Assembly (NCBI GenBank): GCA_905182335.1
Contig: CAJJBE010000003.1
Span: forward strand, 248,001-312,000
Length of the DNA stretch: 64,000 nt
Reading direction: 5' to 3'
Source of the DNA: Flavobacteriales bacterium UBA4466
Lineage (GTDB): Bacteria > Bacteroidota > Bacteroidia > Flavobacteriales_D > Crocinitomicaceae
Translations under genes and position numbers: made by a program
The notes under the pieces: generated by a model
The model's input: only the letters and a program-made list of their open reading frames with translations
Database searches by the model: none
Told to the model about the DNA's origin: nothing
Shown: one piece after another, positions 1-64,000 of the stretch
How positions within the stretch are numbered: the first letter of the stretch is position 1
Layout: each line of letters starts with the position of its first letter

Positions 1-941
1 TTCAGTTGAATAACTCTATTACAGCTCTAAAACCAATTTTTAGAGCCGGAGCAAGTATTAAGGTTTATCAGGAAACATATTTAAGAGCTTCTTATGGTCA
101 AGGGTATAGATTTCCCACTATTACAGAACGCTATATTAGAACAGGAGTTGGTAATTTTGGTGTGTTTCCAAATCCTGAATTAAAGCCAGAAACAAGTTGG
201 AATGCTGAAGTTGGAATAAAGCAAGGAATCAAATTAGGAAATATTTATGGTTATATAGATTTAGCTGCTTTTTGGCAGGAATATCAAAACACAATCGAAT
301 ATACTTTTGGTTTTTGGGGAGATGGTAGTAACCCTTCTAATTTTGCAGGATTTAGATTTATGAATACAGGTCAATCAAGAGTTTTAGGAATTGATGTATC
401 CTTTTCAGGAAAGGCTAGAATTGGAAAGAAAACAGATGTCACATTCATGACAGGATACAATTATATTGTTCCTAAGTCACTTTCACCTGATTTTGTTTAC
501 GCAGTTGATTCGGTGTATTACAATAAAGAATATAGTTATAACTCTACATCCTTAGACCCTTCAAAAGGGATTCTTAAATATAGATTTTTGCATAATGTTA
601 AAGGAGATATAGAGTTTACATTTTGGGAAAAACTTGGAGTCGGAGTAAGTGTTAAATACTTCAGTAAAATTGAAAACATGGATATCGTAATTAGAGACTT
701 TGAAGAGTTGACCGAAGATTTGACGTACATTCAAAATATCGAATATATGGACTTCTATAATTCGCACAGGCATGGAAATTGGATTTTTGATGCTAGAGTT
801 TCATATAAAATAAGTGAAAAGCACAAAGTTGCTATAATTAGTGCGAACATCGGAAATAGAACGTATTCTCTACGTCCACTTAAGATTGAGCAACCTCGTA
901 CAATCATGTTGCAATACACATTTAAGTTAGATAAGAATTAA
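1..941 (+). CDS. TonB-dependent receptor, C-terminal part (5' end outside window)
   Basis: The frame is open from the first base and ends with TAA at 939-941, so only about the last 313 residues of a larger outer-membrane receptor are present. The receptor signature GYRFPTITERY followed by NPELKPETSWNAEVG lies near residues 30-70. Alternating aromatic beta-strands follow, and the protein closes with a strand ending YTFKLDKN, as expected for a 22-strand barrel. The substrate cannot be read from this part. It lies upstream of the cobalamin riboswitch on the same strand and is therefore outside that control. The earliest internal start-like codon (TTG at 6) is not a real start because the upstream codons are open. 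Confidence 0.93.
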   Translation, partial: QLNNSITALKPIFRAGASIKVYQETYLRASYGQGYRFPTITERYIRTGVGNFGVFPNPELKPETSWNAEVGIKQGIKLGNIYGYIDLAAFWQEYQNTIEYTFGFWGDGSNPSNFAGFRFMNTGQSRVLGIDVSFSGKARIGKKTDVTFMTGYNYIVPKSLSPDFVYAVDSVYYNKEYSYNSTSLDPSKGILKYRFLHNVKGDIEFTFWEKLGVGVSVKYFSKIENMDIVIRDFEELTEDLTYIQNIEYMDFYNSHRHGNWIFDARVSYKISEKHKVAIISANIGNRTYSLRPLKIEQPRTIMLQYTFKLDKN

Positions 942-970
942 TTAGTATATGTCTATTACAATAAATGTAG

Positions 971-978
971 TATCTTTG
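971..978 (+). promoter_or_regulatory. Predicted -7 promoter element for the B12 operon
   Basis: TATCTTTG is a perfect match to the Bacteroidota -7 consensus TAnnTTTG. It lies 5 bases before the first stem of the cobalamin aptamer, so transcription would begin almost exactly at the riboswitch. I cannot find a clear -33 TTG at the usual spacing, so the call rests on the -7 element and its position. Confidence 0.5.
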
Positions 979-982
979 ATTC

Positions 983-1141
983 GACTTTTGGTTCACGGGG
1001 TGAATAATAAGGAATCTGGTGTAAATCCAGAACTGTATCTGCAGCTGTAAGCACTTAAAGTCGGTTTGTTATACCACTGTCCTCAGAGTAGGATGGGAAG
1101 GTCAAACCGATATGGTGTGAGTCAGAATACTTGCCAAAGTC
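983..1141 (+). promoter_or_regulatory. Cobalamin (AdoCbl-class) riboswitch aptamer
   Basis: The conserved blocks appear in order: GGTGTAAATCC near 1018-1028, GCAGCTGTAAGC near 1041, CCACTG near 1074, ATGGGAAGG near 1093, and GAGTCAGAATAC near 1119. The ends close by a P1 helix, GACTTTTGG (983-991) against CCAAAGTC (1134-1141) with one bulged T. Downstream, TATGTGC/GCGCATA (1180-1197) can form a 7-bp hairpin, and AAAGTC (1166-1171) repeats the 3' half of P1. Both are candidates for the expression platform. The element sits in the 307-base gap before a surface-protein and TonB-receptor operon, so it should repress that operon when cobalamin is plentiful. Confidence 0.93.
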
Positions 1142-1248
1142 ATATTTTAAAGAAGACTTCAGAATAAAGTCGGATTTAGTATGTGCTGCAGCGCATATCA
1201 TTTCTCTTTCCTGATTTTTTCAACGTTTTATACTATTAATTAATTACG

Positions 1249-2235
1249 ATGAAGAAAATTTACTTATTATCTACTGCTCTAATGCTTGGGGTAGCTTTAA
1301 AAGCACAGCAAACCATTGATTTTGAGTCTTTTAGCTTAGATTTCGAATCATATGATAACGACTCTGATGGTAATGGGGCTTTTATCTTTGAGTCTTTTCA
1401 AAATGAGATTAGTTTTTTGAATGTTTATGATACTCAGTGGGGCTCATGGGCTGGTTATGCAATCTCAAATGTTACGGACACGATAACTTCAGGATATAAT
1501 AATCAGTATAGTGCATTTACAGGAGGTGGACATGACGGTTCCTCAAATTATGCCATGGGTTATCAATTTGGTTCTATTACTTGCGATAATGAATACCAAT
1601 CTATAGTCTCTATTGAAATAACAAATGCTACATACACTGCTATCTCCATGAGAGATGGTGATGAATACGCGAAAAAATTTGGATCTTTTAATGATGCAAA
1701 TGGATTAGATGACGGAACCAATGGTGAAGATTTTTATCGTATTTGGGTTTATTGTGAAGATTTTTCAGGAGTAAATAAAGACAGTATAGAGGTGTTGTTG
1801 GCAGATTATCGTTTTACTGATAATACACAAGATTATATTGTGAAAGATTGGAAAAAAATTAATATTTCTCAGGAAATTAATTTTCCTGTAAGCAAAATTA
1901 CATTCTCACAAGAGTCAAGTGATAATGGAGACTTTGGTATGAATACTCCGGCATATTATGTTCTTGATGATGTTGTATCTGTAATGGATCCCTCTATGAG
2001 TATAGCTCAAAATAAGTTTTCAGAACTCTCGGTGTACCCTAATCCTGTAAAAGATAGATTAAAAGTTATAGGAGAAAGTGGAATACTCACTTTAACTGAT
2101 TTAAGTGGTGATGTAATTCTTTCACAAGAGCACAGTGAAGTCTCAAATGTAGATTTTTCTGATTTGAGCAGTGGAATTTATCTTTTAAGTGTTACCAATA
2201 AAAATGGTAAATTCTCTCATAAAATTGTCAAATAA
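1249..2235 (+). CDS. DUF4465 protein with T9SS type A sorting domain
   Basis: This is the first gene after the riboswitch, 328 residues, and is probably a secreted or surface protein of cobalamin acquisition. Residues 1-20 form a signal peptide ending in KAQ. The middle matches the DUF4465 pattern: WGSWAGYAISNVTD, NQYSAFTGGG, LADYRF, then SSDNGDFGMNTPAYYVLDD. From about residue 258 a type IX secretion sorting domain begins with SVYPNPVKDRL and ends SHKIVK. DUF4465 proteins recur in Bacteroidota B12 loci. Corrinoid binding by this protein is inferred from context, not shown by a motif. A terminator-like hairpin separates it from the receptor gene. Confidence 0.85.
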   Translation: MKKIYLLSTALMLGVALKAQQTIDFESFSLDFESYDNDSDGNGAFIFESFQNEISFLNVYDTQWGSWAGYAISNVTDTITSGYNNQYSAFTGGGHDGSSNYAMGYQFGSITCDNEYQSIVSIEITNATYTAISMRDGDEYAKKFGSFNDANGLDDGTNGEDFYRIWVYCEDFSGVNKDSIEVLLADYRFTDNTQDYIVKDWKKINISQEINFPVSKITFSQESSDNGDFGMNTPAYYVLDDVVSVMDPSMSIAQNKFSELSVYPNPVKDRLKVIGESGILTLTDLSGDVILSQEHSEVSNVDFSDLSSGIYLLSVTNKNGKFSHKIVK

Positions 2236-2238
2236 ATT

Positions 2239-2266
2239 AAAAGGGGGTCTAATATCCCCCTTTTTT
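2239..2266 (+). terminator. Intrinsic terminator-like hairpin inside the B12 operon
   Basis: AAAAGGGGG pairs with CCCCCTTTTTT around an 8-base loop. It begins 4 bases after the stop of the DUF4465 gene and its T-run ends 2 bases before the ATG of the receptor gene. It has the form of a strong intrinsic terminator. If it is partly read through, the first gene would be made in excess over the receptor and the genes after it. Confidence 0.75.
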
Positions 2267-2267
2267 A

Positions 2268-4226
2268 ATGACTAAATTTCTTTACATATTTATTCTTTTT
2301 ATTTGCTCTAATTTATATGGGCAATTTGATACTATTCAACAGTTTAATGAAGTAGATGTTTTGGCTTCTCACCTTTTTTTGAAGCAGAAGTCTTTTTGTC
2401 TAGTTATAGATAGAGATGTCATAGATGCTTTACAACCAATCGATATTGGTGATTTATTGAGAAAGGTGCCAGGGACTAATTTGAGGTCATATGGTGGTGT
2501 TGGAGGATTAAAAACAGTTTCTATGCGAAGTTTAGGCGCAAATCACTCTTCAATTATTGTTGACGGTGTTCCGCTAAACAATTCACAGACTGGTCAAGTT
2601 AATTTAGGTCAGCTAATTGTTGATAACGTTGAGCAGTTAATAAGTTCAGTTGGATTAAATTCAAATTTTTTAATTCCTGTTTCAGCTCAGATTAGTGGAA
2701 GTAATTTCATGATAAAAACGATGGAAAATTCATTTTCTGAGGATACTCTTACTATTCGTGCTAATATTAATTTTGGATCTTTTGGCCAGCTTAAAGGATA
2801 CACAGCAGTAAAGTTTAATCCGGATAAGTTTTTTATTAGTGCTTTTGGATCACGGCAAAATGCTCAAGGTAATTATAGTTATTCTATACTAAATGGCTTA
2901 AGTGAATTGAGTAGAACGAGAAATAATAATAATTACTTAGATTATAATTATGGAGTGTCAGCAGGAGCGAAACTTAATAAAGGAATTTGGAAAATAGGAT
3001 ATCGGCATAAGTCAATTAAGCAAGAATTACCCGGAGCTGTTATTTTGTACAATCAAACCGCTGATGAAAGTCTAGAAACAGATTCTGATAGATTGTTTAC
3101 AGATTTTAAGTGGCGTAATAATAGATTTTATATTCGCACCTTTCTAAATGGAGCGATTGAAAAACAACGGTATTTTGACCCAACATATTTAAATAGCCAA
3201 GGATACTTAGATTATAATTACAATAATCGAAATTTAAATGCAGGTGTTTCTTTTATAAAGTATTTTGTTAAATGGAATTTTTTTGGAGGGGTTGAGCAAA
3301 CGATTTCTGATTTGATAGTTAGTGATATAACATTTGCAGAGCCTCTTCGTTACCATTCTTTCTCTATGGTCGGTGCTAGGTATAATAATTCGCTTTTTTG
3401 CTTGACAGGACAGGTTTCGGGGCAATATGTTAATGAACAAAATAATAACGGAGGGGTGCCAAAAAAACGAGTTCGTGTTAATCCGTTTATAAGTCTAAAA
3501 ACTAGGGGCTTTGGGGGAGATTCCGAATTAGAATTATGGTATCGTAATTCTTTTAGAATGCCTTCTTTTAATGAGTTGTATTATAATAATATTGGTAATT
3601 TAAATTTATTACCTGAGGATGCACACCAAACAAACCTTGGCTTTTTATGCTCCCGTGTTAACCCTAAAATCAATTTAGATTTTAAATCTTCTATTTTCTT
3701 TAATCATATAAAGAATAAGATTGTTGCTATTCCAACAAAGAATTTATTTGTTTGGTCTATACAAAATGTAGGGAGAGCAAATACGTTCGGAAGTGAGCTT
3801 CAATTTGATTTTAAATTTAACATAACAGATTCTTGGAAATTAGCTTTGAGTACAAACTATACTTACCAAAAAACAATTGATGTTACAGACCCATATTCAC
3901 CAACATATCTAAATCAAGTAGCCTATATTCCTGAGCATACAGCAAATGCGGACGTTACTTTTAATTTTCAGAAAACCGGCATTCGTATTTCGAGCTTTTA
4001 TGTATCTAAAAGATACGCACTTAACGAAAATATTATATCGAATCAATTAGATGGCTTTTTCTTGATGGATGTGAGTATGTTTCAAACATTCACAATTAGC
4101 TCCTCTCAAGAGTTAAAATTAATAGGGAATGTGAAAAATATATTAAATTCTTCTTATGCCTATGTTCGATCCTATACAATGCCTGGTGTCAATTATTCAA
4201 TATCTTTAAGTTATGCGTTTAATTAG
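2268..4226 (+). CDS. BtuB-like TonB-dependent cobalamin receptor
   Basis: This 652-residue outer-membrane receptor is probably the channel for cobalamin uptake. A signal peptide (about residues 1-18) is followed by FNEVDVLAS, a plausible TonB box, and by a plug domain with DLLRKVPGTNLRSYGGVGG and SIIVDGVPLNNSQTGQVNL. The barrel carries RMPSFNELYYNNIG followed by LNLLPEDAHQTNLGF, and the last strand ends SLSYAFN. There is no carboxypeptidase-like N-terminal domain, which fits the short BtuB type. It lies under the cobalamin riboswitch and overlaps the next gene by 14 bases. Substrate is inferred from the riboswitch and the BtuG-like neighbour. Confidence 0.88.
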   Translation: MTKFLYIFILFICSNLYGQFDTIQQFNEVDVLASHLFLKQKSFCLVIDRDVIDALQPIDIGDLLRKVPGTNLRSYGGVGGLKTVSMRSLGANHSSIIVDGVPLNNSQTGQVNLGQLIVDNVEQLISSVGLNSNFLIPVSAQISGSNFMIKTMENSFSEDTLTIRANINFGSFGQLKGYTAVKFNPDKFFISAFGSRQNAQGNYSYSILNGLSELSRTRNNNNYLDYNYGVSAGAKLNKGIWKIGYRHKSIKQELPGAVILYNQTADESLETDSDRLFTDFKWRNNRFYIRTFLNGAIEKQRYFDPTYLNSQGYLDYNYNNRNLNAGVSFIKYFVKWNFFGGVEQTISDLIVSDITFAEPLRYHSFSMVGARYNNSLFCLTGQVSGQYVNEQNNNGGVPKKRVRVNPFISLKTRGFGGDSELELWYRNSFRMPSFNELYYNNIGNLNLLPEDAHQTNLGFLCSRVNPKINLDFKSSIFFNHIKNKIVAIPTKNLFVWSIQNVGRANTFGSELQFDFKFNITDSWKLALSTNYTYQKTIDVTDPYSPTYLNQVAYIPEHTANADVTFNFQKTGIRISSFYVSKRYALNENIISNQLDGFFLMDVSMFQTFTISSSQELKLIGNVKNILNSSYAYVRSYTMPGVNYSISLSYAFN

Positions 4227-5268
4227 TATTCTCTTTTTATCAGTATCCTTAGTTTCTTGTAAAAAAGAGAAGCCTCAAGTAGATATTTTAGCAGATGTTC
4301 TTAAAAATGGAACAGTGGTGCTGTGTGAAGGTTTATTTCAGCAGAATAATTCATCTTTATCTTGGATCGATAATAATTCGATGAGTAGCTCTAATAACTT
4401 GTTTGTTTCTAAGTCTGGAAGACACCTAGGAGATACGGGTAACGATATTAAACGATATGGCTCTAAGGTGTATGTTATTGTAAATGTTTCAAGTACAATT
4501 GAAGTTATTGATGCAACAACATTTACATCAATTAAGCAAATATCAATGCAAAATGGTGGGATTTCTAAGCAGCCAAGAAATATAGAGTTTTACGATGGAA
4601 GTGCATACGTAACATGTTATGATGGATATGTAGATGTTATCGACACAATTTCGCTAGAAGTCACAGAACGTATAGCTGTTGGTTTAAATCCTGAAGATTT
4701 AACTATTTCAGGTAGTAAGTTGTATGTTTCTAATTCAGGAGGATTGAATACACCAGTAATGGACTCTACGGTTTCTATTATTGATTTAAACTCAAACACT
4801 GAGATTAAAAAATTAACTGTAGGATTAAATCCAAGTAGGTGTATTACTGATAATGAAGGGAATGTGTATATAGTATCTAGAGGGAATTATGCAGATATTC
4901 CTTCTAGAATGATTAAGATCAATGTGACTTCAGACGTCGTTGAGAGTACATTTGATTTTGAGGTCTCAGGAATCACTAAAATGAATGATAAGTTCTTGAT
5001 TTCATATTATGACTTTTCTTCAAATCAATCCAGTTTAGGTTTATTTGACCCTGTTTTAGATGCTATAATTAATTATTATTTTATAGATGTATCATTCCTA
5101 TCAACCATATATGGTGTAGCATATAATTCATATTCAAATACAATTTTCATTAGTGATGCAATGGGGTTTGTCAATTCAGGATATGTATATGAGTATACAA
5201 CTTCCGGAACTTTAGTTTCGAGGTTTAATGTTGGTTTAAACCCCTCTAAATTTTTATTCTATGAATAG
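4213..5268 (+). CDS. BtuG-like beta-propeller lipoprotein (YncE/DUF5074 type)
   Basis: The protein has 351 residues and a lipoprotein signal with lipobox LVSC (Cys16). After it come repeated beta-propeller blades, visible as the recurring units YVIVNVSSTIEVIDATT, VDVIDTISLEV, VSIIDLNSNTEI and VGLNPS. The early stretch VVLCEGLFQQNNSSLSWID and LGDTGNDI are typical of the DUF5074/YncE group. In gut Bacteroides the related BtuG sits on the BtuB receptor and captures cobalamin with high affinity. Here its gene overlaps the receptor gene by 14 bases, which supports the same partnership. The Cys is followed by KKEK rather than acidic residues, so I do not assert surface export from the signal alone. 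Confidence 0.85.
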   Translation: MRLISILFLSVSLVSCKKEKPQVDILADVLKNGTVVLCEGLFQQNNSSLSWIDNNSMSSSNNLFVSKSGRHLGDTGNDIKRYGSKVYVIVNVSSTIEVIDATTFTSIKQISMQNGGISKQPRNIEFYDGSAYVTCYDGYVDVIDTISLEVTERIAVGLNPEDLTISGSKLYVSNSGGLNTPVMDSTVSIIDLNSNTEIKKLTVGLNPSRCITDNEGNVYIVSRGNYADIPSRMIKINVTSDVVESTFDFEVSGITKMNDKFLISYYDFSSNQSSLGLFDPVLDAIINYYFIDVSFLSTIYGVAYNSYSNTIFISDAMGFVNSGYVYEYTTSGTLVSRFNVGLNPSKFLFYE

Positions 5269-6226
5269 ATTTTTACTTTTTGCGCTTGGAATGTTTTCTT
5301 ACTTTTCACGGAGTCAATCATTTGCTCCTGCACCAGGTAATATAGGTTCAACTGCTATCTATTCCGATTCATCAATTATTATTGATTGGGCTTCTGAGGT
5401 TCTTGTTAATCGAGGTTCTATGAACATACTAAATCCTAGTGCAGGATTAGCAAGTTTCGGTGAAGATTCTGATGCTATTGGCATTGCAACTGGTTCTCAA
5501 GTCGTTTCTTTGGGTGATGGTGGAGAAGCTATAGTGACATTTAATGAGGCTATCGTCAATGGTATAGGTCCCGATTTTGCAGTATTTGAAAATGGCTTTA
5601 CAGATGATTATATTGAGTTGGCTTTTGTTGAGGTGAGTTCCGATGGGAGTAATTTTTTTCGATTTGATGGTATAAGTGAGACTCCTATCGATGTTCAAAC
5701 TACAAATTTCACATTTACAGATTGCCGATATATCCACAACCTTGCTGGTAAATATAGGTTTGGTTATGGTACACCTTTTGATTTAGATGAGTTAGCAGGT
5801 ATACAAGGTTTAGATATTAATCATATAACTCATGTAAAGATTATTGATGTGATTGGAAGTATTGATTCCTTTACAGGGACTCAAGATAGCCAAGGGAATA
5901 TAATTAATGATCCATTTCCTACAGAATATGAAACAAGTGGTTTTGATCTTGATGCAGTTGCTGTTATTCATAGTGAAACTGAAGGAATTAATGAGTTAAA
6001 TGATGTGGAAGTTAATGTTTTTCCTAATCCATCTCAAGGAGTTTTTACTATTAAGACTGACCAAGAATTAAGTTACTCAATTTGTGATTTGCAGGGTAGA
6101 GCTATTCTTTCTGGAACTATTAGTGACGTTTATCAATTAGATATGATGAATTTTGAATCAGGAGTCTATTCAATACGATTTAATTCCATATTTTCGACAT
6201 TATCAATTCAATTAATATTGAAATAA
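5261..6226 (+). CDS. T9SS-sorted surface protein of the B12 operon, function unknown
   Basis: The protein has 321 residues with a signal peptide (1-19). The central region, about residues 20-240, has the conserved-looking blocks GPDFAVFENGF, ELAFVEVSSDGSNFFRF and NLAGKYRFGYGTPFDLDEL. I recognise these from unnamed bacterial cell-surface proteins but know no function for them. A type A T9SS sorting domain starts at VFPNPSQGVF (about residue 252). The gene overlaps the BtuG-like gene by 8 bases and its stop overlaps the next start by one base, so it is translated with the cobalamin-uptake genes. A role in binding or presenting corrinoids at the surface is inference. Confidence 0.8.
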   Translation: MNRFLLFALGMFSYFSRSQSFAPAPGNIGSTAIYSDSSIIIDWASEVLVNRGSMNILNPSAGLASFGEDSDAIGIATGSQVVSLGDGGEAIVTFNEAIVNGIGPDFAVFENGFTDDYIELAFVEVSSDGSNFFRFDGISETPIDVQTTNFTFTDCRYIHNLAGKYRFGYGTPFDLDELAGIQGLDINHITHVKIIDVIGSIDSFTGTQDSQGNIINDPFPTEYETSGFDLDAVAVIHSETEGINELNDVEVNVFPNPSQGVFTIKTDQELSYSICDLQGRAILSGTISDVYQLDMMNFESGVYSIRFNSIFSTLSIQLILK

Positions 6227-6804
6227 TGGACCACTTATCAAAAGAGTTTTGGAGTCTGCGTTATCAAAATAAAGAGACAGGATGGGATATTGGTGAGATT
6301 TCTACACCAATTAAAGCTTACTTTGATCAAATTGAAAATAAAGAGATTAAGGTGTTGATTCCAGGATGTGGCTATGGACATGAAGCAGAATATTTATTTA
6401 AATCTGGATTCTCTAATGTACACATTATCGATATAGCTCAAGAGCCACTGATTCGGTTTAAAGATCGCAACAAAGATTACCCAAGGGTAAATATTCATTT
6501 AGGTGATTTGTTTACGCATAATGGCTCATATAATCTTATTATAGAACAGACTATGTTCTGTGCAATAAATCCTTTTTTGCGTCAAAGTTACGCAGATAAA
6601 ATCAATAGTTTATTGAAGCCTCAAGGAAAAATGATAGGCGTCTTGTTTAATCGAGAATTTCAATATGGTCCACCTTATGGAGGTACAAAAAATGAGTATT
6701 TAGTTTATTTTAAAAAAAAATTTAGTGAGGTAATGATAGAGGAGTGCTACAATTCAATAGAGTCAAGAGATAACAGTGAATTTTTTATTAAAATGATAAA
6801 GTAA
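6226..6804 (+). CDS. TPMT-family SAM-dependent methyltransferase
   Basis: The protein has 192 residues and no signal peptide, so it is cytoplasmic. The SAM-binding motif I is VLIPGCGYGHEAEYL (about residues 43-57). The later block EQTMFCAINPFLRQSYADKI followed by FQYGPPYGG is characteristic of the thiopurine S-methyltransferase family, which methylates S, Se, Te or halide acceptors. Its ATG shares one base with the stop of the surface-protein gene, so it is the last gene of the riboswitch operon. Why a methyltransferase should be co-regulated with cobalamin uptake is not evident from the sequence. Confidence 0.85.
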   Translation: MDHLSKEFWSLRYQNKETGWDIGEISTPIKAYFDQIENKEIKVLIPGCGYGHEAEYLFKSGFSNVHIIDIAQEPLIRFKDRNKDYPRVNIHLGDLFTHNGSYNLIIEQTMFCAINPFLRQSYADKINSLLKPQGKMIGVLFNREFQYGPPYGGTKNEYLVYFKKKFSEVMIEECYNSIESRDNSEFFIKMIK

Positions 6805-6868
6805 TAATTTCACTTGTTAGCAATAATATGAAAAACGAAAGTAAACAAGATAAAATACAAAAAAAATA

Positions 6869-7081
6869 ATGAAACTAAAATCTATCATAATACTCGCATT
6901 TTGCTTTTTAATATCCTAATTTTATGCTGTAGTCTCAGTATATGAGATCTTTTTTGAAGTTAACAAATGAATTACTAATCAATCCGGTATTTTAGGCTTT
7001 AATTTTCGTTATTTACCCTCTTTTGGAATCTAGTTTTTAAATAAGTCTCAATCTGATTGGAATCCTTAGGGTGCTAATTAG
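6869..7081 (+). pseudogene. Possible remnant of a small membrane-protein gene
   Basis: This lies in the 273-base gap between the B12 operon and the minus-strand serine cluster. An ATG at 6869 begins MKLKSIIILAFCFLIS, which resembles a signal or membrane segment, and then meets TAA. The same frame continues FYAVVSVYEIFFEV, LGFNFRYLPSFG and LNKSQSDWNP, broken by stops at 6968, 7031 and 7067. The stop density is about what random AT-rich DNA gives, so only the hydrophobic start supports a former gene. Confidence 0.2.
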
Positions 7082-7674
7082 TGTCCGTGTGGTACTCTCT
7101 CACCAGCCTTTATATAAGTACCTAATGTATTTACTTTAGGTGGAATAGGGCAGGAATATCGATATGAATAAGCACAATAGGGATTGTAGGCAAGGTTAAA
7201 GTCAATTAACCACGATTTTCCTTTTTGTTTTTCTATGTCTAAATAACGGCCTCCTCCATAAGATGAATTTCCACAAGTTTTATCTCTAAAAGGCACAAAA
7301 AGATAGTGTTTATACTCTTTAGACTTGCTTAATTTTATATTTTGATATACTTCAAGCGATAAGCTTTTATCTCCTAGATTAAAAGTTAGTATGCCATACC
7401 TTCTGTATATAGGTGTTCGCTCTGTAGAGGTTACCATTCCGAATTTAGGGCCTTTTTGCTTTTTAAAAATAGCTTGTAGCTGATATGTAGAATCAAAATT
7501 AAAATAATCTAATCCATTAAATTCATTTATCTCTTCCTTTGTGAGTATTCCATTTACCGTATCCTTTAATTCTTTAAGATGCGTATTTCTATCTGTGTTT
7601 ATTTCAGCTTTAGTTTTTTGGCTAAAACCAATCTTGCTAAATAATATAATCGCTATTAAGAGTGTAAATTTCAT
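7078..7674 (-). CDS. DUF1684 family secreted protein
   Basis: The protein has 198 residues with a clear signal peptide (about 1-18, ending GFSQ). The DUF1684 hallmarks are present: YFNFDSTYQLQAIF, then FVPFRDKTCGNSSYGGGRYL, then DFNLAYNPYCAYS followed by YSCPIPP. The three cysteines in the last region are typical of the family. Its biochemical role is unknown. Its ATG overlaps the stop of the upstream YggS-type gene by 4 bases, so it is the last gene of a minus-strand operon that starts at serC. Confidence 0.85.
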   Translation of the reverse strand: MKFTLLIAIILFSKIGFSQKTKAEINTDRNTHLKELKDTVNGILTKEEINEFNGLDYFNFDSTYQLQAIFKKQKGPKFGMVTSTERTPIYRRYGILTFNLGDKSLSLEVYQNIKLSKSKEYKHYLFVPFRDKTCGNSSYGGGRYLDIEKQKGKSWLIDFNLAYNPYCAYSYRYSCPIPPKVNTLGTYIKAGERVPHGH

Positions 7675-8330
7675 CGTGTACCAAATATATAGCTTCCTAT
7701 CCTAACCATTGTGCTTCCTTCTTCAATAGCCATTTTATAATCTCCACTCATTCCCATTGAGATGTGTTCAAAACTAGGATTGAATTTAAAGAAGTGACTC
7801 TGGATAACATGAAAGTAGTTTTCAAGTGTTCTGAACTCTTCACGCACTTGCTCTTCATTTTTAGTAAAGGTTGCCATTCCCATTAAGCCAACTATTGAAA
7901 TATTTCTCATTTCTGAAAATTCACTTGATTCTAATAGTTCTTTGGCAGATAGAAGGGTTAATCCAAATTTAGAATCTTCTTCAGCAATATGAAATTGCAG
8001 TAAACAGTCAATTACTCGGTTGTTCTTTAGGGCTTGCTTATTAATTTCTTTTAGCAATTTCAGTGAATCAATTGAATGGATCATAGCCACAAAGGGTGCA
8101 ATGTATTTTACCTTATTTGATTGTAAATGACCAATTAAATGCCATTTTATATCTTTAGGTAATGCTTCGTGTTTTTCTACAAGTTCTCGTACCTTGTTTT
8201 CACCAAAAATGCGCTCTCCTAGATCATACACTTCTTTAAGTACGCTAATAGGTTTTGTTTTAGATACAGCAACTAAGGTTACACTATCTGGAATATCCTT
8301 TCTTACGTTGAATAATTGATTCTTGATCAT
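7671..8330 (-). CDS. YggS/PROSC-family pyridoxal-phosphate homeostasis protein
   Basis: The protein has 219 residues, the usual length for this cytoplasmic, single-domain PLP-barrel family. The PLP lysine is in LVAVSKTKP near residue 24. Further family blocks are GENKVREL, WHLIGHLQSNK, HSIDS, GLMGMATFT and HISMGMSGDYKMAIEEGSTMVRIGS near the C terminus, where the phosphate is held. The family buffers PLP and affects amino-acid pools. The start overlaps the DUF1015 stop by 4 bases. The neighbouring serC product is itself a PLP enzyme, which fits the grouping. Confidence 0.92.
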   Translation of the reverse strand: MIKNQLFNVRKDIPDSVTLVAVSKTKPISVLKEVYDLGERIFGENKVRELVEKHEALPKDIKWHLIGHLQSNKVKYIAPFVAMIHSIDSLKLLKEINKQALKNNRVIDCLLQFHIAEEDSKFGLTLLSAKELLESSEFSEMRNISIVGLMGMATFTKNEEQVREEFRTLENYFHVIQSHFFKFNPSFEHISMGMSGDYKMAIEEGSTMVRIGSYIFGTR

Positions 8331-9565
8331 TCGTTGATATTATAAATGGTAAGTCCGCTTCTTAACTTAGGCTCTACCCAGGTAGATTTAGGAGGCATTG
8401 TCATGTTGTTATCAGCAACGCATTTTATTTGTTTAATATTTACAGGGTAGAGGAAAAAACCAACATCATAAATTCCTTCTCTAATTTTGTTTTCAGTAAT
8501 TGAAAGGTCTTCATTACCACTTACAAATTCAATATTTGAATCGGATTCCAAGTTTTGAACATCAAAGATCGGTTCTAAAACCGATCGGGTAAAAATCTCA
8601 GAGTCTAAACATCTAACAGGGTGATTATGATCTATAATTGATTGCTTGCATTTGAGTTTGTACCACTGCTTATCTACAAACATTGTGAATTCGTGTTCCT
8701 TAGCTGGTTTCTGAGCATTTTCTAATGTTTCAACGGTGAAGCTTACTGTTAAGGCTTTAATTAAATTAGCAGTAGAAAGACCGTTTAAATTTTTGACGAA
8801 ACGGTTAAATTCCATGATTTGTAAACGGTTCTCGTTGATAAAAAAGGCAAGAAAGAAATCTTCATTCGGAAAATTATCAGTGTTTTTTTCTACTCTAAAC
8901 TCTTTTAGACGAGCAGACGAGGCCGAGCGATGATGACCATCAGCAATGTAAGATGATTTAATCGATTCAAATGCATCAATTACCTGTTCTGATTCCGAAG
9001 AGTGGAATAGCCAAAGCTCATGCTTAACCTGATCGGTCGTTCTGAATTCATATTCAGGTCGATCTTTAATCTTTTGTTTTAATAAAACTTCGATTACGTC
9101 TTTAGGATCGTGGTAGGATAGTAGTACTGGTTCTGCATTGTATCCTACAATATCTAAGTAGTTTTTAAACATCGTTTCACGTTCTGTGATTGTGGCTTCA
9201 TGCTTCTTTATTACTCCATTTTTATATTCCTGAATACTCGCTCCAGCAACAATCCCTAGGTATTCGTTATTTTCTTTTGTTTGCCTATAAATATAGAAGT
9301 GTGGATTTTCATCCTGAATTAGAATGCCTTTGTCAATAAAATCAACATAGGCCTCTGATATTAAGTTAAATCGTTCATCTGGATCAATTTTCGCAGTTAA
9401 ATCAGCTTTGAATTCAGGATTGATGATGTGTAAAAATGTATATGGGTTGTGTTTTAGTTTAGATGCCAAAACACTTTTTTTATACTTGTAATACGGACGG
9501 GTAGGCACTAAATGTGCCTTGTCTCTAGTAGGTCTAATCGCTTTAAAAGGACTGATTTTTGTCAT
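8327..9565 (-). CDS. DUF1015 family protein
   Basis: The protein has 412 residues and looks cytoplasmic. It begins with ISPFKAIRPTRDKAHLVPTRPY, a typical opening for DUF1015, and contains YIADGHHRSASSARL (about residues 208-222), the most conserved motif of the family. The molecular function is unknown. It lies between serA, 14 bases upstream, and the YggS-type gene, which it overlaps by 4 bases. The order serC-serA-DUF1015 is common in Bacteroidota as far as I know, suggesting a link to serine metabolism. Confidence 0.88.
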   Translation of the reverse strand: MTKISPFKAIRPTRDKAHLVPTRPYYKYKKSVLASKLKHNPYTFLHIINPEFKADLTAKIDPDERFNLISEAYVDFIDKGILIQDENPHFYIYRQTKENNEYLGIVAGASIQEYKNGVIKKHEATITERETMFKNYLDIVGYNAEPVLLSYHDPKDVIEVLLKQKIKDRPEYEFRTTDQVKHELWLFHSSESEQVIDAFESIKSSYIADGHHRSASSARLKEFRVEKNTDNFPNEDFFLAFFINENRLQIMEFNRFVKNLNGLSTANLIKALTVSFTVETLENAQKPAKEHEFTMFVDKQWYKLKCKQSIIDHNHPVRCLDSEIFTRSVLEPIFDVQNLESDSNIEFVSGNEDLSITENKIREGIYDVGFFLYPVNIKQIKCVADNNMTMPPKSTWVEPKLRSGLTIYNINE

Positions 9566-9579
9566 AGAGATAAAAGAAT

Positions 9580-10536
9580 TTATTTTTGACCAAATTCAGT
9601 AATTATCTTTTCTGCTAACTCTGTGCCAATTCTATCTTGAGCCTCTAAGGTAGCTGCGCCAATATGTGGGGTGCAAGCAATTAAAGGGTGTGATAATAAA
9701 TCTTGACTTGGAGTTGGTTCATTTTCGAATACATCCAACGCAACACTAGCAATTTTCCCGCTATTTAAAGCATCTATCAAATCCGATTCGTTGATTACAC
9801 CACCGCGTGCTGCATTCACAATTCGAACACCGTTCTTCATTTGATCAAACTCTTTAGCACCTAAAACTGCGGAACCATCAGCTTGCTTAGGGATGTGTAA
9901 TGATATATAGTCAGCATCTTTTAATTCTTCCATCATGTTAGAAGAAGGGGTGATAGTTGTTTTTGTTTCAATACCATTACCTAAATTTAGTTTTATGCTA
10001 ATAGGATTTGAAAACATATCTACTGCAGAGACATTCATCCCTATTCCAAGTGCGTATGAAGCTAAGCTCTGCCCAATTCGTCCAAATCCTACAATAACTA
10101 ATTTTTTACCTCTTAATTCAATTCCTTTCGCATATTGCTTTTTAAGCGTTTTAAAATCGGCTGATTCCATTTGTTTATATGAATCATTCAATGATCTAGA
10201 AATGGCGCACATGTGTCCTAAAACAAGTTCTGCAACAGATTGGGATGAAGCTGCCGGAGTGTTTATCACAAGTCTACCAATAGATCGTGCGTATTCAACA
10301 TCAATATTATCCATTCCAACTCCTCCACGACCAATTAGTTTTAATTCTGGGCATGCATCTATTAGTTCTTTTCTAGCTGTTGTAGCTGATCTTACGAGTA
10401 AAACTTCAATCTTTTCAGAGTTAATGTAATCCACTAAATTTTCTTGTTCAACTTTTGAGGTAATTACATTATACCCGGCATTTTCTAATGCGTTAATTCC
10501 AGCTTTTGAAATTCCATCGTTTGCTAATACGTTCAT
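9580..10536 (-). CDS. serA: D-3-phosphoglycerate dehydrogenase
   Basis: The product oxidises 3-phosphoglycerate to 3-phosphohydroxypyruvate, the first step of serine synthesis. I chose the ATG at 10536, giving 318 residues starting MNVLANDGI, because the longer frame overlaps serC. GRGGVGMDNIDVEYA is the substrate-domain hinge, GFGRIGQSLASYA the NAD-binding loop, and AARGGVINESDLIDAL followed by CTPHIGAATLEAQ carry the catalytic arginine and histidine region. There is no C-terminal ACT domain, so this is the short form, not expected to be inhibited by serine through ACT. It starts one base after the serC stop. Confidence 0.93.
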   Translation of the reverse strand: MNVLANDGISKAGINALENAGYNVITSKVEQENLVDYINSEKIEVLLVRSATTARKELIDACPELKLIGRGGVGMDNIDVEYARSIGRLVINTPAASSQSVAELVLGHMCAISRSLNDSYKQMESADFKTLKKQYAKGIELRGKKLVIVGFGRIGQSLASYALGIGMNVSAVDMFSNPISIKLNLGNGIETKTTITPSSNMMEELKDADYISLHIPKQADGSAVLGAKEFDQMKNGVRIVNAARGGVINESDLIDALNSGKIASVALDVFENEPTPSQDLLSHPLIACTPHIGAATLEAQDRIGTELAEKIITEFGQK

Positions 10537-10537
10537 T

Positions 10538-11605
10538 TTATCCGTTTTTTCTTGTGAATTCATTCATTACTTCTGTAAGGATCTTTACACTTTCAATAGA
10601 AAGAGCATTGTACATAGAGGCTCTATAACCTCCAACTGATCGGTGTCCTTTTAAACCAATAATCCCTGCGTCATTCCACATGGCATCAAATTGATCCTTT
10701 AAAGAGTCGTTAGTTAAAAGAAATGTAGCATTCATTTTAGATCTGTCAATACCTTGAACCGCAGATTTAAATAATGGATTTGAATCTACTTCATTATAAA
10801 GCATACTTGCTTTTGCTTCGTTACGAGCTGCTGCTGCATCAACTCCTCCATTTTCAATGAGGTTTCTAAGGTTAAGCATTGAGGTGTAAATAGAAAAGAC
10901 AGGAGGAGTATTCAGCATTGAATCCTTATCTACATGATTTTTTAGATTCAAATATTTAGGCATAAAGGAAGAAGTTGATTTACCCAATACCTCCTCTTTC
11001 ACAATGAATAAAGTTGCTCCAGCTGGCCCTAAGTTTTTTTGTGCACCGGCATAAATAATATCAAATTTACTTACGTCAATTTTTTTTGAGAAAATATCAG
11101 AAGACATATCACAAATAAGAGGTAAGTCTGTATTTACAACATATTGAAATTGAGTGCCGAAAATTGTATTGTTAGATGTGTAATGAATAAAATCTACATC
11201 ACTAGGTACCACAAAGTCTTTTGGTATATAGTTAAAGTTCGTGTCTTCAGAGTTAGCGAATACATTGACGTCAATACCGACGGCCTTAGCTTCATTGATA
11301 GCTCCTTTCGCCCAGGTTCCTGTATTGATGTAACCCGCCGACTTTGAATCCCTCATCATGTTTAATGCAGAGATAGTGAATCCTAAAGATGCACCTCCTT
11401 GTAAAAACAGCACTGAATAACCTTCAGGAACGTTTAGCGCCTTTTTCACAAGAGACTGAGCTTCTTCCATCACCTTGATGAGATCACGGCTTCTATGAGA
11501 TACTTCTAAAAGTGATAGTCCATTAAAATCTATAACTGCCTTTGCTGCATCTTTAAATACATCTTGCGGAAGAATACAAGGTCCAGCTCCAAAATTATGT
11601 TTCAT
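10538..11605 (-). CDS. serC: Phosphoserine aminotransferase
   Basis: The protein has 355 residues and is a class V, PLP-dependent cytoplasmic enzyme that converts 3-phosphohydroxypyruvate and glutamate to phosphoserine. It begins KHNFGAGPCILP, as SerC proteins do. The PLP-binding lysine is in YAGAQKNLGPAGATLF (about residues 185-200), and the C-terminal substrate region is GHRSVGGYRASMYNAL. It is the first gene of the serC-serA-DUF1015-yggS-DUF1684 operon, directly followed by serA. A Thx-gene terminator lies just upstream. Confidence 0.96.
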   Translation of the reverse strand: MKHNFGAGPCILPQDVFKDAAKAVIDFNGLSLLEVSHRSRDLIKVMEEAQSLVKKALNVPEGYSVLFLQGGASLGFTISALNMMRDSKSAGYINTGTWAKGAINEAKAVGIDVNVFANSEDTNFNYIPKDFVVPSDVDFIHYTSNNTIFGTQFQYVVNTDLPLICDMSSDIFSKKIDVSKFDIIYAGAQKNLGPAGATLFIVKEEVLGKSTSSFMPKYLNLKNHVDKDSMLNTPPVFSIYTSMLNLRNLIENGGVDAAAARNEAKASMLYNEVDSNPLFKSAVQGIDRSKMNATFLLTNDSLKDQFDAMWNDAGIIGLKGHRSVGGYRASMYNALSIESVKILTEVMNEFTRKNG

Positions 11606-11627
11606 CGAATGATTAAATAAAATTATA

Positions 11628-11653
11628 TAAAAAAAGCTGCCTAAAAGGCAGCT
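11628..11653 (-). terminator. Intrinsic terminator after the Thx gene
   Basis: Read on the minus strand, AGCTGCCT and AGGCAGCT form an 8-bp stem with a three-base loop followed by a run of T. It lies 8 bases beyond the stop of the Thx-like gene and separates it from serC. Confidence 0.85.
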
Positions 11654-11660
11654 AAAATAT

Positions 11661-11948
11661 TTAGTCCTCTTTTTTCTCGGAGGCTTTCTTTGTAGTTGTC
11701 TTTTTAGCGACGGCCTTTTTAGCAGCGGGCTTCTTTTCTGTTTCAGCTTTTTTCTTAGGAGCTACTTTTTTTGCTGCAACTTTTTTAACAGCTGCTTTTT
11801 CTGTTTCAGTCTTTTTCTTAGGAGCTGCTTTTTTCTTTTTCTTGGGAGCTGCTTCAACTATTGGAGAAGAACTCTTTTTCTTACGAGATACTCCGTATGA
11901 TCCCATTGTTCTTTTTCCTTTCTTTGTTTTCTTGTCTCCTCTCCCCAT
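11661..11948 (-). CDS. 30S ribosomal protein Thx with histone-H1-like tail
   Basis: The protein has 95 residues. The first 26, MGRGDKKTKKGKR followed by GSYGVSRKKK, match the small ribosomal protein Thx, which binds near the top of the 16S rRNA in the small subunit. The remainder is an almost pure Lys/Ala/Thr/Pro tract with repeated KKVA, KKAV and PKKK units, like bacterial histone-H1-type proteins. Normal Thx is only about 25-30 residues, so this is a tailed form. The tail would bind RNA or DNA non-specifically. It is monocistronic, with a terminator after it. The start fits the Thx N terminus exactly. Confidence 0.8.
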   Translation of the reverse strand: MGRGDKKTKKGKRTMGSYGVSRKKKSSSPIVEAAPKKKKKAAPKKKTETEKAAVKKVAAKKVAPKKKAETEKKPAAKKAVAKKTTTKKASEKKED

Positions 11949-12005
11949 AATGTGGTAATATAAATTTGATTAGATAAATTATTGGACACAAATATAATAT
12001 TATTC

Positions 12006-12680
12006 CTATTCATTTAATCGTGCTCTAATCTCTTTCTCAATTTTTTCTCCTTCTCTTAATATTCTTGTACACCATTTAATCTTTAATAATGTCTGTTCTT
12101 CTTTTGAAAGTTTCCAGTCAATGCTACTATTTTGCAGCTTAGTTCTTAGTATGTTTAGAGCTATAGCGGCCGATACGCTTATATTAAAGCTTTCAGTAAA
12201 ACCATACATTGGAATTTTAACTAACTGATCCGCCATCTCGTTAACGACTTTGGAAACACCTATTTTTTCTGTTCCAAAAACAAGCGCAATAGGTTTCGTA
12301 ATATTTACGTCTTGAATGCTGTTTTCTGTATGTGGAGAAGTTGCTATGATCTGATATCCCTCAGACTTTAGTTTTTCGAGGCACTCTTTAGTTGGTGAGT
12401 CTCCTTCAGAGTGAGAGTGAAGGTCTACCCAGTTACCAGCTCCTAGAGCAATGTCGCGCTGAATTTCGTAATTAACTGACTTTTCAATTGCATGAAGGTT
12501 TTGAATTCCAAAACAATCACAAGTCCTTAATACAGCAGAGGCATTATGATCTTTTTGAATGTTTTCCATCACAATGGTTATGTGCTTTGTACGTTCAGAT
12601 GCAATATGTTCATATTTTTCAATTTTATTATCAGTAATAATATTGTAAAACTCATGAAGCACTTTTTCGTCAATCATCAT
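12006..12680 (-). CDS. trmH: tRNA (guanosine-2'-O-)-methyltransferase, TrmH type
   Basis: The protein has 224 residues of the SPOUT superfamily. VMENIQKDHNASAVLRTCD (about residues 36-54) carries the asparagine and arginine of TrmH motif 1. IALVFGTEKIGVS and KIPMYGFTESFNISVSAAIA are motifs 2 and 3 of the knotted SAM site. The closest match I recognise is TrmH, which makes Gm18 in tRNA, rather than the rRNA enzyme RlmB. Two adjacent ATG codons (12680 and 12677) could start it. It is separated from HU by a hairpin. Confidence 0.85.
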   Translation of the reverse strand: MMIDEKVLHEFYNIITDNKIEKYEHIASERTKHITIVMENIQKDHNASAVLRTCDCFGIQNLHAIEKSVNYEIQRDIALGAGNWVDLHSHSEGDSPTKECLEKLKSEGYQIIATSPHTENSIQDVNITKPIALVFGTEKIGVSKVVNEMADQLVKIPMYGFTESFNISVSAAIALNILRTKLQNSSIDWKLSKEEQTLLKIKWCTRILREGEKIEKEIRARLNE

Positions 12681-12697
12681 CGTGTATTTTGAGCATA

Positions 12698-12725
12698 AAA
12701 AAAGGGAATCATAAGATTCCCTTTT
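12698..12725 (-). terminator. Intrinsic terminator after the HU gene
   Basis: GGGAATC (12704-12710) pairs with GATTCCC (12715-12721) around ATAA, flanked by A-runs and T-runs that also pair. On the minus strand a T-run follows the stem. It lies 20 bases beyond the HU stop codon and before trmH. Confidence 0.85.
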
Positions 12726-12744
12726 AAATTAGAATAAGATATTC

Positions 12745-13017
12745 TTAGTTTACTTTAGTCTGTAAATCAGAACCAGCTTTGAAACGTACAACGTTCTTAG
12801 CAGCAATTTGAATTTCTTTACCCGTTTGTGGGTTACGTCCAGTTCTTGCAGCACGATTAGATACAGAAAAAGATCCAAATCCTACTAAAGAAATACGATC
12901 TCCTTTTTTCAACGCTCCAGTAGTTGCGCTTACAAATCCTTCTAATGCTCTTTTTGCATCAGCTTTTGATAATCCAGCATCAGATGCCATAGCATCGATT
13001 AATTCTGCTTTGTTCAT
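12745..13017 (-). CDS. HU family DNA-binding protein
   Basis: The protein has 90 residues, the standard HU length. The family signature is GFGSFSVSNRAARTGRNPQT (about residues 46-65), followed by VVRFKAGSDL at the C terminus. The arm includes the proline of GRNPQTG that intercalates in DNA. It is a nucleoid-associated dimer that bends DNA. It is transcribed alone from a good Bacteroidota-type promoter and ended by a hairpin. Confidence 0.95.
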   Translation of the reverse strand: MNKAELIDAMASDAGLSKADAKRALEGFVSATTGALKKGDRISLVGFGSFSVSNRAARTGRNPQTGKEIQIAAKNVVRFKAGSDLQTKVN

Positions 13018-13059
13018 AGTGTGGTTTTTTTAGATTGTTAATAAAACAAATTGTCAAAA

Positions 13060-13089
13060 CAAATATATTGTAATATCCTAATCACACAA
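13060..13089 (-). promoter_or_regulatory. Predicted promoter of the HU gene
   Basis: On the minus strand, TTG (13089-13087) and TATATTTG (13067-13060) are separated by 19 bases, which fits the Bacteroidota -33/-7 consensus TTG...TAnnTTTG. The start codon lies about 43 bases downstream of the -7 box. The 130 bases upstream, up to the fmt stop, hold nothing else I can identify. Confidence 0.65.
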
Positions 13090-13219
13090 GGGTTTTAGCG
13101 AAAAAAACGGGGTTTTTGTTGAAAAATATGGTGTTTTGTTGATAACATGCCCTGTAATCCGCGTATACAAGCATGTTTTCGACGAGTATTGCAAAAATAA
13201 CGTCTAAAATTAAGGTGCT

Positions 13220-14200
13220 CTAGTTGTCTTTTAGAACAAGGTTTTTAATTGAATTGCCAGCTAAAAAATCTTTGAAGTTCATTTTTCGCTTACCTTCAGG
13301 TTGAATTTCATCAACTTCTAAGTAATAATCTTTGCAAGGGAATAAAATTCCGTTTTCACCTTTGCGAATATCATTTTTTTCGTCAACAGCAATTGATGTA
13401 ACTCTAGAGTTAAATATTTTCATCGTCTTAACAGATTTATTGGTGTTATCACTTAGCTTAATCCAGGAGGTTGGATAAGGGGAGAGTCCTCGACAGAAAT
13501 TATGCACTGCTCTAGCGTGTTGATTGAAATTGATTCTGCAGTCTTGTTTAAATATTTTAGGAGCTGGGTTCTGATCTGAGCTGATGAAGTTGTCTTGTGC
13601 AATTGCTTCAATCGTATTGTTGAAAATATTACCGACTGTTTTTAGCATCACTTCTGAACCTAGCTTCATTAGTCTACTGTATAGCATACCAACATTTTCG
13701 TCTTTACCTATCGGTATAGATTCTTGATCGATGATTTTTCCAGTGTCTATTTCTTTTTCAATAAAGAATGTTGTTACTCCAGTTTCTTTTTCACCATTGA
13801 TGATTGCCCAGTTTATTGGTGCAGCACCTCGGTAGTTTGGAAGCAGTGATGCATGAAGGTTAATTGTGCCCTTAGGAGGTATTGTCCAAACAACATCTGG
13901 TAACATTCTAAATGCAACTACAACAAATAGGTCTGCTTTCAAGTTACTCAATTCCGAAATAAATACCTCCTCCTTAAGATTTGAAGGCTGCATTATTTTT
14001 AGGCCGTTCTCCAAGGCATATACTTTAACCGCACTTTGATTTATTTTACGACCTCTTCCTGCTGGTTTATCCGGAGCTGTAATTACTGATTTTATTGTTA
14101 CACCATCTTCATAAAGCGATTTAAGTATTTCCACCGCAAATTCAGGTGTCCCCATAAACACGATACTTTGATCATTTGCTATAGTTGTTTCTTTTCCCAT
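13220..14200 (-). CDS. fmt: Methionyl-tRNA formyltransferase
   Basis: The product formylates initiator Met-tRNA using 10-formyl-tetrahydrofolate. IVFMGTPEFAVEIL (about residues 13-26) starts the catalytic Rossmann domain. HASLLPNYRGAAPINWAI contains the catalytic His and the SLLPxYRG folate-site motif, and GVTTFFIEKEIDTG follows. The C-terminal tRNA-binding domain includes NFCRGLSPYPTSW. I chose the ATG at 14200 (326 residues). The frame is open further upstream, but that would lie deep in the MATE gene. The gene overlaps the MATE stop by 22 bases. Confidence 0.94.
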   Translation of the reverse strand: MGKETTIANDQSIVFMGTPEFAVEILKSLYEDGVTIKSVITAPDKPAGRGRKINQSAVKVYALENGLKIMQPSNLKEEVFISELSNLKADLFVVVAFRMLPDVVWTIPPKGTINLHASLLPNYRGAAPINWAIINGEKETGVTTFFIEKEIDTGKIIDQESIPIGKDENVGMLYSRLMKLGSEVMLKTVGNIFNNTIEAIAQDNFISSDQNPAPKIFKQDCRINFNQHARAVHNFCRGLSPYPTSWIKLSDNTNKSVKTMKIFNSRVTSIAVDEKNDIRKGENGILFPCKDYYLEVDEIQPEGKRKMNFKDFLAGNSIKNLVLKDN

Positions 14201-15507
14201 TTGAATGTTTTTAAATAAATAACAGAAAATAATCCCATCGAGATGAAGTAAATGTATTCTACAGACCAAACCCAAAAAATACTAGCGTCAACTATTTTTA
14301 TTATAATATATGCCGAGATAATATAAACAATTACAGCTATTAATTCAATGTAGAAAGTAAATTTTGTATTTCCACTTCCGTTAATAGTCTGAAAGAAAAC
14401 ACTGCCGATTGAGTATATCACAACAGAACCTGTAACAAATCTCAAAATTTCAACAGTATCCTTCATATATATTTCGTTTGGATTGATTAACCCAATAAGT
14501 GTTTCAGGGTATAAAATTGCACCATGAAAGAAAATAAATAAAAATAATAATGATAATAACTGAATCCGCTTAATGATTATTTTGACTTGAGTTAGATCTC
14601 CTTTTCCAATATATTGGCTTACATACGTTTTTGTTGTGGCTCCAAATCCCCAAACCGGTACAAAAGCTAAGAAGTATAAAGAGCGAATGGTTTGGGATAT
14701 GGTGAGTTCGTATTCTCCAATTTGCTCTATCCAAGTAAAAAAAACTGTCCAAGTAGATAGCGCTATCACGCCTTGTAGTACGATTGGAGAGCCAATTCGA
14801 ATCACTTCTTTAAATGATTCGAAATTATAAGAGAGCTCTGTGAATAGTTTGTGTTTTTTTTGCTTAGCACTAAGTGATAAGGCGATTAAAAGAAACAACA
14901 TTCCAATGCCATCCGAAAGAGTTGATGCGAGTGCGGCTCCTTTTAGTCCCATCATTGGAATGGTCTCTGTACCGAAAATTAAGATGTAATCTAAGCCGAT
15001 ATTTGAAATTGCTATGAAAAGTGCACTTATAAATACAATTGTGGTTTTTCCTACTGCCATTAAGTATGCGTTTATTGCAAGTGATACCATGGCAAAGAAA
15101 AGACCATAAACACGTATATTTAAATAGTCTATCTGGCCACTTGCAATTTCTTGATTTTTGGCATAACCAGTTATGATGTCTGGGATAACAAATACAATTA
15201 GGCCAACCAGTATTATTGATGTAAGGAAGTTCGCAAATATAGTTGTTCCGAAAATTCGAGCGAGTCTGTTTTCTTTTTTCTCACCAATTCGTCTTGCCAT
15301 TAGAATCTGTGCGCCATCACTTAACCCTACAAGGGCCATGAAACAAGTGATGTAGATTAAGCCGCCATTCCCAACGGCATCAAATGCAATGGTGTCGTGG
15401 CGACTTAAAAAGGATGAATCTGTAATTAAAACGATAGATTGAATAAAGGTAGAGGCCATTAAGGGTAAGGCCATTCTTAATATTGATCTATATCTTAAGT
15501 CTAACAT
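14179..15507 (-). CDS. MATE family efflux transporter
   Basis: The protein has 442 residues and about 12 hydrophobic segments in two similar halves, as in multidrug and toxic compound extrusion exporters. The N terminus has MALPLMASTFIQSIVLITDS, and the first half contains ILMARRIGEKK, a usual MATE loop. The inner-membrane exporter would use a Na+ or H+ gradient. The substrate is unknown. It starts at the base where the upstream RlmI-like gene stops and overlaps fmt, so the three are one minus-strand operon. Confidence 0.88.
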   Translation of the reverse strand: MLDLRYRSILRMALPLMASTFIQSIVLITDSSFLSRHDTIAFDAVGNGGLIYITCFMALVGLSDGAQILMARRIGEKKENRLARIFGTTIFANFLTSIILVGLIVFVIPDIITGYAKNQEIASGQIDYLNIRVYGLFFAMVSLAINAYLMAVGKTTIVFISALFIAISNIGLDYILIFGTETIPMMGLKGAALASTLSDGIGMLFLLIALSLSAKQKKHKLFTELSYNFESFKEVIRIGSPIVLQGVIALSTWTVFFTWIEQIGEYELTISQTIRSLYFLAFVPVWGFGATTKTYVSQYIGKGDLTQVKIIIKRIQLLSLLFLFIFFHGAILYPETLIGLINPNEIYMKDTVEILRFVTGSVVIYSIGSVFFQTINGSGNTKFTFYIELIAVIVYIISAYIIIKIVDASIFWVWSVEYIYFISMGLFSVIYLKTFKWEKKQL

Positions 15508-16670
15508 TAATCCACTTGAATTACCAATCCCTTCAAGTATTCTCCTTCCGGATGAAATGCATTGATAGGATGGTCTGAAGGTTGATGTAATTGTTCCAAT
15601 ATTCTCACGTTTCTACCAGCTTCTATTGCAGCAGCGATTATCGTATTTGTAAATAAATACTTGTCTACAACTTGAGAGCAAGAAAACGTAAAAATGATTC
15701 CTCCAGGTTTTACTTGTCGAATTGTATGTGCATTTAGTCTTTTGTATCCTTGAATGGCCTTGTGCCTTTTGTCTCTATGCTTAGCAAATGCCGGTGGGTC
15801 TAAAATGATAATATCGTATTCTTCTTTATTAAGATCTTTCATGTAATCCATTGCATCAGCAACAATAGAAGTGTGTTTTTCTTCAAAATCATTTAACTTG
15901 ACATTATCGTCAGTTAAGACAATTGCTTTTTTTGAACTATCCAATGAATGAACCTCTTTCGCCCCGTGTTTTAATGCTAACAGACTAAATCCTCCGGAAT
16001 AGCAAAATGTATTTAAAACTTTCTTGTCTTTGGAGTATTTTCCTAGTAACAAACGGTTTTCTCTTTGATCAATAAAGAATCCTGTTTTTTGACCGGTTAT
16101 CCAATCGATATTGAATTTTACACCATTTTCTAAAGCTAAGTGAGGTGTTTCACATTCACCAAATAAATAGTTATCGCTAATATCTTTATTTAAAGTGTCT
16201 GATGATTTCGAATAAATAGCGAACAACTCTTTTCCAAGAACTGTTTTTAATGCCTCAGCTATTAAATTAACCGATTTGAACATGCCAATGCTATGGCATT
16301 GAATAACAGCTACTCCAGCATAATAGTCAATAATTAGGCCTGGTAGATTATCTCCTTCACCATGAACTAATCGACAAATGTTATTGTCCTTGCGAATAAG
16401 GTTTTGCTTTTTTCTAACTTCTACAGCGTTGGAAATTTTCTGATTGAAAAAATATTGGTCAATCTCCTGATCAATAAATGTTAATACACGCAACGAAATC
16501 GTTGCATGCTGAAAATGTCCTCTTGCAAGAAAATTTCCTTTTTTGTCAACTGCAGTAACAATGTCACCATTTTGAATTTCTGAAACTTCAGAATTAATGG
16601 CACCGGAAAAAATCCAAGGATGTTTTCGTTCTATTGAATGCACTTTATTCTTACGGATTTCAATATTCAT
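15507..16670 (-). CDS. RlmI-like class I rRNA (cytosine-C5-)methyltransferase
   Basis: The protein has 387 residues. The N-terminal PUA domain (about 1-75) shows HPWIFSGAINSEV and GDIVTAVDKKGNFLARG. The EEHEY-type middle segment and the Rossmann fold follow, with VLNTFCYSGGFSLLALKHGA as the SAM motif, then IIILDPPAFAKHRDKRHKA. A cysteine in FTFSCSQ (about 329-335) is placed as the catalytic Cys of RlmI-type C5 methylases. The target in E. coli RlmI is 23S rRNA C1962. The exact site here is inference. It heads the operon with the MATE exporter and fmt. Confidence 0.88.
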   Translation of the reverse strand: MNIEIRKNKVHSIERKHPWIFSGAINSEVSEIQNGDIVTAVDKKGNFLARGHFQHATISLRVLTFIDQEIDQYFFNQKISNAVEVRKKQNLIRKDNNICRLVHGEGDNLPGLIIDYYAGVAVIQCHSIGMFKSVNLIAEALKTVLGKELFAIYSKSSDTLNKDISDNYLFGECETPHLALENGVKFNIDWITGQKTGFFIDQRENRLLLGKYSKDKKVLNTFCYSGGFSLLALKHGAKEVHSLDSSKKAIVLTDDNVKLNDFEEKHTSIVADAMDYMKDLNKEEYDIIILDPPAFAKHRDKRHKAIQGYKRLNAHTIRQVKPGGIIFTFSCSQVVDKYLFTNTIIAAAIEAGRNVRILEQLHQPSDHPINAFHPEGEYLKGLVIQVD

Positions 16671-16734
16671 GCTTGCTACAATTGATTATAATGCAGGTAA
16701 ATGTAATAAAAGCCAACAGCATCGTTGGACATTC

Positions 16735-16767
16735 TTGCCTTTAATCTGAAGAAAGTTGATATTTTTG
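16735..16767 (+). promoter_or_regulatory. Predicted promoter for the 16785-18995 gene group
   Basis: TTG (16735-16737) and TATTTTTG (16760-16767) are separated by 22 bases, close to the Bacteroidota -33/-7 arrangement. Transcription would begin about 10 bases before the ATG at 16785. This argues that the shorter start of the following gene is the right one. Confidence 0.5.
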
Positions 16768-16784
16768 TACGATATACTTGTTTT

Positions 16785-17213
16785 ATGAAATGTACAGTAC
16801 ACTTTTATCTATTAAATGACCATTTTTCTGAAGAACATGCGGAAGCAAATTATAATGGAGATGAATCAGAATTGAATCGTAAGTTTGAGTGGGAAGATGA
16901 ATTGAAGATCACTACGGAGGTAGATGAGATTATCTTTCATGAAAACGTAGTTTATCCATTAATCGGAGATACTTCTAATGGTCCTTTTTCATATGATGTT
17001 AGCGCCATGAATTTGTTTGAATTGAAGTCTGAGAAGAACGGATCAACTTATGTTGGTTGTTCGGTAAGTGTTATGAGCTCTTATGAGTTAGCAGATGAAA
17101 ATGGTTTTGTTATTAAGGTTTTATTAAAGGATTTGGAGCCCATGTCTAACCCGGTTCCAGGGATATATATAGCTGCTAAAGAGTTTCCTAAAGAATTAAT
17201 TGGGCATGCTTAA
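16785..17213 (+). CDS. Conserved-looking hypothetical protein
   Basis: I do not recognise this 142-residue protein. It starts MKCTVHFYLLNDHFSEEHAE, has no signal peptide or membrane segment, and is acidic. The middle has the dense motif EDELKITTEVDEIIFHENV and the end PVPGIYIAAKEFPKELIGHA. A TTG 20 codons upstream is in frame, but the predicted promoter lies inside that longer version, so the ATG is preferred. It overlaps the ABC ATPase gene by 14 bases, so it is probably a cytoplasmic partner or regulator in that operon. Confidence 0.7.
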   Translation: MKCTVHFYLLNDHFSEEHAEANYNGDESELNRKFEWEDELKITTEVDEIIFHENVVYPLIGDTSNGPFSYDVSAMNLFELKSEKNGSTYVGCSVSVMSSYELADENGFVIKVLLKDLEPMSNPVPGIYIAAKEFPKELIGHA

Positions 17214-18129
17214 GTTAATTAATGTTGGTTTAAAGTATGATGATTGGGTATTAAAGGGGATAAGCACTGAATTTGAATCGTCTCAGATTTATGGAATTGT
17301 AGGTCAAAGCGGTGCTGGTAAAACATCTCTTTTAAAGATTATTTCAGCTTTTCAAGATGTCACTGAGGGCGATGTTTTATTTAATGAGGAAAAATTAATT
17401 GGCCCAAACCAGAAATTAGTTCCAGGCTATGATGATATTCAACTAGTTAATCAAGATTTTGCACTCGAACCTTATCATACTGTTGAGCAAAATATTAGAG
17501 AGAAAGTTCTTTCTAGACCGAAGGAAGTTCAAGTTGAATTGATTAATGAATACCTTGACTTGGTAGAGTTGAATGGTATTCGACAACGTAAAGCAATAAT
17601 TTTATCTGGTGGTGAAAAGCAGCGATTGGCAATTGCAAGGGCTTTGGCTAATGAGCCAAGGGTATTATTGCTTGATGAACCTTTTGTACATTTAGACCAA
17701 CGATTAAAGTATAAGATTCTTAACTATCTGAAAGAATTAAATCGAATTCAAGGAACAACAATTGTTATTGTTTCGCATGATGGGGTAGATTTGATGGGCT
17801 TTGCAAGCCAAATAATTTATCTTAAAGATGGTAGGGTGAAACGAAATGATCTTGTTTCAACCTTCTATTATCAGCCCAAAGATATTTCTGAAGCAGAGTT
17901 GATGGGGCAAATTAATGCTGTTGAAGTGAGTGGTGAGATCAAATTGTTTCGCCCGAATGAATATAGAGTAGTTGAATCAAATGGTTTTGAGGTTCAATTT
18001 ATTAAATCTTTAGATACAGGTTTTGTGGTGCTTAATTATTTTAAAACCAAAGATCATAAAGAGATATTACTTTCGTCGTTGAAGCCGTTAGAGGGTGTTA
18101 AAAGAATTGTAATTGATAAGATATTATGA
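17200..18129 (+). CDS. ABC transporter ATP-binding protein
   Basis: The protein has 309 residues. Walker A is GQSGAGKTSLL (about 35-45), the Q-loop region LVNQDFALEP, the signature LSGGEKQRLAIARAL, Walker B VLLLDEPFVHLD, and the switch histidine is in IVIVSHDG. After residue 220 an additional 90-residue part resembles a TOBE-like regulatory domain. No permease is encoded next to it: the upstream gene is unknown and the downstream one is a YihY membrane protein. It may serve a permease elsewhere or work with one of these neighbours. It overlaps both neighbours (14 and 4 bases). Confidence 0.9.
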   Translation: MGMLKLINVGLKYDDWVLKGISTEFESSQIYGIVGQSGAGKTSLLKIISAFQDVTEGDVLFNEEKLIGPNQKLVPGYDDIQLVNQDFALEPYHTVEQNIREKVLSRPKEVQVELINEYLDLVELNGIRQRKAIILSGGEKQRLAIARALANEPRVLLLDEPFVHLDQRLKYKILNYLKELNRIQGTTIVIVSHDGVDLMGFASQIIYLKDGRVKRNDLVSTFYYQPKDISEAELMGQINAVEVSGEIKLFRPNEYRVVESNGFEVQFIKSLDTGFVVLNYFKTKDHKEILLSSLKPLEGVKRIVIDKIL

Positions 18130-18995
18130 CAGTGAAGGAGGTCAAGGAGTTGGTTTTTTCAGCATTTACAGAGTTCTTTTCCAAGCAACCTTTGATGCAT
18201 GGTGCAGCTTTGGCTTACTATGCTTTGCTAGCAATAGTTCCTCTACTGTATTTAAGTATAACATATATAGGAAGATTAATAGGGCAAGACGTAATTCTTC
18301 AATTAATAACAGACTTGCTGCAAGAACGAGTAGGTATTAAAGATGTTAGTGGAATTATTAATTTTCTTGGTGATGTTGATATTACTAGAGGTAATTTTGC
18401 CTTACAGTTGATTGGTGTATTTACTTTAATGCTATCATGTTCCGTTATTTTTAATTCTCTTAAGAAAAGCATCAATACTTTTTACAGTATTGATGCTATT
18501 AATATTGGTAGAAAACAAAAAATAATAAAAGGTTTGCTTACAAGATTAATCTCAATGTGTTTCATCGTTGGTTTTACAATTCTTTTTGTGTTAGTTTACT
18601 TCGCTGAAACAATTTTCTTATCTATTGGTAATGACTTTTTTAAAGAAGTTAAAATGGTTAGCTGGATCTTCTCAAGTTTTGCTCAGCATGGTATTCCAAT
18701 CTTAACAAATATCATTGTCTTTAGTTTTATATTCAAGTACCTGCATGATGGGATGGTTGCGTGGAAGATGGCTATCCGAGGTGCTGTTTTAACCAGTGTT
18801 TTACTCTATTTAGGCCAACTACTGTTAAAATACTATTTGGCTAATTTTTTCTTTGCTTCAAATGGAGGGGTGGCAGGCGCAATGCTAATCATTCTTGTAT
18901 GGGTCTATTACTCGTCTCAAATAATATTCATAGGCGCCAAATTTATAGAAGTCATAAGTAAGATGAGGGGTGTTCCTGTGAAATATAATGATTAA
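18126..18995 (+). CDS. YihY/BrkB family inner-membrane protein
   Basis: The protein has 289 residues with about six membrane segments. The family opening LMHGAALAYYALLAIVPLLY lies at about residues 20-39, and NGGVAGAMLIILVWVYYSSQ with IIFIGAKF lies near the C terminus. Both are standard for YihY/virulence factor BrkB. Family members were once called ribonuclease BN, but the function is not established. The start overlaps the ABC ATPase stop by 4 bases. The pairing of an orphan ATPase with a YihY protein is unusual enough to suggest a physical link. Confidence 0.9.
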   Translation: MTVKEVKELVFSAFTEFFSKQPLMHGAALAYYALLAIVPLLYLSITYIGRLIGQDVILQLITDLLQERVGIKDVSGIINFLGDVDITRGNFALQLIGVFTLMLSCSVIFNSLKKSINTFYSIDAINIGRKQKIIKGLLTRLISMCFIVGFTILFVLVYFAETIFLSIGNDFFKEVKMVSWIFSSFAQHGIPILTNIIVFSFIFKYLHDGMVAWKMAIRGAVLTSVLLYLGQLLLKYYLANFFFASNGGVAGAMLIILVWVYYSSQIIFIGAKFIEVISKMRGVPVKYND

Positions 18996-19067
18996 AATAT
19001 TGTCAAAATTTGGTTGTAATCTAAGAAATGTTTAATTTTCCAACAAATCATAGACGAAAGATTAAAC

Positions 19068-19868
19068 ATGGTAGTAGGACAAAATCTTAAATTACTCAGA
19101 AATAGACTGCGTAAATCTCAAGAGGAGGTTTCTAAAGAACTAGGCTTAACTCGTAGTTCGTACTCAGGATATGAGAACAATGTTGCGCAGCCTAATCTTG
19201 AAAGCTTAATCCTTTTTAGTGATTACTTTAAAGTGTCAATAGATGACCTTGTCCGCAAGGATTTTGAAAAGTATAAGCCAAGTGAATGGGAGAGAATTGA
19301 TAAAGGGCTTACTGCTGATGTAAAAGGAAGCAAGCTTCGCGTGTTAACAGCTATGGTAGATCAAAATAATGAGGATTTAATAGAATTTGTTCCTGTAAAA
19401 GCTAGTGCGGGATACACTTCTGGTTATGCTGATCCAGATTATTTAAAGGTATTGCCAACATTCCATTTACCATTCTTGTCGAGGGATCGAAAATATAGAT
19501 CTTTTCCTATTAAAGGCGATTCAATGCCACCTGTTGTTGAGGGTTCTTTTGTGGTAGGTGAATTTGTCCAGAATTGGATGTCTATTCGCAATGGAACTCC
19601 ATGTATTGTAGTGACTAAAGATGAGGGGATTGTTTTTAAGGTAGTCCACAATCTATTGAATTCAGAACAATCATTTCAATTTTGCTCCACAAATACGTTT
19701 TATCAACCTTATTTGGTACATGCGAATGACATATTAGAAATCTGGAAATTTGTGAATTATATTTCCCCAGAGCTGCCAGATGTTCGCTTAGATGATAATG
19801 ATCTTTCCAAATCGCTTAAAACTCTTCAGAAAGAGATTCATGAATTAAAAATAATGCTAAAAAGCTAA
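19068..19868 (+). CDS. XRE-family regulator with LexA/S24-like domain
   Basis: The protein has 266 residues. Residues about 5-62 form a Cro/CI-type helix-turn-helix (LRNRLRKSQEEVSKELGL, SSYSGYENNVAQPNLESL). The C-terminal half looks like an S24 peptidase fold: an Ala114-Gly115 pair in ASAGY, Ser152 in KGDSMPP and Lys191 in GIVFKVV. The Ser-Lys spacing of 39 and the Ala-Gly position resemble LexA and CI repressors that cleave themselves. It faces recQ and the two stop codons overlap. A role in the DNA-damage response is inferred from this architecture and neighbour. Confidence 0.88.
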   Translation: MVVGQNLKLLRNRLRKSQEEVSKELGLTRSSYSGYENNVAQPNLESLILFSDYFKVSIDDLVRKDFEKYKPSEWERIDKGLTADVKGSKLRVLTAMVDQNNEDLIEFVPVKASAGYTSGYADPDYLKVLPTFHLPFLSRDRKYRSFPIKGDSMPPVVEGSFVVGEFVQNWMSIRNGTPCIVVTKDEGIVFKVVHNLLNSEQSFQFCSTNTFYQPYLVHANDILEIWKFVNYISPELPDVRLDDNDLSKSLKTLQKEIHELKIMLKS

Positions 19869-21760
19869 TCATTTAATTTGAATTTCTGTTCTGAATAAAC
19901 AACCCGTTGATCTAAAATAAGTTCTCTTAATACGCGTTGAGCTAAGTCTTGGTTAATAGTAAGTTTATTTGATATTTCACTAAGGGTTAGTGGAAGGATT
20001 GTTGGTATTATTTCTAGTAATTCGTCATAGCTATGATTCGAATCATCATTGGATTTACATACATCGCATTTACCGCATAAATCAGCTTCTGAATCAAAGT
20101 AATTGCTGATTTGTTGTGAGCGACATTTATTCGCTTTGATGTAGTTTACAACGGATATTAATTTATCTTCCTCAACCTTTTTTCGATTTGCATATACGTC
20201 AGGTCCAATGGTAAGGTTACTTTCAGATAGGCGCTCAATCAATAGTGTTATTTTAGGTAGAAATGATTGGTAATTAATGTCAATTACCCCGTATTGCTCG
20301 AGGAATTTAAGTTTTTTTGTGAGCTCAGTTTTACTTATTTTTAGTCGTTTTGAAAATTCAAACTCATCAATTGAAATGAATCGATCAAAAACTCCAGGGT
20401 AACTACGCGTTAATAGAGTTACAAGGTTCGCGATGTTATCGTGTCCAACTTGAAAATTGTATAGTGCTGTATTTCCAATAGCGATCTTTAGTCGGGTAGG
20501 ATGGAACCCATTTTCGGTGAAGTTGATTGTCCCGTTGAGCTGTAGAATTTTTAGCGAATAATAGGTTTCTGCTACGGGGATTTCAAATGATTGATGAAAC
20601 TTCTTTATGTCAAAGTTATAGCTTTCTTGATTGCCAGAACCAGTTGCTATACTCAGGAAGTTACATACAGCATTATAAATGTGCTTTACACGATCTAAAC
20701 CAGGGTACTTTTTTAAAAGTTGTTCCTGCATTAGGTCTAAATCTTTTTGTTCCCAATAAGCAATTGCTTGAGATTCTTTACCATCTCTTCCTGCGCGTCC
20801 TGCTTCTTGGTAGTATGCTTCAATGTTGTTAGGTATTTCGTAATGAAGAACGAATCTAACATCAGGCTTGTCTATCCCCATCCCAAAAGCATTTGTTGCA
20901 ACAATTACTTTGATGTCATCTTTCATCCAGTGCTCAAGCATATACTTTCGGTCCTCATGAACTAGTCCTCCATGATAGAATCCTGCATTTATTTTTAATG
21001 CTCTTAAGTGAGTTACAACTCGCTTTACGCTCTTTCTTGTCTGGCAGTATATGATTATGCAGTGATGTTCATTGAGTTTTACAAGTTCTGTAATTTGATT
21101 TAACTTATTTTGTGCGGCTACAACCTTATGGCTAATGTTTGTTCGCTCTAAACTTCCTTCAAAATAATTAACATTTTTTAATTCCAGTTGCTTAATAATA
21201 TCGTCTTTTACGCGTTGCGTTGCGGAAGCTGTAACAGCAATAATAGGCGTGTTCGGATGGTGTATTTTTAATTTAGCTATTTCTCTGTAGGCAGGGCGAA
21301 AATCATGTCCCCATTCTGAAATACAGTGGGCTTCATCAATTACGATTAAGCCAATCTTCATTTGCTTAAATCGTTCTATAAATAATTCAGATTTTAAACG
21401 TTCAGGGGATGTGTATAGAAATTTTGTATCACCAAACCGAGCATTATCAAGTGTAATATCAATTTCTCTGTAGCTCATGGAGCTAGCCAGTAGGCTAGCA
21501 TTAATACCTTTTGAGTTTAAGTTCTTTACCTGATCCTCCATTAGTGCTATTAGCGGAGAGATAACAATCGTTATTCCTGATAAAGCAATTCCAGGAATCT
21601 GAAAGCAGATTGATTTACCACCGCCAGTTGGTAATATAGCAAGGGTGTTATGGCCATAAATAGTGCTATCAATAATTTCTTCTTGTAGCCGCCTGAATTC
21701 ATTGAACCCCCAATATTTCTTTAATATTTCTTTACTTTTAGTCAAATTGTTTTTAAACAT
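19865..21760 (-). CDS. recQ: ATP-dependent DNA helicase RecQ
   Basis: The protein has 631 residues from the ATG at 21760; a TTG one codon earlier is less likely. Helicase motifs follow in order: TGGGKSICFQIPG (Walker A), VIDEAHCISEWGHDFRP (DEAH box and the RecQ aromatic loop), ATNAFGMGIDKPDVRFV, and EAGRAGRDGKES (motif VI). The zinc-binding part has CRSQQISNYF and ADLCGKCDVC. A winged-helix part follows. The C terminus is short and I see no clear HRDC domain. It unwinds 3'-5' in recombination repair. Confidence 0.94.
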   Translation of the reverse strand: MFKNNLTKSKEILKKYWGFNEFRRLQEEIIDSTIYGHNTLAILPTGGGKSICFQIPGIALSGITIVISPLIALMEDQVKNLNSKGINASLLASSMSYREIDITLDNARFGDTKFLYTSPERLKSELFIERFKQMKIGLIVIDEAHCISEWGHDFRPAYREIAKLKIHHPNTPIIAVTASATQRVKDDIIKQLELKNVNYFEGSLERTNISHKVVAAQNKLNQITELVKLNEHHCIIIYCQTRKSVKRVVTHLRALKINAGFYHGGLVHEDRKYMLEHWMKDDIKVIVATNAFGMGIDKPDVRFVLHYEIPNNIEAYYQEAGRAGRDGKESQAIAYWEQKDLDLMQEQLLKKYPGLDRVKHIYNAVCNFLSIATGSGNQESYNFDIKKFHQSFEIPVAETYYSLKILQLNGTINFTENGFHPTRLKIAIGNTALYNFQVGHDNIANLVTLLTRSYPGVFDRFISIDEFEFSKRLKISKTELTKKLKFLEQYGVIDINYQSFLPKITLLIERLSESNLTIGPDVYANRKKVEEDKLISVVNYIKANKCRSQQISNYFDSEADLCGKCDVCKSNDDSNHSYDELLEIIPTILPLTLSEISNKLTINQDLAQRVLRELILDQRVVYSEQKFKLND

Positions 21761-21802
21761 CAAATCTACTGAAATAATTTGTTGATGATTATGGAATTGC
21801 CA

Positions 21803-21834
21803 TTTTGAAAATTGATACGTTATATGTAGTTTTG
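21803..21834 (+). promoter_or_regulatory. Predicted promoter of ilvE
   Basis: TTTTG (21803-21807) and TAGTTTTG (21827-21834) are separated by 19 bases, a close fit to the Bacteroidota TTTG/TAnnTTTG promoter. Transcription would start near 21841, about 12 bases before the ATG at 21853, which supports that start. Confidence 0.65.
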
Positions 21835-21852
21835 CACCTTAGAATCGAAGGT

Positions 21853-22923
21853 ATGTTAAACGAAACTTTATCAATTAAAATAAATAAAACGCAAAATTCA
21901 AAAATTGAAAGCGTTGATTGGGAGAACCTTCCTTTTGGAAAGGTTTTTTCAGACCATATGTTGGTTATGGATTATAAAGAAGGAGCCTGGGGAAATCCTG
22001 AGATAAAACCTTTTGGTCCAATGTCATTACATCCAGCAACATCTGCTATTCATTACGGACAGTCAGTTTTTGAAGGAATGAAGGCGAATAGAACAGGGGA
22101 TGGGAAAGTGCTTTTATTTAGACCTGAAATGAATGCTAAAAGATTTGCTGAGTCTTGCGAGCGTATGTGTATGCCTGCCATTGCTGAAGATGTTTTTACT
22201 GAATTGGTAAAAAGAATTGTCGATATTGATAGAAATTGGATTCCTAATAAAGAGGGATACTCTTTATATGTAAGGCCTTTCATGTTTGCTACAGATGATT
22301 TTATCGGTATTAAATCATCTGACACTTATACTTTTGTCATTTTCACCTGTCCAGTTGGAGTTTATTACTCCAGTCCGATAAATGTGAAAATTGAAGAATT
22401 TTATACAAGAGCATCTCAAGGAGGTGTTGGTAGGGCTAAGACAGCTGGTAACTATGGGGCGTCTCTCTATCCTGCTAAAAAAGGAAATGAAGAAGGGTTT
22501 CACCAGTTAATTTGGACTGATGGAATCGAGCATAAGTATATAGAAGAGTCAGGAACAATGAATGTGATGTTTGTTGTTGATGGTAAGTTAATTACTCCAT
22601 CTGAAGATTCTGATACAATATTGAAGGGGGTAACGAAAAGATCTGTTGTTGAAATTGCTCAACATTGGGGGATTACTGTGGAAGAACGAAAGATTACCGT
22701 TGATGAAATTATTACTGCCTTAAAGGAAGATAGGGTCTCTGAGGCTTTCGGTGCTGGTACCGCTGCAACTATAGCACCAATTGCTAAAATTGGTTTTAGA
22801 GGTGAATTATATGAGTTACCTGCAGTGAAAACAAGAGAGATTTCAAATAAAGTGAGCAGCTACTTGTCTGACCTTAAGGTTGGTAGTATTGAAGATGAAA
22901 TGAATTGGTGCGTAGCCGTTTAA
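21853..22923 (+). CDS. ilvE: Branched-chain amino-acid aminotransferase
   Basis: The protein has 356 residues and is a fold-type IV PLP aminotransferase that interconverts Leu, Ile and Val with their 2-oxo acids. The start at ATG 21853 is supported by the promoter, although an in-frame TTG exists 16 codons upstream. Motifs: SAIHYGQSVFEGMKA, the PLP-lysine region VGRAKTAGNYGASLYPA, and EAFGAGTAATIAPI near the C terminus. The length and the GRAKTAGNYG motif place it in the eukaryote-like (type II) BCAT group. It is transcribed alone and ends at a hairpin. Confidence 0.93.
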   Translation: MLNETLSIKINKTQNSKIESVDWENLPFGKVFSDHMLVMDYKEGAWGNPEIKPFGPMSLHPATSAIHYGQSVFEGMKANRTGDGKVLLFRPEMNAKRFAESCERMCMPAIAEDVFTELVKRIVDIDRNWIPNKEGYSLYVRPFMFATDDFIGIKSSDTYTFVIFTCPVGVYYSSPINVKIEEFYTRASQGGVGRAKTAGNYGASLYPAKKGNEEGFHQLIWTDGIEHKYIEESGTMNVMFVVDGKLITPSEDSDTILKGVTKRSVVEIAQHWGITVEERKITVDEIITALKEDRVSEAFGAGTAATIAPIAKIGFRGELYELPAVKTREISNKVSSYLSDLKVGSIEDEMNWCVAV

Positions 22924-22939
22924 TTACTAATAAAAATAT

Positions 22940-22975
22940 AAAAAAAAGCTCATCAAAATTGGTGAGCATTTTTTG
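22940..22975 (+). terminator. Intrinsic terminator after ilvE
   Basis: GCTCATC (22948-22954) pairs with GGTGAGC (22961-22967), one G-U pair included, around AAAATT, followed by ATTTTTTG. An A-run precedes the stem, so the structure could also work on the other strand. Confidence 0.85.
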
Positions 22976-23004
22976 TTTTAAGTATAGTTATTTATATATA
23001 TTTG
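22973..23004 (+). promoter_or_regulatory. Predicted promoter of the NarL-type regulator
   Basis: TTG (22973-22975) and TATATTTG (22997-23004) are 21 bases apart, and the second is a perfect TAnnTTTG. The first overlaps the T-run of the ilvE terminator. The start codon lies 24 bases after the -7 box. Confidence 0.55.
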
Positions 23005-23028
23005 TCTTATTTATAATTATTCTAAATA

Positions 23029-23709
23029 ATGAACCTTATACTAGCAGACAGTAATAACTTGGTTCGAATTGGTATTCGCTCTATCCTGAATCTTGATTTA
23101 GAAATAGATGTTGTCGGCGAAGTACAAAGTTCAGTAGCGCTTTTAGATATGCTTTCTTCGTTTGATACTAACGTAGTTGTGATTGATTATACATCAGCCG
23201 GTTTTGATATTGATGTGCTACCTAAGGTAAGGACACTTTATCCAAACGTAAAAATACTTGCTATTACGCCAGAGCAGTCTGCGCAAGTCTTAGTCGATGC
23301 ACTTCGATCTGGTATTACTAGCTACGTAAAAAAGGATTGCTCAATTTCTGAAATATTAGATGCTGTAAGATATACTTCAAGAGGAGATAAGTTCTTTTGT
23401 GGTAGTGTTTTAGAGACAATTCAGGATGCTAATTTAGATATTGATGACATTGATACTGGTTCATTTTCTTGTGAAGCAGTATTCGTGTCTAAAAGAGAAT
23501 GTGAGATTATTACTTTTATTGCAGAGGGAAATACAAATACTCAAATTGCAGAAAAGCTATTTTTAAGTTCTCACACGATAAATACACATCGCAAAAACAT
23601 AATGGCAAAGCTTGGTGTCAAAAATACTGCAGGCATTGTTATGTATGCTGTAAAAACAAACCTGACATCTCCGAATAAGTTTTTGTTTACAGCCGCTAAT
23701 AATACATAG
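23029..23709 (+). CDS. NarL/LuxR-family response regulator
   Basis: The protein has 226 residues. The receiver domain (about 1-125) has Asp53 in VVVIDYTS as the phosphoacceptor, Thr in LAITPEQ and Lys in SYVKKD. The usual acidic pair near the N terminus is a single Asp7 (LADSN), which may weaken metal binding. The LuxR helix-turn-helix is at about 150-210 (SKRECEIITFIAEGNTNTQI, FLSSHTINTHRKNIMAKL). No histidine kinase is adjacent, so it is an orphan regulator. It has its own promoter and no following gene on its strand for 860 bases. Confidence 0.9.
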   Translation: MNLILADSNNLVRIGIRSILNLDLEIDVVGEVQSSVALLDMLSSFDTNVVVIDYTSAGFDIDVLPKVRTLYPNVKILAITPEQSAQVLVDALRSGITSYVKKDCSISEILDAVRYTSRGDKFFCGSVLETIQDANLDIDDIDTGSFSCEAVFVSKRECEIITFIAEGNTNTQIAEKLFLSSHTINTHRKNIMAKLGVKNTAGIVMYAVKTNLTSPNKFLFTAANNT

Positions 23710-23827
23710 CTCAAATTTTGTTTCTTCTTTAATAAATTCTGAGTATGTTTTTTTTAAGTGAAAATGAGTCAGCTACTCCAAGGTATGTTTAAGATTCCGG
23801 GCTGTATACTTAGATACGAATAATCTC

Positions 23828-24410
23828 CTAAGGTTTAAAGACTAATATAGTGGGTTTCTTTTTTTGACTCGATCTTTCGGATGAGTATCCCAAATCGAAA
23901 TGAATCTATTGATACGTGGAATTATCCACTGCTTTTTAATGCTTCCCAAGCAGAAAGTATCGATTGACTCCATCGAATACCGTGTTGTTATCGGAGTATT
24001 CACGCAATAATTTCATGTGTCTTGATAATGCATCACCATCGTGGTGTCCATCAATGAAAACTTATACTTCAGCATACTCAAGATAATCATCAAGAGTTGA
24101 TTGAGCGCTAGTGATCGAATGAGGCTCAATGTGCTTAAAGTTAGATAGGGCAACATTTCTTGAGTTTTTGCTGCTTAATTGCATATAGATCGAACCAATT
24201 CCCAGTGAAGTTCAAAATCTAGGATGGTTTTAAATTTATAATAGCTGCAGATTCTGTATAGAAAAGCTCCATACTTTCCTTTCTAAGAACTTGTTTTTAG
24301 GATTGAATTTATTGACCTTTCGTGCACAGGCTTCTTCGATCCAGCTCCAGAATCTTTGATTTTAATATATCGACCTTCATTAATAAGCTTGCTAGTTATT
24401 AAATCTATTA
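23828..24410 (-). pseudogene. Decayed class I SAM-dependent methyltransferase gene
   Basis: The 863 bases between 23709 and 24573 hold no intact gene. Translating the minus strand gives scattered matches to one family I recognise from Bacteroidota. First comes LINEGRYIKIKDSGAGSKK, with the family's I.I.DFGAGS motif, near 24400-24350. Then ELFYTESAAIINL, then SAQSTLDDYLEY, then VFIDGHHDGDALSRHMKLL near 24057-24000, and FDLGYSS near 23890. These pieces are in order but lie in different frames and are broken by stops, so the gene is dead. Nothing else is evident in the gap apart from a weak hairpin near 24470-24490. Confidence 0.65.
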
Positions 24411-24572
24411 TTTAAGTGTATTAACTTTTATTACTATTTATCAATATGTTATGTATTTTTTTTGTAATAAAAAAAGAACGATTAACGTTTCTTCCTTTAG
24501 CTTTCCAACGATATTTTATATATTCGACTCCTAAATTCACAGTTACCAAAACAAACAATCTTCAGCGAAGAA

Positions 24573-25922
24573 ATGGATAAAGCGAACAGGGAAGAGGTGT
24601 TATTACAAAAAAGTCAAGTCTTTGATCGCGATTTTCGAGTTACGTTAGATTCTGCTTGTACTATAGGTTATGGGATTATTCGTATTGAGGATGAAGCTAA
24701 AATAAGGGCTAATGAGGCTTTTGATAAATTAGATGTGAACCCTTCTTTTTTTATTCCTGCTTCAGGTTCAGGTTCAAGAATGTTTAATTTTTTGTACAAA
24801 TGGCTAGAAGATGGAGAGGATAGCGACATGGTAAGTGCTTTTTTTAATCAATTCGATTTATTTCCTTTTGCCTCAAAGGTTAAGACAAGGAATCATCGCG
24901 CTAATATTGTAAATGAATTATTGAGTGAGTCTGAACTCAACTATGGAGAGATACCTAAAGGATTGATTCCATTTCATATTGAAGATGGACAGCTTTATTC
25001 AGCTTTTCAAGAACATGTACGTCAAGCAAAGTCGTTCTTGAGGAATGATGTGAAAATTCACTTTACTATTCAGAGAGATTTTGAGAAACGAATTATACAA
25101 AACATTGAAGAGGTTAACGAAGGTGTAGATTGCACCTTTTCCTATCAGGGTGTTGATTCTAGCGCTTTTTGCTTTGATCACAACAAACGGCTTGTTATGC
25201 ATGGAGATGATTACTTAAAAAGACCTGCAGGTCATGGTGCAATTTTATCTAACTTGAATGAGATTGATTCAGATTTAATTTTAATTAAAAACATAGATAA
25301 CATTCAGCATAATTCTAAAGCTGCATTAACCGAAGAAGTATGGAAAACGTCAATAGGAATGTTAAAGAATTTTCAGGAGGATTTAAAATCACTAAGTAAA
25401 TCCTACTCAATTACTGGATTGATTAGCCTGAATTTAAAGTACCAATTCTTACCAGGGGAAGAGGTTGAAGAATTTGATGCCTTTAAGTTTGATCTTTTAA
25501 TGAATCGGCCAACCCGTGTGTGTGGGATGGTTAAAAATGAAGGAGCGCCTGGTGGAGGGCCTTTCTGGATAAAAAATAAGAATCGCGTAACGAAACAGAT
25601 TGTTGAAGGGTTTCAAATTTCAAAAAAAAATCACCAGAAAGAAATAGTTCAAAATAGTTCTCATTTTAATCCAGTTTTCCTAGTGGTTTGTAAAACAGAT
25701 GTTCAAGGAAATAGACTTGATTTAATGAGGTTTAGAGATGAAGAGAAATGTTTTGTGGTCGATAAAAAGTATAAAGGCATCTCTATAAAATACCGTGAAT
25801 TACCAGGTTTATGGAATGGCGGCATGAGTGATTGGAATACCATTTTTATTGAAATTCCATCGGCAGTATTTAGCCCAGTAAAAACAGTGTTAGGCTTAAA
25901 TACCCCCGCCCATACAGCCTAG
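24573..25922 (+). CDS. DUF4301 family protein
   Basis: The protein has 449 residues and is probably cytoplasmic. FFIPASGSGSRMFNFLYKWL (about 59-78) is a nucleotidyltransferase-like GSGSRM loop typical of DUF4301. KGLIPFHIEDG, GHGAILSNLNEIDSDLILIK and RVCGMVKNEGAPGGGPFW follow, all resembling sugar-nucleotide transferase folds. No experimental function is known to me. The stop codon overlaps that of the convergent DUF58 gene at a CTAG. It follows the decayed methyltransferase region. Confidence 0.85.
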   Translation: MDKANREEVLLQKSQVFDRDFRVTLDSACTIGYGIIRIEDEAKIRANEAFDKLDVNPSFFIPASGSGSRMFNFLYKWLEDGEDSDMVSAFFNQFDLFPFASKVKTRNHRANIVNELLSESELNYGEIPKGLIPFHIEDGQLYSAFQEHVRQAKSFLRNDVKIHFTIQRDFEKRIIQNIEEVNEGVDCTFSYQGVDSSAFCFDHNKRLVMHGDDYLKRPAGHGAILSNLNEIDSDLILIKNIDNIQHNSKAALTEEVWKTSIGMLKNFQEDLKSLSKSYSITGLISLNLKYQFLPGEEVEEFDAFKFDLLMNRPTRVCGMVKNEGAPGGGPFWIKNKNRVTKQIVEGFQISKKNHQKEIVQNSSHFNPVFLVVCKTDVQGNRLDLMRFRDEEKCFVVDKKYKGISIKYRELPGLWNGGMSDWNTIFIEIPSAVFSPVKTVLGLNTPAHTA

Positions 25923-26836
25923 TGAAGTTTCTGACGTTTCAGTAAGTATTTTAAAAGTACATCGTGGTAGCCACTATTAATGTCAGCGGGCATAAAGTCG
26001 ATTTTGTAGTCAGCACATTTTAATTCGATTTTCTTAAAATAGGCCTCAATCGTTTTTTTATAGGTTTCCTTAAATTGATTTGGTTGTAGCTTAATGTTTT
26101 CGCCTGTTTCCATGTCAACCAAGTTGTAAGGACGATTTTCTAATTCAAAATCAATTTCTTTCTTTTTATCAATCGTATGAAAAACGATAACCTCGTGTTT
26201 GTTATGCTTTAAATGCTGCAGTGCTTGAAAAAACTGATCTTGTTTTTCGGGGTCTTCAAGTAAGTCTGAAAAAATCACTACCAATGATCGTTTGTGTGTT
26301 AATTCTGCAATATCATGCAGTGCCTGAATTGTCGCTGTACTCGTCTTCGTAGCTTGATAGTATTTGTTTAAATATTTCTCCAGCTCACTGTACAAATACA
26401 TGTGGTGGCGTGTTGATGATTTAGCACTTGTGTGTAAATCCAATTTATCTGTAAATAATGAAACACCAACGGCATCACGTTGTCGTTTTAATAATTCAAT
26501 CAATGAAGCTGCTGTGTATATAGAAAACGATAGTTTTGATTGTTCTTCATTGAGGGGGAATAGCATTGAGCTAGAGCAATCAATGACTATTTGGCAACGT
26601 AAGTTCGTCTCTTCTTCGTATTTTTTCGTGAACAATTTTTCGGTTCTCCCATAAAGCTTCCAGTCAATGTGACGTGTAGATTCGCCTTTATTGTATAGGC
26701 GATGTTCCGCAAATTCTACTGAAAACCCATGAAAAGGACTCTTGTGCAGTCCTGTTATAAACCCTTCAACAACTTGTTTTGCTAAGAGTTCAATATTTCC
26801 AAATTTGGCGAGTTTACTTTGGTCTATTTGATTCAT
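25919..26836 (-). CDS. DUF58 domain protein with VWA-like fold
   Basis: The protein has 305 residues. The DUF58 motif appears at about residues 38-80: FHGFSVEFAEHRLYNKGEST, RHIDWKLYGRTEKLFTKKYE, then EETNL. A MIDAS-like VIDCSSSM motif follows, and VVIFSDLLED later in the VWA-like part. Such proteins usually act with a MoxR AAA ATPase. None is encoded adjacent here, so this copy is separated from its usual partners. It ends within the CTAG shared with DUF4301. Confidence 0.88.
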   Translation of the reverse strand: MNQIDQSKLAKFGNIELLAKQVVEGFITGLHKSPFHGFSVEFAEHRLYNKGESTRHIDWKLYGRTEKLFTKKYEEETNLRCQIVIDCSSSMLFPLNEEQSKLSFSIYTAASLIELLKRQRDAVGVSLFTDKLDLHTSAKSSTRHHMYLYSELEKYLNKYYQATKTSTATIQALHDIAELTHKRSLVVIFSDLLEDPEKQDQFFQALQHLKHNKHEVIVFHTIDKKKEIDFELENRPYNLVDMETGENIKLQPNQFKETYKKTIEAYFKKIELKCADYKIDFMPADINSGYHDVLLKYLLKRQKLH

Positions 26837-26864
26837 CGTTTTTAAAATTAATAAATTCTATCGA

Positions 26865-27752
26865 TTAACACTTACGTATAACGACGTTTACGATTACACC
26901 ACTAATTAGAAGGCAAATACCAATATTTACAATCATATTCAAGGTTTCGTCAAATATGAAGTAACCAAGAAGGAATGAATAGATAGCTCCTAGATACTGG
27001 AATGGTGTAATCGTAGATGCATTTCCACTATGCAGTGCGCGTGTCATTGATATTTGGGCAAGTTGTGTGAAAATTCCTATGAGCAAAAGAAAAAACCACT
27101 CGATTCCTTGGGGTATGGTGAAGCTATAAAAACACAGTAAAATCATTATCGGTATTGCAATCATTGGAAAATAGAATACAATCGTAATTGGTGCGTCTGT
27201 AGATTTAAGTTTGATAATTGCAGTATACGCAAGGCCTGAAAATACGGCAGAAATAAGCCCAAGCCCAAGCCAGAAGAATGATATTTGTTCAGGTTCTGCA
27301 TTTACTCCAGTTATCTTGTCTAATGCGATTAATACAACTCCAGAAAAAGACAGTCCTATGAAAAGCCACTGAAGTGTATTTACTTTCTCCTTTAAAAAAA
27401 TCACAGCTATAATTATTGTGAAAATAGGAGCAAGGTATTGAACTGTTGCTGCAATCGCTAAGGGTAAATAATGAATGGTGTAAAAAAAGATGGTTAAGGC
27501 AATTGTTCCTGACACCCCCCTTATTATTAACCATCTTTTATTGTTTCCAAAAAGAGGTAACTTCCTTTTTTTTATGATAAATAAACTGATAGCAAATGAT
27601 ACGATGGATCGCGCAAGAACTAATTCATGTCCAGGGTACTTCTGTAAACCCTCTACTAGGTTTTGTGAACCCCCACCTAATAGTTTTACAAAGAAATTAA
27701 CGATGAGAAAACAAAGTCCAGAGAGGATAATGTAAATGATGCCTTTATTCAT
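26865..27752 (-). CDS. EamA/DMT-family transporter
   Basis: The protein has 295 residues and ten predicted membrane helices arranged as two EamA repeats. The first half has ARSIVSFAISLFIIKKRKLP and IHYLPLAIAATVQYLAPIFT, the second half GLGLISAVFSGLAYTAI and STITPFQYLGAIYSFLLGY. It is an inner-membrane exporter or importer of small metabolites. The substrate cannot be read from the sequence. It lies 28 bases upstream of DUF58 and is probably cotranscribed with it. Confidence 0.9.
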   Translation of the reverse strand: MNKGIIYIILSGLCFLIVNFFVKLLGGGSQNLVEGLQKYPGHELVLARSIVSFAISLFIIKKRKLPLFGNNKRWLIIRGVSGTIALTIFFYTIHYLPLAIAATVQYLAPIFTIIIAVIFLKEKVNTLQWLFIGLSFSGVVLIALDKITGVNAEPEQISFFWLGLGLISAVFSGLAYTAIIKLKSTDAPITIVFYFPMIAIPIMILLCFYSFTIPQGIEWFFLLLIGIFTQLAQISMTRALHSGNASTITPFQYLGAIYSFLLGYFIFDETLNMIVNIGICLLISGVIVNVVIRKC

Positions 27753-27829
27753 CTAGTAAAATTAATGATGTTATCGAGAGTAGTTTTAAGAATGAAATTT
27801 AATTGGTAGATTAGCATTAATAACTAGAT

Positions 27830-28477
27830 ATGAGACAGATATTTTCAATTATTCTTATTTTTTTTTTCAGTGCTCAAGTAGGTGCTCAGAATATTACTCC
27901 TAAGTATACATTTAACATGGATATTGGTCTACCTATAGCAACAGGTAACGAGCCGTTTAAGGATATTATGCAAGGATTATTGTGTACTAATATTTATGGA
28001 CAGTATAGCTTTCCTTTCCAGTTAAATGTTGGGTTAGGCATGCGCTATTCGTTGTTTACAATTGATGAGTTTGCTATTAATGAAGAGAATAATGGTCAAA
28101 TCCATACAGGGGCGACATTTATAAAGATAGGATATGATCAGTTTCACACAGAGCGTTTTTCCACTGACTTCGGAGTGAAGGTTGGATATTCATGGAATTA
28201 TGCAAATACAGACTTAAATAAAGTTTCAGAACTCAATCATAAGTTATTTACTGCTACTCTTATTGAGCCTACAATTGGGCTAATTCTTTCTGCGGACGAA
28301 CGAAACTCATATAGATGGAATGTTGGTTACTGTATTCACGGTTATGGCTTTAGTCCAAGCCGAATTGGCTTGTCGTCAAATGCAGTATACGATGTGTCAA
28401 AATTCGGTAATTTGACAAATTATTTTGTGGTTGGATTTGGTTATACACATTATTTTAGAAACAAGACGCCGAATTAA
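27830..28477 (+). CDS. Outer-membrane beta-barrel protein, function unknown
   Basis: The protein has 215 residues with a signal peptide (about 1-19, ending VGAQ). The rest consists of alternating hydrophobic and aromatic strands, for example QYSFPFQLNVGLGMRYSLF, FSTDFGVKVGYSWNYA, and the closing FVVGFGYTHYFRN, like an 8-strand porin-type barrel. The stop TAA shares its last A with the ATG of prmC, so the two are translated together although unrelated in function. Confidence 0.7.
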   Translation: MRQIFSIILIFFFSAQVGAQNITPKYTFNMDIGLPIATGNEPFKDIMQGLLCTNIYGQYSFPFQLNVGLGMRYSLFTIDEFAINEENNGQIHTGATFIKIGYDQFHTERFSTDFGVKVGYSWNYANTDLNKVSELNHKLFTATLIEPTIGLILSADERNSYRWNVGYCIHGYGFSPSRIGLSSNAVYDVSKFGNLTNYFVVGFGYTHYFRNKTPN

Positions 28478-29370
28478 TGTTTGTTAAACACAACAATCTC
28501 ACTCAGATAAAAGCGTACTTTAAATCCAAATTACCTCAATTTTCTAAGACGGAGCGGAGCTCAATGGTGAAGCAGTTAGCTATTAAACGACTGGATGTTT
28601 CTTCTTCAGAGTTTTTACTTTCTGATGACGTTTTACTTTCAGAGTCAGATTTGCTTTATTTCCTAGATGTAGTTAAAAGGCTTCAACAAAATGAGCCTTT
28701 CCAACATATTATTGGTGAAGTTGAGTTTTATGGCGTGAATTTAAAATCTGATAATAGAGCACTTGTTCCGAGGCCAGAAACAGAAGAGTTAGTAGATTGG
28801 GTAATAAAGTCTGTTCATACTAATGAAGAGCAGCTAGTTTTAGATTTATGCTCAGGTTCCGGTTGTATCGCGTTTGCTTTAAAGGCGAACCTGCCTAAGG
28901 TTAAAGTGAAGGCAATGGAGCTTTCTGATGAGGCCATTGAGCTAATCCAAGAGAATAGCGCATTTACAAGCCTCGACATTGGTGTTGTCAAAGCGAATGT
29001 TTTAAACCCAGAGAGTTATTCTTCTTTTCAAAAACATACTTTCGATATTTGGGTTTCAAATCCACCGTATATTCCCAATTCTTATAAAGAAATAATGCAT
29101 AAGAATGTGCTCGATTTTGAGCCTCATATGGCATTATTTGTGGATAATGAAAGTCCATTGATATTCTATCGTGAAATTGCTTTGAATGCTAAAGAATACT
29201 TAAAAGATAAAGGGAGTTTATTTCTTGAGATCCATGAAGATTTCTGTGGAGAAATGATTGATTTATTAGAATCTCTCGGGTTTGTTAACATTGAGTTGAG
29301 GAAAGATATGCAAGGACGTGCACGAATGATGCGCGCACAAAGTGTATTTTTATCTTATGAACAACAATGA
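28477..29370 (+). CDS. prmC: Peptide chain release factor N5-glutamine methyltransferase
   Basis: The protein has 297 residues. It methylates the GGQ glutamine of release factors RF1 and RF2 with SAM. The N-terminal helical domain recognises the release factor. The Rossmann domain has VLDLCSGSGCIAFALKAN (SAM motif I) and the catalytic NPPY in DIWVSNPPYIPNSYKE. LFLEIHEDF and the terminal RKDMQGRARMM are typical of PrmC. The start overlaps the preceding stop by one base and the end overlaps ligA. Confidence 0.94.
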   Translation: MFVKHNNLTQIKAYFKSKLPQFSKTERSSMVKQLAIKRLDVSSSEFLLSDDVLLSESDLLYFLDVVKRLQQNEPFQHIIGEVEFYGVNLKSDNRALVPRPETEELVDWVIKSVHTNEEQLVLDLCSGSGCIAFALKANLPKVKVKAMELSDEAIELIQENSAFTSLDIGVVKANVLNPESYSSFQKHTFDIWVSNPPYIPNSYKEIMHKNVLDFEPHMALFVDNESPLIFYREIALNAKEYLKDKGSLFLEIHEDFCGEMIDLLESLGFVNIELRKDMQGRARMMRAQSVFLSYEQQ

Positions 29371-31369
29371 GGCAGCAGTGCGTGTTAAAGAGCTGACAAA
29401 TACTCTTAATAAGCACAATCATTTATACTACGTTGAAAGTAATCCTGATATTTCGGATTATGACTTTGATATGTTGCTTATAGAATTACAAAAATTAGAG
29501 CAGCAGTTTCCGGATTTAGCAAGTGATTATTCTCCAACAAAACGCGTTGGTGGTGATGTTACTAAGAAGTTTGAATCTGTAGTTCATAAATACCCAATGT
29601 TTTCACTAGGGAATACTTATTCTAAAGAGGAAATTGAGGAATGGGTTTCGCGTGTCAAAAAATTGGTTGAGGGTGAATTAGAGTATGTGTGCGAATTAAA
29701 ATACGACGGTGTTGCTATTGGTATTCAATATATCGATGGTAAATTTTTTCAGGCAGTAACGCGTGGTGATGGATCACAAGGTGAGAATGTTACTAGTAAT
29801 GTGAAAACAATTAGAACGATTCCTTTGGCATTGCATGGTGATTACCCGTCTGATTTTGAAATCCGTGGCGAGATTTTTTTCCCGTTAGAAAACTTCATAA
29901 AACTTAATGCGCAGCGCCTAGAAGATGGCGAGCCTCAGTTTGCAAATCCTAGAAACACAGCGTCTGGAACATTGAAAATGCAAGATTCTAGAGTGGTTTC
30001 TGATCGTGGGTTAGACTGCTTCCTTTACGGCGTTTATGGTACGGGTGAATTGCGTCTTGGTCATTTTGAAACGGTAAGTAAAGTTGCAGATTGGGGGTTT
30101 AAAATTCCTTCGCAGCGAAATAGATATATAGAAAAAACGAATACTCTTGATGGAGTAATGAATTTTATTAACCATTGGGATGCAAATCGTGATACTCTTC
30201 CTTTTGAGATAGATGGAATCGTAATTAAAGTAAATCAGTATCATCAGCAAGAAGAGCTAGGTTTTACTGCTAAATATCCAAGGTGGGCGATTTCATATAA
30301 GTTCAAAACTGAACGCGTTGAATCTAAATTAGAGTCTGTTGTTTATCAGGTTGGAAGAACGGGAGCGATAACTCCTGTTGCAAACTTAACACCCATACAA
30401 TTGGGTGGAACGACTGTCAGACGCGCTTCTTTGCATAATGCTGATCAAATTGAAAAACTCGATTTACACATCAATGATGTTGTTTATGTAGAGAAAGGTG
30501 GAGAGATTATCCCGAAAATTGTTGGGGTGAATCTGGAAGGTAGATCGAATGACGCTAAAGTTGTTTGTTTTATTAATAATTGTCTTGAATGTTCTGCTAA
30601 ATTAATCAGAAGAGAGGGAGAGGTTCATCATTATTGCCCTAATGAAATAGGTTGTCCTCCTCAAATAAAAGGAAAAGTTGAGCACTTTATTGGCCGTAAA
30701 TCAATGAATATTGATGGTCTTGGCGCAGAAACAGTGGATGTTCTTTTTAAAAATGGATTAATAAATAATGTTGCCGACTTATATGAGCTAACTTTTGAAC
30801 AAGTTGTTGAAATGGAACGAACTGCGGATAAGTCCGCAAATAAATTAATTGATGGGATTAAAGCTTCTAAAGAAATGCCGTTTCATAAGTTGCTTTTCGG
30901 CTTAGGTATTCGATTTGTTGGTGAAACAGTCGCTAAGAAATTATCAAAAGCACTGAAGAGTATGGCAGCTATTTCAACAGCAAAGTTTGATGAATTGGTT
31001 GCTGTAGACGAAATTGGCGATAAAATAGCCATGTCTATTCAAGAGTATTTCTTGGATGAAGAAAATCGCTCTATCGTAGATAGATTGACTACTTTTGGTT
31101 TAAATATGGAGGTTGAAGAACAAGAGCGGGCTTCAAATGCCTTAGAAGGAAAGTCATTTTTGGTTTCAGGTGTCTTCAGTGCGTTTTCTCGTCCAGAATT
31201 AAAAGATATAATTGAGATAAATGGAGGTAAGAATGTTAGTTCAATTTCAAGTAAGACAGATTATGTACTTGCCGGAGATAAAATGGGACCGGCTAAATTA
31301 AAAAAAGCTACAGATCTTGGGGTTACAATTCTTTCCGAGGATCGTTTTATAGCACTTTTAAATAATTAA
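29357..31369 (+). CDS. ligA: NAD-dependent DNA ligase
   Basis: The protein has 670 residues from the ATG at 29357; a GTG 5 codons earlier is possible. It seals nicks in replication using NAD. The adenylation lysine is in CELKYDGVAIG (about 111-121). GDGSQGEN and RNTASGTLKMQD follow. A four-cysteine zinc finger is built from CLECSAKL and YCPNEIGCPPQ. The helix-hairpin-helix region includes KLLFGLGIRFVGETVAKKL, and the C-terminal BRCT domain has LVSGVFSAFSRPELKDIIE. It overlaps prmC by 14 bases. Confidence 0.97.
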   Translation: MNNNEAAVRVKELTNTLNKHNHLYYVESNPDISDYDFDMLLIELQKLEQQFPDLASDYSPTKRVGGDVTKKFESVVHKYPMFSLGNTYSKEEIEEWVSRVKKLVEGELEYVCELKYDGVAIGIQYIDGKFFQAVTRGDGSQGENVTSNVKTIRTIPLALHGDYPSDFEIRGEIFFPLENFIKLNAQRLEDGEPQFANPRNTASGTLKMQDSRVVSDRGLDCFLYGVYGTGELRLGHFETVSKVADWGFKIPSQRNRYIEKTNTLDGVMNFINHWDANRDTLPFEIDGIVIKVNQYHQQEELGFTAKYPRWAISYKFKTERVESKLESVVYQVGRTGAITPVANLTPIQLGGTTVRRASLHNADQIEKLDLHINDVVYVEKGGEIIPKIVGVNLEGRSNDAKVVCFINNCLECSAKLIRREGEVHHYCPNEIGCPPQIKGKVEHFIGRKSMNIDGLGAETVDVLFKNGLINNVADLYELTFEQVVEMERTADKSANKLIDGIKASKEMPFHKLLFGLGIRFVGETVAKKLSKALKSMAAISTAKFDELVAVDEIGDKIAMSIQEYFLDEENRSIVDRLTTFGLNMEVEEQERASNALEGKSFLVSGVFSAFSRPELKDIIEINGGKNVSSISSKTDYVLAGDKMGPAKLKKATDLGVTILSEDRFIALLNN

Positions 31370-31827
31370 TGAGCGCACCAAATAACATATGGAGTAAGAT
31401 TTCTCGTGTTTTATTTATTGTTAAATACACTACAGTGGATGACTTAAAGAGTTTTAGAGATGCGATAAAATCTGCAGGCTTAAATATTCATGACTGCACT
31501 GTTCTAGCAATCGTTAAAACGAAAAAGGAAAAGAATGTTCTTACTGAGCAATACAACGTCGTATTTATTTCTGAACAAGAGTTTAATTTATTTGGGATTT
31601 TAAAGAATGACCAAGCGAAAAACATAGCATCTAGGTCTTATGATATGATCTTATATAGTTCGGATGTATCGCGTAAAATTTTTAGACTGTTAAACAAAAC
31701 CAAAAAAAAGATATCTGTTGGTATTAACTGTAAAGGTTCGGAGCAGAGGGTTAATATTAAGACCGAAGGAGATACACCCTCACATTTGATTAACTTTACA
31801 AAACAAACACTTGAGAAAATAATATAA
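31369..31827 (+). CDS. DUF6913-like small protein between ligA and dapA
   Basis: The protein has 152 residues, with no signal peptide or membrane segment. Its middle, YNVVFISEQEFNLFG and SYDMILYSSDVSRKIFRLLN, resembles the Bacteroidota proteins usually called DUF6913, which lie next to ligA and dapA in other genomes, as I recall. Function unknown. The start shares one base with the ligA stop, and dapA starts one base after its stop, so translation is coupled on both sides. Confidence 0.65.
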   Translation: MSAPNNIWSKISRVLFIVKYTTVDDLKSFRDAIKSAGLNIHDCTVLAIVKTKKEKNVLTEQYNVVFISEQEFNLFGILKNDQAKNIASRSYDMILYSSDVSRKIFRLLNKTKKKISVGINCKGSEQRVNIKTEGDTPSHLINFTKQTLEKII

Positions 31828-31828
31828 T

Positions 31829-32707
31829 ATGAATAATCCTTTTAAAGGTTCTGGAGTAGCTTTAGTAACACCGTTTAACCAAGACTTAACAATTGATTTC
31901 CCAGCGCTAAAAAAGTTAGTTAGGTATCAAGTCGATAATGGAACAGACTTCTTGGTGGTTCAAGGAACGACAGGTGAGTCGCCAGTATTATCAATGACTG
32001 AGAAATTAGAGGTTCTAAAAGCAGTCCAAGATGAAAATAATGGCAGATTGAAAATTATTTTTGGTGTTGGGGGGAATGATTCAGTTGCGGTAGGAGACGT
32101 GTTGAAAATGTTACCTTCAGGAATAGATGGTATATTATCTGTTTCACCGTATTACAATAAGCCAACACAGAAAGGAATAGTTGAGCATTACAAGTATATT
32201 TCAAAATGCACAACTTTGCCAATTATTTTATATAATGTTCCTGGCAGAACGGGGTCGAATGTTTCTTCGGAGACAACATTGGAATTGGCTAAGATTGAAA
32301 ACATTGTAGCGATGAAGGAAGCTTCAGGAGGTTTTGAGCAAATTATGGATATCGTCCAAAATAAACCGGAAGGATTTGATGTACTTTCAGGAGATGATGT
32401 GATCACGATGCCTTTAATAGCCGTTGGTGTAGCTGGTGTTATTTCAGTAGTTGCAAATGCATTCCCTAAGAAGTTCGCCTCAATGGTTCACAATGCCATC
32501 GCTGGTAAAACAGAGTTAGCTAAAGAAGATCACTATGGGTTGTTCTCAATTACAAAGATGTTATTTGAGGAAGGTAATCCCGGCGGTGTTAAAGTATCTC
32601 TTGCAGAGCAAGGGATTATGAAACCATTTATGAGAAGACCGTTATATCCAGTATCTGATGGGTTAAAAATCAGAATTGAAGAAGAGACTAGAAATATTTT
32701 ATCCTAG
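31829..32707 (+). CDS. dapA: 4-hydroxy-tetrahydrodipicolinate synthase
   Basis: The protein has 292 residues, the usual length for this (beta/alpha)8 aldolase, which condenses pyruvate with aspartate semialdehyde in lysine and peptidoglycan-precursor synthesis. FLVVQGTTGESPVLS carries the GTTGE motif, ILYNVPGRTGSN the catalytic Tyr and Arg region, and VAMKEASGG the Schiff-base lysine near residue 163. The dapB gene for the next step lies at 53304-54026 on the other strand and is not part of this operon. Confidence 0.97.
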   Translation: MNNPFKGSGVALVTPFNQDLTIDFPALKKLVRYQVDNGTDFLVVQGTTGESPVLSMTEKLEVLKAVQDENNGRLKIIFGVGGNDSVAVGDVLKMLPSGIDGILSVSPYYNKPTQKGIVEHYKYISKCTTLPIILYNVPGRTGSNVSSETTLELAKIENIVAMKEASGGFEQIMDIVQNKPEGFDVLSGDDVITMPLIAVGVAGVISVVANAFPKKFASMVHNAIAGKTELAKEDHYGLFSITKMLFEEGNPGGVKVSLAEQGIMKPFMRRPLYPVSDGLKIRIEEETRNILS

Positions 32708-33703
32708 ATGAAAGAAGCAAACAAGATTATTGAGCTAATACAGAATGCAAAGAATATTATAATTACAAGTCATAAATCGCCTGATGGTGATTCTATTGGG
32801 AGCTCTTTGGGGTTGTATCGGTTTATTCAGATATTGGGTAAATCATCTGAAATATGTCATCCTGATCCTTGTCCAAATTTTATTGAATGGGCAAAAGAGG
32901 ATGCCGTAATCGTTGATTTTGAAGAAAATGAATCAGCAGTGACAGATAAAATGCAAGCTGCAGATTTAATTTTCTGTCTCGATTATAATGGTGCGAACCG
33001 TTTAGGTAAAGCTATGGGAGAAGTTTTAACCTCTTGTAAGGCAATAAAAGTGATGATTGATCATCATTTAAATCCAGATGATTTTGTTGATTTATCTGTT
33101 TCTGAGCCTTTAGTTTGTTCAACAGCTCAATTGATTTATGAATTGGTTGATGCTTCAGGGAATTTACATTTAATGAATGCTAGAATAGGTGCTCCAATCT
33201 ACTTAGGTATAATGACCGACACAGGCTCGTTCAGATTCTCTTCGGTAACCGCTAGAACGCATGAGATTATTGCAGGGTTGATTAATGCAGGTGTAGATCA
33301 TACTGCTGTGCATCAAGACACGTTTGATAATAATCGCTTGGATAAATTAAAGCTTCGTGGACATATTATTTCGGAACGCTTAGAGATTTTAACTGAGTAT
33401 AAAGTTGCAATCATTTCTGTTACAGAACATATTATGGAATCATTTAATTATATCAAAGGAGATACAGAAGGGTTGGTAAACTTGGCGCTTTCGATTGAGG
33501 GGGTTGAGGTTGCTGCTTTCTTCACAGAGAAAGGCAATGATGTGAAGATGTCATTTAGGTCTAAAGGAGAACTAGCTGTGAATGTCATAGCTAATGAAAA
33601 TTTCGATGGAGGAGGTCATAAGTATGCTGCTGGCGGGATTAATCACGATACAATCGAAAATACGATTGCAAAGTTCAAGTTGTTATTACCTAAATACTTC
33701 TAG
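32708..33703 (+). CDS. DHH-family bifunctional oligoribonuclease/PAP phosphatase (NrnA type)
   Basis: The protein has 331 residues. The DHH motifs appear in order: SHKSPDGDSIGSSLGL (about 19-34), FCLDYNGANRLG, MIDHHLNPDDF (the DHH itself) and MTDTGSFRF. The DHHA1 domain at the C terminus ends with GGGHKYAAGGIN. Such enzymes degrade short RNAs and convert 3'-phosphoadenosine 5'-phosphate to AMP. The start codon directly follows the dapA stop. Confidence 0.92.
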   Translation: MKEANKIIELIQNAKNIIITSHKSPDGDSIGSSLGLYRFIQILGKSSEICHPDPCPNFIEWAKEDAVIVDFEENESAVTDKMQAADLIFCLDYNGANRLGKAMGEVLTSCKAIKVMIDHHLNPDDFVDLSVSEPLVCSTAQLIYELVDASGNLHLMNARIGAPIYLGIMTDTGSFRFSSVTARTHEIIAGLINAGVDHTAVHQDTFDNNRLDKLKLRGHIISERLEILTEYKVAIISVTEHIMESFNYIKGDTEGLVNLALSIEGVEVAAFFTEKGNDVKMSFRSKGELAVNVIANENFDGGGHKYAAGGINHDTIENTIAKFKLLLPKYF

Positions 33704-34234
33704 ATGATACGCTTGTTTTTTATTTTTTTTTCGGTGTTGCTTTTTGCTTCTTGTGGAGAGGAATCAGTTAAAGAAAAACCTGAGATGGAATGGAGTAAAA
33801 AAAACTCTACCGATTTTAACAAAGAATTAATAATCGAAGAACAACTGGATATTAAATTTTTTCTTGAGCAACACAAAGATTGGAAAACTATAATTACAGG
33901 TAGTGGATTACAATACTATATTTACGAAAATGGAGCTTTAGATACTACCTGTTATCCTGCAGCCGGAGACATCGCTGAAATTGAATATGTTGTCAGTCTC
34001 TTAGATGGTACTGAGTGTTACCGAGTTACAGATAATGAATACGAAGAGTTTAATGTTGATAATTCACATGTAGAATCTGGAGTCCAGGAAGGCATTAAGA
34101 AGATGACCGTCGGTGATCGCGCAAAATTTATTATACCAAGTCATCTTGGACACGGCTTACTTGGTGACAGGGATAAAATACCACCACTAAATGCACTTGT
34201 TATAGATGTTTATTTAATCGGAATACAAATATGA
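33704..34234 (+). CDS. FKBP-type peptidyl-prolyl isomerase lipoprotein
   Basis: The protein has 176 residues. The signal ends in the lipobox FASC (Cys17). The FKBP domain starts with GSGLQYYIYENG and continues with GDIAEIEYVVSLLDG, GVQEGIKKMTVGDRAKFIIP, SHLGHGLLG and IPPLNALVIDVYLIGI. This resembles gliding-motility-type PPIases such as GldI. The usual aromatic active-site residues are partly kept. It is a periplasmic folding factor. It starts directly after the NrnA gene and overlaps the next lipoprotein gene by 4 bases. Confidence 0.85.
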   Translation: MIRLFFIFFSVLLFASCGEESVKEKPEMEWSKKNSTDFNKELIIEEQLDIKFFLEQHKDWKTIITGSGLQYYIYENGALDTTCYPAAGDIAEIEYVVSLLDGTECYRVTDNEYEEFNVDNSHVESGVQEGIKKMTVGDRAKFIIPSHLGHGLLGDRDKIPPLNALVIDVYLIGIQI

Positions 34235-35088
34235 GAAAATCACTTTTATTACTTGGTGCTACTGTAATCTCTTTGACTGCATGTGACACAACTGTTATTG
34301 AAGATTCTTCAAATTCTTCAATAGAGGTGGAGGTTACTCCAGTGTTGACAGATAAAGTTGTCAGTGTTATTGATAGCCAGAAAGAAGTTGTTGATAATGT
34401 TACGCTAGAAAACGGAATTAGAATCAAATGGTTTGAGCATGGTGAAGGGGGGAAATTAAAATATGGAGATTGCGCTATAATTGACTATAAAGTAGCTCTT
34501 TCGGACAATAATGTTGTTGATGGAAATCACTTACTAAAGAAGCCCAGTATTCCTTTTTTACTTGGATTTAATATGCAAACTCCAGGATGGGAAATTGCAC
34601 TAATGGAATTAAAAGTAGGTGATTTTGCTGAAGTTTTTATTCCAGCTAAATTAGCAAGGGGAATAAAAGGAATAAAAGGACTTATTCCACCCAATGCTGA
34701 TAATGTCCTGCGTATTCGCGTTCTCGAAAACAGAAATCCAACACGTGAAATTGAAGGCAATAAAGTGTGGGTTTTTGAAGAAAATGAGAGTAATAAACTA
34801 AAATTCGATGAAGGCAATGAAATTCAATTTCATTGCATGGTTTCAACCCCTTCAAATCCCTTATATATTAATACGTATAGGTCAAATAACCCCTTCAAGT
34901 TAAAATTAAGAGATAGTGGAACCGTTCCAGGACTGAAGAAAGCATTAATTAATGCTAAAAAATCAGACCGAATGTTTATTTATGTACCCTCTTCAGAAGC
35001 ATATGGAGTAAAAGGTTATCAAGATTTAGTGATGGCTAATGAAGCTTTATTTTATAACGTCTTGGTTATGGACGTTGTCAATAAATAA
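34231..35088 (+). CDS. Lipoprotein with two FKBP-like domains
   Basis: The protein has 285 residues with lipobox LTAC (Cys18). The first FKBP-like domain covers about residues 70-170 (GDCAIIDYKVALSDNNVVDG, GWEIALMELKVGDFAEVFIP, LIPPNADNVLRIRVL). The second is about 185-285 (GNEIQFHCMVSTP, GTVPGLKKALINAKKSDRMF, VPSSEAYGV). The second has lost most FKBP active-site residues, so it may be a binding rather than a catalytic module. The two adjacent genes look like a duplication with divergence. Confidence 0.75.
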   Translation: MRKSLLLLGATVISLTACDTTVIEDSSNSSIEVEVTPVLTDKVVSVIDSQKEVVDNVTLENGIRIKWFEHGEGGKLKYGDCAIIDYKVALSDNNVVDGNHLLKKPSIPFLLGFNMQTPGWEIALMELKVGDFAEVFIPAKLARGIKGIKGLIPPNADNVLRIRVLENRNPTREIEGNKVWVFEENESNKLKFDEGNEIQFHCMVSTPSNPLYINTYRSNNPFKLKLRDSGTVPGLKKALINAKKSDRMFIYVPSSEAYGVKGYQDLVMANEALFYNVLVMDVVNK

Positions 35089-35151
35089 GATCTAAATGAC
35101 TAATTTTAAACTTAACAAATCTAGTAGTTACTTTTACTCTATATAGAACAT

Positions 35152-36072
35152 ATGCGTTTACTATTCATTCTTATCATTTTTTCTCTTTCAAATTTTTCTT
35201 TTTCTCAGATTATTGACACCCTTGATACTGAAGAAGGCACAATGTTAATTTATTCAAATTATACTTGGGAGTATATGGAGGATAGAGATTTTGATGGGGT
35301 ATTAAATGAGCATTTGAACAATCTTATGGAGGTAGACACAAATCTAAATTACATTCAGAATTGGAATTCAGAGGTTTGTTATACATCGAATTTGAAGAAT
35401 GATGTAAATAAAATTAAAGATACACTTTGGGTTTGCATTCAAGAAAATATTGATTCAGGGTTTGTCATGCCTTTTGATGGAGTCGTTACATCACGTTATG
35501 GCTGGAGAAGAGGGCGTAATCATAATGGAACTGATATCGACTTAGATACTGGAGACACTGTTCGTGCTGCATGGGGAGGTAAAATTAGATATGCAAAATT
35601 CAACTCGAGTGGTTTTGGTAATTTAGTAGTGATTCGTCATTACAATGGATTAGAGACTTTTTATGCGCACTTAAGTAAGCATTTAGTTGTTCCAAATCAA
35701 AATATTAATGCAGGAGATCCTATTGGCTTAGGTGGTAATACAGGACATTCATCCGGATCACATCTGCATTTTGAAGTAAGATTTTATGATATTCCAATGA
35801 ACCCAGAAAAAATCATTGACTTTAAGAATAAAACAATTAAAGATGAAAATTTATTTGTTCATCGTGGTTTGTTTAGGCCCGGTTCTTCGGTAAAGTCAAC
35901 ATCAGGCTCAAATGTGTCAAGCGGTGACAAAGTTTATCATAGAGTACGCTCAGGAGATACATTAGGGGGTATTGCTCGAAGAAATCGAACTTCAGTTTCA
36001 AGATTGTGCTCGTTGAATGGCATTCGTTCAACGAAGGTTCTTCAGATTGGTCAAAGAATTCGTGTGCGTTAA
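35152..36072 (+). CDS. M23 metallopeptidase with C-terminal LysM domain
   Basis: The protein has 306 residues and a signal peptide ending FSFSQ. The peptidase M23 domain (about 112-225) shows SRYGWRRGRNHNGTDIDLDT (first zinc His and Asp), FYAHLSKH and GHSSGSHLHFEVRF (HLH motif). All four zinc and active-site positions are kept, so it can be an active endopeptidase of peptidoglycan. The C-terminal 45 residues form one LysM domain, HRVRSGDTLGGIARRNRTS, for cell-wall binding. It is followed by bamD. Confidence 0.93.
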   Translation: MRLLFILIIFSLSNFSFSQIIDTLDTEEGTMLIYSNYTWEYMEDRDFDGVLNEHLNNLMEVDTNLNYIQNWNSEVCYTSNLKNDVNKIKDTLWVCIQENIDSGFVMPFDGVVTSRYGWRRGRNHNGTDIDLDTGDTVRAAWGGKIRYAKFNSSGFGNLVVIRHYNGLETFYAHLSKHLVVPNQNINAGDPIGLGGNTGHSSGSHLHFEVRFYDIPMNPEKIIDFKNKTIKDENLFVHRGLFRPGSSVKSTSGSNVSSGDKVYHRVRSGDTLGGIARRNRTSVSRLCSLNGIRSTKVLQIGQRIRVR

Positions 36073-36122
36073 ATCATATTAAAATTCAGTCATTAACACA
36101 TATTTGTCTTATTTTTGTCTCA

Positions 36123-36923
36123 ATGAAAAATTTTAAGCTTTTTACCTTTGTTCTCGCTTCTTTAACTATCGTGAGCTGTACTGGTTATAATAAAGTGCTC
36201 AAGTCAGACGATTATCCGTCCAAGTTTGAGGTGGCCAATCAATTGTATGATGATGGTCAAGAATTAAGATCAATAGCCTTGTATGAACAGATATATCAGC
36301 GAATGCCTAAAACAGGTGAGGGAGAATTATCTTATTTCAGAATTGGTAAGGGGTATTATTTAGGTGCAGATTATTATATGGCCGGTTATTACTTGGGACA
36401 ATTTTCTCAACGTTTTTCCACGAGTGAAAAGGCTGAGGATGCATTATTTTTAAGTGCAATGTGTTCTGTTAAAAATTCTCCTGAATTTTCGCTAGATCAA
36501 AATGAAACAGACTTGGCTATAAATGACCTCCAACAATTTATTGACCGTTTTCCATCTTCCATTCTTGTAGATTCTTGTAATTCAATAATTGACGGGTTAC
36601 GTTTTAAGTTGGAAAAGAAAGAGTTTAATGCGGTGGAATTATATTCTAAAACAGAAAATTATAGAGCAGCAACAAGCGCTGCACTAACGTTTCTAGATGA
36701 CTACCCGATGTCTGTATTTAATGAAAGGGTTTCATATTTGTTAGTTCAAAATTCTTATTTACTATCTAAAAATAGTGTGGAGAGTAAAAAAAAGGAACGA
36801 ATTGACCAAACTATTGAAAGATATCGTACTTTTGTAGTTAGCTTTCCTAATTCGGAATATATTGGTATTACTACTGATTATTACGAAAAAATGGAATTAG
36901 AGAAATTAAAATATCAGAAATAA
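36123..36923 (+). CDS. bamD: Outer-membrane protein assembly factor BamD
   Basis: The protein has 266 residues from the ATG at 36123. The frame is open further upstream, but only this start gives a lipoprotein signal, ending IVSC. The rest forms TPR-like repeats: DDGQELRSIALYEQIYQRMP, AGYYLGQFSQRFSTSEKAED, DLAINDLQQFIDRFPSS and TIERYRTFVVSFPNSEY. It anchors in the inner leaflet of the outer membrane as part of the Bam complex. It heads the bamD-rpoZ-coaBC-DUF4835-recN group, which is conserved in many Bacteroidota. Confidence 0.9.
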   Translation: MKNFKLFTFVLASLTIVSCTGYNKVLKSDDYPSKFEVANQLYDDGQELRSIALYEQIYQRMPKTGEGELSYFRIGKGYYLGADYYMAGYYLGQFSQRFSTSEKAEDALFLSAMCSVKNSPEFSLDQNETDLAINDLQQFIDRFPSSILVDSCNSIIDGLRFKLEKKEFNAVELYSKTENYRAATSAALTFLDDYPMSVFNERVSYLLVQNSYLLSKNSVESKKKERIDQTIERYRTFVVSFPNSEYIGITTDYYEKMELEKLKYQK

Positions 36924-36929
36924 ACAACT

Positions 36930-37262
36930 ATGAATTTTAAAAATAGCACTGCTGAAAAAACGACTATTACGCGCAATACTGACGAGATGGAAGTGAATAC
37001 TGGTAATATTTATGAGTCAATCGTAATGATGTCGAAAAGATCAAATCAATTAAGTATTGAGTTGAAAGAAGAGCTTACGCAGAAATTGCAAGAGTTTGCT
37101 TCAACTACAGATAACTTAGAAGAAATTTTTGAGAATAGAGAGCAAATTGAAATTTCTCGTTTCTATGAAAAATTACCTAAGACTGTTGCTATTGCAATGC
37201 AAGAATTACTAGCGGATAAAATTTATGCTAGAATTCCTGAATCGAATGATGAAGAAAAATAA
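36930..37262 (+). CDS. rpoZ: RNA polymerase omega subunit (Bacteroidota type)
   Basis: The protein has 110 residues. TGNIYESIVMMSKRSNQLS (about 25-43) corresponds to the omega-subunit region that contacts beta-prime. The rest is the longer C-terminal part seen in Bacteroidota, including FYEKLPKTVAIAMQELL and a final ESNDEEK. It lies 6 bases after bamD and 5 bases before coaBC, the usual context. Confidence 0.85.
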   Translation: MNFKNSTAEKTTITRNTDEMEVNTGNIYESIVMMSKRSNQLSIELKEELTQKLQEFASTTDNLEEIFENREQIEISRFYEKLPKTVAIAMQELLADKIYARIPESNDEEK

Positions 37263-37267
37263 ATTAG

Positions 37268-38470
37268 ATGCGAGGTAAGCGCATACTTCTTGGGATTACC
37301 GGAGGTATTTCGGCATACAAAATCGTTTTCCTTATAAGGTTATTAAAAAAAGCTGAGGCAGAGGTCAAATGTATAATGACCCCTGCCTCTTGTGATTTTA
37401 TAAGCCCACTCGTTGTATCAACACTATCAGAGAATCCTGTGGGAATTGAGTTTTGGAACAAAAATGACGGTTCCTGGAACAACCACGTTGAATATGGACT
37501 TTGGGCAGACCTTTTCGTCATTGCTCCGCTTACAAAAAACACATTAAGCAAGATGGCAGTTGGCAGTTGCGACAATTTATTGTTAGCAACATATCTCTCA
37601 ATGAAAACCAATACACTAGTCGCTCCAGCAATGGATATAGACATGTATGCGCATCCATCAACCCAAAGGAATTTTACTCAATTGACTGAAGATGGTGTTG
37701 AAATAATTCCGGTAGAATTTGGTGAGTTAGCCAGTGGACTGACCGGTGAAGGTCGCATGGCTGAACCAGAAACTATTTTTAATGCGATTGAGAATTATTT
37801 CGATTCAAAATTAGATCTAGTTTATAAAGGTAAACATGTAGTTATTACTGCTGGACCTACACATGAAGCAATTGACCCAGTGAGATTTATAGGGAATAAT
37901 TCCAGTGGGAAAATGGGATATAGAATTGCTAATGAATTTTTGATTCAAGGTGCGAATGTAACTTTAGTCTCAGGGCCTTCAAACTTAAAGTTAGAGCATC
38001 CAAATTTAACTTTAGTTCGTGTTAAATCGGCTGATGAAATGTTGGTTGAAGTTCAAAAAATTTGGAAAGAGTCTACTTTTGGTGTGTTTTCTGCTGCAGT
38101 AGCTGACTATAGACCGAAAGATCGTGTTGAGCAAAAGATTAAAAAGACTGATACTGAATTAACAATCACATTGACAAAAAACCCTGATATTTTATTGTGG
38201 GCAGGAGAGCATAAAACGGACGAACAATATTTGGTTGGTTTTGCACTTGAAACAAACGATCTGAGAAAAAATGGAACGGAAAAGTTGAAGCGAAAAAATC
38301 TAAATATGATTGTTATGAATACTCTTGCAGACTCTGGCGCAGGTTTTGGTTTTGACACAAACAAAATTAGTATTTTAGATAACCGCAATAATTTTAAAAC
38401 TTTTGAGTTAAAGTCTAAAGAGGAAGTAGCGAAAGATGTATTGTTGTTTTTGAAAAAATATATTTCATGA
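37268..38470 (+). CDS. coaBC: Bifunctional phosphopantothenoylcysteine decarboxylase/synthetase
   Basis: The protein has 400 residues for two steps of coenzyme A synthesis. The CoaC part (1-185) has GITGGISAYK, the FMN-binding region ADLFVIAPLTKNTLSKMAVG, the catalytic NHVEYG histidine, PAMD in place of PAMN, and GEGRMAEP as the lid. The CoaB part (from about 190) has VVITAGPTHEAIDPVRFI and NNSSGKMGYRIA followed by VTLVSGP. CoaB ends near KNPDILLW, then AVADYRPK appears upstream in the usual place. It starts 5 bases after rpoZ. Confidence 0.93.
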   Translation: MRGKRILLGITGGISAYKIVFLIRLLKKAEAEVKCIMTPASCDFISPLVVSTLSENPVGIEFWNKNDGSWNNHVEYGLWADLFVIAPLTKNTLSKMAVGSCDNLLLATYLSMKTNTLVAPAMDIDMYAHPSTQRNFTQLTEDGVEIIPVEFGELASGLTGEGRMAEPETIFNAIENYFDSKLDLVYKGKHVVITAGPTHEAIDPVRFIGNNSSGKMGYRIANEFLIQGANVTLVSGPSNLKLEHPNLTLVRVKSADEMLVEVQKIWKESTFGVFSAAVADYRPKDRVEQKIKKTDTELTITLTKNPDILLWAGEHKTDEQYLVGFALETNDLRKNGTEKLKRKNLNMIVMNTLADSGAGFGFDTNKISILDNRNNFKTFELKSKEEVAKDVLLFLKKYIS

Positions 38471-39372
38471 AATTTTTTATACTAGTTAGTTTAATGATCG
38501 CTTCAGTATTTAGCCTGAAAGCACAAGAATTGAATTGTCAAGTCAGTATTATTTCGGACGCTCGTTTAGAATTGACGACAGTTGATCAAGAAATGATTTT
38601 AGAACTTGAGAATACGATTTATGAATTTATGAATAATACGCAGTGGACGAAAGATAAGTTCACGGTGGAGGAAAGAATCAACTGTAACTTGCAACTTCAA
38701 ATAAACGCTGTTCCTGTTACTGGAACTTTTTCGGGGTCTTTACAGATTCAAAGTTCACGCCCAGCGTTTAGTTCAAGCTATAATACAACGATTTTTAATT
38801 TTCAAGATGATGATATTGCATTCACGTATTCACGTGGATCCGCGTTGCTTTATGCACCTAATCAATATAGAGATGAACTTTCATCTGTGTTAGCATTTTA
38901 TGCATATTATGTCATTGGGATGGATTATGATTCATTTAGTAGCAGAGGAGGTACAGATTTATTTTCAATTGCACAGGAAATTGTTACAAATGCACAATCC
39001 TCCAGAGCGGCAGGATGGAAAAGTTCTGAGCGTGGTAAGAATAATCGTTACTGGTTAGTCGACAATGCACTTCATGAGTTGTTTTCTCCATTGAGAGATT
39101 GTATCTATGAATATCATCGTAAAGGAATTGATGTTCTTTATGATGATGTCGCAGCTGCTAGATCAAGTGTTGAGGCGGCTTTAAGTAGACTAGTTAAAGT
39201 TACAGCCACACGACCAGGGTCTTTAAATGTTTTGAATTTTATTCAAGCGAAAACAAATGAATTAAAAAGTATGTATTCCGAAGCCGATATGAAAGAGAAA
39301 AATGAAATTGTAAATCTGTTGAAACGAATAGACCCTGCAAACTCATCTAAATATCAAGAGATACTAAACTAA
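38467..39372 (+). CDS. DUF4835 family secreted protein
   Basis: The protein has 301 residues and a signal peptide ending LKAQ. The mature start ELNCQVSIISDARLELT and the core NTQWTKDKFTVEERINC followed by NLQLQI are characteristic of DUF4835. NTTIFNFQDDDIAFTYSRGS, YAYYVIGMDYDSFSSRGGT and the C-terminal KRIDPANSSKYQEIL also fit. It is exported to the periplasm or outer membrane. Function unknown. It overlaps coaBC by 4 bases and recN by one base. Confidence 0.88.
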   Translation: MKFFILVSLMIASVFSLKAQELNCQVSIISDARLELTTVDQEMILELENTIYEFMNNTQWTKDKFTVEERINCNLQLQINAVPVTGTFSGSLQIQSSRPAFSSSYNTTIFNFQDDDIAFTYSRGSALLYAPNQYRDELSSVLAFYAYYVIGMDYDSFSSRGGTDLFSIAQEIVTNAQSSRAAGWKSSERGKNNRYWLVDNALHELFSPLRDCIYEYHRKGIDVLYDDVAAARSSVEAALSRLVKVTATRPGSLNVLNFIQAKTNELKSMYSEADMKEKNEIVNLLKRIDPANSSKYQEILN

Positions 39373-41021
39373 TGATTAGTTCTTTACGAATAGAAAATTT
39401 TGCACTAATTGAAACCGCTTTAATTAACTTTAATAGTGGTTTTACTGTAATTACAGGTGAGACTGGCTCAGGGAAGTCAATTTTATTAAATGCATTAAAC
39501 CTGATTTTAGGTGAGCGAGCTAACTTTTCTGTTATTGGGAATTTAAGAGATAAGTCTACTGTTGAAGCAGAGTTGTCTATCAGAGGATTTGGCCTCGAAT
39601 CTTTTTTTAAAGAAAATGAGTTGGATTATTTTGATAGTACAATTTTACGTAGAGAAATATATAAACAAGGTCGCTCACGTGCTTTTATTAATGATACACC
39701 GGTTCAGCTAAATATCCTGAAGGCATTTTCTGGACAATTAATCCATATTCATTCACAATACAATACACTTGAATTAAAAGAAGTTGACTTTCAATTAAAA
39801 GTATTGGATGTTCTTTCAGGTACATTAAATGAGCGTGCAGAATTTCATAAGGAGCTTTCAATGTTTTCGGTAAGTAAAAAGCATTTGGCCAAATTAAAAA
39901 CTGAATTAGCAGAGGCGGAATCAAAAGCCGATTATAATGAATTTCAATTAAATGAATTAGAAGAATTAAATCTTTCCTTGAATAAATTTGACCAAATTCA
40001 AGCAGAGCTAAATCAAGTTGAATATGCCGATGATATTCGCGCTGGATTTGGAGCGATCATTGATAATTTTCAGAATGAAGAAGGTATTAATGATAAGCTG
40101 AATGTATTAAAAGGAATAGTTTCTCGAAAGGCTGATTTCGATAAGAATTTGAAAGGATTGATAGAACGAATCAATGTCATATTGATTGAATCAACTGATA
40201 TTTCTTCTGAGGCGGAAGATTATCTTGAAAAAATTGAAGTCGACCCAAAGCGTATAAAAGAATTAACAGCTTCGTTAGACACTTACAATAGAATTCTTCA
40301 AAAGCACGATAAAACATCACAGAGTGAGCTGATTTGTTTATATAATGAGCTCTCAGACTCTTCGTTTCAACATGGGGAGTTGGAAAATGAAATTGAACAA
40401 TTAACAAAAGAACTTTTTTCCTCTGAAAATAATTTACTAGAATTAGCTAATGCACTTCATGAAAAAAGAGTAAGGTCAATTCCCGAAATTGAAAAGGAAT
40501 TAACGCAAGAATTGACTGAATTGAAGTTAGAAAATACGGTCTTAAAATTTGAACTGAATCAGCAGAAGGGATTTAATACATACGGTAACTCAACATTAGA
40601 AATATTATTTAGTCCAAACATTGGAATTGACCCAGTTGCTGTTCATGAGGCTGCGAGTGGAGGAGAGCTTTCTCGTGTGATGTTAGCACTGCAAAGTTTA
40701 ATGTCATCGAAGGTGAGGTTAAGAACGATATTTTTTGATGAGATTGATACGGGAGTTTCAGGAGATGTTGCACAAAAAATGGGAGCAACACTAAAAAAAA
40801 TGGGAGATGAGATGCAGGTAATTGCAATTACTCATTTACCCCAAGTATCCGCAAAAGGGGGACAGCATTTAAAAGTAATTAAGCGTGTTGATGGCGACAA
40901 GACTAAGACATTTGTTAAAGAACTTTCTGATATTGATCGTGTAGAAGAAACTGCACGACTCATGAGTGGTGATAAAATTAACGCTGCTGCTTTGGATAAT
41001 GCACGAGCTTTAATGCAATAA
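39372..41021 (+). CDS. recN: DNA repair protein RecN
   Basis: The protein has 549 residues and is an SMC-like ATPase of double-strand-break repair. It opens SLRIENFALIETALINFN; Walker A is ITGETGSGKSILLNALNLIL (about 29-48). A long coiled coil covers about 155-380, and the C-terminal half has SGGELSRVMLALQSL (signature), IFFDEIDTGVSGDVAQKMG (Walker B and D-loop) and VIAITHLPQVSAKG. Its ATG and stop share single bases with the neighbouring genes. Confidence 0.96.
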   Translation: MISSLRIENFALIETALINFNSGFTVITGETGSGKSILLNALNLILGERANFSVIGNLRDKSTVEAELSIRGFGLESFFKENELDYFDSTILRREIYKQGRSRAFINDTPVQLNILKAFSGQLIHIHSQYNTLELKEVDFQLKVLDVLSGTLNERAEFHKELSMFSVSKKHLAKLKTELAEAESKADYNEFQLNELEELNLSLNKFDQIQAELNQVEYADDIRAGFGAIIDNFQNEEGINDKLNVLKGIVSRKADFDKNLKGLIERINVILIESTDISSEAEDYLEKIEVDPKRIKELTASLDTYNRILQKHDKTSQSELICLYNELSDSSFQHGELENEIEQLTKELFSSENNLLELANALHEKRVRSIPEIEKELTQELTELKLENTVLKFELNQQKGFNTYGNSTLEILFSPNIGIDPVAVHEAASGGELSRVMLALQSLMSSKVRLRTIFFDEIDTGVSGDVAQKMGATLKKMGDEMQVIAITHLPQVSAKGGQHLKVIKRVDGDKTKTFVKELSDIDRVEETARLMSGDKINAAALDNARALMQ

Positions 41022-41959
41022 TGAAATTTAAGCTAGAAATAAATATTGAACAAAGTGTGGTGAAATTGAATCACAAAGACCAATCAATTCTCATAGGCAG
41101 TTGTTTTTCTACTGAAATAGCTTCCAGGTTGAATGGAAGTGGGTTCTCAATAGCTTCAAACCCTTTTGGTACGTTGTTTCATCCTGAAGCAATTTCAAAT
41201 GTTATACAATCTACAATTACAGATAATATTCATGTCGATACAAAACAATCAGATGATATTTTTCATTCGTGGGATAGTTCAGGGGTTCTTTTTGGAATGG
41301 CTGATTATGAATTGATAGAGAACGTATTACGGATTCGAAAAGAACTAAAAAAATCCCTACTTTCGGCGAAAATATTAGTGATCACATTTGGAACGGCGTG
41401 GGGGTATAATCACAATGAATTATCGAAAGTGGTTGGTAATTGCCATAAAGAGAGTCAAGATAAATTCACGAGATCACTGAGTTCCATTAATGAAATGGAA
41501 GAGACGTGGTTGGACTTGATCCAATCTCTTAAAATATTGAATCCAGAATTACAATTGATTTTTACAGTAAGCCCTGTTCGACATAAGAAAGATGGGCTCA
41601 TTGAAAACAATAGGAGCAAGGCAAGGTTACTTGAATTCGTTCATCGCATAGTTGAATCGACTTCTGCTAACTATTTTCCGGCATACGAGATTTTAATAGA
41701 TGAATTAAGAGATTATCGATTTTATTCGGAGGACTTAGTACATCCAAACTCAAGTGCTGTGGATTTTGTATGGAATAAGTTTGAAAAAGCATATTGTTCT
41801 GAAGAAACCATTTCGTTAAGTCAGGACATAAAGAAAATTAAGCTTTCAGAATCTCATAAAACATTGTATCCCAACTCTAATGCTGATGTAAATATGAAGG
41901 AAGCAACTTCAAAGTCAAAGGAGGAGCTACTAAATAAATATCCTTACTTAAATTTTTAA
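41021..41959 (+). CDS. GSCFA domain protein
   Basis: The protein has 312 residues. SILIGSCFSTEIASRLNG (about 23-40) holds the GSCFA motif that names the family, and NPFGTLFHP and VITFGTAWGYNH follow in order. FTVSPVRHKKDGLIENNRSK and EDLVHPNSSAVDFVWNKF complete a likely SGNH-hydrolase fold with an Asp/His pair (DLVHP). No experimental role is known to me. It may act on sugars or wall polymers. It is the last gene of the bamD group and faces the ECF-sigma pair. Confidence 0.88.
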   Translation: MKFKLEINIEQSVVKLNHKDQSILIGSCFSTEIASRLNGSGFSIASNPFGTLFHPEAISNVIQSTITDNIHVDTKQSDDIFHSWDSSGVLFGMADYELIENVLRIRKELKKSLLSAKILVITFGTAWGYNHNELSKVVGNCHKESQDKFTRSLSSINEMEETWLDLIQSLKILNPELQLIFTVSPVRHKKDGLIENNRSKARLLEFVHRIVESTSANYFPAYEILIDELRDYRFYSEDLVHPNSSAVDFVWNKFEKAYCSEETISLSQDIKKIKLSESHKTLYPNSNADVNMKEATSKSKEELLNKYPYLNF

Positions 41960-42000
41960 GCAAAAAAATAGGCCGAATACTCTTTCTCAGGTTTAGTTCG

Positions 42001-43272
42001 CTATCTCCAGTCTACAGGGATAATATTTCCAACATATTCATTGTTTTCGTTAACCTCTTTAGTTTCAATAATTACTTTCCAGATATAAGCTGACTCATAA
42101 GAAACTAAGCTTCCTGTTGCTATATCAGTACCGTTCCATCCAGCAGTTGCGTCATTGGTTTGATAAACAATATGTCCATCAAGAGGATCAATGATTATCA
42201 TTGTGAATTTAGTGTCACGCTGAGTTAATGCATAAGGCATAAACGTATTCTTTCTGTTATCTGTAGATGCTGGTATGAATGAGTTTACCGCCATCAAATT
42301 GTACGTTTGTTCAACGTACATTGATTTTGTTAATGAAGCTTTACATCCGTTACTACCTGTCACTGTTAGTGTAATGTCATAATCACCTTTATCATAAAAA
42401 TGTGCAATTACTTTTCGACCATTTAATTTTTGACCATCATAAACCCAAGCAAAATCTTGACCTGGAACTACACTTTCAATATAAGTACTTGGAGTTCCTT
42501 TTTCAAACTTAACGTCTGAATCAATTGTGAAATCTACAGATGGACCTTCTTTAACGAAAAAGGTAGAACTATTTTTACCATCACTAGAGTTTAAAACACT
42601 TATCGAATGATTTCCAGTTGACTTAGTGATAACTGTACGCTTAGAATATGCGGGTATTATAAAATGTAAACTATTTCCTTCTATTAAAATAGCTTCGTCA
42701 TTCTTGTTTTCCACATTAATTACTTCACCTTCACAAATATCTTCAATCGTTGGAAGTACAATTGTTTTTGAAGCGGCAATATTACTTGTATCGCTTGACA
42801 TGGAATTATTGCTAGTTGCTAAGATTGGTGTTGTTTCTTGCTCCAAATTATCACCAGGCTGATCGTTTACGCGTTGATTCTTTGGAGTATCATTAGATTT
42901 TTTATTTGTATCTGTTACAGTTTTCTCATTTTTTTTATTGGGAATAACATTTATTGAATTTAGAATTGTAAGCTCACTGTTACTTTTGATGCCAGCCTCT
43001 ATTGATTTAATGCTCTTCTTATTTTCAATGTTCTGAGATTTTTCACTTGGTTCTTCAGTCGGTTTATCGTCAAGTTTGTCGAGTGTAATAAGAGAAGCAA
43101 TAGCTACTGCGAGAAGAGTAAAAATGGCCGCGTAAAACTTAAAATTAGATTTAGGTTGTACAGGCATTATTTTATCAAGCTTAACCTGTATAGCAGTCCA
43201 TGCGGAAGCATTATATGCCATCTCATGATTTTCTAAACTATTTTTAATTCCTTGTTCTATATTTTTTTTCAT
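42001..43272 (-). CDS. Anti-sigma-like membrane protein with gliding-motility-type C-terminal domain
   Basis: The protein has 423 residues. The N terminus (about 1-40) is a short cytoplasmic part with NASAWTAIQVKLDKI, like anti-sigma proteins of Bacteroidota. One membrane segment lies at 44-66. A low-complexity Asn/Lys/Thr-rich linker covers about 68-170. A PKD-like module lies at about 240-320 (FAWVYDG, KGDYDITLTVTGSNGCKASL). Residues 325-423 resemble the gliding-motility-associated (T9SS type B) domain (NSFIPASTDNRKNTFMPYAL, YQTNDATAGWNGT). There is no cleavable signal peptide. It follows the ECF sigma gene by one base and is probably its partner. Confidence 0.75.
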   Translation of the reverse strand: MKKNIEQGIKNSLENHEMAYNASAWTAIQVKLDKIMPVQPKSNFKFYAAIFTLLAVAIASLITLDKLDDKPTEEPSEKSQNIENKKSIKSIEAGIKSNSELTILNSINVIPNKKNEKTVTDTNKKSNDTPKNQRVNDQPGDNLEQETTPILATSNNSMSSDTSNIAASKTIVLPTIEDICEGEVINVENKNDEAILIEGNSLHFIIPAYSKRTVITKSTGNHSISVLNSSDGKNSSTFFVKEGPSVDFTIDSDVKFEKGTPSTYIESVVPGQDFAWVYDGQKLNGRKVIAHFYDKGDYDITLTVTGSNGCKASLTKSMYVEQTYNLMAVNSFIPASTDNRKNTFMPYALTQRDTKFTMIIIDPLDGHIVYQTNDATAGWNGTDIATGSLVSYESAYIWKVIIETKEVNENNEYVGNIIPVDWR

Positions 43273-43273
43273 G

Positions 43274-43843
43274 TCATTTAATGTTCATGAATTTTTCTTT
43301 TAGTACTCGTTGAAGATTCATTTTAGCCTTCGATAAATTAGATTTAGAAGTACCTTCACTGACCCCTAGTATTTCGCCAATTTCCTTATGAGTATACCTT
43401 TCCATCACATATAAATTAAATACTGCCTTATACGCTGGAGATAATTGACTAATTGCTTCTAGGGCAAGCTCAGCTTTGATTGCAATAAATTCCAAATCTT
43501 CTGCTTCAATCATTGGGTTTTCAGCGCCCATTTTGAAATTGTCATCATTATCTGTTAGGATTGGATTCTTTTTGGATTTACGTATATTATCAATAGCCGT
43601 ATTCGACATGATTCTACGCATCCATCCTTCAAAGGATCCTTTGTAATCAAAGGCTTCTAATTTATCAAAGATCTTAATGAAACCTTCTTGGAGAACTTCT
43701 TCAGCTGAATCTCTGTCTACGGTATACCGCATACAAATACTAAGCATCTTCCCATAATAAAGCTTAAACAACTCTTCTTGAGAACGTCTTTTGTTCTGTA
43801 AGCAACCGCTGATTATATGCCTTAATTGTTCTTTATTCTCCAC
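43274..43843 (-). CDS. ECF-type RNA polymerase sigma factor
   Basis: The protein has 189 residues with a GTG start. Region 2 shows YGKMLSICMRYTVDRDSAEE and VLQEGFIKIFDKLEAFDYKG, followed by SFEGWMRRIMSNTAIDNIRK. Region 4 (about 125-185) shows YKAVFNLYVMERYTHKEIG and EILGVSEGTSKSNLSKAKMN. It binds core RNA polymerase and is probably held by the membrane protein encoded one base downstream. Promoter targets are not visible in the window. Confidence 0.94.
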   Translation of the reverse strand: MENKEQLRHIISGCLQNKRRSQEELFKLYYGKMLSICMRYTVDRDSAEEVLQEGFIKIFDKLEAFDYKGSFEGWMRRIMSNTAIDNIRKSKKNPILTDNDDNFKMGAENPMIEAEDLEFIAIKAELALEAISQLSPAYKAVFNLYVMERYTHKEIGEILGVSEGTSKSNLSKAKMNLQRVLKEKFMNIK

Positions 43844-44005
43844 ATTGTTTTCGTAGGTAAGACGCTCTTCTTATTTGGGGGTTGCCTTACATATGAATAA
43901 TTCAATACTCTCTATTAAAAAAGACTGTAAAATAGCTCATTTTAATAACAATTGTATTAATTTTGTAGTGCAAATATTATTTCTTAATAGATCAAAATAA
44001 ATAAA

Positions 44006-44944
44006 ATGAAAGTAACTGTTGTTGGTGCTGGAAATGTTGGTGCTACTTGCGCTGATGTATTGGCCCATAAAGAAATTGCTAACGAGATTGTATTGTTAGA
44101 CATTAAAGAAGGTTTTGCAGAAGGTAAAGCTTTAGATATTTGGGAAACTTCTCCAATCGCATTGTATGATTCAAGAACTATTGGTTCTACAAATGACTAC
44201 TCTAAAACTGCGAATTCTGATGTCGTTGTAATTACTTCAGGTTTACCAAGAAAACCAGGTATGTCTCGTGATGATTTAATCGCGACAAATGCAGGGATTG
44301 TTAAAATGGTTACTGAAAATATTGTTAAGTATTCTCCAAATGCAAAAATAATTTGTGTTTCGAACCCCTTAGACGTAATGACTTACTGTGCTTACTTAAC
44401 AGCGAAAGTTGATCGTAGCAAAGTATTCGGAATGGCTGGCGTTTTAGATACTGCTCGTTACCGTTCATTCTTAGCACTAGAATTAAATGTTTCTCCAAAA
44501 GATATTCAAGCTGTATTAATGGGAGGTCACGGTGACACAATGGTTCCACTTCCTCGTTATACTACTGTAGGTGGTATTCCAGTTACTGAATTAATTTCAA
44601 AAGAAAAATTAGAAGAAATTATCGAGAGAACTAAGTTTGGTGGCGGTGAAATCGTTAAATTACTTGGGACTTCTGCATGGTATGCTCCAGGAGCTGCTGC
44701 TGCTCAGATGGTTGAAGCAATCGTTAGAGATCAAAAACGAGTTTTTCCAGTATGTGCATGGTTAGATGGGGAGTACGGCATGAAAGATATTTTCTTAGGT
44801 GTACCTGTTGTTTTAGGTAAAGGTGGTATCGAAAGAATTATCGAATTAGACCTTAATGATGAAGAAAAAGCAATGCTTGACGAATCTGCAGAAGCTGTAA
44901 GAAACGTTATGACTGTTTTAGATAATATGAATGTAACCGTATAA
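44006..44944 (+). CDS. mdh: Malate dehydrogenase
   Basis: The protein has 312 residues and is of the LDH-like MDH type. MKVTVVGAGNVGATCADVLA is the NAD loop, VLLDIKEG holds the acidic residue that prefers NAD to NADP, and LPRKPGMSRDDLI holds the substrate arginines. VLMGGHGDTMVPLPRY contains the catalytic His. It oxidises malate to oxaloacetate in the TCA cycle. It is monocistronic and followed by a hairpin. Possible -7 box TAATTTTG at 43958-43965, without a clear -33 box. Confidence 0.96.
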   Translation: MKVTVVGAGNVGATCADVLAHKEIANEIVLLDIKEGFAEGKALDIWETSPIALYDSRTIGSTNDYSKTANSDVVVITSGLPRKPGMSRDDLIATNAGIVKMVTENIVKYSPNAKIICVSNPLDVMTYCAYLTAKVDRSKVFGMAGVLDTARYRSFLALELNVSPKDIQAVLMGGHGDTMVPLPRYTTVGGIPVTELISKEKLEEIIERTKFGGGEIVKLLGTSAWYAPGAAAAQMVEAIVRDQKRVFPVCAWLDGEYGMKDIFLGVPVVLGKGGIERIIELDLNDEEKAMLDESAEAVRNVMTVLDNMNVTV

Positions 44945-44967
44945 GAGTATTCAATTTTATTTAAAAG

Positions 44968-45001
44968 CTTCCGTTCTTTATAGGGTGGAAGTTTTTTTTT
45001 T
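44968..45001 (+). terminator. Intrinsic terminator after mdh
   Basis: CTTCC (44968-44972) and GGAAG (44987-44991) pair around a 14-base loop and are followed by ten T. The stem is short but the T-run is long and lies 24 bases after the mdh stop. Confidence 0.75.
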
Positions 45002-45113
45002 GAATAATAATTTTAGTTGTATCTATTTTAACTACTTTAAATGAAGCTGTTTTAGATTATTATATGCATTTTGAGCATCTTATGTTTATTTAAACAATAA
45101 ATTTTATATTCAG

Positions 45114-46688
45114 ATGGACGAGACGCTTTTTATCAAAGTTTTAATACTAAGTATTTATGTTGGGATTCTTTTTCTTATTGGAATAATAGCATCAAGACGT
45201 ATTAAGAGCATGAGCGATTATTACCTTGGGGGTAAAAATATGGGCTTTTGGGCTGTAGCTTTTTCTGCAAGAGCAACAGGGGAATCAGGCTGGTTACTTA
45301 TCGGTTTAACAGGTATGGGTGCCATTGCTGGGTATTCTGGTTATTGGGTTGTTGCAGGTGAAGTGTTAGGAGTTTTTATTTCCTGGCAATTTATGGCTAA
45401 GCGGTTTAAACGGAGGTCAGATGCCTTTGGGTCGATAACAATACCTGATTATCTTCAGAGTCACTTTAAGTCAACTTCAAATACGCTACGTGTGATTGCA
45501 GCAGCAATATTGGTGGTGTTCGTTGTTATTTATGTTGCTTCTCAAATAGATATTACGGGTGTTGCTTTTAAGTCAATGCTAGGTATAGATTATAGATTAG
45601 GGGCTCTTATTGGTTTCGTTATTGTCCTACTATATATTTTTATTGGTGGTTTCGTTGCTGCCGTATGGTCTGATTTATTTCAAGGTTTATTGATGTTTTT
45701 AGGACTGGTGCTATTGCCAATTGTTGTTTGGTTTTCTATGGACGGTGGCTCTGATATAACCGATGGATTAAATCAAATAGACCCAGATCTAACTAAAATA
45801 TGGGGTAAAAGTGATGACGTTTGGATGAATGTTTTTACGATTCTTGGATTTTCTATGATTGGTCTTGGATTTTTAGGTTCGCCACAGGTATATGTGCGTT
45901 TCATGTCCATTAAGAATGAAAAAGAAATCCAAAAAGGAAAACCAGTTGCACTAATTTTCACATTATTAACAGATGCTGCAGCCGTTACTATTGGTATTCT
46001 CGCTCGTGTAATTTTTACAGAGAGTGGTCAAGATCCCGAAGAAATTCTTGGAGTAGGAGGTAAGGATGTTCTGAATATGATTACTGAAACCTTTTTGCCA
46101 ACTGTTCTTGTTGCTATTTTTGTCGCGATTGTTCTCTCTGCAATAATGTCTACAATCGATTCTTTATTGATTCTTGCATCCAGTGCAATTACACGTGATT
46201 TTTATCAAAAAATATTTAGGCCAGATATAAAAGATGAAAATCTTACTAAAATATCAAGGTTGTCAACTGTTATTATGGCCCTGTCTGCTTTGGTTATAGC
46301 AATTATTCTTAATTGGGTTTCTCCTGATCGTCAGGTGTTTTGGGTAATGATTTTTGGCTGGTCGGGAATTGCGGCAACTTTTTGCCCAGTGATTATATTA
46401 ACGTTATTCTGGAGAGGTTATTCGGAGAAAGGTGCTATTGCCTCTATGATTTCAGGCTTTCTTTCTGTAATCGTATTTAAGTTTGTAATACAAGATATAG
46501 ATAGTATTGGAGCGTACTTTGTAGAGTTAGATGTTCTAGTCCCTTCTTTTGCTATAGCAATGATTGTTGGTGCAATTTTTTCTAAAATCTATCCACCTAA
46601 AAAAGAGGCTATCGATACCTTGAATGAAATTGATGAGGGTGATGGGACTGTTAGAATAGCAGAAAATAAAGATACAATTGAAGTTTAG
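45114..46688 (+). CDS. Sodium:solute symporter, PutP-like
   Basis: The protein has 524 residues with about 13 membrane helices. SDYYLGGKNMGFW (about 34-46) and SARATGESGWLLIGLTG are SSS-family openings. AAVWSDLFQGLLMFLGLVLL is the conserved helix with the D/Q motif, and SAIMSTIDSLLILASSAITR holds the Na+ site region. The closest type I recognise is the proline symporter, but the substrate cannot be fixed. Its stop overlaps the stop of the convergent YcxB-like gene by 3 bases. Confidence 0.9.
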   Translation: MDETLFIKVLILSIYVGILFLIGIIASRRIKSMSDYYLGGKNMGFWAVAFSARATGESGWLLIGLTGMGAIAGYSGYWVVAGEVLGVFISWQFMAKRFKRRSDAFGSITIPDYLQSHFKSTSNTLRVIAAAILVVFVVIYVASQIDITGVAFKSMLGIDYRLGALIGFVIVLLYIFIGGFVAAVWSDLFQGLLMFLGLVLLPIVVWFSMDGGSDITDGLNQIDPDLTKIWGKSDDVWMNVFTILGFSMIGLGFLGSPQVYVRFMSIKNEKEIQKGKPVALIFTLLTDAAAVTIGILARVIFTESGQDPEEILGVGGKDVLNMITETFLPTVLVAIFVAIVLSAIMSTIDSLLILASSAITRDFYQKIFRPDIKDENLTKISRLSTVIMALSALVIAIILNWVSPDRQVFWVMIFGWSGIAATFCPVIILTLFWRGYSEKGAIASMISGFLSVIVFKFVIQDIDSIGAYFVELDVLVPSFAIAMIVGAIFSKIYPPKKEAIDTLNEIDEGDGTVRIAENKDTIEV

Positions 46689-47218
46689 ATCCATTTCCAG
46701 GCTCGCTCATCAATATAATCGATACCGAGTGCTTTGTAGTCGTCTATTATTTCTGAGTAGTTTAATACTTGATCCTTTGGCATAATCAATGCTGTTCCCA
46801 TTGTAAATTTGACGTATACAGAATTCTGAACATCAATAAGACTTTCAATGTCAGAAAGGTTTACTTCTCCTTCTCCGGTATTGTCTTTTACAAATATGTG
46901 ATCTTTATGAATCTCTATAAACTCTGTTTGATCAATTCTGATAGCATAATTCTCAACAATAAAATCACTATACATTTTTGTATATCTCCATTTGAAATAA
47001 CGCGGATAAAACACCCACAATAAAACAGCTAAAATAGAGAAGTAGATTGTCATTGGGATATTACTTGCAGAATAGAAATTTAAAACAATAAATAATGCAA
47101 TGATTGTCATTATTATTCTTCCAGCTTTCTTTTTTCTATTAATACGCTCTGATTTCGAAGCGGTATAAATCTGGAACTCTAGTAAATCTTTTTCTTTAAT
47201 TTGATATTGGTAATTCAT
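46685..47218 (-). CDS. YcxB-like membrane protein
   Basis: The protein has 177 residues. The N-terminal third has two adjacent membrane segments (about 33-72), and the cytoplasmic C-terminal part has FIVENYAIRIDQTEFIEIHK and GEVNLSDIESLIDVQNSVYV, the usual YcxB pattern. Function unknown. It lies 18 bases downstream of the DEAD-box gene and is probably cotranscribed with it. Confidence 0.7.
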   Translation of the reverse strand: MNYQYQIKEKDLLEFQIYTASKSERINRKKKAGRIIMTIIALFIVLNFYSASNIPMTIYFSILAVLLWVFYPRYFKWRYTKMYSDFIVENYAIRIDQTEFIEIHKDHIFVKDNTGEGEVNLSDIESLIDVQNSVYVKFTMGTALIMPKDQVLNYSEIIDDYKALGIDYIDERAWKWI

Positions 47219-47236
47219 TAGAAATGAATAATTAAA

Positions 47237-48529
47237 TTAAGAATAAGAATCTCTTCGTTTTGATCCAGGATTCCGATTTTTACCACCCCCTTGGCTACGC
47301 ACGCTATTTCCACCGCCAGAGCTGTTTCTATTCTTATTCCTTGGAGGTCTTTGTTGGCGCTTAGCCTTAGGTATTACTACTTCATCTTCCGCCTCTGCAG
47401 CAAATTCGTGATCATTAATTACAGGAATTTTTTGATTAATCAATTTTTGAATATCCTTTAAGTAAGCGCGTTCTTCCATATCACAAAAAGATAATGCTGT
47501 ACCGCTTTCTTTTGCACGACCAGTTCTTCCTATACGATGAACGTAAGTTTCAGGAACGTTAGGGAGTTCATAATTAATAACCAATTCTAATTTCGAAACA
47601 TCGATTCCACGTGCCGCAATATCTGTAGCGATAAGAACTTTAAGGTGTCCGTCTTTGAAACTACCTAGTGCCTTTTGACGTTGGTTTTGAGATTTATTGC
47701 CATGAATAGCTGCTGCTTTAATCCCTGCTTTTTCTAATAATTTAACCACTTTATCACTTCCATGCTTTGTTCTCGCGAAGATTAAGGTGGATTCAGCTCT
47801 TTTTTGATTAAGAATTTGAACTAGTAGTTTTATTTTACTATTCTTAGGAACAAAATAAACACCTTGTTCTACCTTTTCAGCAGTTGCTTGTTCAGGTTGA
47901 ACAGATACTTTGTCGTAATCACCTAAAATCTTAGTAGATAACTCCACGATGTTAGGAGGCATTGTTGCAGAAAAGAATAGCGACTGTCTTTTTGATGGTA
48001 ACTTCGCAATAATCTTTTTTATGTCATTAATGAACCCCATGTCTAGCATTTGGTCCGCTTCATCTAACACAAAGTATTCAATATGGCTAAGAGATATATA
48101 CCCCTGTTGAATTAAATCTAATAGTCTACCGGGTGTAGCCACAAGAACATCAACTCCAGCTTTTAAAGCATTCACTTGAGAACCCTGTTTTACACCACCG
48201 AAAACAACGGTATTTCGAACATTCGCAAATTTACCATATGCTGTAAAGTTCTCACTAATTTGTATTGCTAATTCACGTGTTGGGGTAACAACTAATGATT
48301 TTATTTTTCTACGTCCTTTCTCATCCGTTTTGTTGTTATACAAATGTTGGATAATTGGAATACCAAAGGCGGCAGTTTTTCCTGTTCCAGTTTGAGCGCA
48401 ACCCAATAAGTCCTTTCCCTTGAGTAGAATTGGGATTGATTGTTCTTGAATTGGAGTAGGGTGAGTATAGCCTTGGGCATCAAGGGCTTTTAATATAGGA
48501 TCAATAATCCCGATTTCTTTAAATGTCAT
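47237..48529 (-). CDS. DEAD-box ATP-dependent RNA helicase
   Basis: The protein has 430 residues. TPIQEQSIPILLKGKD is the Q motif, CAQTGTGKTAAFGIP Walker A, VLDEADQMLDMGF the DEAD box, FFSATMP motif III, and YVHRIGRTGRAKESG motif VI. The C-terminal 45 residues form a basic Arg/Asn/Gly-rich tail (PPRNKNRNSSGGGNSV), typical of cold-shock or ribosome-assembly helicases such as RhlE. It acts on RNA in the cytoplasm. Confidence 0.95.
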   Translation of the reverse strand: MTFKEIGIIDPILKALDAQGYTHPTPIQEQSIPILLKGKDLLGCAQTGTGKTAAFGIPIIQHLYNNKTDEKGRRKIKSLVVTPTRELAIQISENFTAYGKFANVRNTVVFGGVKQGSQVNALKAGVDVLVATPGRLLDLIQQGYISLSHIEYFVLDEADQMLDMGFINDIKKIIAKLPSKRQSLFFSATMPPNIVELSTKILGDYDKVSVQPEQATAEKVEQGVYFVPKNSKIKLLVQILNQKRAESTLIFARTKHGSDKVVKLLEKAGIKAAAIHGNKSQNQRQKALGSFKDGHLKVLIATDIAARGIDVSKLELVINYELPNVPETYVHRIGRTGRAKESGTALSFCDMEERAYLKDIQKLINQKIPVINDHEFAAEAEDEVVIPKAKRQQRPPRNKNRNSSGGGNSVRSQGGGKNRNPGSKRRDSYS

Positions 48530-48597
48530 GCAACGTTATATATGTTACTGCAAAGGTAGTTGAATACTTTGAATATACCTGATTTATATAGGTTTGA

Positions 48598-49728
48598 TTA
48601 AATCAAGCTAAACAAAAAACCCAAAAAAGAGCTTCCTAGAACAATCCACATTGAGCTAATCTTCTTTAAACCAAAGATTAATAAAAAGCTAATTATGGCA
48701 ATCGTAACCTCTGCCCAATTGAGTAATGATATTTTTGACATTTCAATCAAAACTCCAGCCATTACTGATACTGAAGCTACGTTTACGGAGTCTAAAAAGA
48801 AACCTAACACCTTAGATCTTCTCATTTTTGGAACTAGTGGATTAAGAATTAGAACAAAAAGAAACGATGGCAAGAATATACCAATTGTTGCCGCGACAGC
48901 GCCCCAAAACCCGGTTAATTGATAGCCAACAAATGTTGCTGTTGATAAAACTGGTCCTGGTGTAAATTGGCCAACTGCAACAGCATCCATTAACTGTTGA
49001 CGTGTTAGCCATCCTGTTGTAACTAATTCAGCATCCAAATAAGCGAATAGAACATAACCAGAACCATACAATACAGAGCCAACTTTTAAGAATGTCCAAA
49101 ACACTTTTAGTGAAGAAACACTTGCGATAGTTGCAGTAGGGATTTGTAATAAAAATAAAGGAACAATAGATTTTGGGTTATCAAACAGCTTGTTTTTAGC
49201 ACTAAAATAAAATGCTCCTACAACACCAGCTGTAAGCAAGGCTATGATTTCGTTTACTCCTAATAAGCTTGCTACTAAGACGAATATCCCTAATATTCCA
49301 AGTTCCCACCCTTTCAGTGCCTTTTTACCCAGTTTAAAAATAGCCCCAGCAATAATTGCTAGTACAGCAGGTTTTATCCCGTAGATCCATGGCTCTAAAT
49401 TTGGTAAATCGCCATAAAGTGAATATAGCCATGCTAAAGTCCCAGTAATGACTACTGCAGGTAAGATAAAAGAAAATCCGGCAACAAAGAGTCCAGGTAC
49501 ACCAGCGCGCTCTTGCCCACAGTGCATTGTCATCTCTGTGGAGTTAGGGCCTGGTATTAGGTTTGTAATCCCCATTAAATCAAGGAAATGTTGACGATCC
49601 ATCCATTTCCTCTTGTTTACAATTTCTTCTTCCATCATGGCAACATGTGCCGCTGGACCACCAAAAGCTATTACTCCTAACTTAAAAAAAACAGAAGCTA
49701 CCTCTCCTAATTTACCTTTCTCTCCCAT
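48598..49728 (-). CDS. chrA: Chromate transporter, ChrA family
   Basis: The protein has 376 residues, near the length of a two-domain ChrA. Each half carries the family motif: GVIAFGGPAAHVAMMEEE and GITNLIPGPNSTEMTMHCG in the first half, and GSGYVLFAYLDAEL with AVAVGQFTPGPVLSTATFVG in the second. About ten membrane segments are visible. It exports chromate in characterised relatives. The true substrate here is unknown. Whether the gene is a resistance determinant cannot be told, since no regulator lies beside it. Confidence 0.9.
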   Translation of the reverse strand: MGEKGKLGEVASVFFKLGVIAFGGPAAHVAMMEEEIVNKRKWMDRQHFLDLMGITNLIPGPNSTEMTMHCGQERAGVPGLFVAGFSFILPAVVITGTLAWLYSLYGDLPNLEPWIYGIKPAVLAIIAGAIFKLGKKALKGWELGILGIFVLVASLLGVNEIIALLTAGVVGAFYFSAKNKLFDNPKSIVPLFLLQIPTATIASVSSLKVFWTFLKVGSVLYGSGYVLFAYLDAELVTTGWLTRQQLMDAVAVGQFTPGPVLSTATFVGYQLTGFWGAVAATIGIFLPSFLFVLILNPLVPKMRRSKVLGFFLDSVNVASVSVMAGVLIEMSKISLLNWAEVTIAIISFLLIFGLKKISSMWIVLGSSFLGFLFSLI

Positions 49729-49805
49729 GCTTTATATTTGTGTGTAAAAATATAGAAACAAAGAATCTTGATAAGGGTTTGAATATGAATTTTATATTAA
49801 CAATT

Positions 49806-50768
49806 CTAATTAAAAGAAAAGTTCACTGTTACAGGTAAATGATCAGAATATCCAGCAAGATATTTTCTTCCTCCATATGTCCTGAATGGAACTATATTTC
49901 CTTTGTATGTATCCAAAAGATATTTATCACTATGGATTTTTCCTGACTTTTTTGAAACATGAATTCCTTTCTTTTTAAGCAATGAATTAGAAACAAAAAT
50001 ATGGTCTAGGACATTCCATTTCCCCTTATAATTGTAAGACCCACCAAACTCACCTGATTCTGCCGTAATCATTGGTTTAAGTGATTCTGAAATTATTTGA
50101 GGACCTATGTTTTCAGGGTAATCGTTTAAATCTCCCATGAAAACAACCTTTATTTTAGGATTAACTGTGACCATTGAATCTATAAATTTTTTTACCGAAT
50201 ATGCTACTATCAAACGCTTTGGCTCACTTTCCATTTGTCCTCCATAACGACTTGGCCAGTGATTTACTATGGTAAGAATAGTATCATTTCCAGAGTGGAG
50301 TTTAGCCCATACAATATCTCTACTTGGTAAAGAGTTTAAAGGCATTTTAAAACGAATAATTCCTGATTCTGCAATATTTATTTTTGTGCTATCATAAATT
50401 ATTACATTATCAATTCCACGTTGATCTAAACTTTCGTAGTGAACAATTCCGTGTGTCTTATTTAGGCTGCCTCCTTTTACTATGTCTCTGACAACTGCTT
50501 CATTTTCTATTTCGCATAGGCCTAAAATTAGTGGGCAATGCATTGTTTCAATAACCCTATTGATATGTGATATCTTCTCGAAATACTTTTGAGTATTCCA
50601 TTCGCGAGCTGTATTTGGAAGGAATTCATTGTCATTTTTACCTTCTGTTTTTAAGGTATCAAATAGGTTTTCTACATTATAGAAACCAATCGTTAGGTCC
50701 TTTTGCCCGAAAATGTTGGTGAAGGATAGTAGCATGATAACAAAGGTGAGTAGTGTAGTCAATTTCAT
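49806..50768 (-). CDS. Endonuclease/exonuclease/phosphatase-family secreted protein
   Basis: The protein has 320 residues with a signal peptide ending NIFGQ. IGFYNVENLFDTLKTEG starts the EEP fold, followed by LGLCEIENEAVV (metal-binding Glu), TIVNHWPSRYGGQ, VVFMGDLNDYPEN and GYSDHLPVTVNF (catalytic Asp-His). The order and spacing are those of extracellular nucleases or phosphatases of this superfamily. The substrate is uncertain. It lies after the WbqC gene on the minus strand. Confidence 0.88.
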   Translation of the reverse strand: MKLTTLLTFVIMLLSFTNIFGQKDLTIGFYNVENLFDTLKTEGKNDNEFLPNTAREWNTQKYFEKISHINRVIETMHCPLILGLCEIENEAVVRDIVKGGSLNKTHGIVHYESLDQRGIDNVIIYDSTKINIAESGIIRFKMPLNSLPSRDIVWAKLHSGNDTILTIVNHWPSRYGGQMESEPKRLIVAYSVKKFIDSMVTVNPKIKVVFMGDLNDYPENIGPQIISESLKPMITAESGEFGGSYNYKGKWNVLDHIFVSNSLLKKKGIHVSKKSGKIHSDKYLLDTYKGNIVPFRTYGGRKYLAGYSDHLPVTVNFSFN

Positions 50769-50789
50769 TATTAGTTTTTTATCTAAACA

Positions 50790-51398
50790 TTAATGTCTTT
50801 GTATAAGTAAATCACGTGTCATAGGGCCTTCACAGAAAATCGCATCTAAAATAGATAGGCTTTCTTTAAAATTTGAATTCCCCGGAAAAACTTGAATATA
50901 GGGTGCTTTTTCTTTCTCTTGAAATGAATCTTTCCCGGTTAAGGTTAGTCTTAAGTCATATTTAAATATAGCTTGAAACTCGTCACTAATTATTATCTCT
51001 GTTTTAAGATCTAACCAATGAATAACACGTTTTGTAATTTCGGTATTAAAGTTAAGTAAGCTTTTCTCCTTTGAAAACAATAGTTCTTCAACTTCAATGC
51101 TATAATAATCAAAATAAGCTGCAGATTTGTAAGCGCTTGTAATTGACCTCCAATGCCTTACTCTCCAGTTCTCTTCATCTGATAAAACAACGTCTCCAGT
51201 TGGCGTTTTAGAACCCCTAGGTCGCTTTGTAGGAATTGACAGAGACATTATACCATCTCCACCAACAATGTCACATCGATTGCGATATGTTTGCTTTGGG
51301 TAATGTTCTTTTGCCTCAACGAACACCTTATCATGTCTAGCGAGTTCCTTGAAGTAAGCAATACTTCCAAAATAGGAAGTAGGTAGAATGGGCGTCAT
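50790..51398 (-). CDS. WbqC family protein
   Basis: The protein has 202 residues, cytoplasmic. The family pattern includes LPTSYFGSIAYFKELARHD at the N terminus, QTYRNRCDIVGGDGIMSLSI, and WRVRHWRSITSAYKSAAYFD. WbqC-like proteins occur in polysaccharide and capsule gene clusters elsewhere, but their reaction is not settled. Here the gene overlaps lepB by one base and is probably cotranscribed with it. Confidence 0.88.
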   Translation of the reverse strand: MTPILPTSYFGSIAYFKELARHDKVFVEAKEHYPKQTYRNRCDIVGGDGIMSLSIPTKRPRGSKTPTGDVVLSDEENWRVRHWRSITSAYKSAAYFDYYSIEVEELLFSKEKSLLNFNTEITKRVIHWLDLKTEIIISDEFQAIFKYDLRLTLTGKDSFQEKEKAPYIQVFPGNSNFKESLSILDAIFCEGPMTRDLLIQRH

Positions 51399-53299
51399 TA
51401 TCGAATGATGTTAAATAAACGCTCCCAACGAACACCTTTGTAGGGACTTTTAGAGAACCAAACCATAGATGCTTTTCCAACAATGTGATCTTCTGGCACG
51501 AATCCCCATATACGTGAATCAGCTGAATTATAGCGATTATCTCCCATCAACCAGTAGTAATTCATAGCGAAGGTATATTCCGTAGCTTTTTTTCCATCAA
51601 TCAAAATTCCATCTTTTGTTTCCTTAAGGGAATGGCCTTCGTAAGCTGTAATTATTCTGCGAAACCATGCAATATTGTTCGTGTCAATTTTTATTTTTTG
51701 ACCAGCAAAAGGGATTTGAAATCTATTAAAGTCAGTTATCGTGTTATTAATATAGAAATCTTTCGGAAAACTATTTAAGTTATCAATTAGTCTTACTGGA
51801 GAAGGCGTTATCGAATCAGCTAATTGAGGATATCTTACCAAATTGAAATTTCCTTCAGGGTTTGATTTTTTCAACTTTGTAAGTTGATCTTTTGTTAAAT
51901 TCATGATGTAGCTTCCATCACTATTCTGATTCTTGTAATAGTCGCCACGTTCAACTTCCAATCCATATTTCTCATCCATTCTAGATTTTGTTGGGATAAG
52001 AACGTTGGTTACATTGTACTGTAAGTTTTGGTTTTCAGCAACGAAAGCCTTTTTGTCATTTACATACAAGGTAGAATTCTTAATCTCAATCCAATCACCA
52101 GGAATACCTACACATCTTTTAATATAATTTTCACGTTTGTCTACTGGGCGATAAATTACTCCGTAATGTTCAATTGTACCACCATTACTTTGGTCGTATG
52201 CAACTTTATCAACTGCTAATTTGTAGCGTGCTTTATCCCTCCATAACTCTATGTTATCAATGAAGTCTTGGCCGTTTAGGTTCATGACTCTTCGTGTTGC
52301 TTCTTGCGATGTGAATGCATCAACGCTATACATATCAAAATTTCCTTGAGGTGCTGACTTTAAAATACTGTCTTTTAATTGAACCTTGAGTGTTGAAATA
52401 GAGGCATTTTTTTCTTGCCATAAGCGAAGAGCTTCCTTATTTACAATTCCGTGATAATCGTGACCCATCAATCCGTTTGGCATTCTTGGGTCGTAAACGG
52501 CAGTATCACCAGAAGGATAATTGAAAACGAGTACGTCATTGTTCTTAACACCTGAAAACCCAGGTAATCTTGTATAATTAGATGTCTCTAATCCCGTATA
52601 TGACTTTACATTTATCCATGGAACTGTATTATGAACGAGTGGGTAGGATAGAGGCGTAACAGGAACTTTAGGCCCATAAGCAAGTTTGTTTACAAATAGA
52701 AAATCTCCCACAACTAACGTTTTTTCCATCGATCCAGTAGGAATTTGGAATGGCTCAAAAACATATGTTCGAATAATACTTGCGGCAACTAAAGCAAAAA
52801 GAATGGAGTCTCCCCATTCTTTTACTTTGGATTTCTTCCCTGGCTGATGGCGAGTGACAGCACCAATACCAAGGGCAATAATGTGCCCTATGATAGGTAA
52901 AGAAAGGAATAAAGCTAAATGATCTCCCCATTCACGATCTCCCATCTCCTTGCTGTTTGCCCAGTTAGTTTCAGAAATAATTGGGTCTTTGTCTTTTGCA
53001 ATCTTAGCCATTATGATATATGGAAAGAAAACCCCTTGTAAAGTATCAATAAGTGAGAAATAACCAAATCTGCGGATGTAAGAAGTATTCACAACAGACC
53101 ACATCACGATATGAGCTCCAGGAACAATCATAAGCAAAGACCACCAAGGTTTTTTTGCACCTAGTTTAAACGCTACATAGTAATTATAAACTGGTATGAG
53201 TGCTTCCCATGATTTTCTGTCTGCTTGTTTAAAGCTGATAAACCAAAGTGAAATGTATGGGTGGACGAGTAATAGGATATAAAAGTAAAATATGTTCAT
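51398..53299 (-). CDS. lepB: Signal peptidase I (long Bacteroidota form)
   Basis: The protein has 633 residues, nearly twice the E. coli enzyme. The N-terminal 150 residues add several membrane segments before the catalytic part. FEPFQIPTGSMEKTLVVGDF (about 198-217) has the catalytic Ser, and YIKRCVGIPGDWIEIKNST carries the general-base Lys. YWLMGDNRYNSADSRIWGFV is box E. Two inserted stretches account for the extra length, including a long part between the catalytic Ser and Lys. It cleaves exported proteins at the outer face of the inner membrane. Confidence 0.94.
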   Translation of the reverse strand: MNIFYFYILLLVHPYISLWFISFKQADRKSWEALIPVYNYYVAFKLGAKKPWWSLLMIVPGAHIVMWSVVNTSYIRRFGYFSLIDTLQGVFFPYIIMAKIAKDKDPIISETNWANSKEMGDREWGDHLALFLSLPIIGHIIALGIGAVTRHQPGKKSKVKEWGDSILFALVAASIIRTYVFEPFQIPTGSMEKTLVVGDFLFVNKLAYGPKVPVTPLSYPLVHNTVPWINVKSYTGLETSNYTRLPGFSGVKNNDVLVFNYPSGDTAVYDPRMPNGLMGHDYHGIVNKEALRLWQEKNASISTLKVQLKDSILKSAPQGNFDMYSVDAFTSQEATRRVMNLNGQDFIDNIELWRDKARYKLAVDKVAYDQSNGGTIEHYGVIYRPVDKRENYIKRCVGIPGDWIEIKNSTLYVNDKKAFVAENQNLQYNVTNVLIPTKSRMDEKYGLEVERGDYYKNQNSDGSYIMNLTKDQLTKLKKSNPEGNFNLVRYPQLADSITPSPVRLIDNLNSFPKDFYINNTITDFNRFQIPFAGQKIKIDTNNIAWFRRIITAYEGHSLKETKDGILIDGKKATEYTFAMNYYWLMGDNRYNSADSRIWGFVPEDHIVGKASMVWFSKSPYKGVRWERLFNIIR

Positions 53300-53303
53300 G
53301 TTC

Positions 53304-54026
53304 TTATATGTTGATTACGTCTTGCATTGTAAATACTCCTTTTTTGTTAGCAATCCATTCTGCAGCAATTACCGCTCCCAATGCAAATCCTTGACGACTT
53401 TTAGCTGTGTGTTTAATTTCAATAACATCAATGTCAGACTTATAACTAATCTTATGTGTACCTGGAACACCATCTTCTCGATAGGATGTAATGGCAATTT
53501 GTTTGTCTAAAGGATTCGGTTTTATATTTTTTTGATGTGTCCATGAAGAGTAGTTCTTATTTTCCAGTATCATATCATTAGCTAATGAAACAGCTGTTCC
53601 TGAAGGCGCATCTATTTTTTCTAGATGATGTATTTCTTCAAGGTTAGTTTTGTATTCAGGACTATTCGACATCAATTTTGCCAATCGTCGATTGATATCA
53701 AAAAAGATATTTACGCCAATGCTGAAATTTGAAGCATACAGAATAGCACCATCATTCCTTGTAACATAGTCTTTTACATGCTGAAATTGGTCATCCCAAG
53801 CAGTTGTGCCAACAATTATAGGTACTTTCTTGTCAATACAATATTCTATGTGTTTTATAGCTAAATGAGGTGCAGTGAACTCAATAGCCACATCAATGGT
53901 AGAAAAATTTAAACTTATAATCGGATTTTGACTATTACTTTTACCAACAATTCTATGTCCGCGAGATTCAGCGATTTCTTCAATCACTTTTCCCATTTTC
54001 CCATATCCAATTAAAGCTATATTCAT
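53304..54026 (-). CDS. dapB: 4-hydroxy-tetrahydrodipicolinate reductase
   Basis: The protein has 240 residues. MNIALIGYGKMGKVIEEIAE is the nucleotide-binding loop. FSIGVNIFFDINRRLAKLMS follows, and HHLEKIDAPSGTAVSLAN holds the catalytic His and Lys, with DAPSGTA the substrate loop. EIKHTAKSRQGFALGAVIAA is the C-terminal family signature. It reduces the DapA product in lysine and diaminopimelate synthesis. It lies 4 bases upstream of lepB. It is short for the family, as in other Bacteroidota. Confidence 0.94.
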   Translation of the reverse strand: MNIALIGYGKMGKVIEEIAESRGHRIVGKSNSQNPIISLNFSTIDVAIEFTAPHLAIKHIEYCIDKKVPIIVGTTAWDDQFQHVKDYVTRNDGAILYASNFSIGVNIFFDINRRLAKLMSNSPEYKTNLEEIHHLEKIDAPSGTAVSLANDMILENKNYSSWTHQKNIKPNPLDKQIAITSYREDGVPGTHKISYKSDIDVIEIKHTAKSRQGFALGAVIAAEWIANKKGVFTMQDVINI

Positions 54027-54078
54027 GATTGTTACAATTAAAGCAAAAATAAAGTTTTAAGCAGAGTAGGCAAGACTT

Positions 54079-54618
54079 TTAACGAAAATTAAAGGATAAC
54101 TTTAAACCTGGTGCGCGATAGTCTAGAATAACGGGGTCAAAAGACATTGATAAATCCTCAGAAATATCAAAGTTAACGAAATGTGCTTCAACTCCTGCGT
54201 CAGTTAATTGAAGTATATAGGCTATGCCAACAGCAATTATAGATAGATCACGCCAATCTAAATACTGATTGTAAATACTTAATATCGCTTGGTCATCAAA
54301 TTGGGCCCATTTATCATCTCCAGGTTCGCCAGATTTACGCAATGTATATTCTTTTTTAAGTGATTTTTGAGTAGTTTGATTAGTGACAAGGAAATAAGTA
54401 GAAGCACCGATCCCAGTATATATAAGGGGGACTTTCCAGAATCCTTTCTTCTTACCTAACGGCATGGCTATGTGATTATAAACTTGACCAGCCCCAGGCA
54501 ATACAGCGGATAAAATTACGGATTTTCGAATTGAGTGATGTTTAGTTTCAAAATTAAAATCCGCTTGTGCAAACACTACGTTTGTACTAAATAAAATGAG
54601 CACGAGAAAAAGCTTCAT
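54079..54618 (-). CDS. DUF5683 membrane protein
   Basis: The protein has 179 residues with a signal peptide ending VFAQ. SAVLPGAGQVYNHIAMPLGK is the most conserved part of DUF5683. FWKVPLIYTGIGASTYF and LDWRDLSIIAVGIAYILQLT form the next segments, and VEAHFVNFDISEDLSM closes it. Function unknown. It lies between parB (sharing one base) and dapB in a gene order that is typical for this phylum. Confidence 0.85.
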   Translation of the reverse strand: MKLFLVLILFSTNVVFAQADFNFETKHHSIRKSVILSAVLPGAGQVYNHIAMPLGKKKGFWKVPLIYTGIGASTYFLVTNQTTQKSLKKEYTLRKSGEPGDDKWAQFDDQAILSIYNQYLDWRDLSIIAVGIAYILQLTDAGVEAHFVNFDISEDLSMSFDPVILDYRAPGLKLSFNFR

Positions 54619-55523
54619 TATTTGTGTAATAATTCAATAATTCGATTCAAATCATTATCAGAGTCAAAGTTAACGATGATCCTTCCAGCACCTTTTGGTG
54701 TTTTTTTTATTTCAACCTTGGTTCTCAATTGATCACTCAGGTGTTCTTTGAAAACAAACTCATTTTCAGAGATGCTCACTTTGAATTTTGAACTATCTCG
54801 TTCTTGTTTTGTAGGATAAGAAGTCAGTTGTTCACCACGTAAAAGGGATTCAATGTCTCTTACAGATAATTTCTCAGCAACAACACGATTAAATAAATTA
54901 ACTTGTGTTTCTTCGCTGCCAGCAGAAACCAATGCGCGTGCATGCCCCATGGTGATTTGCTTAGATCTAACTCCAGCTTGAATCTCAACGGGTAATTTAA
55001 GAAGGCGAAGATGGTTTGTTATGCTTGATCGGCTTTTTGAAATTTTTTGACTTAACTGGTCTTGTGTTAAATCACATTCTTCAATTAGTCTCGAGTATGA
55101 CAAGGCAACTTCGATTGGATTAAGGTCTTCACGTTGAATGTTTTCCACCAATGCCATTTCTAGCATTGTTTGGTCATTTGCGATTCTTACGTAGGCTGGA
55201 AGATCAGTAAGTCCTGCCAGTTGTGAAGCTCTGAAACGTCGCTCACCAGAAATTAATTGATATTTACCACGACCAAGTTTTCGAACAGTTAAAGGTTGTA
55301 TGATTCCATGAGCTTTGATAGAGTTACTTAAGTCGGTTAAAGCATCTTTTTCAAAATTTGTACGTGGATTGAATGGGTTTGCTTCAATACATGAAATAGG
55401 AAGTGTAGAGATAGACCCAATTACTGCGTCTCCATTAGTGGAAGTGATAGTTGTATCGGCGTTTTCCAATAAAGCACTTAGTCCTTTTCCTAGTGCTGAG
55501 CGCTTATTTGTATTAGAGTTCAT
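54618..55523 (-). CDS. parB: Chromosome-partitioning protein ParB
   Basis: The protein has 301 residues from ATG 55523. The N terminus [15 protein letters not shown] and the ParB/Sulfiredoxin domain ([33 protein letters not shown]) lead to [13 protein letters not shown] (GERRxRA, CTP-binding box). [16 protein letters not shown] and a helix-turn-helix ([19 protein letters not shown]) follow. It loads on parS near the origin. It overlaps parA by 11 bases. Confidence 0.95.
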
Positions 55524-56325
55524 CGCTAATATTAATTTTTTTATCGTCGTTTGAAATATTTGTCGCGTCATTCTTTTGAAGAATTTCACGTGTAAGGTTC
55601 AAGTAGTTCACAGAACCCTTACTAGCTGAGTCATGCATGATTATTGTTTCCCCATGGCTAGGAGCTTCTCCCAGTTTAGTATTGCGATGAATAACGGTAT
55701 CAAATACAATCTCTTGGAAGTGCATTTTAACTTCCTCTAGAACCTGATTTGCAAGTCTTAATCGCGTGTCATACATAGTCAATAGAATTCCTTCAATTTC
55801 TAAATCAGGATTCAATCGGCCTTGAATAATTTTTATTGTATTTAATAATTTCCCTAATCCTTCCAGTGCAAAGTATTCACATTGAACAGGAATTATAACT
55901 GAATCTGCTGCTGTTAAAGAATTAACAGTAATCAAACCTAAAGAAGGTGAACAGTCAATTATAATATAATCGTATTGATCTTTAATTTTTTCCAAAGCAA
56001 ACTTAAGCATACGCTCTCTGTTTGGAAGATTAATCATTTCAAGCTCGGCGCCAACTAGATCTATATGGGAAGGAATGATATCCAAATTTGGATTATCTGT
56101 TTTGATTATTAAATCAGTTGGATTGATATCGTTTATTAGACAATCATAAATGTTTTTTGAGTTGTTAGGGTCCAGTCCTAGTCCAGAAGTAGCATTGGCC
56201 TGGGGGTCTGCATCAACGAGTAATGTTTTGTGTTCAAGAACACCCAAGCATCCACTCAGGTTTATTGCTGTAGTTGTCTTTCCAACTCCACCTTTCTGAT
56301 TCGCGATAGCAATAATTTTCCCCAT
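55513..56325 (-). CDS. parA: Chromosome-partitioning ATPase ParA
   Basis: The protein has 270 residues from ATG 56325; a further in-frame start lies 7 codons upstream. [20 protein letters not shown] is the deviant Walker A motif. [19 protein letters not shown] and [20 protein letters not shown] follow, and the dimer-interface and nucleotide-switch residues are in place. It binds non-specific DNA with ATP and is stimulated by ParB. No second segregation gene is nearby. The region upstream holds a broken PUR gene. Confidence 0.96.
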
Positions 56326-56464
56326 TAATTTTTTATATTGAGTCATAAATATACGTCAAATCGAATTTGAATCGCACTAATTTTATTAGTAGTTATCAAC
56401 TTCGAAATTGTTGATACCATGTTGGTCTATAAAACAGCACTACCGAAAACTGCAGATTCAAATA

Positions 56465-56782
56465 TTATAAATCATTAAGACTGACATCTTCATTTGATTC
56501 TGAGTCAGTTGAATTATCTGTTTTGTAATCCCCTTTAGCGTTTAATTCTTTGATTTTTTCAATGGTATTTGTGAACCCATCAGCAAACTTTTTAAAGTCC
56601 TCTTTGTATAAGAATATTTTATGCTTTTGATAAGATTATCTTCCGTCAATAGAGGTTTTTTTACTTTCTGTTAATGTGATGTATAGCTCGTTTCCCTTCG
56701 CAGATTTAATATCAAAGAAATAGGTTCTTTTTCCAGCTCTAACCACTTTGGAATATACCTCATCATTCTTGTGGTAATTCAT
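56465..56782 (-). pseudogene. PUR-family (DUF3276) DNA/RNA-binding gene with internal stop
   Basis: The 502 bases between parA and the ABC exporter hold this gene. From ATG at 56782 the translation reads MNYHKNDEVYSKVVRAGKRT, YFFDIKSAKGN, then ELYITLTESKKT, and reaches TAA at codon 49 (56638-56636), where relatives have an aromatic residue. The same frame then continues SYQKHKIFLYKEDFKKFADG to a stop at 56467 with an acidic Asn/Ser/Asp tail. Both halves match the PUR-alpha-like Bacteroidota family. One base change or error separates it from an intact gene of 105 codons. Nothing else is evident in the gap. Confidence 0.85.
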
Positions 56783-56848
56783 CTCGTCTTTTATTTTCTG
56801 TTGTGCTTAACAAATATGCTGATTTTTATTTAATCAATCAAGTTGCTA

Positions 56849-58597
56849 TTAATGAGTTTCTTCAGCTAGTTGTTTCTTATGTAAATCGGCATATATACCT
56901 TTTAATTCAATTAATTCAGAGTGGGTTCCTTGCTCGATAATCGAGCCATGATCAATATTGATAATGCGAGACACATTTCTCAAAGAGGATATACGGTGGC
57001 TAATGACAATAGAGGTTGCTTGTCGTCTTTTTAAGTTAGACAGAATAATGTCTTCAGTTTCTGTATCTACCGCAGACAAACAATCATCCAAGATTAAAAG
57101 CATTGGATTTCGAATTAAAGCACGCGCAATACTTACACGTTGTTTTTGTCCTCCGCTTAGATTTACTCCACGTTCTCCAAGTATAGTATCATATTTATCC
57201 CTAAATTCAATAATATTGTGATGAACATGAGCCTCTTTAGCTGCGTTTTCAATCTCTGTGAGAGATTCATTATTGGTGTTGCTTCCGAATAGAATGTTGT
57301 TTTTGACTGTGTCTGAAAATAAGAAGACATCTTGCGGTACAATTCCTGTTTGATCTCTAAATTGATTTAAATTAATTTCTTTTAGGTCGACACCATCGAT
57401 TAAAATATGTCCTGAAGTCGGTTCAATTTGTCGCATGATAAGTTTTAGTAAAGTTGATTTTCCTGCCCCGGTTCTTCCTACAATCCCAAGAGATTCACCT
57501 TTTGTTATTTTGAAACTTAATCCATTAACAGCATTTATGTTTGAGTTTGGATAAGTATAACTTACATTAACAAATTCAATAACGCCTCCAAAATTAAATA
57601 TATCATTATTTGTATTTACAATTTCGACCTCTTCATTTAAGAACTCATTAATTCTAGCTTGACTAGCAGCCGCTCTAGAAATTAATGAAGAGACCCATCC
57701 AATAGAAGCAAATGGCCACGTTAAAAGGTTGACGTAAAAAATAAATTTCAAGATTCCACCTTGCGTTATTTCTTCTCTGTAGTATAAAAGTCCACCCAAG
57801 TATATACAGAGAATTGTGCTGATCCCAATCAAGATGAAAATAGTTGGCATGAAGAAGGCATTTGTAAGTACAAGGCGCATACTTTTCGTCTTGTAATCTT
57901 CCGCAGATATTTCAAGTTGCTTATTTATCTCATTACTTCTATTGTAGGCTTTAATGATGCGGATTCCAGAGAATACCTCTTGTACTAGCGTAGACATATT
58001 AGATTGTTCTTCCTGTACTTCTGCACTCAGTTTCCCAATGCGATCCGCAACTTTATAAATTATGAAAGACATAAGTGGGAGTGGTGCTAAAACTATTATT
58101 GTTAAATAACCATCAACATTAACCATATTTCTGATCACCAAAACACTTAAGGCTATAAGGTTTATAGAGTACATAATTCCTGGCCCTAAGTACATTCTTA
58201 CTTTAGTGACATCTTCGGAGATACGATTCATTAAGTCTCCGGTGTTATTCCTTTTATAAAAAGAATAGTTTAATTCTTGATACTTAGCATAGATTTCATT
58301 TTTTAAGTCGTATTCAATGTAACGCGACATAATTATGATCATTTGACGTGTTAGAAAAAGGAAGAATCCGGATATAATTATCAAAAGCATGATGATTCCG
58401 CCAGCTTTTAATGCAATATAAATTACTTCATCAGTGGGTCTTGATGTATCCCAATTTTTTAAGTCATCCGTGAAATCCCCAAAGAATTCGGGCATTTCAA
58501 CTTTAAACCAGTTACTTCCAATTATGAATAATACGCCTAAAAGGAATCTCCATTTATACTTTATAAAATATTTGTTTAGGTAGCTAAGTGACTTCAT
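56849..58597 (-). CDS. ABC exporter (permease fused to ATPase)
   Basis: The protein has 582 residues from ATG 58597; a longer frame is open but starts within the divergent promoter region. Residues about 1-310 form the six-helix membrane domain and the rest the ATPase. Walker A is GIVGRTGAGKSTLLKLIMRQ, the Q-loop TGIVPQDVFLFSDTV, the signature VNLSGGQKQRVSIARAL, Walker B MLLILDDCLSAVD, and the H-loop IVISHRISSL. It is a homodimeric or heterodimeric exporter of MsbA/MDR type. Substrate unknown. Confidence 0.93.
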   Translation of the reverse strand: MKSLSYLNKYFIKYKWRFLLGVLFIIGSNWFKVEMPEFFGDFTDDLKNWDTSRPTDEVIYIALKAGGIIMLLIIISGFFLFLTRQMIIIMSRYIEYDLKNEIYAKYQELNYSFYKRNNTGDLMNRISEDVTKVRMYLGPGIMYSINLIALSVLVIRNMVNVDGYLTIIVLAPLPLMSFIIYKVADRIGKLSAEVQEEQSNMSTLVQEVFSGIRIIKAYNRSNEINKQLEISAEDYKTKSMRLVLTNAFFMPTIFILIGISTILCIYLGGLLYYREEITQGGILKFIFYVNLLTWPFASIGWVSSLISRAAASQARINEFLNEEVEIVNTNNDIFNFGGVIEFVNVSYTYPNSNINAVNGLSFKITKGESLGIVGRTGAGKSTLLKLIMRQIEPTSGHILIDGVDLKEINLNQFRDQTGIVPQDVFLFSDTVKNNILFGSNTNNESLTEIENAAKEAHVHHNIIEFRDKYDTILGERGVNLSGGQKQRVSIARALIRNPMLLILDDCLSAVDTETEDIILSNLKRRQATSIVISHRISSLRNVSRIINIDHGSIIEQGTHSELIELKGIYADLHKKQLAEETH

Positions 58598-58679
58598 CCG
58601 ATAATTTCCTATTTTTGCCACGCTCATTTGCATGACGTTGTAAAAGTATATAATACACTTGAGAAAACATTTATCATCT

Positions 58680-59777
58680 ATGTTTGAAGTAAAAAATATT
58701 GAGGATACAAACCTCGCAGATAATCCGGTAGTTGCTCAAATGAGCAAGTATAATCATGAGCAGCTGCTTTTTTGTAATGATAACGACACAGGTTTAAAAG
58801 CGATAATTGCTGTGCATAACACGATATTAGGGCCAGCATTAGGTGGTACTCGTATGTGGAAATACAGTAATGAAATGGAGGCTTTACATGATGTGTTGCG
58901 ATTATCTCGCGGCATGACATATAAAAACTCTATATCTGGATTAAACCTAGGTGGAGGTAAGGCTGTCATAATTGGTGATGCAAGAACCATGAAGTCTGAA
59001 GCTTTATTTAGAAGATTCGGGAAGTTTGTTAATAGTTTGGCTGGGAAATATATTACTGCGGAAGATGTGGGGATTAATCCTTTGGATATGACTTATGTAG
59101 GAATGGAAACTAATCACGTTGTTGGTTTACCTGGTAAAAGTGGAGACCCATCACCTGTTACAGCTTACGGAACTTACATGGGAATGAAGGCCTGCGCTAA
59201 ACAGCAGTTTGGTTCAGATTCACTTTCAGGGAAGGTTATCGCCGTTCAAGGAGTTGGCCATGTTGGTGAATATTTAGTAAAGTCATTAACGGAAGAAGGA
59301 GCTAAGGTTTATATTTCTGATATTCATGAACCTTCATTGAAACGTGTTGCAGAACAGTATGGCGCGACTGTTGTTGGTTTAAACGATATTTACGATTTAG
59401 AAATGGATGTTTATGCCCCATGTGCTTTAGGAGCAACATTAAATGATGATACTTTAAACCGTTTAAAATGCTCTATCATTGCTGGTGCAGCTAACAATCA
59501 ATTACAACAAGAGAATGTTCACGGTAAAATAGTAATGGAAAAAGGAATGATTTACGCACCAGATTTCGCATTGAATGCTGGAGGTGTAATCAATTGTTAT
59601 TCAGAGGTAAAAGGCTTGTCTTCTGAATGGGCAATGACTAAATCTGAAGAGATTTACACCACAATATATAATATTGTGAAACGCTCAAAAGATGAAAAGG
59701 TACCAACATATCAAATCGCGAACAAGATGGCTGAGGAAAGAATCTCAGCGATAGGAAAAGTTAAATTACCCTTATAA
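58680..59777 (+). CDS. Glu/Leu/Phe/Val dehydrogenase family (leucine dehydrogenase-like)
   Basis: The protein has 365 residues from ATG 58680. GPALGGTRMWKYSNEMEALH is the substrate region, SGLNLGGGKAVIIGD the family active-site motif with its catalytic Lys, and AVQGVGHVGEYLVKSL the NAD loop. The length and GGGKAVI agree better with leucine dehydrogenase than with glutamate dehydrogenase. It deaminates a branched or aromatic amino acid reversibly to the oxo acid. It diverges from the ABC exporter and precedes nusB by 6 bases. Confidence 0.9.
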   Translation: MFEVKNIEDTNLADNPVVAQMSKYNHEQLLFCNDNDTGLKAIIAVHNTILGPALGGTRMWKYSNEMEALHDVLRLSRGMTYKNSISGLNLGGGKAVIIGDARTMKSEALFRRFGKFVNSLAGKYITAEDVGINPLDMTYVGMETNHVVGLPGKSGDPSPVTAYGTYMGMKACAKQQFGSDSLSGKVIAVQGVGHVGEYLVKSLTEEGAKVYISDIHEPSLKRVAEQYGATVVGLNDIYDLEMDVYAPCALGATLNDDTLNRLKCSIIAGAANNQLQQENVHGKIVMEKGMIYAPDFALNAGGVINCYSEVKGLSSEWAMTKSEEIYTTIYNIVKRSKDEKVPTYQIANKMAEERISAIGKVKLPL

Positions 59778-59783
59778 TATTCG

Positions 59784-60731
59784 ATGCTCAATAGACGACA
59801 TTTAAGAATAAAAGTACTTCAATCACTTTATGCATTCTTCCAATCGAAAGAGGAGGGTTTTGGAAACATTGAAAAGGAAACATTGAATTCTTTAGAGAGA
59901 ATATATGATCTTTATATTTACTTTCTGCTGACTTTTTCAGAATTGAAAACTTTTGGAGAGTATCGTATGGAGGAGAGTAAAAAGAAAAATTTCACTACAG
60001 ACGAGGATGTTAATCCAAATCGAAAGTTTGTTGATAGCGCAATTGTTGATATTCTTGAAAAACAAGCAACATTACGCGTGCTATCTGAGCAGCGTAAAGT
60101 GAATTGGGTAGGTGATGAGAATCAACAAATGTTTCGTAAAATTTATGCTCAAATTAGAGAGAGTGAAGTTTATGATTCATATATGAATAACGAGGTTTCT
60201 GGATTTGAAGAAGATAAGGCTTTTGCAATTGCATTGTTTAAGGCAGAGATTGCTAATTCAGAGATTTTATATGATCATTTAGAAGATAGAAATATTCATT
60301 GGATTGATGATATTGACCTAGCTTGCTCAATGGTTGTTAAAACAATCAAATCTTTTGAAGAGGGTCAGGATTTCACAATACTTCCTTTGTATAAGGATAA
60401 GGATGATGAAATAACTTTCGTTCGTGAATTGTTGAGAAAGACAATTGTACTTGATAAGGATAATGAGTTGCTGATTGATAAGTTAACTGCAAACTGGGAG
60501 TTAGATCGAATTGCTAAAATGGACATTATTCTAATGAAAATGGCTATTACAGAGTTGCAGATATTTAATAATATCCCAACAAAAGTTACGCTGAATGAAT
60601 ATATTGAGATTTCGAAATTCTACAGTACACCGAAAAGTAATGGCTTTATTAATGGTGTTTTGGACAAAGCGATCTCACTATTAGTAAAAGATGGTAAAAT
60701 TAATAAAGTCGGTCGTGGCTTAAAAAACTAG
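59784..60731 (+). CDS. nusB: Transcription antitermination factor NusB (long form)
   Basis: The protein has 315 residues, about twice the E. coli length, as in other Bacteroidota. It begins NRRHLRIKVLQSLYAFFQSK, the helix typical of NusB. The C-terminal domain has NWELDRIAKMDIILMKMAIT and FNNIPTKVTLNEYIEISKF, with YSTPKSNGFINGVLDK as the final signature. It binds boxA RNA with S10 in antitermination of rRNA operons. It is followed 4 bases later by DUF1573. Confidence 0.93.
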   Translation: MLNRRHLRIKVLQSLYAFFQSKEEGFGNIEKETLNSLERIYDLYIYFLLTFSELKTFGEYRMEESKKKNFTTDEDVNPNRKFVDSAIVDILEKQATLRVLSEQRKVNWVGDENQQMFRKIYAQIRESEVYDSYMNNEVSGFEEDKAFAIALFKAEIANSEILYDHLEDRNIHWIDDIDLACSMVVKTIKSFEEGQDFTILPLYKDKDDEITFVRELLRKTIVLDKDNELLIDKLTANWELDRIAKMDIILMKMAITELQIFNNIPTKVTLNEYIEISKFYSTPKSNGFINGVLDKAISLLVKDGKINKVGRGLKN

Positions 60732-60735
60732 AAAG

Positions 60736-61128
60736 ATGAAGTATTTATTAGTTATTTTCACGGGATTATTAATGATGTCTTGTAAAGACACTTCCAGCAT
60801 TGAAGTTGGAAATAAAACTACAATGACAGTTGATACTGTCTTTGATGCAGGTGACGTGGTAAAAGGCGAGGTTGTTACAGCAAAATTTGTAATTACAAAC
60901 ACAGGTGAGTATCCTTTAGTTATAGGTGAGGTTAAGGGGTCTTGTTCTTGTACGGTTGCTGAATATCCTGAATATCCTATTCAGGCAGGTCAGTCGGGGA
61001 AGATTTTAGCACATGTAAATACAGAGAAGGTAGGTGCAGGCACATTAAACAAGTCAGTTCGTATTGTCGCAAATACAACACCTTCAATTACCCAGGTAGT
61101 CGTTAGAGCAAATGTGATTAGAAGGTAG
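60736..61128 (+). CDS. DUF1573 lipoprotein
   Basis: The protein has 130 residues with lipobox MMSC (Cys16). The DUF1573 fold shows FDAGDVVKGEVVTAKFVITN, then GEYPLVIGEVKGSCSCTVAE and GQSGKILAHVNTEKVGAGTL, which form an Ig-like ASH/MSP-type domain. The CSC motif is a usual feature. It is periplasmic or outer-membrane facing; function unknown. The nusB-DUF1573-yajC order is common in Bacteroidota. Confidence 0.9.
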   Translation: MKYLLVIFTGLLMMSCKDTSSIEVGNKTTMTVDTVFDAGDVVKGEVVTAKFVITNTGEYPLVIGEVKGSCSCTVAEYPEYPIQAGQSGKILAHVNTEKVGAGTLNKSVRIVANTTPSITQVVVRANVIRR

Positions 61129-61130
61129 TT

Positions 61131-61167
<37 letters not shown>

Positions 61168-61172
61168 CTGAT

Positions 61173-61436
61173 ATGGAGCAAATGGTAATGTTAGTGCTGA
61201 TTTTAGTAGTGTTCTACTTCTTTATGATCAGACCTCAAATGAAAAAGCAAAAGGAGCTAAAGAAATTTAGAGAATCAATGGCTGTAGGTGACAAGGTTGT
61301 TACTATTGGTGGTATTCATGGGAAAATCCTTGAAGTTGCAGACTCGACAATTTTAATTGCAACAGAGAGCGGAAAACTAAGAATGGATAAATCTGCTGTT
61401 TCCAATTCTGCTGAAGATAAGTTAGGAGCAAAATAG
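61173..61436 (+). CDS. yajC: Preprotein translocase subunit YajC
   Basis: The protein has 87 residues. It has one N-terminal membrane helix ([20 protein letters not shown], about residues 4-23) and the cytoplasmic tail [20 protein letters not shown] with [15 protein letters not shown]. This is the usual YajC pattern, which associates with SecDF and YidC. It is preceded by a tetranucleotide repeat and followed by a strong terminator. Confidence 0.94.
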
Positions 61437-61452
61437 CTTTAATATTAAAGCT

Positions 61453-61487
61453 AAAAAAAGGACTGATTTAAATCAGTCCTTTTTTTT
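61453..61487 (+). terminator. Intrinsic terminator after yajC
   Basis: A near-perfect 17-bp inverted repeat (AAAAAAAGGACTGATTT against AAATCAGTCCTTTTTTT) lies 17 bases after the yajC stop and has a T-run on both strands. It may act in both directions, ending yajC on one strand and the small membrane-protein gene on the other. Confidence 0.92.
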
Positions 61488-61543
61488 AGCTAAATATCTT
61501 TTAAATCAAATAATTAGAGCTAAATTAATTTTTATAAAAGAGT

Positions 61544-61744
61544 CTAATAATTATAGTCTCTCATTATATCATCCATTTGTCTTTCAGTATCTCTCATTAT
61601 TTTTTCTGTATCATTCTCTATTCTATCCATCATTCTATCGGTTTCGTATGATGAATAAATTAAATAAATCACAAAAATTATCACCGATACGACTCCGCCA
61701 ATAATCAAGTTATTGTTGTCCCCTTTATTTTTATTCTCCTCCAT
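61544..61744 (-). CDS. Small single-span membrane protein
   Basis: The protein has 66 residues from ATG 61744. Residues 14-34 are a membrane helix (LIIGGVVSVIIFVIYLIY), after an N-terminal Asn/Lys/Asp-rich stretch (MEENKNKGDNNN). The C-terminal part is a charged, heptad-like segment (MMDRIENDTEKIMRDTERQ, then MDDIMRDYNY), probably a coiled coil. I do not recognise the family. It follows the 40-residue frame at 61761-61883 by 16 bases and may be cotranscribed with it. Confidence 0.55.
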   Translation of the reverse strand: MEENKNKGDNNNLIIGGVVSVIIFVIYLIYSSYETDRMMDRIENDTEKIMRDTERQMDDIMRDYNY

Positions 61745-61760
61745 AATAGCAATATTTAAA

Positions 61761-61883
61761 TTAAAATATTTTAGAGACATAGACTGTTTGAATTTCTAAT
61801 TCCTTAACAGTGTCATAGTCTTCTTGGCTATACGAAAACCCTAAAATAATAACTGTAAGTGCTGAAATAGTAATTCTTAGCAT
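61761..61883 (-). CDS. Short secreted-peptide frame
   Basis: This is a 40-residue frame that starts with a likely signal peptide (MLRITISALTVIILGFSYSQ) and then has EDYDTVKELEIQTVYVSKIF. The mature part is only 20 residues. It diverges from the frameshifted lipoprotein at 61941 and lies just upstream of the small membrane-protein gene. It could be a real peptide gene or the remnant of a longer one. I know no homologue. Confidence 0.35.
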   Translation of the reverse strand: MLRITISALTVIILGFSYSQEDYDTVKELEIQTVYVSKIF

Positions 61884-61940
61884 GTTAACCTTCGTTTGTT
61901 TAATTCTGTTTTGATAGAAGTTCGTATTTTTAAATAAAAC

Positions 61941-62418
61941 GTGCTACTAAACTTCATAACATTGAAAAACTACCCTATTATAATAATAACGATGTTTTTT
62001 TTGATTGCTTGTAATCAAGATGGAGAGGTTGTGGAAGTTCTTCCTGTGAATACAGATTCAGTTACTAAGAATGAAGTTATAGAAGACTCAATATCAAAGA
62101 GTATTATATCAGAATATGATATATCTACAGTTGATAAGAATAACTCAACTGAGTTTAAAGAGAGTTTACTGAAAATTGAAGCGGAGTTTGGTGAACAATG
62201 GAGTTTTTGTGATTGTGTAATCAAAGGCGATTCAATCAATAGTGCCTTTGATGAATACAATGTTGTCTGATTCAGAATTTGATCGTCTAGCAATTCGTTT
62301 AGATGAAATAGATGAAAAGTGTCAAGCTTTTAGGATTCAAAGTCCAAATTTAACGCCAGAAGATCGAGTAAAGCATAAAAAAAGTGAGTCATTGTCTAAA
62401 AAAAAGATAGGTAAATAA
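61941..62418 (+). pseudogene. Frameshifted lipoprotein gene
   Basis: The first part is a lipoprotein: from TTG 61962 it reads MKNYPIIIITMFFLIACNQ (lipobox), and later FGEQWSFCDCVIKGDSINSA. It stops at TGA 62268. One base ahead in frame the protein continues LSDSEFDRLAIRLDEIDEKC then QAFRIQSPNLTPEDRVKHKK, ending TAA at 62418. Together they match a Bacteroidota lipoprotein type I know, with CDCVxKxDSIN, LSDxEFDxL and TPEDR in one chain. One extra base near 62262 explains the break. Either a real mutation or an assembly error. Confidence 0.72.
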
Positions 62419-62442
62419 AATTTTTTATTGTAAACTTGAAAA

Positions 62443-62754
62443 GTGAAAGTTGTATTATCTTATATATTGATTTTATGTTTTGTTATCATAACATTTCCTA
62501 AAACTGTTTTCCATGATCATGACGAACATGAAATTGTTTTAGAAGGTGATTTCTTTTCAGTAGATCATTTAGATTGCTTTAGTTGTGATTTTGACTATAC
62601 ATCTTTGTCTGGGAATACGGAACCTAGATTAAGCACCAAGCTAATTTTTCTAAAAGAGTATATGAATAGCCGTCGTCTTGATGGAAATTCATCTTATAAT
62701 TATCTTTTTAATTCTAGGGGCCCCCCAAATGCTGACCTATTCTCGTTGGCATAG
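62443..62754 (+). CDS. His-rich small exported protein upstream of a TonB receptor
   Basis: The protein has 103 residues with a GTG start. The N-terminal segment (VVLSYILILCFVIITF) is a signal or membrane anchor. It is followed by FHDHDEHE, then DHLDCFSCDFDYTSLSGN, and the chain ends FNSRGPPNADLFSLA. The His/Asp cluster and CxxC motif could bind Zn or Cu. I know similar small proteins with R-x-P-P near the end, just before TonB receptors in Bacteroidota, but no assigned function. The TonB receptor starts 56 bases downstream. Confidence 0.65.
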   Translation: MKVVLSYILILCFVIITFPKTVFHDHDEHEIVLEGDFFSVDHLDCFSCDFDYTSLSGNTEPRLSTKLIFLKEYMNSRRLDGNSSYNYLFNSRGPPNADLFSLA

Positions 62755-62810
62755 TTAATTCCTTTTATAGATAGGTTCTATGCTTTTATGTTAAAGTAAT
62801 AGAATTTATC

Positions 62811-64000
62811 ATGAAAAATATCTTTTTGACGATTGTTACACTTTGCGTTACGCAATTGTCCTTTTCTCAAGTCCTTTCAGGTATAGTACTTGATTCAGAA
62901 ACAAAAAAAAATATCCCTTATGCAAAGGTTTATATACCGGATTTTCAAATAGGTACAATTTCGGATTCTGTCGGGAAGTTTGTTTTTAACACATCTATTC
63001 CACCCAACGTGTCCTTGCTTGTAACTTCTTCTATGTATGAGTCAAAAATGGTCACAGTAAACCCTGGAGAGCTGATTGTTGTAGCAATGGAAAGAACTCA
63101 TTTAGAATTAGATGAAGTTGTTTTGATAATTCCAAATGGCGTAATGCAAAAAGATAATACTGTTCGAGTTGATCGATTAAATTTGAAAGATTTAAAGACT
63201 ATTCCTGCAAGCACTCTTTCAGAAGCAATTGCAAATTTGAATGGAGTCCAAGAGGCTTCAATTGGAATAGGGATTTCTAAACCAGTTATTAGAGGAATGC
63301 AAGGAGTTAGAGTTTTAACAGCTTGGAATGGAATGCGAATTGAAAATCAACAGTGGGGAGCAGATCATGGGATGGCGGTTTCCCAAATAGGAATCGGTTC
63401 AGTTGAAGTTATAAAAGGTCCTTCCTCACTTTTATATGGCGCTGATGCTTTAGGTGGAGTAGTTTACTTAGCAGAAGAGAAGTTTTCTAGACAGAATGCT
63501 TATTCAGTAGTAATTAACTCCAAATTTGAATCAGTGAACTTAGGAACAACGAATACTGCAATGATAAAAATGTCTAAGAGGAATATGCGATTCAATTTCG
63601 GAGCTCTATATTCTAATTTTTCAGATTATAAAATGCCTAACAACACTTATTTAGCAGATTCTAGATATCAAGATATGGGCGCAAAAGCTCGTTTTGCTGT
63701 AAATAAAGAAAATTGGGTAATGAATGTAAATTATATCTATTCTCACAGTTACTTAGGACTTCCCGGGCATACGCATGATACGGATCCGAATCCAAATAGT
63801 TTTATGTTATCTTTTCAGAATAGACAAAGAAATATACCGGCACAAAACATTAATAATCATTTAGTTCAAATGGACAATAAGTTTTTCTTTGGCCAGAACA
63901 AAATTCAGTTGATGTTAGGTTATACACACAATGATTTGCAGGAGTTTGAAGAGAAAGTTTCATTACCTGGTCTTGGAATGGTGCTTCAAAATGGATTATA
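62811..64000 (+). CDS. TonB-dependent receptor, N-terminal part (3' end outside window)
   Basis: The first 396 residues of a large receptor are present and the frame is open to the window edge. A signal peptide (1-19, ending LSFSQ) is followed by a carboxypeptidase-like beta-sandwich (VLSGIVLDSETKKNIPYAKV, about 20-95). The plug domain follows (SEAIANLNGVQEAS, GVRVLTAWNGMRIENQQWGA, GSVEVIKGPSSLLYGADALG), then the first barrel strands. The stretch GLPGHTHDTDPNP is His-rich, and the preceding small gene encodes a His/Cys-rich protein, so a metal substrate is possible. This is inference. Confidence 0.92.
   Translation, partial: MKNIFLTIVTLCVTQLSFSQVLSGIVLDSETKKNIPYAKVYIPDFQIGTISDSVGKFVFNTSIPPNVSLLVTSSMYESKMVTVNPGELIVVAMERTHLELDEVVLIIPNGVMQKDNTVRVDRLNLKDLKTIPASTLSEAIANLNGVQEASIGIGISKPVIRGMQGVRVLTAWNGMRIENQQWGADHGMAVSQIGIGSVEVIKGPSSLLYGADALGGVVYLAEEKFSRQNAYSVVINSKFESVNLGTTNTAMIKMSKRNMRFNFGALYSNFSDYKMPNNTYLADSRYQDMGAKARFAVNKENWVMNVNYIYSHSYLGLPGHTHDTDPNPNSFMLSFQNRQRNIPAQNINNHLVQMDNKFFFGQNKIQLMLGYTHNDLQEFEEKVSLPGLGMVLQNGL

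Follow-up and report, generated by a model that had tools for sequence, protein, structure and literature searches.

The locus described here raises the question of whether an operon behind a cobalamin riboswitch, which encodes two proteins with sorting tails of the type IX secretion system (T9SS), serves to capture vitamin B12 at the cell surface, and what part the second of these proteins, here called P5, would play in it. B12 is limiting for many aquatic and soil bacteria, and the literature that we found on its surface capture deals almost entirely with gut Bacteroides. The window (the whole stretch of 64,000 nucleotides that was analysed) holds the following features.

971-1152, plus strand: cobalamin riboswitch aptamer (RF00174, 96.4 bits, full length)
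1179-1198, plus strand: hairpin 3' of the aptamer with a weak T run (terminator-like scan; RNA fold of 1130-1260, z -1.55)
1249-2235, plus strand: BtuJ (DUF4465) with a T9SS sorting tail and the loop motif MNTPAYY (PF14717, Por_Secre_tail)
2243-2265, plus strand: terminator-like GC-rich hairpin with a T run in the btuJ-btuB gap (terminator-like scan)
2268-4226, plus strand: BtuB, TonB-dependent cobamide receptor (8blw_A, 5.9e-77)
4213-5268, plus strand: BtuG, beta-propeller lid and putative lipoprotein (8blw_B, 3.1e-64; DUF5074)
5261-6226, plus strand: P5, the second T9SS protein, BtuH-related (Por_Secre_tail; profiles, fold, neighbourhood)
5315-5986, plus strand: 224-residue domain of P5 (residues 19-242) without a Pfam name (profile and fold comparisons)
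6226-6804, plus strand: TPMT-like methyltransferase (PF05724, TPMT, 81.3 bits, 1.1e-22, cut-off 26)

The aptamer match spans model positions 1-189 of 189 (E 9e-23; gathering score 31.5), and no other RF00174 match in the window reached that score. The complete aptamer upstream of the genes that the earlier note had described is thereby confirmed. The gene order given there (DUF4465, BtuB, BtuG, T9SS protein, methyltransferase), with overlaps of 1 to 14 bases from the receptor onward, was also borne out, the open reading frame list giving overlaps of 14 (BtuB/BtuG), 8 (BtuG/P5) and 1 base (P5/methyltransferase). The hairpin that follows the aptamer is possibly its expression platform. A second hairpin, between btuJ and btuB, was absent from the earlier note. 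Folding of 21 btuJ-btuB gaps, a set that left out 10 further family loci, produced hairpins of -14 kcal/mol or below in five of them, and the hairpin was missing from a locus of the same genus (L180); with 5/21 gaps only, its interpretation as a conserved expression tuner was rejected.

The DUF4465 domain (PF14717) of the first protein scored 146.6 bits (E 1.3e-42; Pfam cut-off 25) and its C-terminal Por_Secre_tail 46.5 bits (E 4.6e-12; cut-off 27). Its sequence matched the solved DUF4465 structures 9hmu (1.2e-13), 9qpm, 4jqr and 9i2l, and the NTPAY motif of the HI loop, with the binding tyrosine, is present as MNTPAYY, aligned to MNTPSY/MNTASY of the solved members. This protein (IPR027828) is BtuJ, and cobalamin binding is predicted for it from its sequence. 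The signature IPR026444 is one which we take to be the T9SS sorting domain. Its occurrence as a C-terminal targeting signature on 229 of 824 DUF4465 sequences has been reported in print. DUF4465 proteins are BtuJ proteins, measured B12 binders that include one of Fluviicola taffensis (PMC12751083, PMC13398666), so that the statement that only BtuB, BtuG and BtuH have been studied as surface B12 proteins is out of date. The Fluviicola protein (F2I9N3, 'Fluta'), with B12 binding shown, comes from a species assigned to Crocinitomicaceae by NCBI, and the terms T9SS, type IX and secretion system are absent from the main text on it (PMC13398666).

As for the receptor and its lid, a sequence search of solved structures returned B. 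theta BtuB1 (8blw_A) as the best match of BtuB, in which the TonB plug scored 49.9 bits (Pfam cut-off 23.9); the protein lies below the cut-off of the NCBIfam equivalog TIGR01779 (96 versus 599.7 bits). BtuG matched BtuG1 best (8blw_B, residues 18-349), with propeller similarity over the full length and a DUF5074 score of 38.4 bits (Pfam cut-off 27.2). Its gene adjoins btuB through the overlap, and a putative lipobox, SLVSC followed by KKEK, was recognised by eye.

The fourth gene product, P5, carries a Por_Secre_tail as well (37.8 bits, E 2.3e-9; Pfam cut-off 27). The proposal of a riboswitch-run operon for surface B12 capture with two T9SS-tailed proteins is supported. The domain of P5 has no family in Pfam or NCBIfam, and a sequence search of the PDB with P5 hit the tail only, while a profile gave two matches (E 0.18 and 0.77). 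Strong P5 matches were found in 112 of 346 sampled Bacteroidia genomes, about a third. The tail was detected at E <=0.01 in 72 of 81 P5 proteins, and versions with PEP-CTERM occur in Verrucomicrobiota and Phycisphaerae. An alignment of 61 sequences contains 31 invariant positions and an NDP(W/Y/F)PT loop in which one position is always aromatic. What is new in this operon is P5, a member of a widespread family without a Pfam name; most of the other parts of the operon are known from gut bacteria.

A structure model of the P5 domain (pLDDT 94.3) was compared with the PDB by Foldseek. The top three matches were BtuH2 (7biz_B, 7biz_A) and BtuGH (8blw_B), at E 1.1e-3 to 2.9e-3 and query TM 0.41-0.47; no match in the PDB reached E 0.001, the best one (1.1e-3) having a query TM of 0.45 and an rmsd of 9.3. 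A viral fold library gave one match to P5 below E 0.001, a Mimiviridae SD-repeat protein. Mostly CBM32 and discoidin-type folds ranked directly and closely below BtuH, as would be expected if P5 bound a companion of the cobamide (a carrier protein, a glycan or a corrinoid fragment) and not the intact vitamin. We consider this very unlikely, since the B12-binding domain of BtuH2 itself shows a similar likeness, to the alginate lyase AlyQ, which was judged unrelated to its function (PMC8941943).

Profile comparisons also connected the two domains. hhalign aligned P5 with the BtuH domain over about 50 columns, the core only (probability 72, E 3.3e-5), with a score of 40.5 where none of 30 column shuffles scored above 20.2, and the core motif LG(D/G)xGG...DF.(V/I)..N.F is common to both. 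The P5 profile matched 5 of 11 BtuH-domain open reading frames at E <=0.003 and missed the other six; the BtuH profile matched two of the 2864 frames of P5 loci, both of them P5, and missed 79 of the 81 P5 frames. The positions facing BtuH2 Asn399 and Phe401 are kept in 61/61 and 56/61 P5 sequences, and that of Gln333, in a low-confidence alignment, is Q in 31/61 and N in the P5 of the window. No P5 counterpart of the BtuH2 corrin contacts His476, Tyr510, Trp511, Trp577 and Leu578 was established by alignment. The contact positions were rejected as proof of B12 binding by P5, since superfamily members with no BtuG or BtuJ in their vicinity (L165, L167, L169, L171) carry this Asn and Phe too. 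The core likewise is no proof of it, since it is also found in secreted surface proteins without a BtuG or BtuJ match nearby, as well as in large repeat proteins. P5 lacks the lipoprotein signal of B. theta BtuH and has a T9SS tail instead; given this, the core-only alignment and the corrin contacts not found, it was not classed as a plain BtuH. Strong P5 matches were found in none of eight BtuH genomes, and weak ones in two (G475 and G481); at the loci examined from these two, the gene that the P5 profile picks up is that of BtuH. Mutual exclusion of BtuH and P5 was rejected as too weak, the probability of 0/8 by chance being 0.04 even without phylogeny. Most likely, P5 is a putative cobamide binder that stands in BtuH's place, its domain being distantly related to the one by which BtuH binds B12.

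The link of P5 to B12 genes was analysed within family f1, which comprises 66 of the 199 genomes of the order by our own count; BtuB co-occurrence was judged inside this family, the BtuB of the window being too diverged a query elsewhere. BtuB was present in 44 of the 66 genomes, 43 of which also have P5 (the exception is G100) and 37 BtuJ, and none of the 22 genomes without BtuB has P5. P5 lies less than 6 kb from BtuB in 39 of the 43 genomes; in the other four the two are unlinked, with a riboswitch near one of these four. The order BtuJ-BtuB-BtuG-P5 was conserved in 29 of 30 same-family loci, which had been picked by BtuJ and BtuB positions. It was also seen at 10 of the 80 P5 loci taken from named records (the best 80 of 513), at least two of the 10 being the same records as family genomes. 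Among these best 80 of 513, BtuG or BtuJ lies within 3.5 kb on the same strand in 63 loci, and 17 have no BtuB, BtuG or BtuJ within that distance on that strand. These 17 loci and the four unlinked family genomes would suit a generic T9SS protein whose B12 linkage is incidental, a notion that is hardly credible against the co-occurrence of 43/44 versus 0/22, the fusions with BtuJ in both orders, the riboswitch loci without another btu match and the PEP-CTERM versions in other phyla. The fusions join P5 and BtuJ in one frame in six proteins, with BtuJ first in L106, L108, L115 and L129 and P5 first in L091 and L172; a Bacteroides-type frame (L147) joins a BtuH domain to BtuJ. Sixteen P5 loci had no BtuB, BtuG or BtuJ match in the stretch examined (shorter than 9 kb in four). 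A cobalamin riboswitch lies upstream on the same strand in eight of them and was not found in the remaining eight, against 0/9 at loci of P5 superfamily relatives. At another locus (L135), cobT and cobS are found downstream of P5.

The loci with a riboswitch and no other btu match also bear on the idea of P5 as a surface protein under B12 control that binds no cobamides itself and acts on the capture complex as a scaffold, an anchor, or a vesicle or release factor. The model for it is BtuL of B. theta, which belongs to a riboswitch operon, does not bind cobalamin and promotes vesicle release (PMC12751083), and the core of P5 belongs to a broad surface superfamily that includes proteins without BtuG or BtuJ at the loci read. 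We nevertheless regard it as unlikely: at the former loci P5 follows the riboswitch with none of the partners found, and the 31 invariant positions in 61 P5 sequences, the always-aromatic position of the NDP(W/Y/F)PT loop and BtuH as the best fold argue against it.

The methyltransferase fared differently from the four genes before it. It comes after P5 in the window, and this arrangement was seen at 4 of 20 family loci, at none of 10 further ones (4/30) and at 6 of the 80 named P5 loci (best 80 of 513). Of 150 order genomes, 83 have relatives at E <=1e-20, which lie beside P5 in only three of them (G000, G149, G133). A part in B12 capture was thus rejected, the gene being common in the order and seldom beside P5, and it is probably a co-transcribed bystander. 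The five-gene order proposed as a unit therefore holds for BtuJ-BtuB-BtuG-P5 and not for the fifth gene.

To our knowledge, gut Bacteroides have no T9SS. B. theta locus 1, btuK1-btuK2-btuH1-btuB1-btuGH-btuJ1 (PMC12751083; structures 8blw for BtuB1G1 and 9fct for BtuJ1), shares with the window riboswitch control, BtuB with a BtuG lid, a DUF4465 BtuJ and a BtuH-superfamily domain. In the window, however, BtuJ and P5 bear T9SS tails in place of the lipoprotein signals of their counterparts, btuJ comes first, and the BtuH-like domain forms a protein of its own, shorter and diverged. The B12-binding domain of BtuH2 (7biz) and P5 are connected by best fold match, core motif and the same operon neighbours; P5 has 224 residues compared to about 250-310 in the BtuH2 domain and, unlike BtuH2, neither PKD or propeller partners nor a lipoprotein signal.

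The operon is thus probably a T9SS form of the BtuJ/BtuB/BtuG cobamide capture of Bacteroides, with P5 as the likely BtuH-like cobamide binder. The analysis demonstrates its anatomy and gene order, the co-occurrence, the fusions, the riboswitch linkage, the core homology and the fold ranking; surface location, B12 binding by P5 and hand-over are the parts that we infer. Under B12 scarcity, the unoccupied aptamer would allow expression of btuJ-btuB-btuG-P5, judging from the known regulation of its family. BtuJ and P5 would be exported by Sec, followed by the type IX system, to the cell exterior, where both may bind scarce cobamides and pass them on to BtuG, the lid of BtuB. Import by BtuB would draw on TonB energy, and genes outside the operon would supply the BtuC-like permease, ATPase and binding protein that carry the cobamide into the cytoplasm, to serve methylmalonyl-CoA mutase and IcmF. 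A BtuC-like permease locus is present in the host genome, and both enzymes score above NCBIfam cut-offs there.

Beyond this operon, we lean slightly towards the view that P5 is a widespread secreted cobamide-binding family of which BtuH is the specialised relative in gut Bacteroides, one that would use the sorting route of its host (T9SS in Bacteroidota, PEP-CTERM in Verrucomicrobiota and Phycisphaerae) and stand as a single riboswitch-controlled gene in some genomes. Additional B12 surface proteins can be sought through their linkage to riboswitches. Should P5 prove to bind cobamides, a capture protein that has no Pfam name would be added to about a third of the sampled Bacteroidia genomes (112/346), and the origin of BtuH would become traceable.

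The 64-kb window contains a single Rfam match at gathering score, a complete cobalamin aptamer followed by five genes. The complete aptamer, the five same-strand genes, the two T9SS tails and the overlaps of 1 to 14 bases described in the earlier note were all recovered by ORF, Rfam and Pfam analyses, the overlaps from BtuB onward being of 14, 8 and 1 bases.

Features of the operon region
6-941: ORF, 3' end of a TonB receptor gene, at the start of the window and directly before the riboswitch
971-1152: complete cobalamin aptamer (Rfam, 96.4 bits), same strand as the five genes
1249-2235: DUF4465 protein (BtuJ) with T9SS tail, same strand as the aptamer
2243-2265: strong hairpin followed by T's, between the DUF4465 and BtuB genes
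2268-4226: BtuB, same strand as the aptamer
4213-5268: BtuG-like protein, same strand as the aptamer
5261-6226: second T9SS protein (P5), same strand as the aptamer
6226-6804: methyltransferase, same strand as the aptamer

Given the hairpin and its T's, the DUF4465 product may be made in excess over the rest of the operon. Hairpins of -14 kcal/mol or stronger were present in 5 of 21 compared btuJ-btuB gaps, and none was found in that of L180, a locus from the same genus. L062, L064, L065 and L067 likewise have a TonB receptor gene upstream of btuJ. A flavobacterial transcriptome study describes a TonB receptor preceded by a cobalamin riboswitch (PMC9723704).

Most parts of the operon have known counterparts. 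The window DUF4465 protein matched the solved DUF4465 structures 9hmu (1.2e-13), 9qpm (5.7e-11), 4jqr (6.5e-9) and 9i2l (3e-6), and it contains the loop motif MNTPAYY. The best solved-chain matches of the window BtuB and BtuG were B. theta BtuB1 and BtuG1. We take IPR026444 to be the T9SS signature and IPR013424 the PEP-CTERM signature. According to PMC12751083, IPR026444, a C-terminal targeting signature, is carried by 229 of 824 DUF4465 sequences and IPR013424 by 88; a BtuJ tailed in this way was thus already published in outline. PMC13398666 and PMC12751083 name the B. theta DUF4465 members BtuJ, place the conserved B12-binding tyrosine in an NTPAY-type loop and show B12 binding for eight members; the statement that in gut Bacteroides only BtuB, BtuG and BtuH had been studied as surface B12 proteins is thus out of date. 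One of the eight is from Fluviicola taffensis, a member of the Crocinitomicaceae in NCBI taxonomy. The BtuG lid, and a suggested loading of BtuG by BtuH, are described in PMC10404256.

The proposed five-gene order held for its first four genes: BtuJ-BtuB-BtuG-P5 was kept in 29 of 30 loci of f1, the window's own family, that were chosen by their BtuJ/BtuB positions (the exception being G109). The methyltransferase stands after P5 in the window as well as in 4 of these 30 loci and 6 of the 80 named P5 loci. Methyltransferase relatives (E 1e-20 or better) were found in 83 of 150 same-order genomes and adjoined P5 in three of them; being common in the order and seldom beside P5, this gene was discarded as a system member and is taken for a bystander.

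By our count, f1 comprises 66 of the 199 sampled genomes of the same order. Co-occurrence was judged within f1, since the window BtuB query is too diverged for genomes outside it. BtuB was present in 44 of the 66 genomes; P5 accompanied it in 43 (G100 being the exception) and was not found in the 22 genomes without BtuB, counts which are not independent events because f1 genomes are kin. BtuJ was found in 37 of the 44, and the P5 gene lay within 6 kb of BtuB in 39 of the 43; in the four genomes where it was unlinked, an upstream riboswitch was matched once, weakly (33.6 bits, gathering 31.5). Of the 22 genomes with neither a BtuB nor a P5 match, 21 still carry a cobalamin riboswitch.

Among the 80 named P5 loci (the best 80 of 513, a choice that favours near relatives), 63 encode BtuG or BtuJ on the P5 strand at a distance of up to 3.5 kb; this neighbourhood case is based on BtuG and BtuJ because the BtuB profile also matches other TonB receptors. 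Fusions of P5 and BtuJ occur in five named loci, BtuJ leading in four and P5 in one, and also in L172, again with P5 leading. A BtuH domain (residues 40-304) is likewise fused to BtuJ (327-545) in L147, from a Bacteroides-type genome. In L135 the two genes after P5 are cobT and cobS.

Sixteen P5 loci, four of them on stretches under 9 kb, had no BtuB, BtuG or BtuJ match within the stretch covered (L103 was left out, its btu genes being on the opposite strand about 4 kb off). A same-strand cobalamin riboswitch lay upstream in eight (L081, L090, L131, L086, L105, L109, L132 and L136) and was not found in the other eight, nor in nine loci of P5 superfamily relatives (a tenth, L166, being left out). 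Another gene separates riboswitch and P5 in L086 and L109, and in L136 the riboswitch opens a 2137-residue frame that includes the P5 domain. Co-occurrence, gene order, BtuJ fusions, riboswitch linkage and the cobT/cobS neighbours place P5 in B12 biology; the four f1 genomes with an unlinked P5 and the eight of these 16 loci without a riboswitch match speak against it.

In two Verrucomicrobiota records (L109:8651-10741 and L086:794-2901) the riboswitch comes first, next a gene for a PEP-CTERM protein, and then P5, itself PEP-CTERM-tailed. The proteins encoded between riboswitch and P5 are 71% identical to each other and propeller-like by eye; neither gave a Pfam domain beyond the tail, and that of L109 had no PDB match. 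This arrangement is possibly a parallel capture system. In 14 of the 80 P5 loci an ORF with a weak BtuG-profile match (177-261 bits) immediately precedes P5 (L069:379-1692, L083:8639-9934 and 12 further loci within L062-L141). The one checked, from L069, has a T9SS tail, to which its PDB matches are confined, so that T9SS-sorted propellers are a guess for these ORFs.

The 224-residue P5 domain of the window matched no Pfam family, and among 61 members any one family was hit at most twice, never at an E better than 0.003; 31 positions are invariant across these 61 sequences. P5 was matched at E 0.001 in 82 of the 199 order genomes and in 130 of 346 Bacteroidia genomes, 112 of them strongly (E 1e-35 or better). 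Por_Secre_tail was found in 72 of 81 P5 proteins and PEP-CTERM in three. PEP-CTERM-like ends can be recognised in L134 (Phycisphaerae) and in two loci from records titled as Verrucomicrobiota, L086 and L109. No description of P5 was found in a mainly open-access body of literature, bioRxiv preprints excluded, on BtuB, BtuG/BtuH, DUF4465, the cobalamin riboswitch and T9SS, which included passages of PMC6143338 and PMC12578637.

An AlphaFold model of P5 built from the 61 sequences (mean pLDDT 94.3, pTM 0.92) had as top three Foldseek matches in the PDB 7biz_B (BtuH2), 8blw_B (BtuGH) and 7biz_A, at E 1.1e-3 to 2.9e-3; mostly carbohydrate-binding and discoidin-type domains followed from E 3.9e-3. 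For profile comparison, BtuH domains were taken from Bacteroides-like genomes, one being verified against the PDB (8blw_B 3.1e-55, 7biz_A 1.3e-28). Alignment of both profiles with hhalign gave probability 72, E 3.3e-5 and a score of 40.5 over 50 columns, compared with at most 20.2 among 30 column-shuffled controls. In 991 ORFs the P5 profile recovered five of the 11 that hold a BtuH domain, at E 2e-6 to 0.003, and missed six; the BtuH profile gave two matches in 2864 ORFs of the P5 loci, both P5, and missed 79 of the 81 P5 ORFs. As judged from these comparisons, P5 and the BtuH domain appear to be distantly related.

The shared core also occurs in secreted proteins without a nearby BtuG or BtuJ match and in large repeat proteins, so kinship alone is no proof of B12 binding. 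Large secreted proteins with this core were observed in L176, L177, G200, G244, G278, G307, G334 and G357; eight of eight scored candidates per genome matched it, and the L176 and L177 loci showed neither a BtuG nor a BtuJ match. We regard the core as a broad surface-domain superfamily with P5 as a branch lacking a Pfam match. PMC8941943 gives eight B12 contacts for BtuH2, all of which map exactly onto the PDB chain. Opposite the two contacts in the core, Asn399 and Phe401, P5 has conserved residues that the other relatives read also share, and the corrin contacts fall outside the region of confident alignment.

In the proposed mechanism, the riboswitch, seen as a complete aptamer, would control the operon, and BtuJ and P5, to judge by their tails, would be exported by T9SS. 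BtuJ would capture B12, as proven for other DUF4465 members, and P5 probably does so too. By homology, BtuG would act as lid and BtuB as receptor, and gene content suggests a FecCD permease with its ATPase and binding protein for the inner-membrane step: the sole FecCD permease gene found in the UBA4466 assembly adjoins genes for both, and its best score was to the BtuC model, under its cut-off. Captured B12 would be used by methylmalonyl-CoA mutase and IcmF, which both score above their cut-offs; the genome, 92% complete, yielded no Met_synt_B12 domain. At L216 (C2:515800-518200) it also encodes a CarH-like regulator of the MerR type that scores under the CarH cut-off and has a B12-binding_2 domain. 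Taken together, the operon encodes B12 capture of a type that is largely understood, here in a T9SS context; P5, its unexplained component, is a new candidate surface B12 protein open to testing.
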